A stretch of 44,977 bases of DNA, from positions 1-44,977 of the IMG/VR virus record IMGVR_UViG_3300037155_000207; one strand, 5' to 3'. A program made the translations under genes and the position numbers. Positions within the stretch are counted from its first letter, which is position 1. The number at the start of each line of letters is the position of its first letter. The DNA is from a virus. Positions 1 through 44,977 of the stretch are shown piece after piece. Under the pieces are notes generated by a model. That model saw only the letters and a list, made by a program, of their open reading frames with translations. It ran no database searches and was not told the origin of the DNA.

Positions 1-207
1 ATGATAGAGACAATGGTCAAAATAGCCGAACATAGCGCACAAATTTACGGAGTAAGAGGGCTTGCACTCTCTATTCCTAAAGTCTTTTCCTCAGATAATG
101 GGCTCGAAAAAGGAGATCCTGTTGAAATCTTCCGGGACACAATCGATGGGAAAGATGTACTGATACTGATCCCAAAAGATAAATCAAAAGAACCTAAGCA
201 AAGCTAA
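1..207 (+). CDS. AbrB/SpoVT-like DNA-binding protein
   Basis: The 68-residue product has the swapped-hairpin AbrB pattern: a basic RGLALSIPK segment (residues 19-27), then KGDPVEIF, then a strand DVLILIP. Proteins of this fold bind DNA as dimers and act as transcription regulators or antitoxins. The frame opens at the first base of the window, so the true start could lie upstream. No toxin-like partner follows; the next genes are other small DNA-binding candidates, so a regulatory role at the head of this early operon is the simplest reading. The domain call is good, the biological role is inferred. Confidence 0.7.
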   Translation: MIETMVKIAEHSAQIYGVRGLALSIPKVFSSDNGLEKGDPVEIFRDTIDGKDVLILIPKDKSKEPKQS

Positions 208-267
208 ATCACATGTGATATGAAAAACTATTATAAACCATATCAAAATTAATTACGGAAGTATGGA

Positions 268-711
268 ATGACTGAAGTACAGAATTTGAATCAGAAATAC
301 CAGGAAGAACTCAAAGCAATGATTGCTGCAGTGAAACTGGCACATCCGGAAATCTCTGATGCTTTTATAGCTAGGAAACTTAAAATGACTCCCCAGGCAT
401 TTAGTTATGCCATGAACATCTCTACAAACTTCTCTATTGGCTTCTATGAGGAAGTAAAAGATCTGTTAAGAAAAGAAAATTTAATCCGTGAACCTTCCCA
501 GGCATGGAAGGACCTGAACTCTTCCTGTAGAGAAATTGAAGTTACGCTATTTCATCAACTGGAGCTGCTGAACTTAAAAGTATCGGAAATAGGAGAAGAT
601 GAAAAATTCACAGAAGAAGAAAGGCCTCAGATGATCGCTGTACTTGAGATAATAAAAAACTCTATCTGTAGCAAGCTTGATAAAATGATAAAAGAGATTA
701 AGGAAGGATAA
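268..711 (+). CDS. HTH-domain protein
   Basis: The 147-residue product has an N-terminal helical region (about 10-65) with a Cro/C1-like helix-turn-helix pattern: SDAFIARKLKMTPQAFSYAM reads as helix 2, turn, recognition helix. The rest (70-147) is highly charged and helical, a probable dimerisation coiled coil. The start at 268 is preceded by a GGAAG ribosome binding site. It lies one base before the next gene. Probably a phage transcription regulator; the family could not be named. Confidence 0.55.
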   Translation: MTEVQNLNQKYQEELKAMIAAVKLAHPEISDAFIARKLKMTPQAFSYAMNISTNFSIGFYEEVKDLLRKENLIREPSQAWKDLNSSCREIEVTLFHQLELLNLKVSEIGEDEKFTEEERPQMIAVLEIIKNSICSKLDKMIKEIKEG

Positions 712-712
712 T

Positions 713-1009
713 ATGGATGGGTTAACATTACTGGAAAAGAAGCAGATGGAAATCTTCCAAAAGGAAGTCAGAAGAATATTAAGGTTAAGCTCTGAGCGGG
801 ATCTTTATAATTATAATCAGGCATCTTTCCGGTTGAATGTTAGCAGAAATACTTTTGAAGAGAAATTTATTAAAACCGGTTTACTCGTTTTTGTTGAGAT
901 ACGCGGTGAGAGATGGATAGCCAAAAAAGATATTGACAAAATGGTTGAATCAACAGACAGATATGTACACAGGGATTCGTTACGAAGGAAGATAGCTGAT
1001 GCAGGATGA
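713..1009 (+). CDS. Small putative DNA-binding protein
   Basis: The 98-residue product has a helix-turn-helix-like core (RLNVSRNTFEEKFI, about 43-56) followed by the beta-wing-like RGERWIAKKDIDKMV, the layout of MerR/excisionase-type winged HTH domains. It starts one base after the stop of the preceding gene and its end overlaps the next by 11 bases, so it is translationally coupled on both sides. Function is inferred from fold pattern only. Confidence 0.5.
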   Translation: MDGLTLLEKKQMEIFQKEVRRILRLSSERDLYNYNQASFRLNVSRNTFEEKFIKTGLLVFVEIRGERWIAKKDIDKMVESTDRYVHRDSLRRKIADAG

Positions 1010-1196
1010 TCTTAGTAAAAGAGCATGGAGAGAACTTCAATTATCCTTTATCGAAACCTTTAGTAAATTAGATGAAGCTGAAGAATTGAAATTATCTGAA
1101 TTATTAGCCAATGCTAATAAGAATAATCAACCTCAAGGCATCATTAGAGAGACAATAAATTCACCAATTAATAAACAAAACACGGAGAATAAATGA
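999..1196 (+). CDS. Small hypothetical protein
   Basis: A 65-residue acidic, helical protein (KLDEAEELKLSELL) with an Asn/Gln-rich C-terminus. Start and stop overlap both neighbours (11 bases with the upstream gene, 4 with VP1), which supports real, coupled translation. No family recognised. Confidence 0.45.
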   Translation: MQDDLSKRAWRELQLSFIETFSKLDEAEELKLSELLANANKNNQPQGIIRETINSPINKQNTENK

Positions 1197-2275
1197 ACGA
1201 AGAACAAAATGGAACTGCTGCAAGCAAAGTTGAATTGCCAGAAAACATTAAACCGGTTAACGGCTTAAAAGACAATTACCTGATACTAGATCAATATGGT
1301 AATCAACATGAGATGGTGGAAATACCCACATTCCTTTGTGCAATGGGGAATACTTTTCATCCACATCCCGCCTTCATTGTCGATGGAAAATTAAGAAGAA
1401 TATTTATTGGAAAATATCAGGCTTCAATTCTTGATGGTAAATATGTTATTCAAAAGAACGGCATGGTCGCTCATTCAATCAACTTCGATAATTCAAACCA
1501 GGCATGCAATGATCTGAATAACGGATCCTCAATAACAGGGTTCCATCTTATTTCAAATACAGAATGGGCAGTTCTTACCATAATTTCCCATCAGGTGATG
1601 AATGGAGTCAGGGTCCAGGGAAATAATCGCTATGGTAAAGACTTCTCATCTAAAACTATTATGGGGATGCATGAACCGTATCAAAAAGAATTCAAAGATA
1701 ATTGTTTTCCGGCTAGATGGCTTGCCGGGTCTGGAGGAATTGTAACTTCGCACAACGGAAATGAATCCGGGATATATGATTTGAATGGGAATATTTTGGA
1801 ATGGGTCAAAGGCTTACGCCTGAATGACGGCGAAATAAACATTATCCCTGACAATAACTCCGCTATTTCTTTAATCGATGTTTCTAAATCAAGTTCACAA
1901 TGGAAAGCAATACTTGAAGACGGAACTTTGGTAGAACCAGGTACGGAAGGCGCTTTGAAATTTGATGATGAAGGAAGAATATCAAAATTTACCAAAAGAA
2001 ACTGGAGCGGCCACATTTTCAAAGATACAATATGCGCTGATGATGTTTCCCCTGATTGTGCCGGTGTTGAACTACTAAAGAAGCTGACCATATTCCCATC
2101 GGTAACAGGACCTCATGACGATTATTTCTGGTTTGATACTAATGGTGAGTCTATTCCGCTCCGCGGCGGCTATTGGAACGATGGTGCCGGTGCCGGGCTT
2201 CGTGCCCTGAACCTCTACGGTGGACGAGGAGGTGCGAACGGCCACATCGGCTTCCGGGTCGCTTTTGTTCTTTGA
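1193..2275 (+). CDS. DGR variable protein 1 (VP1), C-type-lectin/FGE-sulfatase fold
   Basis: This 360-residue protein is a paralogue of the protein at 24786-25955. Shared blocks are HEMVEIP, RRIFIGKY, SINFDN, ARWLAGSGG, the FGE-sulfatase hallmark DLNGN..EW (about 193-203), GEINIIP, and a C-terminal GFRVAF. FGE-type CLec folds are the usual scaffold of DGR targets, with diversified residues on an exposed ligand-binding face. The last ~37 residues are the variable repeat (2155-2263), aligned without gaps to the template repeat 24 kb away. Unlike its paralogue it has no signal peptide: residues 1-30 are polar. The start is 4 bases inside the preceding gene, with a GGAG 7 bases upstream. Probably a phage receptor-binding or display protein; the ligand is unknown. 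Confidence 0.85.
   Translation: MNEEQNGTAASKVELPENIKPVNGLKDNYLILDQYGNQHEMVEIPTFLCAMGNTFHPHPAFIVDGKLRRIFIGKYQASILDGKYVIQKNGMVAHSINFDNSNQACNDLNNGSSITGFHLISNTEWAVLTIISHQVMNGVRVQGNNRYGKDFSSKTIMGMHEPYQKEFKDNCFPARWLAGSGGIVTSHNGNESGIYDLNGNILEWVKGLRLNDGEINIIPDNNSAISLIDVSKSSSQWKAILEDGTLVEPGTEGALKFDDEGRISKFTKRNWSGHIFKDTICADDVSPDCAGVELLKKLTIFPSVTGPHDDYFWFDTNGESIPLRGGYWNDGAGAGLRALNLYGGRGGANGHIGFRVAFVL
2155..2263 (+). repeat. DGR variable repeat VR1
   Basis: This 109-base segment aligns gap-free with the template repeat at 26366-26474. I count 15 differences: 14 fall on TR adenines (changed to G, T or C) and one is C to A at 2230, a silent third position of a Gly codon. Eighty-one of 82 non-adenine positions are unchanged. 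The 3' end is the constant GC-rich block CTTCCGGGTCGCT, followed by TTTTGTT, which matches VR2 rather than TR, as expected for an IMH versus IMH* difference. Confidence 0.95.
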
Positions 2276-2364
2276 TCTGGTTACTGTCCTCTGGTGTTCT
2301 GTTTTTAATTTTATTGATTGGTAAATATTAAAAGTTTCTTAATCTGCAAACAAACGGAGTCATT

Positions 2365-2496
2365 ATGGAAAACTTACTATATATCCTGGGAGTATTTGGA
2401 CTTCTACTCTTCTCCAATTTAATTACTTACCACAAAGCAAAAGAGATTACTACTAAAAAGATTTATGATTCATTAACCAATACTGAAGAGGAATAA
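2365..2496 (+). CDS. Small single-pass membrane protein
   Basis: A 43-residue ORF starting at ATG 2365, with CGGAG 8 bases upstream and the stop one base before the next start. The product begins with a hydrophobic stretch (LLYILGVFGLLLFSNLI, residues 4-20) followed by a charged tail ending in acidic residues. The good ribosome binding site and tight spacing support it. Function unknown. Confidence 0.55.
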   Translation: MENLLYILGVFGLLLFSNLITYHKAKEITTKKIYDSLTNTEEE

Positions 2497-2497
2497 T

Positions 2498-2890
2498 ATG
2501 TTTACCATGGGAATTATCTTCGTCACTTCTTTACTTGCCCTAGGAATGAATTTAGTTTATAAGGCAGGTTATCTTAAAGGCTCACTGCAGAATAATAATA
2601 AGCTGTTCAAAGAAAATCAGGATCTTGAAAAGAAGATCAGGGTTATGCTGGAAAAGTGGAATGTGTTACTTAATAAGAAGAATAACCTGGTAATGGAAAA
2701 TGAGGATCTGAAGTCTAGCCTATATAAGATATCCTCAATTGAATTCCCGATCAATGCCGGGTTATTGGATGATGCAAAAAGAAGAAAGATATACCGGGAT
2801 TATATTAATTCAGTTACTAAAGTTCATTGGGTAGAACCGTTAAAAGAATCAACCTCAGGTATGAATATAATTCTTAACAGACAAAACTAA
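2498..2890 (+). CDS. Membrane-anchored coiled-coil protein
   Basis: The 130-residue product has an N-terminal hydrophobic segment (GIIFVTSLLALGMNLVY, 5-21), then a heptad-rich charged helix (about 30-80, for example KENQDLEKKIRVMLEKW), then a short soluble C-terminal region. It sits between another small membrane protein and an 84-residue protein, with 1-base overlap at its stop. The topology recalls inner-membrane spanin or superinfection-exclusion proteins, but no specific family is recognised. Confidence 0.5.
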   Translation: MFTMGIIFVTSLLALGMNLVYKAGYLKGSLQNNNKLFKENQDLEKKIRVMLEKWNVLLNKKNNLVMENEDLKSSLYKISSIEFPINAGLLDDAKRRKIYRDYINSVTKVHWVEPLKESTSGMNIILNRQN

Positions 2891-3144
2891 TGACATCCTT
2901 TGAGCTAAATAGAACAGAACTCAGGGCCGTCCGGGATAATGCAACAGAATTATCCAAGGCAATCAATCAAACTAATTGGAAACGTGCACTGCTGAATCTG
3001 GCAGATGCTGCAGATACACTTGATGCTATTCTCTCGAGAGCTGACTTAAATGGAATAAGTCTCAAAGGAAAGAAGATCCATAAACTATTAAAAGACCAAG
3101 TTGATGACAATAAACCTGGTACAGTGGAGCCAGTACATGCATAA
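2890..3144 (+). CDS. Small hypothetical protein
   Basis: An 84-residue, mostly helical protein (for example LLNLADAADTLDAILSRADL). It starts in a TAATG overlap with the upstream stop, and its own stop lies directly before the tRNA gene. No family recognised. Confidence 0.45.
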   Translation: MTSFELNRTELRAVRDNATELSKAINQTNWKRALLNLADAADTLDAILSRADLNGISLKGKKIHKLLKDQVDDNKPGTVEPVHA

Positions 3145-3145
3145 A

Positions 3146-3218
3146 CGCGGAGTAGAGCAAATGGCAGCTCGCTGGGCTCATAACCCGGAGGTTGTAGGTT
3201 CAAGTCCTGCCTCCGCTA
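3146..3218 (+). tRNA. tRNA-fMet (CAU), initiator type
   Basis: A complete cloverleaf can be drawn: acceptor 3146-3152 with 3211-3217, D stem GAGC/GCTC (3155-3158, 3167-3170), anticodon stem CTGGG/CCCGG around loop CTCATAA (3177-3183, anticodon CAT), five-base variable loop, T stem GTAGG/CCTGC around TTCAAGT, discriminator A3218. Initiator hallmarks are visible: position 1 (C) does not pair with position 72 (T), the anticodon stem carries three consecutive G-C pairs next to the loop, and the D stem has A11-U24. The CCA tail is not encoded (CTA follows). It lies in the same direction as, and between, early phage genes. Confidence 0.9.
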
Positions 3219-3249
3219 CTAGTTTTCTAAACAATTTAATGAGGATTCA

Positions 3250-5319
3250 ATGAAGAAAGAAAGGGTTACTAAAAGCAAAACCGGAAAGAAAGGGGAAGTC
3301 ACGAGAGTAATTGATGAAGGAGAATATAAACTTATCTCAATGGATGATATTTATCCATCACCATCTAATCCAAGAACTAATTTTAACCAGGTAGAAGTTG
3401 ATGAAATTGCTTCTTCTATTAAACAGGTTGGAATAATCAGTCCTGTTACTGTCAGAGAGAAAAAGCTAGGAAAGAAGCATTATGAATTAGTTGTTGGAGG
3501 TAAAAGATATCGTTCTGCTATTGTTGCTGAATTAAAGCTGATGCCTTGTGTAATAAAGCTGCTAACCGATCAGGAAGTACTCGAGATCCAGATAATTGAA
3601 AATCTCCATAGATCTGATGTTCATCCCCTTGATGAAGCAAATGGGTATCAGTCCTTAATTAAAAACAACAAATATGATATCCAATCTCTGGTTCAAAAGT
3701 TTGGTAAATCTGATTTCTATATTTATCAAAGATTAAAACTACTTGATCTTATTGCTCCAATTAAAAAACTCTTCTATGAAGACACTATAATTCTTGGTCA
3801 TGCAATATTACTTGCCAGGCTTCAACCCACAGACCAAAAGAAAACCCTCGATGAATTGAAAGATTACAGGGGTAATTTATCAAACGATAATATTCAGTCA
3901 CCTTCAAGATTAAGACAATGGATTGAAGGTAATATAATGATGGATCTCCATAAAGTCAGTTTCAAGAAAGATGATGCTAACCTGGTGCCAGCTGCAGGAG
4001 CTTGTACGGATTGTTCAAAGAGAACCGGTTATAATAAGTATCTCTTCCCGGAATTAGATAAAAAGGATTTCTGTACCGATCCTGAATGCTTCAAGAAAAA
4101 GCTTTCTACACATGCCAATAATATAATTAAGTCATATAAGGATAATAATATCGAATTGGTGAAAGTCAGTGAAAATTATTCCGGAAATAATAAAGAACTC
4201 CTCTATGAAAACAACTATGAAAAAGCGACTGGTAGTAAATGTGATTGTAGTAAAAAAGCTATTATTTGTGACGGCACTGAAACTGGAAAGATAATCGATA
4301 TCTGTACTGATAAGAGCTGCAAGGTTCATCATCCTTATTATTCCTCTTCTTCAGGAGGCAATAAACCTACCCCGGATGAAAGATACAAAAGAAGAATTGA
4401 GATTATCAGTCAACCTGAGTGCATGGAGGTCATAAAACAATCCTGCGTTAACCTGGTTAAAGATGATGAAATATTTATAAATGATATAGAATTGCTGATT
4501 AAAACCTGTATGCGTGGTTTTATGATGCTGGAATCATCAAGAAGGGATTATTTAGTCAAGGAAGTGCTGCAGATAGATCTTACTAAATATGAAAAGATGC
4601 AGAGCATGGAAAAGGTTCAGGAATTATATGATTATGAATTTCAGGATTATCATCTTGATGATGCTGAACTTGGCTTCCTTGATTTTGTATCTGACCATAC
4701 CACTGAAATCAATCTCCTTAAAAGGATACAGTGGTTAATTATCATATTCTCAGAGGCCAGATTGAATATTGAAGGCATCCTGAAAGATGAAAACACTACC
4801 ATCCTTCTTAATAATCTTAAAAAGCTTATTGATGTTGATAAAATCAAAAAAGAAGTAGCTGTTGAATATGATGCCAAACGTGCAAAAACAAAGAAAGGAT
4901 TCTTCAAAAATAACGGCTATGATCCGGACCTGGGAAAGAAAGAATCCGATATCCGGAATAAATGCATGTTTTCTCTGGGGGATGATCTCTATTGCAAACG
5001 TGAGAATGCAATAAATCTTTCAAATCTTATTGCCAAACATCCTGAAGTAGGGTTTAGCAATCATGATTTAATATATAACATAAATTTTGGTAATGCTCAG
5101 ATCTGTTTCAGAAAAGTAACTGCAAAAGATAAATTCCACATAGATGGATTTTCTTTGGATGATTTACCTCTTGTACCCGTGGAAAATATAAAAGATAATA
5201 TTGGTGGATGCAGGGAGACAATTGATAAGGCCATAGAAAAATTATTAAAAGCTTATTCTGCTGATAAACCGGCTAAAGAGAAGAAAGTCTCCGGGAAGAA
5301 GAAAGCGGTGAAGAAATGA
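3250..5319 (+). CDS. ParB-like nuclease/partition-domain protein with Cys clusters
   Basis: This 689-residue protein begins with a ParB/Spo0J N-terminal domain (about 28-120): PSPSNPRTNF, GGKRYRSAI (the GxRR-like box) and ENLHRSDVHPLDEA (the ENxxR box). A KorB-like HTH region follows (about 130-190). The middle holds cysteine pairs (CTDC near 252, CTDPEC near 275, CDC near 335), suggesting zinc binding. The C-terminus is a Lys-rich tail. ParB-domain proteins in phages act in partition, as nucleases or as regulators; which applies here cannot be told. It is the first gene after the tRNA and overlaps the J-domain gene by 4 bases (ATGA). No ParA is seen. Confidence 0.75.
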   Translation: MKKERVTKSKTGKKGEVTRVIDEGEYKLISMDDIYPSPSNPRTNFNQVEVDEIASSIKQVGIISPVTVREKKLGKKHYELVVGGKRYRSAIVAELKLMPCVIKLLTDQEVLEIQIIENLHRSDVHPLDEANGYQSLIKNNKYDIQSLVQKFGKSDFYIYQRLKLLDLIAPIKKLFYEDTIILGHAILLARLQPTDQKKTLDELKDYRGNLSNDNIQSPSRLRQWIEGNIMMDLHKVSFKKDDANLVPAAGACTDCSKRTGYNKYLFPELDKKDFCTDPECFKKKLSTHANNIIKSYKDNNIELVKVSENYSGNNKELLYENNYEKATGSKCDCSKKAIICDGTETGKIIDICTDKSCKVHHPYYSSSSGGNKPTPDERYKRRIEIISQPECMEVIKQSCVNLVKDDEIFINDIELLIKTCMRGFMMLESSRRDYLVKEVLQIDLTKYEKMQSMEKVQELYDYEFQDYHLDDAELGFLDFVSDHTTEINLLKRIQWLIIIFSEARLNIEGILKDENTTILLNNLKKLIDVDKIKKEVAVEYDAKRAKTKKGFFKNNGYDPDLGKKESDIRNKCMFSLGDDLYCKRENAINLSNLIAKHPEVGFSNHDLIYNINFGNAQICFRKVTAKDKFHIDGFSLDDLPLVPVENIKDNIGGCRETIDKAIEKLLKAYSADKPAKEKKVSGKKKAVKK

Positions 5320-5927
5320 ATAGGCAGGAATCAATTGCTTCCTGCCCATTAACCTGGCCGGAGGGATATAAACGAACTCAATACAGGAAAGATTCAAGAT
5401 TTGCACGGGATCTGACGATTGCCTTAGCAGCTGACAACCTGGAGAACGAACTTAATTTGTTAGGAGCGAAGAATCCCATACTCAGTACAAATATTCCACA
5501 GAAGCTTGCCGGTGGACCAAGATCCGGATTTAACCCAGGTGATCCAGGAGTTGCAGTCTATTTCAAGAGAAAAGATAAAAATGTTGTATTGGCCTGTGAT
5601 AAATACAGGAGAGTTCAAGATAACATACATGCAATAGTAAGGACAATTAACTCTTTAAGGCAAATAGATAGGGATGGAGTTTCTGATTTTCTTGAACGCG
5701 CTTTTACCGGATTCACTGCTATTGCTGAGAATGCCGGTCCTTCTAATGGTGCATGGTGGCAGATCCTTGAATTATCAGAGAACTGCACTTATGAAGAAGC
5801 TGAAGCATCATGGAAACAATTATCAAAGAAACATCATCCCGATCTGGGTGATGATTCAGGCTATATCTATTTAATCAATGATGCCTGGGAGAGAGCAAAG
5901 AAAGAATTTTCACTAAAAGGAAGTTAA
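5316..5927 (+). CDS. J-domain (DnaJ-like) phage protein
   Basis: This 203-residue protein has a C-terminal J domain (about 145-200) with the essential HPD tripeptide at about 174 (KKHHPDLGDD). J domains stimulate the ATPase of host DnaK/Hsp70. The N-terminal ~140 residues (WPEGYKRT...GVAVYFKRKDK) form a domain I associate with conserved phage J-domain proteins but cannot name. Start and upstream stop overlap as ATGA, so it is coupled to the ParB-like gene. A likely role is recruiting host chaperone to phage replication or assembly complexes. Confidence 0.75.
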   Translation: MNRQESIASCPLTWPEGYKRTQYRKDSRFARDLTIALAADNLENELNLLGAKNPILSTNIPQKLAGGPRSGFNPGDPGVAVYFKRKDKNVVLACDKYRRVQDNIHAIVRTINSLRQIDRDGVSDFLERAFTGFTAIAENAGPSNGAWWQILELSENCTYEEAEASWKQLSKKHHPDLGDDSGYIYLINDAWERAKKEFSLKGS

Positions 5928-5932
5928 TAGTC

Positions 5933-6682
5933 ATGGTACAGTTTACTAAAATCAAAAGAACAAATACCGGCATCGAGCTGCATTACCGGGTAAAGAAAGC
6001 TGATAACAAATATGATATCCTTTCCCTGGTATGTCCCGAGAATCCACTTCCTTCATTTATCCAGGCCTTTATGGATTTAAGGAGACATCTTTTACTTATC
6101 TGTGAGATTCCTATTGATAAAGAAATTATTGAAAGATCACACGTAAAAGGAGCCACTTTAACCTATTCAGGTGATGATGATATCCTGGGAGCTGTAATAT
6201 CCGGGATATTGAAGCTAATGCATTCCAACTCTCCATTGGTCCTAAATACTCCTCATAAGAATACAGATTATCCGGGTGACATGGGAGACCCTAAGACTTT
6301 AATGGATGAAGATTGTGCCGATGCTTTAGAGACTCTTATAACTGAAGCTGAAAAATACTTGAATGGAGATCGGGCTCAGGAAGAATTATTCCCTGAGGAG
6401 CCAGCTAAGGCTGAAACTGAGGAAGAAAAAGATAAAGCTCAGATGGAACTGGAACTCAAGAAAGTCCCTATTGAAGACAGAATAATTGTAAAACTCGTTC
6501 TTTGTGAGAAATACTTTGATGAAACTCCATCCCATGATATAGTAAGTAGCTGGACAGAGAAACAGAAGCTGCAGGTTTATGCCTGGTTAACCAATATAAA
6601 AGAAACCGGCAAATATTTTCCAATTCCTAAAGTAGTTAAACAATATTGTAAACTTGAAGGACCTGTAAAGGATGATGAATAA
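5933..6682 (+). CDS. Hypothetical early protein
   Basis: This 249-residue protein has an N-terminal mixed alpha/beta region (1-120), a Glu/Lys/Ala-rich linker (about 145-180) and a helical C-terminal region (180-249). No known motif is seen. The next start overlaps its stop (TAATGG), so it belongs to the same early operon. Confidence 0.5.
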   Translation: MVQFTKIKRTNTGIELHYRVKKADNKYDILSLVCPENPLPSFIQAFMDLRRHLLLICEIPIDKEIIERSHVKGATLTYSGDDDILGAVISGILKLMHSNSPLVLNTPHKNTDYPGDMGDPKTLMDEDCADALETLITEAEKYLNGDRAQEELFPEEPAKAETEEEKDKAQMELELKKVPIEDRIIVKLVLCEKYFDETPSHDIVSSWTEKQKLQVYAWLTNIKETGKYFPIPKVVKQYCKLEGPVKDDE

Positions 6683-6870
6683 TGGCTATTAGAATTATCA
6701 AAGAATTTCAGGAGATACTGGATAAGAACCTGGAGACAAAAGAAGGTAAGATAATAACTGAAGAAGCTGCAGGAAAGATTTTAGATCACCTGGTAGAAAA
6801 GAAACTTATTAAACTTAAAAAGATCAGGACCTATAATGGTTCTGATATTATAAATCATTTTGCTGATTAA
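6682..6870 (+). CDS. Small hypothetical protein
   Basis: A 62-residue charged protein (KIITEEAAGKILDHLVEKK) starting in a TAATG overlap with the preceding stop. Helical, no recognised family. Confidence 0.45.
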   Translation: MAIRIIKEFQEILDKNLETKEGKIITEEAAGKILDHLVEKKLIKLKKIRTYNGSDIINHFAD

Positions 6871-6888
6871 ATAAAAAGGAAACAATAA

Positions 6889-7167
6889 ATGAATGCTAAA
6901 ATAATTCTATTCCCATTGCTATTGGCATTATTGCTATGTCTAGGAATATTGTTAAACGAAGGATGCTCTCCTAAACAGTATGACTTTGCAAGAATAAACC
7001 AGATTGATACAATGTGTGACAAATACATTGACACAATGGAAGTTTATAAATCAAGAACTGATTTTCACGGTCAAAGAATATATGCAGAATGTCAATCATT
7101 TATGATGTTGTTGAGGGCAGATAGGGATTATCTATTAAACCATCCAGAATATCTAGAAATTAAATAA
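6889..7167 (+). CDS. Small putative lipoprotein
   Basis: The 92-residue product starts with a charged residue, a long hydrophobic run (IILFPLLLALLLCLGILL) and a plausible lipobox ending NEGC near residue 26, predicting signal peptidase II cleavage and lipid anchoring. The mature part is short and helical with four Cys/Met-rich stretches. A ribosome binding site AAAGGAAAC precedes the start. Phage lipoproteins of this size often act in lysis (o-spanins) or superinfection exclusion; the sequence does not decide. Confidence 0.5.
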   Translation: MNAKIILFPLLLALLLCLGILLNEGCSPKQYDFARINQIDTMCDKYIDTMEVYKSRTDFHGQRIYAECQSFMMLLRADRDYLLNHPEYLEIK

Positions 7168-7181
7168 AAAGGAAACATTAA

Positions 7182-7949
7182 ATGAAAAATTGGATCATAA
7201 AAAAACTAAGATTATTACTGAATTTTATATTCACTCCTGTAACACTTGCTATATCAAAACAGGGACTTGAACAGAATTTAACACTTTCAAACATTGAAGA
7301 TAAAGTTTATGAGCTTCAAAAAGCTTTTTATGGGACCAAAGAGAAGATAGATCCGGAGACAAATAAGATAATATCTCTGAGACAGTATGGAGTTCTTGAG
7401 ATTATAAATGAAATAAAGAGGAAATCAATATTCCCGCTGCTGATAACTTCTAAAGGAAAGATATTCCCGCTGCTTACCAGGTCACTTGAATTTGAATGTA
7501 ATTATCGATTTGACAGTCAACAAATCATATATAACATCCTGATAGATCGGGTTGCTGTTGATTCTTTCATTCTAAACCTCAAAGAAGGCTTCATGAAAGA
7601 AGATCATCCGGATATTGATGTATTTACCTGGGCAAGATCTCTTTTGATGCAACCAAAGGTTATATCCACTCCAGGGATGAAGGATAGAAGTGTCTGTGAT
7701 GCCATTGCTGCAAGAATGACATCCTTCTTTGCTGAAATGCTGTCTACTACAGACACAATATTCCACCATGAATTACAAACTATCTGCCATGCTTCTTTCT
7801 TAGGCTATATGAGGGAATTAAGAGACCGTGAGATCGAAAATCAGAAGGAAGAGGCTGAAAAGTTGAAAGAGAAAGAAGCTGCTGATAAAGTAGCACTCGC
7901 TGCTGATAATACAGTGGATGAATCAATTGCAATTAACGAATCAAGTTAG
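7182..7949 (+). CDS. Hypothetical protein
   Basis: This 255-residue protein is mostly helical and ends in a Glu/Lys/Ala-rich coiled-coil-like tail (about 215-245). AAAAGGAAAC precedes the start. It lies between a lipoprotein and the replication-organiser-like gene in a run of closely packed early genes. Not recognised. Confidence 0.5.
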   Translation: MKNWIIKKLRLLLNFIFTPVTLAISKQGLEQNLTLSNIEDKVYELQKAFYGTKEKIDPETNKIISLRQYGVLEIINEIKRKSIFPLLITSKGKIFPLLTRSLEFECNYRFDSQQIIYNILIDRVAVDSFILNLKEGFMKEDHPDIDVFTWARSLLMQPKVISTPGMKDRSVCDAIAARMTSFFAEMLSTTDTIFHHELQTICHASFLGYMRELRDREIENQKEEAEKLKEKEAADKVALAADNTVDESIAINESS

Positions 7950-7954
7950 GAATT

Positions 7955-9013
7955 ATGAATAGTCACCATTCTTTCGAAAAGAAATTAGCATGTAAAGTAG
8001 GTATCGAAAAATCACTACTCTTAGGTAGAATTCAATTCTTTGTAGAATATAATCAACAGAATATGAAAAATTACAGAGATGGGAATTACTGGATGTATGA
8101 TAGTAGTTCCGCTCTACAAGAAGTTTATCCGTATCTCAATGCAAGTTCTATCAGAAGATGGATGGTGGACCTTGAAAAGGAAGGGTGGATAGAATCAGGT
8201 AACTTCAATAGAAGAGCTAATGATCTTACAAAATGGTATACAATGGGTAAAAAATTCATCAATTATCTTAAAGAAGAGGGTGATAAATTACCTGATCAAA
8301 ATGATCAGCCAACTTTGTCACATGATCAAAATAGCCTTTTTGATGAAGAATTAGCCGCTCAAAATGATCAGGTAAATGAGTTACCTGATCAAAATGAACG
8401 GCCGGCCGCTCAAAATGATCAATCCATTGCTCAAAATGATCAGCCATTACCTATTATAGCCTATAGCAAACCTAATGTAGCAGTAGAAGAAGAAAAGAAA
8501 CCGGTCCCTGCTCCTCCCGGATCTGTTGAGAAAGAAATCCCGGATCTGGATTCAGAAATCGGAAAGCTTTTCATAACCTACTTTTCAAAGACTCCCCATT
8601 TCTCCCTGGTGGATGATATCAAGAAAACGATTGTTATGGATCAATCGGATAGAACCAATGCAGAAAACCTTAGAATTGCCCGGGATGCCTTTGCACAGGC
8701 AACCAGGCAGGATAAATGCACTGTTGCCTATGTGCTCAAAACGATTGAGGGTATGAAGCGCGATATAGCCACCAAGAAAGAAAAAGATGAAGCTTTGAAG
8801 AAAAAAGAGGAAATACAGGTAATGGCCAGTAATACCAACCCTAACAAGTGGAAGGGTACATTTAACGATATTACCGGCGGAAAGAATAAATATCTTGATG
8901 AACCCACTGCAGAGCCTATCAAAAAGATTCCAGTAATTGACAAAGACTCAGAGGAATACAAACGAAAGAAAAAAGAATTTGAACAGGAATTGAGTGAGGC
9001 AATAGGTGAGTAG
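7955..9013 (+). CDS. Replication initiator/organiser-like protein with winged-HTH domain
   Basis: The 352-residue product starts with a helical, winged-HTH-like region (about 1-105; ASSIRRWMVDLEKEGWIESG looks like a recognition helix plus wing), typical of phage replisome-organiser proteins. A low-complexity linker follows (about 110-170) in which QNDQ-type units recur, encoded by near-identical DNA repeats. The C-terminal half is charged and helical. In lambda O and related proteins the origin iterons lie inside the initiator gene, and this gene has the same layout. It overlaps the next gene by 8 bases. A replication role is inferred. Confidence 0.6.
   Translation: MNSHHSFEKKLACKVGIEKSLLLGRIQFFVEYNQQNMKNYRDGNYWMYDSSSALQEVYPYLNASSIRRWMVDLEKEGWIESGNFNRRANDLTKWYTMGKKFINYLKEEGDKLPDQNDQPTLSHDQNSLFDEELAAQNDQVNELPDQNERPAAQNDQSIAQNDQPLPIIAYSKPNVAVEEEKKPVPAPPGSVEKEIPDLDSEIGKLFITYFSKTPHFSLVDDIKKTIVMDQSDRTNAENLRIARDAFAQATRQDKCTVAYVLKTIEGMKRDIATKKEKDEALKKKEEIQVMASNTNPNKWKGTFNDITGGKNKYLDEPTAEPIKKIPVIDKDSEEYKRKKKEFEQELSEAIGE
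8292..8445 (+). repeat. Iteron-like repeats inside replication gene (candidate ori)
   Basis: Six copies of a unit with core TCAAAAT, four extended to CAAAATGATCA, have their CAAAAT cores at about 8297, 8327, 8360, 8390, 8411 and 8432. The spacing is 30, 33, 30, 21 and 21 bases. All are in the + orientation and in frame, so they also encode QNDQ repeats. Wobble bases are conserved between copies. The layout resembles the lambda origin inside gene O. A mere peptide-repeat linker is the alternative. Confidence 0.5.
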
Positions 9014-9209
9014 AAACAAGACTTGTGAATGCGGCCAGGAGATCTTCTTTCTGAAGACATCCAAAGGAAAGTTTATCCCGATCAATGTAGAATCATTGAA
9101 AGCTCCAGAGAGAGAAGATCTGCTTAATGGAATGGAAAGGCTATATGATTCAACACGGCATATTACACATTTCTCGACATGCCCGATTGCAAAGAAGTTT
9201 AGGAAGTAA
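9006..9209 (+). CDS. Small zinc-ribbon-like protein, copy A
   Basis: A 67-residue protein starting at GTG 9006 inside the end of the preceding gene. Pattern C-E-C near residues 7-9, then F-(I/L)-K-x2-KGKFIPIN, then H-F-x2-C-P near the C-terminus, arranged like a metal-binding module. The next gene is a diverged copy. Both are probably small zinc-binding phage proteins of unknown role. Confidence 0.5.
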   Translation: MSRNKTCECGQEIFFLKTSKGKFIPINVESLKAPEREDLLNGMERLYDSTRHITHFSTCPIAKKFRK

Positions 9210-9226
9210 TATAAAGGAAAGCCACT

Positions 9227-9457
9227 ATGAAACAGTACTACACATACTGCAGGGAATGTAAAGCGGAGATAGTATTCATAAGAAATAAAGAAGGAAAGAA
9301 TATTCCGGTCAATAAATCATCCTTAAATATCGAAGAGAGGAGGTCTTTAGCGATGGGTTTAATCATTCCTTATGAAGCACTATCAATGCAGAAACACTTT
9401 GATACTTGTCCTAAGAATCGTGATCAGAGAAAGTCAACCAATTATATGAGATACTAA
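9227..9457 (+). CDS. Small zinc-ribbon-like protein, copy B
   Basis: A 76-residue protein with CRECKAEIVFI at the N-terminus, the block EGKNIPVNKSSL and a C-terminal HFDTCP, matching copy A in order and spacing. The ribosome binding site AAAGGAAAG precedes ATG 9227. Tandem duplication followed by divergence is the simplest origin. Confidence 0.55.
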   Translation: MKQYYTYCRECKAEIVFIRNKEGKNIPVNKSSLNIEERRSLAMGLIIPYEALSMQKHFDTCPKNRDQRKSTNYMRY

Positions 9458-9458
9458 A

Positions 9459-10085
9459 ATGTCTAACAATATCCGGGATGGTTACAAATCGATATTTGTA
9501 GATCTGGGTAAACAGATTGATAATGCAAGTGTTAGTGCAATGAATAGAGCCGCTTCATCTGCCATTACTGCAGCCAGTGCACTGATCAGAGAGCGGTACA
9601 AGATAAGAAAACAAGATCTTGACTTAAGGTTTAAGATCGTACGTAAAGCAGATAAGAACTACCCAGTAGTTACAATCAAGATAACTAAAGGTGATATCGC
9701 TTTATACAAGTTCAATGCCACCCAGATGGGTCATGCAGGTAGACCTGCATTATATACTAAGTCAGGTAGATTGAAGAAGAACCCAAAGACTGGAGGGAAC
9801 GGTAAGTGGGGTGTCAAGGCAGAAGTTGAAGTAGGTAAGAGAGTAGTCTATCGGAGTAATGATGGATCAAGAGGATCCTTCGTCCAGACTATGAAGAGTG
9901 GACATGTCGGAGTATTCATTCGTAAATCTAATGAGAAAGGTTCAGGGATCAAAGAAATGTTTGGTGTTGACATTACCAAACTTATCGATCCTAAGTCAGG
10001 CAACAGTATGGTAATAAAGGAAATGACTGATGTATTCTACAATGTATATGATGAAAGGTTAGCGCATGAACTGTCAAGAGTATAG
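9459..10085 (+). CDS. Minor tail protein Z (GpZ)-like protein
   Basis: The 208-residue product resembles the GpZ family: an N-terminal helix (SVSAMNRAASSAITAASALIRERYKI), a basic beta-rich core with KFNATQMGHAGRP and GVKAEVEVGK, then GHVGVFIRKS and the C-terminal SNSMVIKEMTDVFYNVYDERL-type helix. In lambdoid phages GpZ helps complete the tail before joining to the head. It is odd here because it lies about 4 kb before the terminase, among early genes, rather than with the tail genes. Confidence 0.6.
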   Translation: MSNNIRDGYKSIFVDLGKQIDNASVSAMNRAASSAITAASALIRERYKIRKQDLDLRFKIVRKADKNYPVVTIKITKGDIALYKFNATQMGHAGRPALYTKSGRLKKNPKTGGNGKWGVKAEVEVGKRVVYRSNDGSRGSFVQTMKSGHVGVFIRKSNEKGSGIKEMFGVDITKLIDPKSGNSMVIKEMTDVFYNVYDERLAHELSRV

Positions 10086-10220
10086 TCAGTACTGTCTCAT
10101 AGTGGGACGGGCAATGGGTCCTTCCCGGAGTATGTTTAAATGGGTGCGGTTCGAGCCCAAACTCTTTCGACTTTTTTGCGAAAATAACATGAATTCTATT
10201 CTTTTTAATTTCAAGGTAAC

Positions 10221-10877
10221 ATGAAAAAGCAAAATCCAAAGCAGATTGTGAATAAGATAATAGCTCAGAGACCGGTTAAATGGCGGGACTTAGAGTGGTT
10301 ACAGATTGAAAACTTAAAAGATATTCCGGAAGAGAACTTTGAAAAACTAAAGAACTCACTCCAGGTAAACAATTTCATTCAACCATTTAATGTTTGGGAA
10401 CAGAGATCGGGTCTTTACTCAAAGATCTGGATACTCGATGGCCGGTCCCGCAAAAAAGCAATGATGGAACTGGAAGAAGGCGGAGTTAAGATCCCGGAGA
10501 AGCTGCCGGCTAATTTTATCCAGTGTAAGAATAGAAAAGAAGCTGCAAAATTAGTTTTAGTCTATTCATCTCTCTATGCTAAGATCACCCAGGATGGATT
10601 AAAAGAGTTTATGGATATAAATAAACTGCTGCTTAAAGACATTGACCAGGAGATGGATCTGGGCTTTGATCTATCTCTGCTGTCAGCTGACAATCCGGAT
10701 GTGGACCAATTAGAAAAACAAAAGAACATTTCAGATATCTATATCATCATTGGGGAGTACCGGCTTCTTCTGGAAAGAAAGGTCTATTTGAAATGGATGT
10801 CAGAGTTAAAACAGAAAGAAGGTGAAGATAAGATTGCCATCCTGAAGGAAATAAAAAGAAGATTAAGAATTAATTAA
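10221..10877 (+). CDS. ParB-like N-terminal domain protein
   Basis: The 218-residue product shows a ParB/sulfiredoxin-like domain: WRDLEWLQIENLKDIP, LKNSLQVNNFIQPFNVWE, then ILDGRSRKKAMMEL (G-x-R-x3-A box) and RKEAAKLVLVYSSLYAKIT. In many phages this domain is fused or adjacent to a DNA methylase, where it may hydrolyse ATP or act as a nuclease; no methylase is present here. It is the second ParB-like protein of the window and is unrelated in detail to the one at 3250-5319. It is followed after 2 bases by an HNH protein gene. Confidence 0.65.
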   Translation: MKKQNPKQIVNKIIAQRPVKWRDLEWLQIENLKDIPEENFEKLKNSLQVNNFIQPFNVWEQRSGLYSKIWILDGRSRKKAMMELEEGGVKIPEKLPANFIQCKNRKEAAKLVLVYSSLYAKITQDGLKEFMDINKLLLKDIDQEMDLGFDLSLLSADNPDVDQLEKQKNISDIYIIIGEYRLLLERKVYLKWMSELKQKEGEDKIAILKEIKRRLRIN

Positions 10878-10879
10878 AT

Positions 10880-11575
10880 ATGAAAGGTATAAAAGCAATA
10901 TGGACTGAAGAGTTAATTGATTTATTGAAGAGTCTATACTTCGAAAAGACAGAAAGAGAACTGGCTGAAATAATTGGACTCAGTAGATGTGCTGTTAAAA
11001 ATCAGATAAAAAGATTAGGGTTAAGACTTCCTGCAGATATTTATGAAGCAAGAATGAAGAGTACTCAATGGAGTAAGGATCATTTAGGTTTCAGGTGTCC
11101 TAAAGGTGTTCATCTTTCCCCGGGATCTGAATTCAAGAAAGGAATTGTTCCTAAAAATACTCTTTATGATGGCTGTATTCGAGTAAGGAATACTCATAGT
11201 ATACCATATAAATGGATTCGGGTATCTCAGGGACACTGGAGAGAGCTGCATAAAGTTATTTGGGAAAAGAAATATGGGGATGTACCGGAGGGGATGATTA
11301 TTATTTTTAAGAATAAAGATAGTATGGATGTTAGAATTGGTAATCTCAAACTCATAACCATGGCTCAGAATCTTAAAAGAAACAGGCCAGAGGATATTCA
11401 TACGAATATGGAATATAGATACAGATCTGATAAATGGGTGAGTAGTTATTTAATCCGGGACAAAAAAGTAAGGAAGGAAATACTTAAAAATCACCCAGAG
11501 ATAATTGAAATTAAACGGAATCAACTTATACTAAATAGAAAAATAAAGGAAACAGAGAGATGTCGGAACCATTAG
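10880..11575 (+). CDS. HNH endonuclease with N-terminal HTH
   Basis: This 231-residue protein starts with a homeodomain/Myb-like HTH (TERELAEIIGLSRCAVKNQI), followed by an HNH_3-type region: ELHKVIWEKKYGDVPEGMIIIFKNKD and IGNLKLITMAQNLKRN. The second metal-site His of classical HNH_3 is Phe (IIFKN), a variant I associate with many phage HNH proteins. It may be a free-standing homing endonuclease. It overlaps the next gene by 16 bases. Confidence 0.65.
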   Translation: MKGIKAIWTEELIDLLKSLYFEKTERELAEIIGLSRCAVKNQIKRLGLRLPADIYEARMKSTQWSKDHLGFRCPKGVHLSPGSEFKKGIVPKNTLYDGCIRVRNTHSIPYKWIRVSQGHWRELHKVIWEKKYGDVPEGMIIIFKNKDSMDVRIGNLKLITMAQNLKRNRPEDIHTNMEYRYRSDKWVSSYLIRDKKVRKEILKNHPEIIEIKRNQLILNRKIKETERCRNH

Positions 11576-11964
11576 TTACACTTAGAAATACTCTTTGCCA
11601 GAGGCAGGGGAAAACTTTCTTATATAAAACCCGGGAACATAAAATTAATAATTTCAGGATCACTGAGGACAAGTGCTATATATCCACTAGCATAGATCTT
11701 ATCGTTCTGGATTATTCTGAGGCTGAAAAGATTATCAGATCAGAATTCCTTCCTGTTGACGCTATTGAAATAGTTGCAGTTGGTGAGTCAATGACATTAA
11801 AGAAATTAAAAGAAAGTAACATCATTGCTACACTGCAGGAGAATATTGAAAAACTTAAACTCAGTAAGGAATTTATTAACCAGGCTAAGGCTATCAATGG
11901 TACCGTAAATACCATGCTTAACATTGTTAGGACTGAAATTCTATTTAAGAAGAATGGTAAATGA
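11560..11964 (+). CDS. Hypothetical protein
   Basis: A 134-residue protein whose last half is helical (LKESNIIATLQENIEKLKLS). The start overlaps the HNH gene by 16 bases and its stop overlaps the next start by 4 (ATGA). A good AGGAAAC site precedes the start. Not recognised. Confidence 0.45.
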   Translation: MSEPLVTLRNTLCQRQGKTFLYKTREHKINNFRITEDKCYISTSIDLIVLDYSEAEKIIRSEFLPVDAIEIVAVGESMTLKKLKESNIIATLQENIEKLKLSKEFINQAKAINGTVNTMLNIVRTEILFKKNGK

Positions 11965-12185
11965 AAGTAAAATATCAATATATCCATTTTGTTAAAGCTG
12001 AAAAGAATAAAAAAGAGCATTGGGAAGTTTACAATAACCGGACCGGCTCTTTACTTGCTTACATAATATGGTACCCATCCTGGAAACAATGGGTAACAAC
12101 TCAGGCTCAGGAGCAAATAATCTTTAGTGATTCCTGTTTTCTCGACATAATTGATTTCAAGAAACAATTGGAGCCACCTAAATGA
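11961..12185 (+). CDS. Small phage protein with Trp-rich fold
   Basis: A 74-residue protein with the pattern HWEVYNNRTGSLLAYIIWY and a Trp-rich strand (SWKQWVTTQ), a layout that recalls small beta-sheet proteins near phage early genes. Both ends overlap the neighbours by 4 bases. Function unknown. Confidence 0.5.
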   Translation: MKVKYQYIHFVKAEKNKKEHWEVYNNRTGSLLAYIIWYPSWKQWVTTQAQEQIIFSDSCFLDIIDFKKQLEPPK

Positions 12186-12865
12186 TAAAAAATGAGCATC
12201 CTATATTATTCAGTACTCCCATGGTAAAGGCTATTTTAGAAGGGAGAAAAACTCAGACCAGGAGAACTGTGAAACCTCAACCTGATGACAGTGGACTATG
12301 GAATCATTCAGAATTCCCAATGTCAATCGACAGTAATTTAGAAGGATGGCATGGGACTGTAGACGAAACAGGAGAAAATAAAAGGTTCAAATGCAAATAC
12401 GGAAAACCGGGCAGCATACTTTGGACGAGGGAGACATTTACGCGGGACGAGAACGGGCATATTGGCTATAAAGCATCTCCTGAAACATGGAGAACAAAAG
12501 AGAACGGGTTTAATGATGGAACAAACTGGATAAATTGGCAATGGACACCTTCAATCTTTATGCCCCGCTCAGCTTCACGCATAGATTTACTGGTAAAAGA
12601 TATCCGGATAGAAAGATTACAGGACATAACAGAGGAAGATGCAATCAAAGAAGGAACCCCAATTCCAGTAAGCGAAGAAAATAATGTGTTAATGCCACTA
12701 AACGGGAAATACTTTCCAACCGATTATTTCAAACCAGTGGACAAAACAAATTATAACCGTGCTTTTTACGGGGTTTTATGGGATGAAATAAACGGCAAAA
12801 CATATCCCTGGAATTCTAATCCATGGGTTTGGGTAATTGAATTTGAGAAAATTAAAAATGAGTAG
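12182..12865 (+). CDS. ASCH/PUA-like conserved phage protein
   Basis: The 227-residue product matches a conserved phage family: ILFSTPMVKAILEGRKTQTRR at the N-terminus, KPGSILWTRETF, WTPSIFMPRSASRI, IRIERLQDITEEDAIKEG and a C-terminal NPWVWVIEFE. The fold is ASCH/PUA-like, suggesting RNA or nucleotide binding; the reaction, if any, is unknown. It is common in Caudoviricetes early regions. Its start overlaps the preceding stop by 4 bases. Confidence 0.7.
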   Translation: MIKNEHPILFSTPMVKAILEGRKTQTRRTVKPQPDDSGLWNHSEFPMSIDSNLEGWHGTVDETGENKRFKCKYGKPGSILWTRETFTRDENGHIGYKASPETWRTKENGFNDGTNWINWQWTPSIFMPRSASRIDLLVKDIRIERLQDITEEDAIKEGTPIPVSEENNVLMPLNGKYFPTDYFKPVDKTNYNRAFYGVLWDEINGKTYPWNSNPWVWVIEFEKIKNE

Positions 12866-13325
12866 AAACATTCACTGGTCCATGGCTGATATCGAAAAGA
12901 TTCAAAAGAAAGGAGGTCTGCTTGCTGTACAGAAGCATATATTAAAAGGATTTGAGGAAGCTGCTGTAATTAATGCCAGGCATATTGCAACAAAGAAAAT
13001 ATTTGATTATCCGGGAAGGATATTTAATGCTCTTAAGGTCCTTAAAATAGCTGCAGTCCGTGAATATAGATTCCTTCATGATCGCAGATTCAAATTTGAT
13101 ATTGCTATTCCGGAGAAGAAGATCTGTATTGAATTTGAAGGTGGAATCTATTCAAAAGGAAGACATACCAGGGGGAAAGGATTTGCCAGGGATGCAAAGA
13201 AATACAATCTGGCCGTTATCCATGGATGGAAGTTATTAAGATGTACTACTGCAGATGTTAAAGAATTTAACTGGGAATTCAGAGCTGCAGATGAAATTAA
13301 AAAATTGATTGAAGGAAAGATATGA
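12858..13325 (+). CDS. PD-(D/E)XK-family nuclease-like protein
   Basis: The frame can be extended to a TTG at 12837; I prefer ATG 12858, which overlaps the upstream stop by 8 bases (about 155 residues). The signature is FDIAIPEKKICIEFEGG (D...E-x-E) followed by basic KGRHTRGKGFARDAKKYN and a strand-Trp-LLR, matching VRR-NUC/Vsr-like small nucleases. In phages such proteins may act as Holliday-junction resolvases or repair nucleases. The next start overlaps its stop. Confidence 0.6.
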   Translation: MSRNIHWSMADIEKIQKKGGLLAVQKHILKGFEEAAVINARHIATKKIFDYPGRIFNALKVLKIAAVREYRFLHDRRFKFDIAIPEKKICIEFEGGIYSKGRHTRGKGFARDAKKYNLAVIHGWKLLRCTTADVKEFNWEFRAADEIKKLIEGKI

Positions 13326-13774
13326 GAGTAATAATACTTGATCTGGATTATTCATTAGTAATGAATCCTAAAGAATGTCCCGGAATCGAGGATATTAAAC
13401 TTGAGAAATATGACAGGAGAATAACTAATCAATTCTCTGATCATGATAAGGTTTATCTGTATTCCAATAGATCTAATCGTTTTGAATATCAAATAATAAC
13501 CCAACTTAGACAACAATTATATTGGGTACCTACGCTTTCTTTTTTTAATAATGATTCGATGGAATTAGCACAATGTATTGATCGAGATATTGTTAAAGAC
13601 TCAGGCTCCTCGTTTTCAACTGAAATGAAGAAATATAATACCAAACAATTTATTATGTCCATGAACCTGGATTTGAGCGTTTACATTGCAATTGAGGCTG
13701 ACAAAAAAACAAGAGAGATGTATAATGAACTCGGAATAAAAGCTATCACCAAGGAAGAATTCTTAGGCATTTGA
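13322..13774 (+). CDS. HAD-like phosphatase domain protein
   Basis: This 150-residue protein opens with VIILDLDYSLVMN, the DxD HAD motif I (Asp7, Asp9), and contains YLYSNRSN as a likely motif II (Ser). The late IAIEADKKTREMYNELGI region resembles motif IV. Its length fits the phosphatase half of T4 Pnkp-like enzymes or small phage nucleotidases, without the kinase half. A role in end repair or nucleotide metabolism is inferred. Confidence 0.6.
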   Translation: MRVIILDLDYSLVMNPKECPGIEDIKLEKYDRRITNQFSDHDKVYLYSNRSNRFEYQIITQLRQQLYWVPTLSFFNNDSMELAQCIDRDIVKDSGSSFSTEMKKYNTKQFIMSMNLDLSVYIAIEADKKTREMYNELGIKAITKEEFLGI

Positions 13775-13778
13775 TTAT

Positions 13779-14441
13779 ATGGCTGATGCGAAATATGCTA
13801 CTTCAAAGCAGATCGGCGATCTCCTGAATGTCACTCAATATGATATAAAGAAACTCGTTAAAGCCGGCATGCCTAAACTAGGACAGAATAAATTCAATGC
13901 TGTCGAGTGTACCAGGTGGTATATAAATTATCTTAAAGAGAACATGGAGTTTGGGACCATAAAAGACATGGCATTGATGATTGATAAAACAGAAAGATAT
14001 GTTAACAAGCTAGTAGCTGAGAAGAACTTCCCGGGCAAAGTGGCCCATGGTAAGTATAACCGGGTTACTTTCCTGCATGCATATTTAAATTTTAAGGATC
14101 TACTGATTAAAGATGCCAAGACCGGTGGGGAAAATAAAACTGATGCTCAGGCAAGACTTGCAAATATAAATGCAAATCTAAAAGAGATTGAATGGCAGAA
14201 GGAGCTGAAGAACTTCGTACCGGTGAAACCACTTGTTTTCAATTTAACTAATCTATTTGTAAAATTTTCAAAAAACATAGATGGATTTCCATACAGAATA
14301 ATTAATAAACTATACGCTGCTTCTAAATCAAAGCCCGATATGTTGATCATACTAAAAGAAACGTCACATACATTAAAACAGGAATTATCACGAACTCACC
14401 TGGATGTAATTATCCAGGAGTCTTCAGAAACTAAAAATTAA
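13779..14441 (+). CDS. Terminase small subunit (Nu1-like)
   Basis: The 220-residue product contains two winged-HTH-like units: ATSKQIGDLLNVTQYDIKKLVKAGMPK (about 7-33) and GTIKDMALMIDKTERYVNKLV (about 59-80), followed by a helical region. Nu1-type small subunits bind cos DNA and recruit the GpA-type large subunit, whose gene lies 4 bases downstream. That position and the architecture support the call. Confidence 0.75.
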   Translation: MADAKYATSKQIGDLLNVTQYDIKKLVKAGMPKLGQNKFNAVECTRWYINYLKENMEFGTIKDMALMIDKTERYVNKLVAEKNFPGKVAHGKYNRVTFLHAYLNFKDLLIKDAKTGGENKTDAQARLANINANLKEIEWQKELKNFVPVKPLVFNLTNLFVKFSKNIDGFPYRIINKLYAASKSKPDMLIILKETSHTLKQELSRTHLDVIIQESSETKN

Positions 14442-14445
14442 TAAA

Positions 14446-16455
14446 TTGACATATATCCAGGAACAAACAAACAAACAAGGGTTCATTATCCCGGAAGGAA
14501 TAGTCCAGGGAATATTGGAAGATATTGTATCTACCATACTTACTCAGTTAACACCGGCTCAGAAGATAAAGGTAAGTGAATGGGCAAAGAAATACAGATA
14601 TCTCTCTCCGGAGGATACCGACAATTTTGGTTTATGGTCCAATGTTGGTTTTGAATACCTGGATGAACCTATGGATTGCCTACTGGATCCATATATCCGG
14701 AAGATTTCAATAATGAAATCTGCTCAGACAGGTTTTACCCAGGCAATGCTTAATATGATTGCATACCTGATCGACATGGATCCCGGGCCAATGCTCATCT
14801 GTTATCCTACTGAAAGTAATGCTATAAAATTTAGCAAAAGAAAACTAGAGCCCATGTTGCGCGATACTGAGCGGCTTCATGGGAAAGTCTCAGATCCAAA
14901 AACAAAGGATGGCTCAAATGCTACACTGGAAAAGACAATACCTGGTGGATTCCTTTCAATCGTTGGACTTGCCTCCCCCAATACTTTAACATCTCAATCC
15001 ATTAAATATTTATTCATTGATGAGAAGGACCGTATTAAATGGGTTACAGGTGAGGAAGGAGATACGATAAATATTGTTGAGAAAAGATTAACCGGCTTTA
15101 ATGAATCATACAAGAATATTAATATCTCAACTCCTACCACCAAGGGAAGATCCCGGATTGAATCTGATTATGAAAACTCTGATCAGAGGAAAAGACAAGT
15201 ACCGTGCCCGCGCTGTAATCATTTCCAGGTTCTGGACTTCTGGAATCTTAAAGGATGGAGGATCGATAAAGGAGTTTATATCCCGGAGGAAACATATTAT
15301 GAGTGCGAAGCCTGTAAAGCTCATCTTGATGAACGTGATAAATATAAAATGCTTCCTGATGGCCTCTGGATTAAAGATAAACCTGAGATCATTCATCATG
15401 CAGGATTCTATATCTCAGAATTATACTCAACACTCCGTACCTGGGAAGATCTCGTAAGAAGTTGGATCAGTAAGAAGAATAAACCTACAGAGAGGCAAAC
15501 ATTCTTTAATCTTGAGTTAGGTCTACCTTATGAAGATGTTGAATCGAAACCTCCAAATGAACTTGAACTTATGAACCGGTGTGAGGAATATACTTCAAAG
15601 AAGCTGCCTGAAGGTGTACTGGCTCTTGTAGGTTCTGCAGATATCCAGGGAGATCGTATTGAAGTCAAGATTAAGGGATTTGGAATGGAAGAAGAGAGCT
15701 GGCTGATCGATTATCAGATCTTCTATGGCAATCCAATGACTTTATATAATACGAGTACTGAGAATATATGGAGAAGAGTGGAATTATTCCTTGAAACCAA
15801 ATATTTACATGAATCTGATGTTTATTTAAGATTATCTGCATTTGGTATCGATACTGGGTATGCAACCAAATATGCTCAGACCTTTGTTAAGAAAATGCAG
15901 AGGAAAGGAAATAAATTCATCTTTGCTCTGCAGGGAGATAATAAAGGAGGCAAACAAGGTATCACCGGAGCTCCATTACTTTCAAGACCATCACAAAAGA
16001 ATAAACTTGGTGTCAGACAGTTCATGATCGGCACTGATACTGCAAAGAAAACCATCTTTAACAGGCTTAATATTGTTGAATTTGGCCCAGGATATATGCA
16101 TTTCCCTAAAGGTACAACTGAGGAATATTTTAAGCAGCTGGCCTTATCTGAGAAATTAGTTAATGTTTATCAGAAAGGTGTAGTAGTCAGGAAGAATTGG
16201 GTAAAACAAAGAGCAAGGAATGAAGCTTTGGATCTTGAAGGTTATTGCCTATCTGCCCTGGAATATGCAAATATTAAAAACTGGGATATATTAAAACAGA
16301 TGCTGCAGAATACTGCAGAGGAGAAAAAGAAAAACGCTGTCAATCAGGACGAAGAAGGCCCTAAAGAAAATAACTCAGGAGAAAATGAACCTAAGAAAAT
16401 ATTGCCTAAGAGGATAAAGATCAGGACCGGTAAGAATTTCGTAAACGATTATTAA
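14446..16455 (+). CDS. Terminase large subunit (GpA family)
   Basis: This 669-residue protein starts at TTG 14446. It has the GpA architecture: an N-terminal ATPase with an adenine-binding region, a Walker-A-like KSAQTGFTQ (about 90-98), Walker B YLFIDEKD (about 188-195) and a motif III-like STPTTKGRSRI. A CPRCNHFQ/CEACKAH zinc-like pair follows (near 255 and 285), then a nuclease domain with GSADIQGDRIEVKI. It drives packaging and cuts DNA at cos-like ends. The C-terminus reads TGKNFVNDY, a tail that recurs in the next gene's product. Confidence 0.9.
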   Translation: MTYIQEQTNKQGFIIPEGIVQGILEDIVSTILTQLTPAQKIKVSEWAKKYRYLSPEDTDNFGLWSNVGFEYLDEPMDCLLDPYIRKISIMKSAQTGFTQAMLNMIAYLIDMDPGPMLICYPTESNAIKFSKRKLEPMLRDTERLHGKVSDPKTKDGSNATLEKTIPGGFLSIVGLASPNTLTSQSIKYLFIDEKDRIKWVTGEEGDTINIVEKRLTGFNESYKNINISTPTTKGRSRIESDYENSDQRKRQVPCPRCNHFQVLDFWNLKGWRIDKGVYIPEETYYECEACKAHLDERDKYKMLPDGLWIKDKPEIIHHAGFYISELYSTLRTWEDLVRSWISKKNKPTERQTFFNLELGLPYEDVESKPPNELELMNRCEEYTSKKLPEGVLALVGSADIQGDRIEVKIKGFGMEEESWLIDYQIFYGNPMTLYNTSTENIWRRVELFLETKYLHESDVYLRLSAFGIDTGYATKYAQTFVKKMQRKGNKFIFALQGDNKGGKQGITGAPLLSRPSQKNKLGVRQFMIGTDTAKKTIFNRLNIVEFGPGYMHFPKGTTEEYFKQLALSEKLVNVYQKGVVVRKNWVKQRARNEALDLEGYCLSALEYANIKNWDILKQMLQNTAEEKKKNAVNQDEEGPKENNSGENEPKKILPKRIKIRTGKNFVNDY

Positions 16456-16470
16456 ATGAGATATTGAATT

Positions 16471-16797
16471 TTGTCTGATAATATAAAGCCAACAAAAATA
16501 GATATCCAACCTTACAGTGTTAAGGAAATATTGAAGCTGAATAAGAACGTTCAACCCTTTGTAAATAATTTAATTGAACATTATTTATCAGGTTCGATGG
16601 TTTCATTGACCGAGGAGAATAAAATTTGTTTGGAAGAAAAAAGCAAAGAATTGAATATGACACCTTCTGAAATTATTAATTTTATCCTTTCCAGATTCGA
16701 GATAACTCCACCGGAAAAAGTAAAGAAAATTAAGATCGAAGTTTCAAATGATCGAATTTCAATCAAAAAGGGGAAAAACTTTGTAACCGATTTTTAG
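16471..16797 (+). CDS. Ribbon-helix-helix-like protein with TerL-like C-terminal tail
   Basis: A 108-residue product from a TTG start. The centre (MVSLTEENKICLEEKSKELN then MTPSEIINFILSRF) has an RHH-like strand-helix-helix pattern. The last 15 residues (DRISIKKGKNFVTDF) match the end of the terminase large subunit (KRIKIRTGKNFVNDY) at 9 of 15 positions, although the DNA has diverged. Sitting directly after the terminase gene, it could regulate or compete with TerL for the same docking partner. Function is inference. Confidence 0.5.
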   Translation: MSDNIKPTKIDIQPYSVKEILKLNKNVQPFVNNLIEHYLSGSMVSLTEENKICLEEKSKELNMTPSEIINFILSRFEITPPEKVKKIKIEVSNDRISIKKGKNFVTDF

Positions 16798-16880
16798 CCT
16801 ACCTTCAAAATCACAGGACTTTATCGTACTCATCTATATGCCCTTTCACCAAACCCCTATAAACAGGCACTAAAAAGTTA

Positions 16881-16905
16881 CGAGGTAAAATGAGGTAAAA
16901 CCTCG
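16881..16905 (+). other. Inverted repeat in head-module intergenic region
   Basis: CGAGGT (16881-16886) pairs with ACCTCG (16900-16905), and a second TGAGGT copy lies in the loop. No T-run follows, so a factor-independent terminator is unlikely; an operator or RNA-processing site is possible. The surrounding 182-base gap (16798-16979) holds no gene. Confidence 0.35.
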
Positions 16906-16947
16906 TGGATTAAACTTTCCCAATCAAATACATTCACACCATTGAAA

Positions 16948-16974
16948 TTTTATTATTTAAATGATTTAATAAAA
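16948..16974 (+). other. AT-only inverted repeat before gpW-like gene
   Basis: TTTTATTA (16948-16955) and TAATAAAA (16967-16974) are perfect arms 6 bases before the ATG of the gpW-like gene. It may be a promoter/operator element or a weak hairpin controlling translation. Confidence 0.3.
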
Positions 16975-16979
16975 ATGTA

Positions 16980-17195
16980 ATGGCTGACGAAAAATCCCCC
17001 GATCAAATAGACCTCGATAATTTAAGAGCTGCATACTCAAGACTAGCCGGTAGAGAATTTACAGAAGTTCAACTCCCGGGTGGAAGAATATTCAAATATC
17101 GGGACCTTGCCGCTGTCAGAAAAGAAATTACCCGTCTTGAAATAAAACTTGGCCTTAGAAAACGCGTACCCAGAATATTGGAGAGCTATATATAA
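16980..17195 (+). CDS. gpW-like head-tail joining protein
   Basis: This 71-residue protein has the size, helical content and position (between terminase and portal) of lambda gpW: DLDNLRAAYSRLAG, a short hairpin EVQLPGGRIFKYRD, then AVRKEITRLEIKLG. gpW caps the portal after DNA packaging. Its stop overlaps the portal start. Confidence 0.75.
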   Translation: MADEKSPDQIDLDNLRAAYSRLAGREFTEVQLPGGRIFKYRDLAAVRKEITRLEIKLGLRKRVPRILESYI

Positions 17196-18829
17196 TGGGA
17201 ATGCAGACTAATGTCGATGTAGTCAGACCTTTTAATCCCCAATCACGTAAGATGAATACCAGGACATTTGATTCCGGTCAGATTGATCGTTTGGGTCAGA
17301 TCTGGCAAGGTGGAGAAACCCATATCAATTGGGATCTCCGTATGGGATTACGTGTTATGCGTTCTGCATCCAGATACTTAGCTCAGAATGATCCTTATGG
17401 AAGAAAGTTCTTACGTACACTTCAAAAATATGTTATTGGACCTGAAGGATATACCCATCGTAACAAAGCTGCTGATTATATAACCGCTAATGGGCAAACA
17501 AAAAAGAAACTTGATACTACTGCAAACAGAATAATCCAGGATGGATTCTGGGACTGGTCAAAGAAAGATTATTGTTATGTAACCAAGGATATGAGTTTTG
17601 TTGAAGGTAATGGATTAGAAATAAAAACGATTGCCATGGATGGGGAGATCTTCATTAAAAAAGTTTATGAGAAAAAAACTGCTAATAAGTTTGGTATTAC
17701 CTATCAACTGATTGAATCTGCTTATTGTGATGATCGGTTAAACAAGGTCCTTCCTAATGGTAATGTCATCACCATGGGGATTGAACATACACCGCTTAGA
17801 AAAGTAGTGGCCTATTGGTTTATCGAATATAGACCTGGAGATGATCTTTACGGATGGAATCCAAGAATGTACTACATAAGGATTCCTGCAGATCAGATAA
17901 TTCATATTTACATGAAAGAATATGTTGGTCAGATGAGAGGCATCCCCTGGTGCGCTCCTGTTGCTACAAGACTTCATGTACTGAAAGGATTCCAGGAAGC
18001 CGCTTTAATGAATGCAAGATCTTCTGCAAGAAAAGCTAATGTTCTGAAACCTGCAAAGGGAGAGGACGTAGATCTTACGGCTGACTCCGTCTCCGGAGAA
18101 TATGTAACCGAGGATGGTGGTGAAGAAATAATTGTAAAGTCAATCCAACCCGGGGAGACCTTTGTTGTACCTCAGGGATATGATTTTGATCAGTATAATC
18201 CTGTATGGCCCACCGGATCTGAAGGACCTTTCACGGATGCTATCTTAATGGGAGTCTCTTCCGGATGGGATATCGATTTTCCTACACTCTCATCAAACCT
18301 AACCGGTGTTAACTATACCAGTTCACGTCATGGTGCACTTGACTCACGTCTGGGATGGAAAGAACTGCAGAGATTCTTCCGTGAACATAGACTTGAACCA
18401 ACTCATAAAGATTGGTTAGAATCTGCAATTCTCAATGAAGCCTTCCCGGTACTCCTCCCTCTTAGCAAATTTGACAAATTCAATCAACCGCTATTTCTCG
18501 GATACGTCCCTGAATGGGTTGACAAATACAAAGATGTTAAAGCTAAAATACTAGCCAGGGAAGGGCTTCTTGAGAATCTTGAGGAACAGTTAGCTGAGCA
18601 AGGAAAGGATATTGACGAATGGCTGGAAGCTGCTGCAGATATCAGAGAAAAAATATTAAGTAAGCTGGGTATAGATATAATGCTTCAACAGGTGAGTCTT
18701 GGTGGCGGCAATACAAATGAAGGTCCCGTGGATTCAACTAAGTCTGAGCTTACTGATGAAATGAGAGAAACGATTGAAGAGCTGGTCGAAGAGACAATGG
18801 ATAATTATAAAAGTAATGGAAAACATTAA
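17195..18829 (+). CDS. Portal protein (lambda GpB family)
   Basis: The 544-residue product has the lambda-type portal layout. The N-terminal RVMRSASRYLAQNDPYGRKFLRTLQKYVIG is followed by MDGEIFIKKVYE, then the conserved PADQIIHIYMKEYVGQMRG, and later GWDIDFPTLSSNLTGVNYTSSRHG with LGWKELQRFFREH. A coiled tail follows. The portal dodecamer sits at one capsid vertex and is the docking site for TerL and gpW. It lies between the gpW-like gene and the protease-capsid gene. Confidence 0.92.
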   Translation: MGMQTNVDVVRPFNPQSRKMNTRTFDSGQIDRLGQIWQGGETHINWDLRMGLRVMRSASRYLAQNDPYGRKFLRTLQKYVIGPEGYTHRNKAADYITANGQTKKKLDTTANRIIQDGFWDWSKKDYCYVTKDMSFVEGNGLEIKTIAMDGEIFIKKVYEKKTANKFGITYQLIESAYCDDRLNKVLPNGNVITMGIEHTPLRKVVAYWFIEYRPGDDLYGWNPRMYYIRIPADQIIHIYMKEYVGQMRGIPWCAPVATRLHVLKGFQEAALMNARSSARKANVLKPAKGEDVDLTADSVSGEYVTEDGGEEIIVKSIQPGETFVVPQGYDFDQYNPVWPTGSEGPFTDAILMGVSSGWDIDFPTLSSNLTGVNYTSSRHGALDSRLGWKELQRFFREHRLEPTHKDWLESAILNEAFPVLLPLSKFDKFNQPLFLGYVPEWVDKYKDVKAKILAREGLLENLEEQLAEQGKDIDEWLEAAADIREKILSKLGIDIMLQQVSLGGGNTNEGPVDSTKSELTDEMRETIEELVEETMDNYKSNGKH

Positions 18830-18841
18830 GGATTTATTTTA

Positions 18842-20890
18842 ATGGAAAAACAACAACTTGAGTTTTTAGCATCCAGGGGATTAACATTTCGCGATACTCA
18901 GTTAAGATCTGATTCAATCAATTTGGATGAAAGATCTGTTGACTGCTCAATTGCAACTGAGAATCCGTCCCTGGTTATAGATTGGGACGAATGGGAAATA
19001 GTAAGGGAAATACTTCTTTGTGGTCCTGATAATGTAATTCTACCTGATAGCAAACAGGTCCCCTTATTAGAATCACATTTAAGAATAACAACTGAATATC
19101 TTAAAGGTTCTATACGTAGTCTTAATGTGGCCAATGCTGAAGTAGGTGGAAAAGCTTTTATATCCTCTATCGAAGAAGATATGTGGACCAAAATTAAGGA
19201 AAGACATTTAACAGATACTTCTGCCGGTTACAGAACATTCCCTCAATTCACTGCCAGAATCAGACCTAATGAAACAGGAATAATAGCAGGAAGAACTTTC
19301 ACAAATAATTATGGTGATAATTTTAATCTTGTTATCCGTTCACGCTGGGAGCTGAAGGAAGGATCTGCTGTTGCAATTGGAGCTGATGCTAATTCAAAAT
19401 TCAGATCCATGGCAATTGAAAAATTAAATAAAAGAGCTGAATGCGATCATAAAGAAACAAGAATGGTTTCTGATTGCTGTGGGGCCGAAATGAGTCAGGG
19501 AGATATCGACGAAGGTACATGCCCGGATTGTGGAAAAGATTGTAATCCGGTAGAACAATGTCGTTCGTGTGGAAAAGAAACGAAAAGAAATTCAGAACCT
19601 ATTAATAAACGAAATTCTACAACTAAAACTAAGGAGCCAATCCTAATGGAAGAACCCGTAAAAAAAACACCTGAGGAGCTAGTGAAGGAAGACCGTGCAA
19701 GGTGCACGGAAATAAGGAAAACTGCAGAGAGATTCGTTGGCAGAGTTGCTAAAGTACAAGAAACCGCTGAGGATTACTGTGAAAACGGTAGAACCCTTGG
19801 TGATTTCTATGAATTCATTGTTAAGAATAATACCACTGGAGAAAGGACTGTTGCTACTCCGGTAACAGATCTTGACATGCCGGATAAAGATAAGAGAGGA
19901 TACTCGATCTGGAACCTGGTACGTTCAGTGGTCGAAGGAGATCCTAAACTTGCTGCTCTGGAAATAGATGCTTCAAGACAGATATCCAAAAATCTTAATC
20001 AACCAACAAGATCTAATAATTCCTTCTTTATCGATTATGGTCATCTGAAAAGAGATATCACAATCGCTTCAGGAGAAAACATGTCAGGAACTGCTGGCAA
20101 TTTAGTTGCCACTCAGTTGATGGCTGGAAATTTTGTTGATCTGCTTTATAATAAACTTTTATTCGGAAAAGCTCTTAATGTAATGCTTTTGTCTGGATTA
20201 GTCGGTTATGTTGACTTCCCACGCAAATCAGCTCATTCAACTGCTTACTGGATAGGTGAAAATGAAGCTGCTACAAAATCAAATATAGATTTTGGAAAAT
20301 TCACTCTTACACCTCATACAGTTTCCGCTATCGTTCAATATTCCAGGTTAGCTGCTAAACAGACTACACCCGCAATGGAAGGAATTGTAATGATGGATAT
20401 CTTAATGCAGATATCTCAGACAATCGATGCCGGTGTTATCCAGGGATCTGGCAACGGGAATCAACCTAAGGGAATTTTAGTACAGGATCATGTTAATACG
20501 GCTGATATTTCAAACTTCGTCTTTGGAACTGCAATTGATCTTGAAACAGTTCTTGAGGATTTGAATGTGAATACAGATAATCTTCCTTACATAATGACTC
20601 CGCTTATTAGAGGTCAATTAAAACAAAGGAAAATTGAAGCTGGCCAGACTGCAAAGATAATTGATAAAAATGAAATGGCTGGCCATGGGGTATTTGGTTC
20701 AAAGAACGTTCCCGCAAGTACAATTATGCATGGTGATCCTTCTGAAATCATTTTAGCTGACTGGGGAGTACTCGAAATACAAATCAACCGGTTAAACGAT
20801 GACGGATCTATTAAAATAATCCCATTCTATGATGTGGATTATGGTTTGAAGAGACCTTCAAGCTGGGTATACGGTAGTAATTTCTCTTAA
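18842..20890 (+). CDS. Prohead protease-major capsid protein fusion
   Basis: This is a 682-residue fusion. Residues ~1-190 look like an S78-type prohead protease (VPLLESHLRITTEYLKGSI, with His as a catalytic candidate, and RTFPQFTARI). Residues ~200-255 form a Cys-rich insert with CxxC-type pairs (CCGAEM, CPDCGKDC, CRSCGKE). From residue 269 it reads as a HK97-fold capsid protein: helical delta-like N-terminus, SAHSTAYWIGENEAATKS, IDAGVIQGSGNGNQPKGI, and a C-terminal VDYGLKRPSSWVYGS. An in-frame ATG with its own ribosome binding site at residue 269 may give free capsid protein. The scaffold/protease part would direct assembly and be removed later. Confidence 0.85.
   Translation: MEKQQLEFLASRGLTFRDTQLRSDSINLDERSVDCSIATENPSLVIDWDEWEIVREILLCGPDNVILPDSKQVPLLESHLRITTEYLKGSIRSLNVANAEVGGKAFISSIEEDMWTKIKERHLTDTSAGYRTFPQFTARIRPNETGIIAGRTFTNNYGDNFNLVIRSRWELKEGSAVAIGADANSKFRSMAIEKLNKRAECDHKETRMVSDCCGAEMSQGDIDEGTCPDCGKDCNPVEQCRSCGKETKRNSEPINKRNSTTKTKEPILMEEPVKKTPEELVKEDRARCTEIRKTAERFVGRVAKVQETAEDYCENGRTLGDFYEFIVKNNTTGERTVATPVTDLDMPDKDKRGYSIWNLVRSVVEGDPKLAALEIDASRQISKNLNQPTRSNNSFFIDYGHLKRDITIASGENMSGTAGNLVATQLMAGNFVDLLYNKLLFGKALNVMLLSGLVGYVDFPRKSAHSTAYWIGENEAATKSNIDFGKFTLTPHTVSAIVQYSRLAAKQTTPAMEGIVMMDILMQISQTIDAGVIQGSGNGNQPKGILVQDHVNTADISNFVFGTAIDLETVLEDLNVNTDNLPYIMTPLIRGQLKQRKIEAGQTAKIIDKNEMAGHGVFGSKNVPASTIMHGDPSEIILADWGVLEIQINRLNDDGSIKIIPFYDVDYGLKRPSSWVYGSNFS
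19646..20890 (+). CDS. Internal start: major capsid protein alone (nested)
   Basis: ATG 19646 is in frame with the fusion (268 codons after its start) and is preceded by AAGGAG at 19631-19636, the strongest Shine-Dalgarno-like site in the region, with 9 bases of spacing. It sits exactly at the junction between the Cys-rich insert and the capsid domain and would give a 414-residue protein of normal HK97-type capsid size. Nested products from one frame are known from lambda C/Nu3. Use of this start is inferred. Confidence 0.6.
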   Translation: MEEPVKKTPEELVKEDRARCTEIRKTAERFVGRVAKVQETAEDYCENGRTLGDFYEFIVKNNTTGERTVATPVTDLDMPDKDKRGYSIWNLVRSVVEGDPKLAALEIDASRQISKNLNQPTRSNNSFFIDYGHLKRDITIASGENMSGTAGNLVATQLMAGNFVDLLYNKLLFGKALNVMLLSGLVGYVDFPRKSAHSTAYWIGENEAATKSNIDFGKFTLTPHTVSAIVQYSRLAAKQTTPAMEGIVMMDILMQISQTIDAGVIQGSGNGNQPKGILVQDHVNTADISNFVFGTAIDLETVLEDLNVNTDNLPYIMTPLIRGQLKQRKIEAGQTAKIIDKNEMAGHGVFGSKNVPASTIMHGDPSEIILADWGVLEIQINRLNDDGSIKIIPFYDVDYGLKRPSSWVYGSNFS

Positions 20891-20920
20891 TGTTTCTGAT
20901 CTGTTAGTAATATAGGCAAA

Positions 20921-20942
20921 GCCCGGGGCCTTTATCCCGGGC
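20921..20942 (+). terminator. Hairpin after capsid gene
   Basis: GCCCGGG (20921-20927) pairs with CCCGGGC (20936-20942) around an 8-base loop, followed by AAAATATTTCTTT. It lies 30 bases after the capsid stop. The weak T-run suggests a partial terminator or an mRNA-stabilising structure that keeps capsid expression higher than that of downstream genes. Confidence 0.55.
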
Positions 20943-20983
20943 AAAATATTTCTTTAACTAAACAACCTGAGAGGTTAAACTAA

Positions 20984-21166
20984 ATGGCTAACAAAGAAAA
21001 ACTCGTATCTGTGAAGTTCAAGAAGAGAGTTATGCTTTATGGCTCTGAGCGTAAAGTAGGTAGCACTTTGGACGGAGTTTCTGTTCATGACGCTAATCTT
21101 CTTGTTCATAACGAACAGGCTGAGATCTTTGTTCCTTCTGTCTCTAAAAAAGGAGATAAGGAATAA
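20984..21166 (+). CDS. Small head-region protein
   Basis: A 60-residue basic protein (VSVKFKKRVMLYGSERKVG...VHDANLLV) with a good GAGAGG site upstream. Its position after the capsid gene and its strand-rich N-terminus recall small head-tail or decoration proteins. The stop overlaps the next start. Confidence 0.5.
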   Translation: MANKEKLVSVKFKKRVMLYGSERKVGSTLDGVSVHDANLLVHNEQAEIFVPSVSKKGDKE

Positions 21167-21654
21167 TGAAACTCTATCTGTTTGTGCTGCTGTTCATTTC
21201 ATTACTGGCTCTGTCCTTAAGTCCCCAGGTAAACGCCCAAACGTCATCCTGGAATAAAAATGCCAGTGTGAAATCTATTCAGACTGAAGGACAACTTTTT
21301 ATGTTCTCAGGTACTATCGATAGTACTAAAGACACCCTAATCAGTACAAATTTATTTTTTGCTGATTATGACAGAGACACTAATCCGGGATTCACATTCA
21401 GTGGATTGCTGTCCGGAGGTACTGCTTCCCATCAGAAAGTAAGCATAGAGCTGCTAGGATCCAACACCTATGATGGTCACTACACCACGGTCGACACAAT
21501 GCTTTATAAAGATAGTTCAATTACAACGATCTATAAAGAATTGACTCTTAATTCGAAGCATTATGCCTATTACAAAGTCCGATGTTTTGGGACCACAGGT
21601 AATGTACTGACTGATTTTGATTTTGGATTATATCTCTGGAAGAAGAACCACTAA
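21166..21654 (+). CDS. Exported protein in the head module
   Basis: The 162-residue product begins with a clear Sec signal peptide (LYLFVLLFISLLALSLS, likely cleavage after VNA-Q near residue 24). The mature part is beta-rich with Thr/Ser/Asp repeats. Phage head-module proteins rarely carry signal peptides. It resembles in style the exported protein at 24302-24784 (signal peptide, then SFDS/TIDST-type segments). It could coat the host surface or the virion; this is unknown. Confidence 0.5.
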   Translation: MKLYLFVLLFISLLALSLSPQVNAQTSSWNKNASVKSIQTEGQLFMFSGTIDSTKDTLISTNLFFADYDRDTNPGFTFSGLLSGGTASHQKVSIELLGSNTYDGHYTTVDTMLYKDSSITTIYKELTLNSKHYAYYKVRCFGTTGNVLTDFDFGLYLWKKNH

Positions 21655-21956
21655 TGTTAGATTTTTCACAAGAAAATTTTAATACAGGAATGGAAGAGGA
21701 AGCGGTCTTAACAACCGCTTCCAAATCCGGTTCAATTATCATCAACTACTTTGCTGACTATGAAGATCAGACAATGGTTGATATGGGATTCGAAGATTAC
21801 AAGAATATTATTGAAATGAAAGCCTCTGATTATGATAGTTATAAACCCCTGCAGAATAATACTCTCGTTTTAAGGGATGTAACCTGGAGACTTTCAGAAA
21901 AATACAGAACGGATTATGGAATAATCGTCTGGAGACTGAAACCTAATTTATCATGA
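21654..21956 (+). CDS. Putative head-tail joining (stopper-like) protein
   Basis: The 100-residue product has the size and beta content of lambda FII-like joining proteins (SIIINYFADYEDQTMV, LVLRDVTWRLSEKYR). It sits between the head genes and the tail-terminator-like gene, the expected slot for a stopper. Position carries most of the weight. It overlaps the next gene by 4 bases. Confidence 0.45.
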   Translation: MLDFSQENFNTGMEEEAVLTTASKSGSIIINYFADYEDQTMVDMGFEDYKNIIEMKASDYDSYKPLQNNTLVLRDVTWRLSEKYRTDYGIIVWRLKPNLS

Positions 21957-22450
21957 TATCTACTATAACAAATCTTACACGTGAACAGGCCATAGTTCTT
22001 TCATTGATTGAAGAACTAAAAGACATCAAGAAATTGAATGGATATAGGACCGATATCGGCTCTTTGGTAGATCACTGGAGAACTGAAAAGTTTGAGGCTG
22101 AAATACCTGAGGCAATTAACGTGAAAGATTATGATGCAACAAACCGGGAAGAAAGTGAAAACGGAGAAAGCCCTTCTCTCGAGGTAGTTATTGAGATTGG
22201 CTGCAATGCTAAAAAGGATCCCTGGAAATTCTGCACTGATGGAATCAGGGATGTTAAAATTCACCTGGGAGTGATTGAAAAAGAATTTAATGAAAAATTT
22301 AATTGTGAGCCTTTTGAATCCGTATCTCATGGAATATTGGATATGAATAAGGCTGATGGCCAGGGAGAGGCTCATGTTACTATTAAAATTAATTTCACAA
22401 CTGACCGCTTCCTGGAAAAGGAAGAGAATTTTACAATTGAGGTGGATTAG
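21953..22450 (+). CDS. Putative tail terminator/neck protein
   Basis: This 165-residue alpha/beta protein has an N-terminal helix (EQAIVLSLIEELKDIKKLNGYRTDIG) resembling tail-terminator (gpU-like) proteins that start with a helix and 'gi..V' strand, then a beta-rich half. It lies next to the stopper-like gene. No motif is decisive. Confidence 0.45.
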   Translation: MISTITNLTREQAIVLSLIEELKDIKKLNGYRTDIGSLVDHWRTEKFEAEIPEAINVKDYDATNREESENGESPSLEVVIEIGCNAKKDPWKFCTDGIRDVKIHLGVIEKEFNEKFNCEPFESVSHGILDMNKADGQGEAHVTIKINFTTDRFLEKEENFTIEVD

Positions 22451-22750
22451 ATGAAAAACTTTTTAACAAAAATGTGGATATGGATGGGAAAAGCAAACTC
22501 GGAGAGTAACGGAAGTCCGTCCTCGCAGAGAGCACAAACGACCTATACCGTATTGCTATTTGCAACCGCAATGACATTCGGCTTTATTTTCGTGTTAAGA
22601 TTTTATCCCAATTACTTGATGGAATATCTCATTATAATATCAAGTGATCTGTTGCTATTTGCCGGCATATCTACGGGTAAAAAAGCAATAGAGGTAAATG
22701 GCGAAGTGGAAAAATTAAAAATTACCGGTAAACCGGAAGAGTTGAAATAA
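22451..22750 (+). CDS. Holin-like membrane protein
   Basis: A 99-residue protein with two hydrophobic segments (YTVLLFATAMTFGFIFVL, and YLIIISSDLLLFAGIS), a Ser/Gly-rich polar N-terminus and a charged C-terminus. Two TM segments and a position directly before a lysozyme gene (1-base overlap) fit a class II/III holin, which would form holes in the inner membrane. Confidence 0.6.
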   Translation: MKNFLTKMWIWMGKANSESNGSPSSQRAQTTYTVLLFATAMTFGFIFVLRFYPNYLMEYLIIISSDLLLFAGISTGKKAIEVNGEVEKLKITGKPEELK

Positions 22751-23376
22751 TGAGAACTCTTGCCATCGTTTGTGATTATATAAAAAGCTTTGAAGGTCTC
22801 AAACTGCTGGCCTATTTATGTCCTGCCGGCATTCCCACAATCGGTTATGGCTGTACCCATCCGGATGGACGTATAGTTACCATGGGAATGACTTGCACCA
22901 AGGATCAGGCTGAAAAATGGTTTAACGAGGAAGTTGAAAGTAATGAAAAGACATTATCTAAAATGCTGCAGGTTGAAATAAATGATCATCAGATGTCGAG
23001 TTGTGTAGATATACTTTACAATATCGGATCCGGAAACTTCCAAAAATCCTCAATCCTTAGTTTTATAAATAAAAAAGATTTTGATAAAGCGGTTGTTTCA
23101 ATACTACAACATAACAAGGCAAAGGTAAATGGAGTCCTTACAGAACTATCCGGTTTAACCAAAAGAAGAAAATTTGATGCAAGGATTTTCCTCGAGACAG
23201 ATCCTGCAAAGATATCTCCTTTGCCACATGAAATACCAACGCCTGAAGAGCTGGCAGAGATTGAAGCTGCTGATCTAATAAATATTGATCTTGAAACCTG
23301 GGATCAGATTATTGATGATTTTAATAATAATCTTCCACCGGTGCAGGACTTACCAAACAATCTTGGAGGGAATTAA
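22750..23376 (+). CDS. Endolysin, GH24 phage lysozyme
   Basis: This 208-residue protein has the GH24 pattern: KSFEGLKLLAY with the catalytic Glu15, then CPAGIPTIGYGCT (the CPAG subgroup has Cys where T4 lysozyme has its Asp), and later DILYNIGSGNF and LTKRRKFDARIFLE. It cleaves peptidoglycan glycan strands. There is no signal or SAR anchor, so it needs the holin. The last ~50 residues are an acidic extension. It shares a 1-base overlap with the holin-like gene. Confidence 0.85.
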   Translation: MRTLAIVCDYIKSFEGLKLLAYLCPAGIPTIGYGCTHPDGRIVTMGMTCTKDQAEKWFNEEVESNEKTLSKMLQVEINDHQMSSCVDILYNIGSGNFQKSSILSFINKKDFDKAVVSILQHNKAKVNGVLTELSGLTKRRKFDARIFLETDPAKISPLPHEIPTPEELAEIEAADLINIDLETWDQIIDDFNNNLPPVQDLPNNLGGN

Positions 23377-23377
23377 C

Positions 23378-24013
23378 ATGGCTGATAAAATGGCTAAATA
23401 TTTATTGATTGGAATATTCCTGGTAGGAGTACTTGCCGGAGCCGGCGGCTATTCTTTATTCCATAAATGTCCAGAAATTACAAATAAACAAACTGCAGTT
23501 AAAGTAGAAGAAAAAACCGATACTTCAACTGCCAAACATGAGCTTGCGGTAATCTCTCCCGCAAAGACCAGGTACACTCCGGTACCTGCTTCAGTCAATC
23601 CTCAAGATTCTCCCCAGTCTCCTACTGGGGAGGGTCCTTTAGAGAAGATATCATATTATGATACAACCTCTGCAGATGGATTTGAAGCTCATATAAATTA
23701 TTATCATAATCAGGATCTCTTCTTAAATCGATTTGTAATTCCGGAGAGGACCATTACAAAAGAAAAGACTATTACTGTAACTGAAACTCAGACAGTAACG
23801 ATCCGGGAGTTGCCAAAGTGGGAAATTGGAATAGGAATTAAAACCTGGTACCAGGAATCGAAATTTAATTATTATCCATTTGCTTCATTAACGTTTAATC
23901 AAAAAGTATTATTCTTTAATACATCCTTAGAATTCCGGGGTAATGCAAATTTTGATAATGGACATGTTTCATTAGCTCCAGAAGTTGAAGGCAAATTAAA
24001 AGTAGGCTTATAG
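23378..24013 (+). CDS. Membrane-anchored lysis-module protein, possible inner-membrane spanin
   Basis: The frame is open upstream to 23285, but ATG 23378 is preceded by a strong GGAGGG and follows the lysozyme stop directly; it gives 211 residues. It has an N-terminal TM segment (YLLIGIFLVGVLAGAGGYS, residues 8-26), a Pro/Ser/Thr linker, a short coil (TITKEKTITVTETQTVTI) and a beta-rich end. Placed after endolysin with one TM, it fits an i-spanin-like role, though the beta-rich C-terminus is unusual. Confidence 0.55.
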   Translation: MADKMAKYLLIGIFLVGVLAGAGGYSLFHKCPEITNKQTAVKVEEKTDTSTAKHELAVISPAKTRYTPVPASVNPQDSPQSPTGEGPLEKISYYDTTSADGFEAHINYYHNQDLFLNRFVIPERTITKEKTITVTETQTVTIRELPKWEIGIGIKTWYQESKFNYYPFASLTFNQKVLFFNTSLEFRGNANFDNGHVSLAPEVEGKLKVGL

Positions 24014-24015
24014 AA

Positions 24016-24285
24016 ATGGAAGAATATACAGAAGAAAAAAGAACATCAATAGGTACAAAAAACGTATTAACCTTTGGCCAGGCGGTCCTAACAATAATAG
24101 CTTTTATATTCGTTATTGGAGTTACCTGGGGGACAAATGCACTCAGAATTTCCGTCAATGAAGAAGAAATTAAAAGCTTAAAAACTGTAAAAGATGCTGA
24201 AACTCTTCAGCTAAACCGCATGGAGCATAACCTACGAAACCTTTGCACTCAACAAAAATTAAATTATGAAGATTTTGGAAAATAG
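24016..24285 (+). CDS. Small membrane protein with coiled coil
   Basis: The 89-residue product has a single TM segment (AVLTIIAFIFVIGVTWG, about 24-40) and a C-terminal charged helix (NEEEIKSLKTVKDAETLQLNR). Position in the lysis cluster suggests a spanin, antiholin or accessory holin. It overlaps the following frame. Confidence 0.5.
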   Translation: MEEYTEEKRTSIGTKNVLTFGQAVLTIIAFIFVIGVTWGTNALRISVNEEEIKSLKTVKDAETLQLNRMEHNLRNLCTQQKLNYEDFGK

Positions 24286-24301
24286 AATCATGAGGAATAA
24301 A

Positions 24302-24784
24302 ATGAAAACGCTTTTATTATTAATACCATTATTACTTATAAGTGGTTTAACCCAGGCACAAACCATTAATGGTTTTGATTCAACCTTCGTAAAAATGACT
24401 CCTATAGAGAGTCTATCTTCTTCAAAGGCATCTACTGATACTAAATCTGCATCGGGTGCATGGACCGGGAAGAATGTTTTCGTGATCGGCGGTTACATTG
24501 ACGCTATAGTTAATCTCGCTCCTTACTCAGGCGGCTATGATACAACCATATCAGCTGGTGGAGATTCGGTATCTCCCCCGGTTACAAGTTGGTGGAGTTA
24601 TAGCATTACTGCAGATGATACAATCTGCTATAGCGAACATCGTGGTTATCCGGCCACTGATAAGAATATTCTTTTACCAGGGCAAATTTGGAACTCAAAG
24701 TTAAAACCCCCCACCACAAAATTATATTATAAAATATATGGCACAGGTAATCCGATATTAACAATTAAAATGGAAGGTAATTAA
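24302..24784 (+). CDS. Exported protein before VP2
   Basis: The frame extends to 24266, but ATG 24302 follows GAGGAAT and begins a clean signal peptide (KTLLLLIPLLLISGLTQAQ, cleavage after AQA/TQA near 20). It is 160 residues. The mature part is beta-rich with FDSTFVKM and AYSGGYDTTISAGG-like segments, resembling the exported protein at 21166-21654. It ends one base before the VP2 start, so the two exported proteins are probably made together and may interact. Confidence 0.55.
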   Translation: MKTLLLLIPLLLISGLTQAQTINGFDSTFVKMTPIESLSSSKASTDTKSASGAWTGKNVFVIGGYIDAIVNLAPYSGGYDTTISAGGDSVSPPVTSWWSYSITADDTICYSEHRGYPATDKNILLPGQIWNSKLKPPTTKLYYKIYGTGNPILTIKMEGN

Positions 24785-24785
24785 A

Positions 24786-25955
24786 ATGAAAAATATTATA
24801 AAAATGTCTTTACTTATAATCTTGCTTATATCAGGTTTTGCAAATGCACAGTTGATGGAAGCAATAGATGCTATTCAAGCTCACTTGGCAAGACTTGATA
24901 GCGCCGTATTTGTTCAAGCATCCCCCGGTACAAATCTTGGCCATAACAATTGGTTGATCTATGATAAAAACGGGAACTACCATGAAATGGTAGAAATTCC
25001 CGCTTTTAATTGGGACGCGACAAGTGGATTTTCTTCAACATCATTGCATCCTGCCTTTACAGTTAATGGCGTAAGGAAAAGAATCTTTATAGGCAAATAT
25101 GAGGCATCTTATTTAGGCGGGCATGCAGTAACTCAGGCAAGCGGCTTGGTTGCGCAATCGATAAATTTTGATAATGCAAATGCAACCTGCGACTCTTTGA
25201 ATAATGGTACAACAATAAACGGATTCCACATGGTAACCAACGCAGAATGGGCGGCCATCTGTTTGGTATCTAAAAACATTATGGGATCAACTGAAGTCAA
25301 AGGTAACAATGCCTTTGGCCGGGACTGGTCTGTTGGGACTATTATGGGAATGTGGGAACCGGGAGATTCGGCAAACTTTGTAAATGGCACTTCGCCTGCA
25401 AGGTGGTTGGCTGGCTCCGGCGGAGTTACAACTGCGCATGATGGTGCTTATGGTATCAGAGATTTGAATGGTAACGTTTGGGAATGGAATAAAGGCATGA
25501 GGCTTAACAACGGGGAGATCAATATCATTCCCAACAATGACGCGGCCAATCCATTAGCGGATGTTTCTTCTTCTTCTTTGTTATGGAAAGCAATATTACA
25601 AGACGGTAGTTTAGTTCCCCCTGGTACTGCGCATACATTAAAGGTCAATGCTGCTGGCCAGATTAGTGATACTACAAGTGCAACAAGTAACGCGCATCCT
25701 TTTGAATCTTTTACCTGCGATGCAAGTGTCTCATCTTCATGTGCAGGAGTGGCATTATTAAAAACATTAATGTTATACGCAACCGGATCTGTTCTTGACG
25801 ATTATTTCTGGAGCAATACAGGTATTGAGGCTATTCCGATCCGCGGCGGCAATTGGGGCGATGGTGCCTATGCCGGGCTTCGTGCCCTGCACCTCGGCGA
25901 TGTACGAGGCGGTGCGGACTACGGCCTCGGCTTCCGGGTCGCTTTTGTTTGGTGA
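24786..25955 (+). CDS. DGR variable protein 2 (VP2), exported C-type-lectin/FGE-sulfatase fold
   Basis: This 389-residue paralogue of VP1 carries a Sec signal peptide (MKNIIKMSLLIILLISG, cleavage near NAQ, residue 22), then a short helix, then the FGE-type CLec domain: HEMVEIPAF, RKRIFIGKYEAS, NGFHMVTNAEWAA, DLNGNVWEW (about 223-231), GEINIIPNN, ending GFRVAFVW. The last ~36 residues are the variable repeat (25835-25943). It is followed by avd, TR and RT, giving the classical order VP-avd-TR-RT. An exported DGR target in a phage is unusual and suggests display at the host surface, or an export step in virion assembly. Confidence 0.9.
   Translation: MKNIIKMSLLIILLISGFANAQLMEAIDAIQAHLARLDSAVFVQASPGTNLGHNNWLIYDKNGNYHEMVEIPAFNWDATSGFSSTSLHPAFTVNGVRKRIFIGKYEASYLGGHAVTQASGLVAQSINFDNANATCDSLNNGTTINGFHMVTNAEWAAICLVSKNIMGSTEVKGNNAFGRDWSVGTIMGMWEPGDSANFVNGTSPARWLAGSGGVTTAHDGAYGIRDLNGNVWEWNKGMRLNNGEINIIPNNDAANPLADVSSSSLLWKAILQDGSLVPPGTAHTLKVNAAGQISDTTSATSNAHPFESFTCDASVSSSCAGVALLKTLMLYATGSVLDDYFWSNTGIEAIPIRGGNWGDGAYAGLRALHLGDVRGGADYGLGFRVAFVW
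25835..25943 (+). repeat. DGR variable repeat VR2
   Basis: This 109-base segment differs from TR (26366-26474) at 16 positions, all TR adenines; all 82 non-adenine positions are identical. The 3' end carries the constant block CTTCCGGGTCGCT followed by TTTTGTT, as in VR1. Confidence 0.97.
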
Positions 25956-26011
25956 TTTTCTGTCCTCTGTTCTTTGGATCTCTGTTCCTAATTTAATTTG
26001 GATGGTTTGGC

Positions 26012-26341
26012 TTGAGTGATCTTTTAATTATTGAAAAGTGTATTGATTGTTTCAAATATCTGCATAATGCCCTGAACTACTTTCCAAAATCGGAAAAGTT
26101 TGTTCTGGCCGCAGATATAAGAAATGAGTTCTTTGAAATGCTGTCACTCTTTTTAACCGCGAATAAATCGCGGGACAAAAAGAAATATTTATTCGAAGCT
26201 GATATAAAACTTGATCTTTTAAGATTCAAAATTAGAATAGCAAAAGATCTTAAGCTATTGAATCTGAAACAATACGAAATTTTATCCAGGCAACTCACAG
26301 AAATCGGCAAGATGCTGGGGGGATGGATAAAAAGTGCATAG
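26012..26341 (+). CDS. avd: DGR accessory variability determinant (Avd-like four-helix bundle)
   Basis: This 109-residue protein starts at TTG 26012. It has the Avd pattern: an N-terminal helix with FKYLHNALNYFPKSEKFVLA, FEMLSLFLTANKSRDKK, ADIKLDLLRFKIRIAKDLKLL, and the C-terminal signature YEILSRQLTEIGKMLGGWIK. Avd forms a basic pentamer that binds the RT and TR RNA and is required for mutagenic cDNA synthesis. It lies between VP2 and TR, the standard place. Confidence 0.9.
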   Translation: MSDLLIIEKCIDCFKYLHNALNYFPKSEKFVLAADIRNEFFEMLSLFLTANKSRDKKKYLFEADIKLDLLRFKIRIAKDLKLLNLKQYEILSRQLTEIGKMLGGWIKSA

Positions 26342-26365
26342 GTTATGTCTGCAACAAATACGGTA

Positions 26366-26474
26366 TCCGATCCGCGGCGGCAATTGGAACAATGGTGCCA
26401 ATGCCGGGCTTCGTGCCCTGAACCTCAACAATGAACGAGGCAATGCGAACAACAACATCGGCTTCCGGGTCGCT
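26366..26474 (+). repeat. DGR template repeat (TR)
   Basis: The 109-base template repeat contains 27 adenines, 22 of them in 11 AAY codons. It aligns gap-free with both variable repeats. It is followed by CTTATT where both VRs have TTTGTT, the expected asymmetry between IMH* (template) and IMH (target). It lies 25 bases after avd and 157 bases before the RT start, and is read as non-coding RNA. An open frame across it (26334-26645) is a by-product of its resemblance to coding DNA. Confidence 0.95.
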
Positions 26475-26631
26475 CTTATTTATAGCCAGAATTTTAATTT
26501 CAAGGAATTAAAACAGAGCAATGAACAAAAGGAGACAATGACCTTGACGATAAATAACCGTCAAAAATATTCGTGCTCTTGCGTGCGGTTAGTAACCGAC
26601 ATACTGGACAATATCGCGCGCGGGACCTTTA
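26475..26631 (+). ncRNA. TR-RT spacer, probable structured part of DGR RNA
   Basis: This 157-base spacer corresponds to the region that in the Bordetella phage DGR is part of the template RNA and is needed to prime and start cDNA synthesis. Two hairpins are visible: TTGACG (26544-26549) with CGTCAA (26559-26564), and CGGTTA-G-TAACCG (about 26586-26598), followed by a GCGCGCG run. Ends of the RNA cannot be placed from sequence alone. Confidence 0.6.
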
Positions 26632-27630
26632 TTGAAAACATATAACAACCTTTATGAGAAAATATTTGAGTTCAACAATCTGCACAAAGCTTTTCTGAAT
26701 GCAAAAAGAAACAAGCGGTTCAAGTACGAGGTAATGGAGTTTGCAAGTAATCTGGAAGAAAATCTTATAACGATACAAAATGAACTGATTTATGAGACTT
26801 ATAAACCATCGCGATATAATGAATTTATTATCAGGGAGCCAAAGGAAAGATTGATTCTGGCTCTTCCATTCAGAGACCGGGTAGTTCACCAGGCAATATG
26901 CGCGGTAATAGAGCCGTTATTTGAGAACACTTTTATAAGTGATTCTTATGCATGCAGGAAAGGCAAAGGAACAATAGCCGGAGTGAAACGAGTTGAGAAA
27001 TTTGTAAAAAAGGAACTGAGAAATGAAGAAGTGTTTTGCTTGAAGATGGATATACAAAAATATTTTTATTCAATTGATCATGCAACCATAAAGAAGTTGC
27101 TAAAAAGGAAAATCAGATGCAAGAAAACATTAAATCTTCTAAATGTAATTATCGATTCAACCGACAATCCTGGTATTCCCGTTGGAAATCTAACAAGCCA
27201 ATTATTTGCGAATATATATCTGAATCAAGTTGATCATTTTATTAAAGAGACCTTAAGAATTAAACACTATGTACGGTACATGGACGACATGATTATTCTA
27301 AGTAAAAATAAGAAGCAACTGTGGGTCTGGTTAAGTGAGATTAGAAACTTTCTGAATACAGAATTGAGGTTAACATTAAATAAGAAAACATCTGTTTTTA
27401 ACATTAAGCGCGGGATTGATTTTCTTGGCTATAGACAATTTCCGCAACATAGAATTTTAGGAAAAAGAGTGATGGTTAAGAACATTAGAAAGTTCAAGAA
27501 ATTTGTTAAAGTAAATATTGGCATGGATAAAATACAGAAATCGCTTGCGAGTCTGAACGGACTTTGTAAACATTGCAATTCAGAAAAGTTTATGAGAAAT
27601 ATTAAAAATATTTTAGAGGTAGCCGGATGA
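26632..27630 (+). CDS. DGR reverse transcriptase
   Basis: This 332-residue RT starts at TTG 26632. It has the group-II-intron-like RT fold without thumb extensions: N-terminal KTYNNLYEKIFEFNNLHKA, LPFRDRVVHQAI, the catalytic MDIQKYFYSID (Asp140), GNLTSQ (residues 185-190, the DGR hallmark in place of QGxxSP of other RTs) and YMDD (216-219). It copies TR RNA into adenine-mutated cDNA that replaces VR sequence. Its stop overlaps the next small ORF (ATGA). Confidence 0.97.
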   Translation: MKTYNNLYEKIFEFNNLHKAFLNAKRNKRFKYEVMEFASNLEENLITIQNELIYETYKPSRYNEFIIREPKERLILALPFRDRVVHQAICAVIEPLFENTFISDSYACRKGKGTIAGVKRVEKFVKKELRNEEVFCLKMDIQKYFYSIDHATIKKLLKRKIRCKKTLNLLNVIIDSTDNPGIPVGNLTSQLFANIYLNQVDHFIKETLRIKHYVRYMDDMIILSKNKKQLWVWLSEIRNFLNTELRLTLNKKTSVFNIKRGIDFLGYRQFPQHRILGKRVMVKNIRKFKKFVKVNIGMDKIQKSLASLNGLCKHCNSEKFMRNIKNILEVAG

Positions 27631-27710
27631 CGATCTTACTATTAATATTTGCGCTGTTTGTCCTCACAATGGGTTATAGAATTAAAATGGATAGGCCTGA
27701 CTTATGGTAA
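27627..27710 (+). CDS. Tiny membrane ORF after RT
   Basis: A 27-residue ORF that starts in the ATGA overlap with the RT stop and overlaps the next start by 7 bases. Nearly the first 16 residues are hydrophobic (TILLLIFALFVLTMG). Coupling on both sides supports translation, but it may serve only as a coupling leader. Function unknown. Confidence 0.35.
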   Translation: MTILLLIFALFVLTMGYRIKMDRPDLW

Positions 27711-28039
27711 TCTCAATAATTCTTTTAATGCTTGCCGGTATAATATGGGGGTTCATGGACTCAGGGGCATTTTATAACAATCCGCCCTTTATGAATTACT
27801 CTAATTATTGGAAATTGAAATATAAGGATGGTGATCCTTCGCAAGGTTATAAGTGGTTTGGATTATCACAGTTCATAGTTTTGGACGGATGGCATATAGG
27901 GAAAATACTCGTGATATTATTCTTATGCGCCTCTGGAATGTTCTTCAGTTCAACAAGTTCCTGGTATTTAGATATAGCAATAATGTTCTTCATAGTCCAG
28001 ATACCCTTTCAAATAATGCTATGGATATTAAGGAAATAA
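27704..28039 (+). CDS. Small membrane protein linked to DGR operon
   Basis: The 111-residue product has about three hydrophobic helices (VISIILLMLAGIIWGFM, KILVILFLCASGMFFS, IAIMFFIVQIPFQIML) and a polar, aromatic loop (YWKLKYKDGDPSQGYKWFG). It is in the operon directly after the RT. Nothing identifies its role; its position makes it a candidate DGR-associated or lysogeny-related membrane protein. Confidence 0.5.
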   Translation: MVISIILLMLAGIIWGFMDSGAFYNNPPFMNYSNYWKLKYKDGDPSQGYKWFGLSQFIVLDGWHIGKILVILFLCASGMFFSSTSSWYLDIAIMFFIVQIPFQIMLWILRK

Positions 28040-28084
28040 ATCATGTATATAAAAATATTATCTAATTAAAATCGAGGTGTTATA

Positions 28085-28768
28085 ATGGAACTAAGCAAAT
28101 TTTATAATTTATCAGATCAATTAAAATATCAAAAAGTATTACAGGGATCTGAGAATAATCTTGAAACATTTAAGGAAGCTGCTGAAAAAGTGGCCCAGGG
28201 ACTTGTTCTGATATCTGATCACGCAACTCATCCTTATACTCCAGAAGCTCTTTTCTTTACTGCTGTAAACGCAAGGATAACCACCGACGGTGGGACACCT
28301 GGAGAAACTCCGGATGTCACCGCTCTTGGTGAACTCCTGGCTCTTGTTGAAGTGCCAGCCACTTTCATAATTGATGCTGATTTTATATCAAGTTTGATTG
28401 ATAGCTATCAATCGGTTCCCCATGTATTTTATTTAATTGACGGAGAATGCTCTCCTATTACGATTATTCCTGCTGTACATCTTACAAATGGTTTAACCGT
28501 AACTACAAGTCAGGTTGTCATTCCTTCTGTAGCAAAAACATTAACGATTGCCATGAAACTTGAAACCGTGACTAGTCCGACTACTATACTCAAGATGGCA
28601 ACTTCAATTGATAATGCTAACTACGGTGAATTCTCTGAAATCAACAGAGCAACTGCCGCCGGTGTCTTCAATACCATTATTGACGTAACTACAAGGCCAA
28701 AATTCTTAAAATTTAAGATAGAACAAACTGGTATTGCAACAGTTACACTTATAGGAGGGCTTAAATAA
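28085..28768 (+). CDS. Structural protein candidate
   Basis: This 227-residue protein has a helical N-terminus (about 1-50) and a beta-rich C-terminal domain with Val/Thr/Ile strands (TLTIAMKLETVTSPTTILKM...TVTLIGGLK), typical of virion proteins. The start has GAGGTG upstream. It begins the tail-gene run after the DGR. Not recognised more closely. Confidence 0.45.
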   Translation: MELSKFYNLSDQLKYQKVLQGSENNLETFKEAAEKVAQGLVLISDHATHPYTPEALFFTAVNARITTDGGTPGETPDVTALGELLALVEVPATFIIDADFISSLIDSYQSVPHVFYLIDGECSPITIIPAVHLTNGLTVTTSQVVIPSVAKTLTIAMKLETVTSPTTILKMATSIDNANYGEFSEINRATAAGVFNTIIDVTTRPKFLKFKIEQTGIATVTLIGGLK

Positions 28769-29568
28769 TGGGAGACAAATTTATAAACACTCCGGAGTCA
28801 TCGACATTACTATCGCTAATCCAAAAGGCATATGTCGTGGTTAGCAATAATAGTGGTGGGGATATATGCTCGGTTTTACACTCAGATATCGGGGACTTTG
28901 CCCTGGTCAAGGACGGGACAGGGATCTATCATCTGTCTAATGCAGGACTAGTCGTGATGACGCTTATGGGGAAAACTGCTATAGGTATAAATATTACAAA
29001 AATAGGCCAAGGCAGTCTTACTTTTATGGATTACCTGCTTTCAAACGGAACCCTGCAATTGAAGGCTTATAATGGAGTTACTCTTGCAAATTTGCAGGTC
29101 GAAGATGCCTTTTTGATTGAATTCACGATAATTAAAAAATCTTCTCCGGTTTCTGCAAATCTAAACTTTGAAGGTTTGGATTTATCAGGCCTGGATTTTT
29201 CCGGCTTGGATCTTACCCGGGCTAATTTAACAGATACAAATCTTGCCGGTGCAAATCTTGCCTTTGCAGATCTCACTGGCGCGCAGTTAATAAGAACAAA
29301 TTTAACTGGCTGTAATCTTACGGGTGCCAATTTGTCATACTTAGAATGTAGCGGAGATCTTACCGATGCAATATTGGTTAATGCGAAATTTCTTCACACC
29401 GAGTTGACAGGCAATATAGCTAATACAGATTGTCGCGGAACTAATTTTACAGGCGCAACAATGCCGGCTGATGCTGATACAAAAGATAATTTTATTGCTG
29501 TTGTGGGGGAATTATGGGATCAAGTAACTACTATTTGGACGGATGGCCTTCCAATGAACTATTATTAA
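28768..29568 (+). CDS. Pentapeptide-repeat protein
   Basis: This 266-residue protein has an N-terminal beta domain (1-130) and about 17 A(D/N)LXX pentapeptide units (about 132-230: LNFEG LDLSG LDFSG LDLTR ANLTD and onward), predicting a right-handed quadrilateral beta-helix. Placed among tail genes, it may be a tail or fibre part, or a DNA-mimic decoy. Its start overlaps the upstream stop by one base. Confidence 0.7.
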   Translation: MGDKFINTPESSTLLSLIQKAYVVVSNNSGGDICSVLHSDIGDFALVKDGTGIYHLSNAGLVVMTLMGKTAIGINITKIGQGSLTFMDYLLSNGTLQLKAYNGVTLANLQVEDAFLIEFTIIKKSSPVSANLNFEGLDLSGLDFSGLDLTRANLTDTNLAGANLAFADLTGAQLIRTNLTGCNLTGANLSYLECSGDLTDAILVNAKFLHTELTGNIANTDCRGTNFTGATMPADADTKDNFIAVVGELWDQVTTIWTDGLPMNYY

Positions 29569-29611
29569 ATATAAAAACGATTTATAAACATTTTATCTGG
29601 AGATAAATACA

Positions 29612-30214
29612 ATGGAAGTTATTAGACTTAAAAAGGACCCCAAACGTTTACCAACAAAATATGTAGGTAAAGTTTTGATCCAAACAAATGCAAATCTTTA
29701 TTCAGGTGATCCCCTTTATAGTGAATGGGAGAATTGCGGCTATATTGAACAGGGATCTATAATTATTACTGCTCCACCGATAACATTTATTGATATTAAC
29801 GGATCCACTGTAACCACTGGTTATAATGGAAAAATTGAAATCGGTATAATGCAGATTTATGGAATATTTGAATACGAAAAATTTGTAAATAAGATGTGTA
29901 CGATCTCTTTACCAGGGATAAAAATGTATATCCCTGATATCATCTTAAATTTGGACGTTAATTTCACACCTGGTGATAATAAAAAGGCTCCCTTGAAATT
30001 ATCAGGCACAAAGAATGTTGAGACACTGGAATATCTTATTACAGATAATCCATGGCCAGTTACCGGAGCACATAGAGTTGAGCCATTTGTAAACCAAGAT
30101 AATACCCTCAGTATTATCGGTGGCGGTGAAGGTGGTTTCTATAATGACGACAATGCATTTGCACCTCCACCGGGAGCTGGCTCCGGATCCGGAATAGGTG
30201 TCGATCTAATATAA
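29612..30214 (+). CDS. Probable tail tube protein
   Basis: The 200-residue product is beta-rich, with N-terminal KYVGKVLIQTNANLYSGD, a CGYIEQGSI strand, and a Gly-rich C-terminal tail (GGGEGGFYND...PPPGAGSGSG). Its size and position, one gene before the tail assembly chaperone pair, fit the major tail tube protein. No specific motif was recognised. Confidence 0.5.
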   Translation: MEVIRLKKDPKRLPTKYVGKVLIQTNANLYSGDPLYSEWENCGYIEQGSIIITAPPITFIDINGSTVTTGYNGKIEIGIMQIYGIFEYEKFVNKMCTISLPGIKMYIPDIILNLDVNFTPGDNKKAPLKLSGTKNVETLEYLITDNPWPVTGAHRVEPFVNQDNTLSIIGGGEGGFYNDDNAFAPPPGAGSGSGIGVDLI

Positions 30215-31095
30215 TGAACGCTGTATATTCATTTTTTTCCAAACCCTACCTTCTGAATGGAGGTAGGGTTCATGGTAATACTCCTAACAGATCTTTCTTC
30301 TTATCCTGGGCTTTATCAGTTAATCTTGCCAAGAGATATTTTGACAAAGTAAATCTGTTTACTGATACTGAAGGATTGAAGATCTTAAAAGGTTTGAGAT
30401 TACCTTTTGATAATATATCCCTCGAGTTAAATAACATCTCTGAGATAATCATCCCTGAGATGTGGGCCTCTGGCAAGATAAAAACCTATGAGCTACAGAC
30501 AGAGCCATTCATCCATCTCGATTATGATGTGTTCCTATTTTCAGAGATCAGGCAAAGTTTGCTGCAGTCAGGAATATTTGCCCAGTCCCGGGAGAGTTTC
30601 AAAAATTTCCCTCAGTATCCAAATCTCATAGAACATTTGCAGAATTGGGGATACGAAACTTTTTTACCATGGAATATCGAGTATGCAATCAATTGCGGGA
30701 TCTTTGGTGGAAGTGATTTGGGCTTCATCCAGGAGTACTGCAAGGAAGCTAATAGTATCGCAGAGTTTACCTCTCAGAATAAAGAATTATTCAAAAGACT
30801 CAAAACAAGAAACAGAAGTCTATTTCCGATCATCTATGAACAATATTGTTTGGCTGCCATGGCTGAATATTTTAAGAAAGATGTTCAATGTCTGTTTAAT
30901 AACGTAACAGAAATAAAAGCATTATCATATTGTCATCTAATGGCATCTAAAAATTTTCCTAAGATAGTAGATCGGATCGAAGAAAGATTAAAAAGAGAAT
31001 TCCCGGAAGCCTATAAAGCCTGGAGAGGTCATAGTGTTTTTGGGAACTTAAATAACAGAGCTGAAGATCCTAAAATAGCTCTAAACTTTTATTAA
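30214..31095 (+). CDS. Glycosyltransferase-like protein (DUF6734-like)
   Basis: This 293-residue protein has features of a GT-A-like fold: an early SWALSVNLAKRYFDKVNLFTD, a DxD-like HLDYDVFLF (about 105-113), YAINCGIFGG and SLFPIIYEQYCLAAMAEYF. DxD binds a metal and nucleotide sugar in GT-A enzymes. It sits between the tube and chaperone genes, so it may glycosylate a virion protein. This is inferred. Confidence 0.55.
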   Translation: MNAVYSFFSKPYLLNGGRVHGNTPNRSFFLSWALSVNLAKRYFDKVNLFTDTEGLKILKGLRLPFDNISLELNNISEIIIPEMWASGKIKTYELQTEPFIHLDYDVFLFSEIRQSLLQSGIFAQSRESFKNFPQYPNLIEHLQNWGYETFLPWNIEYAINCGIFGGSDLGFIQEYCKEANSIAEFTSQNKELFKRLKTRNRSLFPIIYEQYCLAAMAEYFKKDVQCLFNNVTEIKALSYCHLMASKNFPKIVDRIEERLKREFPEAYKAWRGHSVFGNLNNRAEDPKIALNFY

Positions 31096-31115
31096 AAAAT
31101 TATACGGAGATTATA

Positions 31116-31463
31116 ATGAAAACAGTTAAAATGCCGATCTACACAATTGGTAAAGGGAAATATCAACTCAAAGAATATAAAAAGATGAAGGAAAAGGAGA
31201 CCCGGGAAATAGCCTTAATCCTGGGAATTGAAAACGAGGAAACTGAAATAAAAGTAAAGATCTCTTCTAAATCCTTTTTCTCTTTAATTCTTATTCCTTT
31301 GGGTAGCACTCCTCTTGACGCTGATGAACTGGATTTTGAACAAAGCTTTGAAATTGTTACTGATTATTTAGCAGAAAGAGGGAGGTTCAATGCTAACATG
31401 GGGGAGTATTTTGTGAGCTTATTAAAGAAGAAGAACGCGCTGCTAAAGAATGGACTGAATTAA
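31116..31463 (+). CDS. Tail assembly chaperone, zero-frame product (gpG-like)
   Basis: The 115-residue product lies just before the tape measure gene, where the tail assembly chaperone pair is normally found. Its content is helical (REIALILGIENEETEIKV; FEIVTDYLAERGRF). The zero frame ends at 31463, but an open -1 frame continues to 31708, matching the gpG/gpGT arrangement. It folds the tape measure and helps load tube subunits. Confidence 0.65.
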   Translation: MKTVKMPIYTIGKGKYQLKEYKKMKEKETREIALILGIENEETEIKVKISSKSFFSLILIPLGSTPLDADELDFEQSFEIVTDYLAERGRFNANMGEYFVSLLKKKNALLKNGLN

Positions 31464-31708
31464 ACCAGGATGAAGATAGCTTTGACTATATCGTTTATGA
31501 TAAAGACCATGATTTTTATTATTCCCTGGCTGAAGGAAAGATCTCTGAAATAGAATCCATTAAAGAAAACGAAATGGAACTGCTCTATTATTTCCTATAT
31601 CAGAAGCGATTCAAAAAATTAAATGAGCTGTTAAGTAGTATAAAAACTCTTAGAGAATCAAAGGATAAAGGAAATGGCGAAGGACAAGACGATAACTCTA
31701 TTTCTTGA
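31397..31708 (+). CDS. Tail assembly chaperone, -1 frame extension (gpT-like)
   Basis: The -1 frame is open from 31397 (after TAA 31394-31396) to TGA 31706-31708 and encodes a charged region (ELIKEEERAAKEW; YIVYDKDHDFYYSLA). It has no good start of its own and would otherwise be an unexplained 200-base gap before the tape measure gene, which it overlaps by 35 bases. The candidate slip site is GGGGGAG at 31400-31406, where P-site re-pairing is perfect but A-site pairing is not. TTTT at 31409-31412 is an alternative. Confidence 0.6.
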   Translation, partial: HGGVFCELIKEEERAAKEWTELNQDEDSFDYIVYDKDHDFYYSLAEGKISEIESIKENEMELLYYFLYQKRFKKLNELLSSIKTLRESKDKGNGEGQDDNSIS

Positions 31709-33929
31709 AATAGATGGAAAACAGGCTCATATTACTCTCGATTCTACTTCCCTCAAAACAAAAGAGATTCAAACCAATTTAGATAAAGTCAGTACCAAGA
31801 AGTTAAATGGTGAATTCTCTGATTTAACCTCTACAATACAACAATATGCCGGTGCCATGGGATTGGCATTTGGTGCAACTGAAGTATTCCAATTCTTAAA
31901 AAAATCTATCGAGGAGACTTCTAGAGCTCAAAGAGCTATTCAACAATTAAATACGGCTCTTTATTCAACAAAGGAAATCTCCGGATTTACGACTCAAGAA
32001 CTCAAGGCTATGGCTGAAAGGTTAGAGGAATTGAATCGCTTCAAATTCGAAGACCATGCGATAATGGAAGCTCAGTCAAAGCTATTAACCTTTACAAATA
32101 TCAATAAAAATGTGTTTGAAGAGGCCCTCCAGTTAGCTATGGACCTGAGTGTAAGATTTGATCAGGATCTAACTGCTTCAATTAAGCAGGTAGGCAAAGC
32201 TCTCCAGGAACCACTAACCGGCATGACGGCTTTAAGAAGAGCCGGTGTTCAACTATCTGATCAACAAACTGCTCAAGTAAAGTTATTTGTTCAACAAAAT
32301 AATCTGATGGGAGCTCAGAGAATTATTCTGGATGAATTGAGCAGACAGGTTAGCGGAGCCGCTGCTGCTGGACAAACTGAATTTGATGAGCAATTGGGGA
32401 AAGTGAATAAATCCATTCGTGATATGCAGATGGGGATTGGATCATTGCTTATTCCCACCTTGAAGGAGTTGGGTGATGAATTCCAATCTCTAATAAAAGT
32501 AATGACTTTTGACGGTAATGTAAAGGGTGCTGAATTTCTCGCTCAATGGGTAAAGCTAGCTATGCTGGTACCCAGGTTTGAAATAGCTGCTGCCAACTAT
32601 GGTAAAAGAGCTTTTAATGCCTATGTTGCTCCAGTCATAGATAAAACCATTAAAGATGATGTTGTACTAAACCCTAGTGGTAAGACTGAAGAGGACCAAC
32701 CTTTGAACGGATGGGCTCAGCACTTAAGATCCGGAAGAAACGAGCTGGAATCCATAATCACCAAAACACTGAAGGTAAACACCAATTTTGATTATCAGAA
32801 GAAAACTGTAGGAGAGATTAAAGCTCACATAGAAGAGCTTAATAAAAAATTAAATACTTATGTAAAAGGATCTAAAGATTATACTGATACGATCACTGAG
32901 CGTGATAAGCTGGCTAAGTATATCAAGGATGATGTAAAAGGAGCTGATGAGTTAAAGAAACATAGGCAGGAGCTGGCTCTTGATCTGGCAGAAAAGTCCC
33001 AGACCGGTCTTGATAGAGAACTTGCAGCTCTTAATAAATATTATGAAGAGAAAATGAGATATGCTAAGGGTGATGCAAAACTTACTTTAGCTCTCCACAA
33101 TTATGTTGAAAAGGAAAAGCTGTTAAAAATAAAAGACTCAGAAATTGAGATCAGGCATTTAATTGAGGAAATGGAGGGGTATAATAAAGATTTTCATAAT
33201 CCAATTGTTACAGATATGTTCGGAAGGAAGAGAGCTGATTTTGGTGAACTAGGTGATGCAACTCCAGAAGAAGAGAGAAAAAGTAATTGGAAACCTTATG
33301 ATTTTGCGCAGAATGAATATGATACAAAATCTTATAAAGAAAGATTGGCAGATGAACAGGCGGTTTGGGACGCAACTCATAAAACTGCTTTAGCTGCAAT
33401 CAATTCTATCAATTCTGGGATGGATACAATGTGGAGTAGGTTTATTATAGGAAATAGACAAGCAAAGGATGACTGGGATGCCGTGTGGCTGTCTATGCGC
33501 GGTACTGCATTTCAAATCATGGGAGAGGTTGTAAATAGTTATTTGATGAGTCAACTAAGAGGAATTCTGGGATCTCCTACGGATAAAGCTGCAGCTGCCG
33601 GATCTTCTGGTGGCTCAGGAGGAGGGGATATAATCAGCACTATTATTGGAGCTTTAGGATCTATGTTTGGTCTGGCTGATGGGGGAATTGTTACAAGACC
33701 CATGATAGCAAAGATAGGTGAGGCTGGTCCTGAAGCTGTGATGCCATTGAATTATATGAGTTCCTATTTAGGGAATTCTAATAGTACTAAAAACATCGAA
33801 GCAATAATGAATAGAAAACTTAACCAATTTGTTGGTGCATTAAGAGACATCGACACGGTTCTAACAGGTGAAAATATTCATTTTGCAGGAGATAGAGCAA
33901 AAAAGAGAATAAAGGATAATAGTTTATGA
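31674..33929 (+). CDS. Tape measure protein
   Basis: The 751-residue product is largely helical (about 50-560), with an N-terminal beta segment, hydrophobic patches (YAGAMGLAFGATEVFQFL) and a C-terminal Gly-rich region reading GLADGGIVTRPM, AKIGEAGPEAVMPL, the classic tail-length protein end. It determines tail length and is threaded through the tube. It overlaps the next gene by 4 bases. Confidence 0.9.
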   Translation: MAKDKTITLFLEIDGKQAHITLDSTSLKTKEIQTNLDKVSTKKLNGEFSDLTSTIQQYAGAMGLAFGATEVFQFLKKSIEETSRAQRAIQQLNTALYSTKEISGFTTQELKAMAERLEELNRFKFEDHAIMEAQSKLLTFTNINKNVFEEALQLAMDLSVRFDQDLTASIKQVGKALQEPLTGMTALRRAGVQLSDQQTAQVKLFVQQNNLMGAQRIILDELSRQVSGAAAAGQTEFDEQLGKVNKSIRDMQMGIGSLLIPTLKELGDEFQSLIKVMTFDGNVKGAEFLAQWVKLAMLVPRFEIAAANYGKRAFNAYVAPVIDKTIKDDVVLNPSGKTEEDQPLNGWAQHLRSGRNELESIITKTLKVNTNFDYQKKTVGEIKAHIEELNKKLNTYVKGSKDYTDTITERDKLAKYIKDDVKGADELKKHRQELALDLAEKSQTGLDRELAALNKYYEEKMRYAKGDAKLTLALHNYVEKEKLLKIKDSEIEIRHLIEEMEGYNKDFHNPIVTDMFGRKRADFGELGDATPEEERKSNWKPYDFAQNEYDTKSYKERLADEQAVWDATHKTALAAINSINSGMDTMWSRFIIGNRQAKDDWDAVWLSMRGTAFQIMGEVVNSYLMSQLRGILGSPTDKAAAAGSSGGSGGGDIISTIIGALGSMFGLADGGIVTRPMIAKIGEAGPEAVMPLNYMSSYLGNSNSTKNIEAIMNRKLNQFVGALRDIDTVLTGENIHFAGDRAKKRIKDNSL

Positions 33930-35497
33930 CTCTGTGTTTTGAAAATTTCCGGGCTATAGCTTCAAAGTCAAATTTTACAATTTGGATATATATTGACGAT
34001 GGAACCGATAATTATTATTATCCCAGGGCAATGAAGTTAGGGGCATTCTTTTATGGAAGTAAAGAAATTATTGATTCAATAATGTATCCCGATAACGTCG
34101 ATTTTCAATTTTCTATTGCAAAGTCTGTAGTTCCATTTCTCGGTACTCCGGATCCTTTTTCCACTAGAGAAAATACTAAAGCGGAATATGAAACGGAATA
34201 TTTTAGGATTATCCGTTTACTTAAGACTAAATATAATAATGTCCAGATCTTGAAAGATGGTACTCGATACTTTGCTGGATATGTTGACAAGGCCAATATA
34301 ATCGCGGACTTTATTACCAAAAGTTTCACTTTTAGTTTTATCTCAAATATTATTGATCTGAAAAATATAAATCCACAGTATACTACACTTGGTTATGATG
34401 TATACTCCGAGACAAAAGCCACATATTCAGAAATTATTGAGAAAATAATAAAGCTTATAAACCCAGATCTTCAAAATGTAGAGTTTTATTCTAACATTAA
34501 AAGTCTTACAACATATTCATTTATGGGGCAGCCATGGGTTGCCGGTGCTCAATATTTTGGGGATTATATAAATAATTATTTCGGGCACTATAGTTTATAT
34601 TCAAATATGTATGATCTTCTAAGGGAGATCTTAAATATAATTGGTGCTGTCGGTGTGATGATAGGGAATATATATTATGTTTGTACCAGGGGATATTATT
34701 CTGACATCACAACAAAATCTCTTCAGAAGGGAGTAAAACCCCCGGTGATGAATAGTTATCAAAATACCGTAAAAGGATTATGTACCAAGGTTAGGACTGG
34801 TCCAGTTTCAAATGTCTTTTATACTGTTAATAATGGGGATATATCGGATACCGGTGATGGCGATATTGAAACAATTATTCTTTCTGCTGCAGGGGGAATG
34901 CCTCCCCAGGGAATTGTAGCCCGTAATATTTGGATCTATGTCCCCGAATATGTTGCTGGTTTAGGTAATGGACAATGGGTTAATTCTGTAGTCGATAGTT
35001 TTTTTACAGACAAACTTGGAGCTGTCCATACCGTCCCATTATGGAAAATTGTAAATGACACTATATGGTCTGTCTGCTCGAATGGCAGGGGAATTTATAA
35101 TATAACAGTGTCAGATGCTGTTAAACCAAATGATTTTTATAAATTTGACAATGATAAGGATATTTATCGTATAAAAAGTATGAAACCAGATTATTGTGCC
35201 GGGACTACTGATCTGGAACTAATAAGAGCTAATTATTATGTTTGGATCATCAAGACAGATGAAGGAATTGGTACGACTACTCGTTATATACAAAGAAGAC
35301 TGACTACTAACCAAACTGTTTTTCAATCAGGTTTTTGGGGAACAAATTATAATGACGCAATAAGATTGTCCCCGGGTGACATCAGTGGATATTTAATTGC
35401 TTGTAGGTCTATTATGCTGCATGATAATACCGTATCCCCGGGAACCTGGGATCAAAGGTTAATAGATAATTTAATTGCTCTTGAAGTTGAAAATTAG
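33926..35497 (+). CDS. Tail tip/hub protein candidate
   Basis: This 523-residue protein starts in ATGA overlap with the tape measure stop. The N-terminus (NFTIWIYIDDGTDNYYYP, then DFQFSIAKSVV) resembles distal tail/hub proteins, followed by beta-rich segments. It is the last structural gene before the att region; no tail fibre gene follows. The specific role is inferred from position. Confidence 0.55.
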   Translation: MTLCFENFRAIASKSNFTIWIYIDDGTDNYYYPRAMKLGAFFYGSKEIIDSIMYPDNVDFQFSIAKSVVPFLGTPDPFSTRENTKAEYETEYFRIIRLLKTKYNNVQILKDGTRYFAGYVDKANIIADFITKSFTFSFISNIIDLKNINPQYTTLGYDVYSETKATYSEIIEKIIKLINPDLQNVEFYSNIKSLTTYSFMGQPWVAGAQYFGDYINNYFGHYSLYSNMYDLLREILNIIGAVGVMIGNIYYVCTRGYYSDITTKSLQKGVKPPVMNSYQNTVKGLCTKVRTGPVSNVFYTVNNGDISDTGDGDIETIILSAAGGMPPQGIVARNIWIYVPEYVAGLGNGQWVNSVVDSFFTDKLGAVHTVPLWKIVNDTIWSVCSNGRGIYNITVSDAVKPNDFYKFDNDKDIYRIKSMKPDYCAGTTDLELIRANYYVWIIKTDEGIGTTTRYIQRRLTTNQTVFQSGFWGTNYNDAIRLSPGDISGYLIACRSIMLHDNTVSPGTWDQRLIDNLIALEVEN

Positions 35498-35612
35498 TCT
35501 ATTGTAATCTAAAATTTAATCTATGAAAATGACTCTAATATTACTCGTATTTGTTAGTAGATGACGCTTATTAGTGCATAACAAATGTCAAAAATGGCTT
35601 AAATAACCAAGT

Positions 35613-35637
35613 TTGTAAGGATTTGTTTTCCTTACAA
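35613..35637 (+). other. Candidate integrase core site (attP/attR)
   Basis: TTGTAAGGA (35613-35621) and TCCTTACAA (35629-35637) are perfect 9-base arms around a 7-base spacer TTTGTTT. Core sites of tyrosine recombinases have this arm-spacer layout. The right arm is the anticodon-loop part of the tRNA-Val fragment, which fits integration at the anticodon loop. Confidence 0.55.
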
Positions 35638-35672
35638 GCAGAGGGTCGGAGGTTCGACTCCTTCAGCCCCCA
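35631..35672 (+). pseudogene. tRNA-Val (UAC) 3' fragment, att identity segment
   Basis: From 35631 the sequence reads as the 3' half of a tRNA-Val: anticodon loop CTTACAA (anticodon TAC), 3' anticodon stem GCAGA, variable GGGTC, T arm GGAGG-TTCGACT-CCTTC, acceptor AGCCCCC and discriminator A35672. No matching 5' half (GGGGGCT, D arm, TCTGC) lies upstream. Such fragments mark sites of integration by tyrosine integrases into tRNA genes. Confidence 0.85.
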
Positions 35673-35677
35673 CTAGA

Positions 35678-35709
35678 AAGTGCGAAATCCGAATGGATTC
35701 GCACTTTTT
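35678..35709 (+). terminator. Rho-independent terminator after tRNA fragment
   Basis: AAGTGCGAAATCC (35678-35690) pairs with GGATTCGCACTT (35695-35706) with one bulged A and a GAAT loop, followed by TTTTT overlapping the stem end. It could be the original tRNA-Val terminator, or the terminator of the tail operon. Confidence 0.75.
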
Positions 35710-35901
35710 CATTTTAAACCCCTGTGAAGGGTATCACAAAAGCATCCAGTTTTTACCAATTTTACCCCACTGACTACTTCCAAAACTACTTCCGTAAACA
35801 TTAAACTAATATTTAAGATTTATCCAACAAGATTATAGTGTGGTTAATGCTTGTAAAAATAATAATTAGTAAATTGCAATTATATTTGAACCGGAGTTTA
35901 G

Positions 35902-36846
35902 GTGTGGTTTCTTAAATATTTATTGTTAACTCTTATCGTAACATTTTTCATTAGTTGTTATCGCGGCGAAAATGATACGGGTTATATTGAGCCCAATAAA
36001 ACCTATGGCTGGGAAAAATTAACATTGGACACAAACCAATACGGGTTTTTAGAGAAAGCAGTACTTTTTAACAATGCTATCTACACAGCAGGAAACTGCT
36101 ATTTTAAGTCTACTGATGGAGGAGTAACATGGAATTCCTGGCTCTCAGGTAAATTAAATTGTTATAGTTTATTTGCTGATTCTGCCAGTCTATTTATGTG
36201 CACCGATAAGGGAATTTACAGAATGGATTTAACCGAAACGGAGCCCCAGCTTATTTCTGATAATGTAGGTTTTGCTATTTCTGCTTCAAATAACAATTAT
36301 TTATATGGTACCTGGTTCCTACCCGGAGAAAATTCACCTTCAGGATATTTATCTACTGACCGTGGTGTCACCTGGAATTTTATATTAAATGAGGTGCTTT
36401 CCAGAGGAGCATATTTAACTAATAATTATTTATATGAATCTGGGAATGCAGGCGGTAAGGGATTTTCTATTTATCGTATATCAATAGACGAGCAAAGAAC
36501 TATTACTAATCTTGGTAAAATAGGTTCTCTTTATGGTTCATATGGTATAACTTCAGGAGGCGGTAGATTGTTAGCTGCAGACTGTGATGGAATTTATTAT
36601 CTGAACCCTTCCGGCACGTGGACAAACGTATTTATGAAATCATGTTTCAATCCATTTTATAATTTCGGTAAAAACGTTTATACCGGAAATAATTCACTTT
36701 ATGTTTCCAGAGATTCAGGTTATACGTGGCATGAGCGAACCATTCCAGATCAATCCAGGGAAATAGGAAATGTATTTGAGGTAGGGAACTATACTTATTT
36801 GCAAACAGCATATAATTTATGGCGTCTGCCTCAGACCTCTTTGTAG
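35902..36846 (+). CDS. Asp-box beta-propeller lipoprotein
   Basis: This 314-residue product starts at GTG 35902 with CCGGAG 5 bases upstream of the start region. It has a lipoprotein signal (LLLTLIVTFFISC, lipid Cys near 19). Asp-box/BNR motifs recur: STDGGVTWN (about 73), STDRGVTWN (about 152) and SRDSGYTWH (about 272), typical of sortilin/sialidase-like beta-propellers. It would be anchored to a membrane facing the periplasm or exterior. Lying between att and integrase, it looks like a lysogenic-conversion (moron) gene, or a host gene if att is the right prophage end. Confidence 0.65.
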   Translation: MWFLKYLLLTLIVTFFISCYRGENDTGYIEPNKTYGWEKLTLDTNQYGFLEKAVLFNNAIYTAGNCYFKSTDGGVTWNSWLSGKLNCYSLFADSASLFMCTDKGIYRMDLTETEPQLISDNVGFAISASNNNYLYGTWFLPGENSPSGYLSTDRGVTWNFILNEVLSRGAYLTNNYLYESGNAGGKGFSIYRISIDEQRTITNLGKIGSLYGSYGITSGGGRLLAADCDGIYYLNPSGTWTNVFMKSCFNPFYNFGKNVYTGNNSLYVSRDSGYTWHERTIPDQSREIGNVFEVGNYTYLQTAYNLWRLPQTSL

Positions 36847-36940
36847 AGAAAATTTTAACATCCATATTAGTTTTTCATCTCGTAAATTAGAATTTTATCG
36901 TAGGCATCAAAATAATTTTGCCTGTTTTAATAAAAAAAAA

Positions 36941-36958
36941 GGACGCTAGTTAGCGTCC
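36941..36958 (-). terminator. Terminator of integrase operon
   Basis: GGACGCTA (36941-36948) pairs with TAGCGTCC (36951-36958), and read on the minus strand it is followed by nine Ts (36932-36940). The integrase stop codon lies inside the stem. Confidence 0.85.
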
Positions 36959-37989
36959 TTGATACCTATGAATTTCTCTAATTCAGTTGTCTTACGTTCC
37001 AGGTCTACTTTATTATAATACTTTGCTGTAGTATTGATTGAGGCATGACCTACCAACTTCGAGACCGTAGATAGATCCATAGTATGACTGGCCTGTGAGA
37101 TAAATGTCTTACGAAATATTCTCATACTGTAACCAGTACCGAATAATCCTAAAGACTTTAGATATCTCCGGAAAGCCAGGCTCATATTGGATGCATCCTG
37201 GAAACAAATAAGCTGGCCAATTCCTACTATCTTTATCCGCTCTGTCAATATTTCATCAAGGTCCTTATGAAACGGTACCTGAAAATACTTCTTAGTTTTT
37301 GGTGAATAGTATGTCAGGATACGATTAGTAAGGTCAACCCTTGAACCAGTTATTGTAAGTAAATCTGATGACCTTAGTCCGGTATAATAAGCAAGATATA
37401 CCATTGTTTTGAAATTGGAATTCTTACTTGCTAAACCTCCAAAGATTTTACCCAGGTCAACTTCAGAAAAAGTAATTATTTCCTTTATTTCTGCCCGAAT
37501 TTTAACATCCTTGTTTATCTTGAACATCGGTATATAACTGTACTCAAATAAAAAGTTGAGGAAATGATTACACTGTTTGTAATATGTATGTAAAGTGTTC
37601 CGTTGGAATTTCAGTAGCTTTACGCCATTCAGCCAATCTTCCACACTCAGCTTATTTATTACTATACAAGCAGCATTTTCATCGAACTTTTTCTTAAATA
37701 ACTTGAAAAAATGATTGTATTCGAAAATGGTCTTCTTATGTTTTGAAGTATTATTCCTTAAGAAATGATTAAATGCGCTTCCGATAGTTGCATTCTTTAC
37801 TATCTGGTTCTTTTCGTATTCATCTTTTTTCTTATCGAGTTCTTTCTGCAAATCAACAGCCATCTTTTTTACAATTACTGTATTTTCCTTTGTTTCAGGT
37901 AACTTTGTTGACCTGTTTCGTGACTTACCCGATGACCAATCGTACCAACTGATGTAGAGAATATTTCTTTTGCTATACACGCTTGACAT
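36946..37989 (-). CDS. int: Tyrosine recombinase (integrase)
   Basis: This 347-residue protein has the Bacteroidota phage-integrase layout: an N-terminal AT-hook-like arm domain, a SAM-like core-binding domain (about 65-160) and a catalytic domain. Catalytic residues are Arg206 (YYTGLRSSDLL), a Lys near 230, RIFRKTF with Arg293, His315 (LVGHASINTT) and Tyr324/325. The first residue of the usual HxxR box is Arg290 (RxxR), a tolerated variant in the family. It lies beside a tRNA-Val fragment, its likely target. Its start is inside the excisionase-like gene, so both are co-translated. Confidence 0.9.
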   Translation of the reverse strand: MSSVYSKRNILYISWYDWSSGKSRNRSTKLPETKENTVIVKKMAVDLQKELDKKKDEYEKNQIVKNATIGSAFNHFLRNNTSKHKKTIFEYNHFFKLFKKKFDENAACIVINKLSVEDWLNGVKLLKFQRNTLHTYYKQCNHFLNFLFEYSYIPMFKINKDVKIRAEIKEIITFSEVDLGKIFGGLASKNSNFKTMVYLAYYTGLRSSDLLTITGSRVDLTNRILTYYSPKTKKYFQVPFHKDLDEILTERIKIVGIGQLICFQDASNMSLAFRRYLKSLGLFGTGYSMRIFRKTFISQASHTMDLSTVSKLVGHASINTTAKYYNKVDLERKTTELEKFIGIKDAN

Positions 37990-38308
37990 TATAGCTCTCC
38001 ATTAGTTTATCGAACAGTTGTGAGCTGTCAAAATTTTTATCTACATCAGCTTTGTAGCCATTGATAAAATTCGTGACCTCCTGTTTATCTGTTGAAGTTA
38101 ATATTGATATGTTCTTTTCGCGATGTATGTTCTCCTGCATAAATCGCTGTAGTTCTGAATGAGGTATTTTAACCTTATTCTTTGTTTGTGGTATAACACC
38201 AATTAACCCTTCATTGATATATCTTTCTAATGTGGATCTACCAATGCCAAGTAACTGGCGTGCTTTATTCAGAGAATAAAGCCTGAAGCTATCATTTTGT
38301 GTATTCAT
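37973..38308 (-). CDS. Excisionase-like MerR/AlpA HTH protein
   Basis: This 111-residue protein has an AlpA/MerR-type HTH: LNKARQLLGIGRSTLERYINEGLIGVIP then KVKIPHSELQRFMQENI (DNA-reading wing), as in excisionases that bend att DNA and set recombination direction. It overlaps the integrase by 17 bases. Its leader contains a nested palindrome. It could also act as a regulator of integrase expression. Confidence 0.75.
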   Translation of the reverse strand: MNTQNDSFRLYSLNKARQLLGIGRSTLERYINEGLIGVIPQTKNKVKIPHSELQRFMQENIHREKNISILTSTDKQEVTNFINGYKADVDKNFDSSQLFDKLMESYNVKRV

Positions 38309-38309
38309 T

Positions 38310-38355
38310 GCAATTCTCTCGCCACAAGGAGCCCTTGTGCAGAGATGAGAATTGC
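38310..38355 (-). promoter_or_regulatory. Nested palindrome in excisionase leader
   Basis: Outer arms GCAATTCTC (38310-38318) and GAGAATTGC (38347-38355), with inner arms CACAAGG (38323-38329) and CCTTGTG (38333-38339). It begins 2 bases before the start codon (38306-38308). On the minus strand the GAGAG that could serve as ribosome binding site is inside the outer stem, so translation control, or an operator, is possible. Confidence 0.55.
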
Positions 38356-38478
38356 TTCATTTCTATATTTATATTGTTCATAAATTTGTCCTATTTGTGG
38401 GAGTCACCTGATTCCACAGGCAACTCACCGGGTTATGTTGTCTGACAGTCATACAATATTCCTGTCAGGTAATTAAGA

Positions 38479-38517
38479 ACCTCTTCCTGTACAATATTCT
38501 TATACCCAGGAAGAGGT
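38479..38517 (-). terminator. Long inverted repeat, probable terminator for 38543-38914
   Basis: ACCTCTTCCTG (38479-38489) pairs perfectly with CAGGAAGAGGT (38507-38517) around a 17-base loop. It lies 26 bases past the stop of the minus-strand gene. The T-run is short (TTCTTAATT), so termination may be partial. Confidence 0.5.
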
Positions 38518-38542
38518 GATTATTTATAAGTTAATTATTTTA

Positions 38543-38914
38543 TTATAAAGTTACTTCAGTTATATAATACTTTTTCCTTCTCTCGATTTTTTCATCATAG
38601 TTTAAGTATGGCATGAACATCATGTGAATCCGTTCTTTCTTAATGTCAATATAGCCATCAGTTAGAAGATTCTTTACTGCTTGCAGCCTCTCATTCTCGC
38701 TTAACTTCTTTAAATGCGGATGGACTTTATTGTCAAAAATAAAGCCCAACTCACAATTCTCACTACAATAGTCCAAAATAATTGATTCAATTATTGGAAG
38801 AGATATATAATTAGAATTTCTATCTATGTGACCAAATTCAGTATATAGTTTATCGATAATAGATAAGACCTCATTACGTAGGTCTTGATTAACTGGTTCT
38901 TTTTTCTTTTTCAT
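38543..38914 (-). CDS. Hypothetical protein
   Basis: A 123-residue charged protein, with an N-terminal helix and a winged-HTH-like C-terminal part (LQAVKNLLTDGYIDIKKERIHMMF). The 5' flank contains a ribosome-binding-site-like AAAGGAT. It has its own terminator candidate. Not recognised. Confidence 0.5.
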   Translation of the reverse strand: MKKKKEPVNQDLRNEVLSIIDKLYTEFGHIDRNSNYISLPIIESIILDYCSENCELGFIFDNKVHPHLKKLSENERLQAVKNLLTDGYIDIKKERIHMMFMPYLNYDEKIERRKKYYITEVTL

Positions 38915-39045
38915 TAATTATCCTTTATAGTTATTATTAAAGTATGGCCAGTTCCACCTGGCCACATATGTTATATTATGTCATCCTGGTAAAAATCTTT
39001 ATCCAGGACTGTTTGTGAATCTAGTTTCTTCAAAAACGTAACAGG

Positions 39046-39282
39046 TCATGCTGTCCGTACAATTGTTACAGGGCCTTTAATAATTAGTCCCGGAGCAGCC
39101 ATTGTTCTGTTGATGTTACTTCTCATTCTTTCTGAAATAAGTGTATTTTTTGTTGCAATTTGCATTTCCATAAATGTTGCAGCATTTTGATATTCTGAAC
39201 TGTTACGCGAAAAAATCGATACCTTCAAATTTCGGTTCGACCTTAAACCATTTGTAGTTAGTCTACGTTTCCTAATGAACAT
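39046..39282 (-). CDS. Small basic protein
   Basis: The frame extends to 39324, but the start at 39282 is preceded by AAAGAGG, giving 78 residues (MFIRKRRLT...). It is rich in Arg, Asn and Thr. Basic charge suggests nucleic-acid binding. Its 3' end is close to that of no other gene; it follows the NADAR gene in the same direction. Confidence 0.4.
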   Translation of the reverse strand: MFIRKRRLTTNGLRSNRNLKVSIFSRNSSEYQNAATFMEMQIATKNTLISERMRSNINRTMAAPGLIIKGPVTIVRTA

Positions 39283-39335
39283 TCGTACCTCTTTATTGTT
39301 ATTAAACGTACGCCATCTGCGCACTTTTGATTATT

Positions 39336-39818
39336 TTATTTAGTTACTTTTTTTAACTCTTCTCTGAGCTCCATCCAGAGCTTACCAAGAATATTTTTCC
39401 CGACCCAAATCCCATCTCTATAAACCATTCCCCAAAATCTTGCAGACTCTCTGGGATGAGGGGTACTGTCCTCGATAATTACCGCGGAGCCTGTTTTTAT
39501 CAACTTATCCTGAAGTTCAGGATGTTGGGTAAGCTTTAACTGAAGGCATTCCTTCATTCTCGGTATGTCATCAGGAGCCTCATCCCATAATTCACCACGA
39601 TTTAGTAGAGAACTATTCTTTCTAGCTTTCATTTTGGCAGCCAGAGGTGATTTCTGCTCCAATATTTCTTTTTGAATATTCGGATGACCTTGAAATCTAA
39701 GCCAATGAAATAATGCTTCAATGGTTCTGAATCTTTCACCATTATATGTTATCGGGTATGCTGACATGCATGAAAGCCAACCGTTATCGTCATTGACTGT
39801 CTTTATAAATATTTCCAT
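39336..39818 (-). CDS. NADAR-domain protein (YbiA-like)
   Basis: This 160-residue protein matches the NADAR/YbiA family: the N-terminal NGWLSCMSAYPITYNGERFRTIEAL, AKMKAR, HPELQDKLIKTGSAVIIEDS, and the C-terminal SARFWGMVYRDGIWVGKNILGKLWMELRE. NADAR enzymes are N-glycosidases: YbiA acts on riboflavin-pathway intermediates, others remove ADP-ribose from guanine bases and partner DarT-like toxins. No DarT is seen here, so counter-defence or anti-toxin activity is possible. Two operator-like palindromes precede its start. Confidence 0.85.
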   Translation of the reverse strand: MEIFIKTVNDDNGWLSCMSAYPITYNGERFRTIEALFHWLRFQGHPNIQKEILEQKSPLAAKMKARKNSSLLNRGELWDEAPDDIPRMKECLQLKLTQHPELQDKLIKTGSAVIIEDSTPHPRESARFWGMVYRDGIWVGKNILGKLWMELREELKKVTK

Positions 39819-39850
39819 TCTTTCACCTTTTCTATAAGTTTACTGTATCG

Positions 39851-39896
39851 TCGTTAATTATTTAACGATTCAGCTATAGTATTACAATAGTAATAC
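39851..39896. promoter_or_regulatory. Tandem operator-like palindromes upstream of NADAR gene
   Basis: TCGTTAA-TTAT-TTAACGA (39851-39868) and GTATTAC-AATA-GTAATAC (39879-39896) are two perfect 7-base-arm palindromes with centres 28 bases apart, 33-78 bases before the NADAR start codon. The two sequences differ, so they may bind different regulators. The rest of the gap (39819-40034) shows an imperfect third palindrome near 39988-40013. Confidence 0.5.
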
Positions 39897-40034
39897 CGGC
39901 ATGGATTGGCATGGTTTTGTGGAAAAATTTAAATTTTTGGAAGGAAACAGTATTTATAGGAGTTTTAGGCTATGTACAGTTTTTAGTGCAGGTGTCTATT
40001 TTAAATTCAGACATCTATGGCATATTTTGGCAGA

Positions 40035-40742
40035 TTAAACTTGTTTTCCATCTAAATCGGTAAGAATTTTTTTTGTTGAATCCCATTTTAAATCAAATCC
40101 CGGTAATTTTGCTTGGAATACTGTTCTTCCTATTTTCATCTTTTCAGCAACAGCTTTTTGAGTAATTTTCTTCCCTTCTTTTCTCAATTGCAGGATTGCT
40201 GATTTATAATTGAAAACAAAATCATCTTTTTCATTACTAATCTGGATTGTTTCACTTGCAGTTTTCTCTTTTATGAGTTGCGTAAATAAATTTCTTATAT
40301 CTTCACGATTTTCTCGAAGAATACCCAACATCATTAAGGGCAAGTATAATTCGTAATTTAATATATATTCAAGTACTTCAGGCTCAGCATTCACATAATT
40401 AGGAGAACCATTCGGGCCATCAACTACTTCATAAGTAAAATTGCTTTCAGGTTCTCTAACACTACTTTTCATCTGAGTTTCTGGAACCGGTTTAATTATT
40501 TCAATGGGATTATGCATTCTGGGCTCTATATGTGCAAGTACCAAGTCAATTAGTCGAAAATGAATTTTCCCTTCTATATTGTTGCGTTCTGATGCATCTA
40601 TTGCTTCATATATACGAGGTTCAAGCCCTTTATAAAACATCTTCATTACTTGCACAAGCTTCTTCTGAACAGCCCAAATAATATTCACATCAATATAAAA
40701 TGTTTCTTTTTCTTCTTTTTTCTCAACCGGTTTTGCATTCAT
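40035..40742 (-). CDS. HTH-containing putative regulator
   Basis: This 235-residue protein has a C-terminal TetR/AraC-like HTH (GKKITQKAVAEKMKIGRTVFQAKLPG, about 195-220) and a long N-terminal helical part of unknown fold. It is divergent from the DUF5659/primase operon across a 484-base control region, so it is a candidate regulator of that operon or of the int/NADAR genes. It does not look like a CI repressor. Confidence 0.5.
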   Translation of the reverse strand: MNAKPVEKKEEKETFYIDVNIIWAVQKKLVQVMKMFYKGLEPRIYEAIDASERNNIEGKIHFRLIDLVLAHIEPRMHNPIEIIKPVPETQMKSSVREPESNFTYEVVDGPNGSPNYVNAEPEVLEYILNYELYLPLMMLGILRENREDIRNLFTQLIKEKTASETIQISNEKDDFVFNYKSAILQLRKEGKKITQKAVAEKMKIGRTVFQAKLPGFDLKWDSTKKILTDLDGKQV

Positions 40743-41226
40743 AATAATTAAAAATAACTTAAAATTGATTGGGATAAATATAACAAAACCTATTGATACA
40801 GGAGCCTGTGTTAAGATTTATTCAGTGTTTTTTGAGGACAAACGATATTTGATCGCAGATACTAACACCGGAGTAAAAAATATTTTTACCATCCATTGCA
40901 TTTACATGTCCCAGTATGCATATTATAAAATAAGGCGATTTTACTAAGTTTTGTGAACTATAAATGAAAGGAAAATGAAAAATAGTTTGAAAAAGCCTTG
41001 TTTAAAAACGTAAATTTTATTAATTTAGTAGTAGAAAATATCAACGTTTTACCCGTCTTAACTTTTTTACCCAGACTCAGAAAATCCTTAAAAACCTGAG
41101 ATTTATTATCCTTACCTGAAACTGGCAACCCGAAAGAATATGTAAATTTACCTCATTTTATTACGCCTCCGGTAATCTTGTGCCGGAGGCTATTTCTAAA
41201 ACAAAATCTTAATTTGGAGGCAAAAC
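40743..41226. promoter_or_regulatory. Divergent control region
   Basis: This 484-base gap separates the minus-strand regulator-like gene from the plus-strand DUF5659/primase genes. It is AT-rich and likely contains promoters for both. The GC-rich hairpin GCCTCCGG (41165-41172) with CCGGAGGC (41183-41190) lies 37 bases before the start of the next gene. A weak plus-strand frame at 40765-40947 is not supported as a gene. Confidence 0.45.
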
Positions 41227-41529
41227 ATGCCAAATTTAAAGCAGATACGAGACTTCTATCTCGCAGCTTACCTTATTACAGCAGGGCTTAAACTAATATC
41301 TTCTGAAAGAGTAGATGGTGGTACCCTGTTTAGTTTTACCGACGATAGCCGCACACAGAGTGCGATAAGTGATTATTATTCTATGAGCGCCACTGTAGAG
41401 CCAATTTCATACAGTGGAGCAATTAAATCGTTAAAATCGATAGTACACTCGAACGATATTACAACAAAATCTGAATCACAGGAAAATAAATATAATGTTA
41501 AACATTACAGGGGATCAAACAGGGTTTAA
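41227..41529 (+). CDS. DUF5659-like small protein
   Basis: The 100-residue product has an N-terminal helix (DFYLAAYLITAGLKLI), a strand-rich centre (GGTLFSFTDDSRTQ) and a C-terminal VEPISYSGAIKSLKSIVHS, the pattern I associate with DUF5659 proteins near phage and island primases. TTGGAGG precedes the start. It overlaps the primase gene by 35 bases. Function unknown. Confidence 0.6.
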   Translation: MPNLKQIRDFYLAAYLITAGLKLISSERVDGGTLFSFTDDSRTQSAISDYYSMSATVEPISYSGAIKSLKSIVHSNDITTKSESQENKYNVKHYRGSNRV

Positions 41530-44281
41530 GTCTTTAACCGGTCTTACACAACATATCAATTCAATTCCTACCGCAGATATAGCTGCGAAGTTAGGACTTA
41601 CCTTACACAGAACAGGTAACAGTTTACAGGGGAACTGTCCTTCAGGACATGTATCCCATGGTGGAACCTGCTTCAGTATTAACACCAACGACAATTACTG
41701 GTATTGCTTCAGTTGTAATAAAGGTGGGGATAATATTAGCCTCATTGAATTTGCTCTTAAGAAAAATTTTGTGGAATCCATTGAATGGTTTACCAAGCAT
41801 TTCAATATTATTCACTCCGTTGATCTGAAAACAAATAAATCACCAGAATTAACTGATGGAGAAAAAGAAAAAAGCAGGATATTCCATGTGAAAACAGTTT
41901 TATATGAAGAAGCTTTTACCTGGATGCATGAACAATTATTTGATACTGACGGCAAAGAAGCACTTTACTACCTGGAAAATGATAGGAAATATGATCCGGA
42001 TATATTAAGGAATTCGGAGTTTAGTTGCTTTCCAGGAGTTAAGGCAATCAGGAAACATCTAATAGAAATATTCCCGGATGCTGCAACAGATATTAGTTCA
42101 CTTCCTTTAAATGGAGCATATGGAGATAATTTTGAAGTTGCTATTCCTTACAGAAATAGAAGTGGTCAAATTACCGGGTTTATGAAACGTTCTGCAGAAC
42201 CTACAGGAACTAAGGTTACCTTAAAAGATGGAACCATTAAGGATGGTGTTCGTTGGGATAGCACTTATGGTCTGAGTAAATCGGACTTATTTAATCTGGA
42301 CAAATGTAAAGGTCAGGAAACACTACTTATAGTTGAAGGATACCCTGATGCAGTTTATATGCATGCTCTTGGTGTGCCGAATATTGTAGCCGTAGGACAA
42401 GGGGTATTATCAAAAAGTCATCTGGAAGGACTGAAAGTTAACAAGGTTAAAGATGTTATCGTTTCCTTTGACAATGATGAAGTAGGGCCAAAGAATACAT
42501 TAGCAGCAGTTAAGTTGCTATTGAATGAATCGGATGTTTCACCTTATGTATTAGATCCGAAAGCACTTGCACCACATAAGGATCCTGATGAATACGTAAG
42601 AGAAAACGGGTTGGACGCATTTAACAAACTTCTTGAAGGAGTCATTAGGGGGTCTGTTTGGTCTGCAGGGCATATACTTGAAATAGGATATACTGGTAAT
42701 GAAATAAGTAAAAAGAAAGCCATAGATGAGGTAATTGCTTTCACCGTGTTATTGAAGAATCCTTTAGATGTGGAAGAAATTATTTCTTTAGTCAGCAAAA
42801 TAATAAAACAGAATAAACCCATCGTTAAGGAGTTGTTTAAAGTTGGTAAAGAAAATGCTGCTAATGCTGAAGAAATAATAAAGGGTAAATTCTGGGTAAG
42901 TAGGTCCGACGGTGTTAACATCAATATGAAAGATTACGTTGATTTTATAATCGCCGAAGGATTTTCCAAGTATTACATGGATAAAGACTATACCTTCGTA
43001 AAAACCAGTGGTAATATTGTTAAGGAGTATTCAAACCCGCAGATTAAGGATCATATTCTTTCATATGTTAAAAACATTGAAGATGATGAACTTGATTCCA
43101 GGAATAAGCTATATGAAACCTTATATAATAATGTGGGACATTATTTTAATGAAGGATTAGTAGAGTGCATTCCACCTGTAGAAATAAAGTTTAAACGCGA
43201 TGAGAAGGACACGGCATATATTTATTATAACAACGGTTATGTCTGTCTTGGGAGAAATTCGGAACCTGGTTTAAGTTCATACGAAAATCTTGAATCACCT
43301 ATATGGGAGCATATTATCAATGAACGTAGCATTGATTTAATAAAGATCAAATATAAGAAACCCGAATACGAGCAGTTCCTCTGGAATGTAGTGGGAGAAA
43401 ACGAGGATAGATTCCTTTCGCTCTGTTCTGTCATCGGATATATGATGCACGATTATAAAGCTGATTCCAATGCTAAAGCAATTGTTTTGTGTGATCAGAA
43501 ACTTCAATCTGATGGTGAACCAAATGGAAGGACCGGTAAGAGCTTAATCGGAAAGGCAATTGAAAAGATAAAAAATGTAGAAAGGGTTGATGGTAAGAAC
43601 TATGAATTTAAGCCAACCTTTACCTTCCAGATGGTCAAGCTGGGTACTCAGATTATTGATTTTAATGATGTGAAAGGAAACTTTGATTTTGAAAGTCTGT
43701 TTTCAGTCATAACAGACGGAATGACGATTGAGTACAAAAACAAAACACCCTTTGTGATTCCATTTTCAGAATCACCGAAGATAATGATCAGTACCAACTA
43801 TACAATTAAGGGGATAGGTAGCAGCTATAAGGACAGAATGTTTGAAATAGAATTTTCAGACCACTACACACCTGAACATAAACCCATCGATGAATTTGGT
43901 CATGATTTCTTTACCGGTTGGGATCCAGATGAGTGGAATAGGTTCGACAACTTTATGCTGGAATGCCTGCAACTGTACCTGGACGAGGGGTTGATTAGTT
44001 GCGCACTCGTAAATCTCAGCCAGAGGAAGTTAATAGACCAGACATCCAGTCAGTTTGTAGAATTTGCAGATGAATTTATTGAATTGAATCGCGAGTATAA
44101 TTTAACAGACCTATATTCTGAATTCAAAAGACATATTGGTTACGGATCGGATTTGTTCGACAAGTGCCCAACAAAACAAAACTCATTTACTTCCTGGTTA
44201 TCGGTGCTTGCTCAATTCAAGGGTTTGAAACATCAGCCTAGAAAGTCCAACGGCAAACAGTATGTAAAATTGGCAGCTTAA
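41495..44281 (+). CDS. Primase-helicase (CHC2 + TOPRIM + SF3-like ATPase)
   Basis: This 928-residue protein has a DnaG-type zinc finger (Cys48, His52, Cys71, Cys74), a TOPRIM region with VEGYPDAVYMHALG (about 280) and DNDEVGPKN, and a C-terminal ATPase with Walker A GRTGKSLIG (about 678-686) and Walker-B-like IIDFNDV. The order is that of primase-helicases of temperate phages and P4-like elements: synthesise primers and unwind DNA. An iteron array starts right after its stop. It can replicate the element it belongs to independently of the gene at 7955. Confidence 0.85.
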   Translation: MLNITGDQTGFKSLTGLTQHINSIPTADIAAKLGLTLHRTGNSLQGNCPSGHVSHGGTCFSINTNDNYWYCFSCNKGGDNISLIEFALKKNFVESIEWFTKHFNIIHSVDLKTNKSPELTDGEKEKSRIFHVKTVLYEEAFTWMHEQLFDTDGKEALYYLENDRKYDPDILRNSEFSCFPGVKAIRKHLIEIFPDAATDISSLPLNGAYGDNFEVAIPYRNRSGQITGFMKRSAEPTGTKVTLKDGTIKDGVRWDSTYGLSKSDLFNLDKCKGQETLLIVEGYPDAVYMHALGVPNIVAVGQGVLSKSHLEGLKVNKVKDVIVSFDNDEVGPKNTLAAVKLLLNESDVSPYVLDPKALAPHKDPDEYVRENGLDAFNKLLEGVIRGSVWSAGHILEIGYTGNEISKKKAIDEVIAFTVLLKNPLDVEEIISLVSKIIKQNKPIVKELFKVGKENAANAEEIIKGKFWVSRSDGVNINMKDYVDFIIAEGFSKYYMDKDYTFVKTSGNIVKEYSNPQIKDHILSYVKNIEDDELDSRNKLYETLYNNVGHYFNEGLVECIPPVEIKFKRDEKDTAYIYYNNGYVCLGRNSEPGLSSYENLESPIWEHIINERSIDLIKIKYKKPEYEQFLWNVVGENEDRFLSLCSVIGYMMHDYKADSNAKAIVLCDQKLQSDGEPNGRTGKSLIGKAIEKIKNVERVDGKNYEFKPTFTFQMVKLGTQIIDFNDVKGNFDFESLFSVITDGMTIEYKNKTPFVIPFSESPKIMISTNYTIKGIGSSYKDRMFEIEFSDHYTPEHKPIDEFGHDFFTGWDPDEWNRFDNFMLECLQLYLDEGLISCALVNLSQRKLIDQTSSQFVEFADEFIELNREYNLTDLYSEFKRHIGYGSDLFDKCPTKQNSFTSWLSVLAQFKGLKHQPRKSNGKQYVKLAA

Positions 44282-44640
44282 TCAGTAACAAAGTGACAAA
44301 GTGATAAGTGCAGTGATAAGTTTTGTACCAACTTATCACTGTTTTTTGTGGGAAATTGAGCCAAAATCAAACAAAAGTGACAAAGTGATAAATATTTCCT
44401 TATGAGATTGATGAAAATAAAATAAATATATACATATAATACTATACTGGTATATGTGTGTATCTTATTATCCCACCGGGGCCAATAGTATAGAGAAACT
44501 TTGTCACTTTGTCACTTTCTTTGGAATTCGGATCAAAAACGCAGTATTTGCAGTGACAACTTGGTTTTCAACTTATCACTGTCAGTGACAAGTTTGTCAC
44601 TGGGGTAGGTTGGGTAGGTCAGTCAGGTGACAACTATAAA
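44282..44640 (+). repeat. AGTGAYAA repeat array, candidate replication origin
   Basis: Twelve exact AGTGAYAA octamers lie within 310 bases. Seven are forward, starting at 44292, 44300, 44312, 44376, 44384, 44552 and 44584. Five are reverse, at 44333, 44501, 44509, 44573 and 44594. One degenerate forward copy is at 44626. They flank a very AT-rich stretch (44392-44470). Iterons plus an AT-rich unwinding region directly after a primase-helicase gene is the layout of P4-like and plasmid origins. Confidence 0.75.
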
Positions 44641-44788
44641 GAAAACTGTTAGCGCCGGAGAATATGTATTAAAGAGTCGGGTTACTCAGTCATTTCGAAA
44701 CCTATCTAAAGTAAGACAAAAATCCAGACAGATAAATCGTTGCTTATTTCTTAAGTGGAAAGGCACACCTCTTATGTAGCTCGGCAAG
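44641..44788. other. Intergenic stretch, nothing clear
   Basis: About 150 bases between the repeat array and the final ORF. No gene, hairpin or repeat is evident. The region may contain a recombination joint, because the ORF that follows appears truncated. Confidence 0.4.
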
Positions 44789-44977
44789 TTGGACGCTATG
44801 GATACAGCAGCAGACAACCTAGGAATGACCATAAAAAAGGTCTGGATTTCAACGCTGGACGATAAGACTCGTGACGATCATACAGAAATGGACGGACAGG
44901 AGGCAGACGCTGACGGAATGTTTACATTCCCAGACGGCACTAAAACAGAAGCTCTCGGGAATGTCTCGAATACCTGA
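44789..44977 (+). pseudogene. Fragment of Mu gpF/SPP1 gp7-like minor head protein
   Basis: The 62-residue frame reads KKVWISTLDDKTRDDHTEMD then GQEADADGMFTFPDG, the conserved C-terminal block of Mu gpF/SPP1 gp7-type head morphogenesis proteins (W-S-x2-D-x-R-T-R-x2-H-x3-DGQ). It lacks the N-terminal 200 or more residues and the usual Cys-rich end (INCRC), stopping at TGA 44975-44977. It is broken at both ends, probably a relic of another phage. The frame ends exactly at the window edge. Confidence 0.6.

Follow-up and report, generated by a model that had tools for sequence, protein, structure and literature searches.

Evidence that a single phage DGR has diversified a second gene 24 kb from its template repeat

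Phage DGRs are mainly read as host-range switches. The stretch of DNA analyzed here (the window, 44,977 nucleotides, positions 1 to 44,977 of IMG/VR record IMGVR_UViG_3300037155_000207) carries one such system, and a gene about 24 kb away, in a block of early-type genes, ends in a repeat that resembles the template repeat (TR) of that system. Does the DGR write this distant gene in addition to its usual target, and, if so, what might the second product be for?

The record is a temperate lambda-type phage with a GpA terminase, lambda portal, capsid, lysozyme, tape measure, and tyrosine recombinase. At 24.8–27.6 kb lies a standard DGR cassette composed of VP2, Avd, TR, and the reverse transcriptase (RT). 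The RT is of the DGR type and is accompanied by Avd (PF00078 and PF22296), and related RTs also adjoin TR/VR pairs. The remote gene, VP1, is the fifth gene of a rightward block that begins beside an S24-type repressor, with an HTH gene on one side and a ParB-like gene on the other. Because the gene overlaps its upstream neighbor in this block, VP1 should be made early. The features are as follows.

1193–2275, plus strand: VP1, remote DGR target gene, a 360-aa ORF; TaqVP-like C-type-lectin, no signal peptide; its ATG shares bases with the stop codon of the preceding early gene at 999–1196
2155–2269, plus strand: VR1, remote variable repeat, 115 b, with 17 mismatches to TR, 15 at adenines
2248–2269, plus strand: IMH-like 3′ end of VR1, GCTTTTGTT versus GCTCTTATT in TR
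2277–2301, plus strand: CTG array 3′ of VR1, four CTG with a 7–8 nt period
3250–5319, plus strand: ParB-like protein of the early block, 3′ of VP1 (PF02195, E 3.6e-22; PF17762; ParB-like PHROGs)
24786–25955, plus strand: VP2, proximal DGR target gene, an ORF with a signal-peptide-like N-terminus, MKNIIKMSLLIILLISGFANAQ
25835–25950, plus strand: VR2, proximal variable repeat, with 18 mismatches to TR, 17 at adenines
25960–25984, plus strand: CTG array 3′ of VR2, three CTG
26012–26341, plus strand: Avd accessory protein (PF22296 bAvd, E 1.8e-29)
26366–26480, plus strand: TR, template repeat, with ten AAY codons in the VP frame
26632–27630, plus strand: DGR reverse transcriptase (PF00078, E 1.9e-23)

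A 31.3-kb contig (L063) matches window positions 1–28039 at 100% (both contig ends seen, 15.5 kb compared) and reaches 3.25 kb further left, where it carries a second tyrosine recombinase and, divergently oriented, a Peptidase_S24 repressor. The left edge of the window (position 1) was apparently trimmed at a gene start, with the repressor and recombinase lying just outside it (L063:1-3252). Since L063 shows this second recombinase just beyond the edge, the element, as pieced together from L063 and the window, is flanked by two integrase genes. A megablast search of the first 22 kb of the window against phage records gave no match, and a promoter scan of the early block returned no more sites than shuffled sequence.

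The match between TR and VR1 was examined by blastn, which pairs VR1 at 2155–2263 with TR at 26366–26474 over 109 b with 15 mismatches, 14 at TR adenines and one a C-to-A change at TR position 26441. This result reproduces the repeat at the end of VP1 that was described in an earlier note made by reading the sequence. Over 115 b, VR1 is changed at 15/28 adenine sites versus 2/87 others (Fisher p 1.6e-9), and VR2 at 17/28 versus 1/87. TR and VR1 lie on the same strand, 24,211 b apart from start to start; with VR1, 24.2 kb off, the TR has a second VR that lies beyond the structural module. A chance repeat was considered as the origin of the match and rejected. Also rejected was a different TR elsewhere as the source of the VR1 differences, the possibility by which the earlier note proposed to judge its reading: a scan of the whole window found a single TR, and blastn of the 3.25 kb upstream (L063) against the window gave no match.

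The same note had suggested comparing VR1 and VR2 across related phages, and a cousin phage, IMGVR 3300037155_000153 (L003), allows this comparison. Its VP1 is 66% and its RT 93% identical to those of the window, and its layout matches, with VP1 22.9 kb from TR and VP2 adjoining TR. The cousin has a Mu-type portal; RT, Avd, TR, VP1, and VP2 are common to both phages, along with two weak matches only. The two TRs differ at seven sites, none of them an adenine in either TR; six are internal, and the seventh is at the extreme 5′ edge. In both genomes, VR1 carries the letter of its own phage's TR at 6/6 internal sites. Between window and cousin, VR1 varies at 17/28 adenine sites against 1/80 others (p 1e-11), and VR1 and VR2 within one phage show the same pattern of adenine-site differences. 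Because VR1 tracks its own TR at all six sites, and because the two VR1s differ so predominantly at adenines, we conclude that the distant TR has re-templated VR1 after the window and cousin diverged. With the adenine bias described above, these data sustain the claim that one TR diversified a gene about 24 kb away in a separate early block, and they suggest retrohoming into VR1 in trans.

The 3′ ends of the repeats were then compared. C-to-T and A-to-G changes in the IMH are common to all four VRs of the window and cousin (TTTTGTT in VR versus TCTTATT in TR), and an IMH/IMH* distinction is thus apparent from the sequences. Directly 3′ of VR1 and VR2 lie the CTG arrays; a chain of four CTG occurs in 0.05% of random 70-mers. 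Across the window and related phages, a phased chain of at least two CTG lies directly 3′ of 28/33 VRs versus 0/33 TRs, with a background of 3.4%. These arrays hold three to five CTG with a 7–8 nt period, and in Lagaffe gp40 the array lies inside the coding sequence. The CTG array is therefore a candidate DGR target-recognition element, and a literature search found no description of it. A GRNA-loop hairpin 3′ of the VR, the BPP-1 type, is common though not universal in DGRs. A GATA-loop hairpin of this known type comes after the CTG array in many genomes, and the GRNA-loop hairpin is present in G015 and Dulem37. No stable hairpin with a GRNA loop was found 3′ of VR1 or VR2 in the window, where the CTG array is kept. 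The IMH-type changes and CTG array common to both repeats, together with their independent adenine changes, agree with the proposal that one RT and one TR serve two targets. When IMG/VR was scanned for the IMH motif, the only matches were the two known relatives and a chance one, L468, which has no DGR gene.

The C-type-lectin fold seen in TaqVP, a DGR protein, is predicted for VP1 with high confidence, and the variable residues fall near the C-terminus. The AF2 model (pLDDT 92.6, from a 96-sequence alignment) matches TaqVP (5vf4) with a Foldseek E of 3.4e-35 and a TM of 0.84, and a profile match to 5vf4 (E 4.6e-127) identifies it as the closest solved structure. By a hydropathy check, which is not a signal-peptide predictor, a strongly hydrophobic N-terminus is found in window VP2 alone among 33 DGR target proteins and in 0/41 remote VPs. 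VP2 opens with a signal-peptide-like segment, MKNIIKMSLLIILLISGFANA followed by Q (window 24786–24851), whereas the homologous domain in the cousin is the C-terminus of a 999-aa GDSL-containing, tail-fiber-like protein. The two targets had been described as display proteins of different cellular fate. A difference in fate is plausible, given that VP2 alone has the signal-peptide-like N-terminus and that cousin VP2 sits in a fiber-like protein, but "display" is probably the wrong word for VP1, a protein that looks cytosolic.

To place the arrangement among other phages, fetched DGR phage records were scanned for TR-VR pairs, which were present in 28. A remote second VR occurs in 5/28: the window, the cousin, G015 (a Desulfosporosinus acididurans prophage), Faecalibacterium phage Lagaffe (whose second VR lies 9.6 kb from TR, in the early-region gene gp40), and Dulem virus 37. 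Cousin VP1 follows an N6-methylase-like gene; window VP1 has its ParB-like neighbor and no clear methylase beside it. The second target is not universal, because the proximal VR alone is seen in two relatives that are closer by RT, G037 (scanned over about 40 kb) and G036 (a 26.7 kb fragment).

Further loci were collected by scans with the remote proteins of G015, Lagaffe, and Dulem37 as queries. These comprise 58 remote-type VP loci (VP closest to the remote type) in Bacillota prophages, 0/58 lying within 4.5 kb of an RT; 79 proximal-type VPs that lie within this distance of one; and 25 proximal-type VPs without an RT in reach, most cut by a contig end and about seven not. Because sampling was seeded with remote types and the tree described below omits proximal-type VPs without a visible RT, these counts are not estimates of frequency. 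An RT turned up elsewhere in 31/47 records, and in 27 of the 31 VP/RT pairs, which include a few in which one prophage counts twice, at least 75% of TR-VR mismatches fall at adenines. Between close relatives, most changes fall at TR-adenine sites of the remote VR; L323 and L330, for example, differ at 15/26 TR-adenine sites, 1/87 other remote-VR sites, and 21/1022 sites outside. The neighbors of 41 remote VPs include methylases, ParB, PAPS reductase, MazF, Mom, SSB, ERF, and RecU. On a tree of 75 VPs, exactly two proximal/remote changes are required, one for a Bacillota clade and one for the window and cousin, and a smaller tree agrees. Since window and cousin VP1 group with VP2, not with the remote proteins of Lagaffe (gp40), Dulem37, and G015, window VP1 represents, by its placement in the tree, an independent, second origin of a remote target. 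The Bacillota clade includes cultured hosts (Desulfosporosinus, Blautia, Sporofaciens, Paenibacillus, and Faecalibacterium). Separately, in one Lachnospiraceae MAG contig (L370), about 1.2 kb separates two remote-type VP genes, which may form a tandem remote target.

Could the likeness of VR1 to TR reflect duplication of VP2 or gene conversion instead of retrohoming? VP1 and VP2 are full-length paralogues, as the earlier note held, and sisters in the tree. However, the proteins are 53% identical, yet the repeat is nearly identical at non-adenine sites in both phages. Differences between VR1 and VR2 also fall at 17/28 adenine sites versus 1/80 others, with five adenine sites changed in VR1 alone and seven in VR2 alone, which indicates that the two repeats mutated independently at these sites. 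VP1 as a plain copy of VP2 was rejected on this concentration of differences at adenines, and the comparisons between window and cousin argue that VR1 was rewritten from TR and not inherited unchanged from a duplicated VP2. We therefore consider duplication or conversion extremely improbable. That VR1 is a fossil, diversified once and now frozen, is also quite improbable. It shows no difference between the window and L063, the sole near-identical record, but VR2 is equally identical there, so this comparison shows no DGR activity at population level and says nothing about freezing; VR1 went on tracking its own TR after the cousin diverged, and RT, Avd, and TR are intact.

A different objection concerns the product: VP1 could be a second virion receptor-binding protein, an alternative tail tip whose position in the early block is incidental. 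It shares its fold and family with the proximal target, matching phrog_2889 (E 3e-75) and, weakly, the tail family phrog_5302, in addition to its identity with VP2. However, remote genes lie amid early, DNA-modification, or accessory genes and not beside tail genes in 5/5 annotated cases, and the neighbors of the 41 remote VPs are likewise early-type, with two amidase and three cell-wall-hydrolase matches as the only late-type ones. VP1 is without the tail-fiber-like N-terminal part of cousin VP2, and the remote VPs of Bacillota form their own clade, apart from the proximal VPs of the same phages. A second tail tip is thus unlikely.

We consider it highly probable that VP1 is genuinely a second target for the single DGR, an apparently cytosolic early binder, with VP2 as the late target. 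In the proposed mechanism, the RT-Avd complex would copy TR RNA into cDNA, making its errors at adenines, and this cDNA would replace both the nearby VR2 and VR1, which lies on the same strand at a distance of 24 kb. Targeting would rely on the sequence that TR and VR have in common and on the IMH-like 3′ end, probably with help from the CTG array 3′ of each VR. VP1 would be a stand-alone, apparently cytosolic C-type-lectin binder made early in infection, and VP2 the usual late target, exported or tail-linked and produced along with the tail and lysis genes. We infer early expression and intracellular action of VP1, which is most likely an early, cytosolic, diversifiable binder in counter-defense or superinfection and not a second tail tip. 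More tentatively, it may bind a variable host or competitor factor, as counter-defense or superinfection control.

Two-VR phage DGRs are already known, though the arrangement is rarely described, and the novelty claimed in the earlier note was overstated, given that distal non-structural second targets appear in PMC8008677 and PMC12629997. The Quimbyvirus DGR (Benler 2021, PMC8008677) has two C-type-lectin targets, the second distal in a non-structural, defense-related island. By description, this is the arrangement of the window, one phage DGR with a distal non-structural second target; unlike in the window, the second target in Quimbyvirus lies on the opposite strand, and the RT there is divided among three frames. 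Similarly, by description, four gut prophage species have a second VR far from the RT, near counter-defense genes such as a DNA methyltransferase; the available portion of that text (PMC12629997, Nature 2025) gives no family, phylogeny, or mechanism for it. Faecalibacterium phages Lagaffe, CP11, and Lelie have two VRs from one DGR (2024, PMC11792537), and both VRs vary across cognate genomes for Lagaffe_CP and CP11 (PMC11792537); Lagaffe gp40 belongs to the Bacillota remote clade, whereas window VP1 has a separate origin. The BPP-1 (Mtd) system shares with the window the RT, Avd, TR, VR, IMH logic, and C-type-lectin target, but has a single tail-protein target and a GRNA-loop hairpin 3′ of VR. 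The BPP-1 DGR can be retargeted in trans and edits targets across the E. coli chromosome (PMC12875486), and the distance between TR and VR should thus be no obstacle. TaqVP of Thermus aquaticus, whose fold VP1 resembles, is described as one variable protein of a BPP-1-like cassette (PMC6328139), whereas the window has two targets. In gut phage DGRs with tentaclins (PMC10743442), one TR serves two C-lec target genes, but both lie within one cassette, the targets differ in topology, and one is an Ig-domain tentaclin. Standard RT-centered DGR surveys miss remote targets (PMC8144416). Our studies add evidence that the remote site is re-templated, a pattern seen across a whole clade, the existence of two origins, and a candidate cis element.

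If the second target is made early and apparently inside the cell, the same engine diversifies something besides adsorption, and the arrangement points to a fast-evolving phage protein that acts within the infected cell. It is conceivable, though we advance it with reserve, that phages evolved an early, intracellular, DGR-diversified binder at least twice, in one case as a long-lived clade amid DNA-modification and host-takeover genes: an antibody-like counter-defense (or superinfection) factor that shares its mutation engine with the tail tip. With one large Bacillota clade that has cultured hosts, and with the independent recurrence here, the binding partner of the remote VPs becomes a testable question.

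Two minor observations concern the phages themselves. An imperfect inverted repeat of 82 nt, 72% complementary, lies near the right edge of the window (44311–44392 and 44500–44581). In the cousin, the 666-aa product of L003:9645-11645 looks secreted, and its C-terminus is like type IX secretion sorting domains, which we take as a hint of a Bacteroidota/Ignavibacteriota-type host for that phage.
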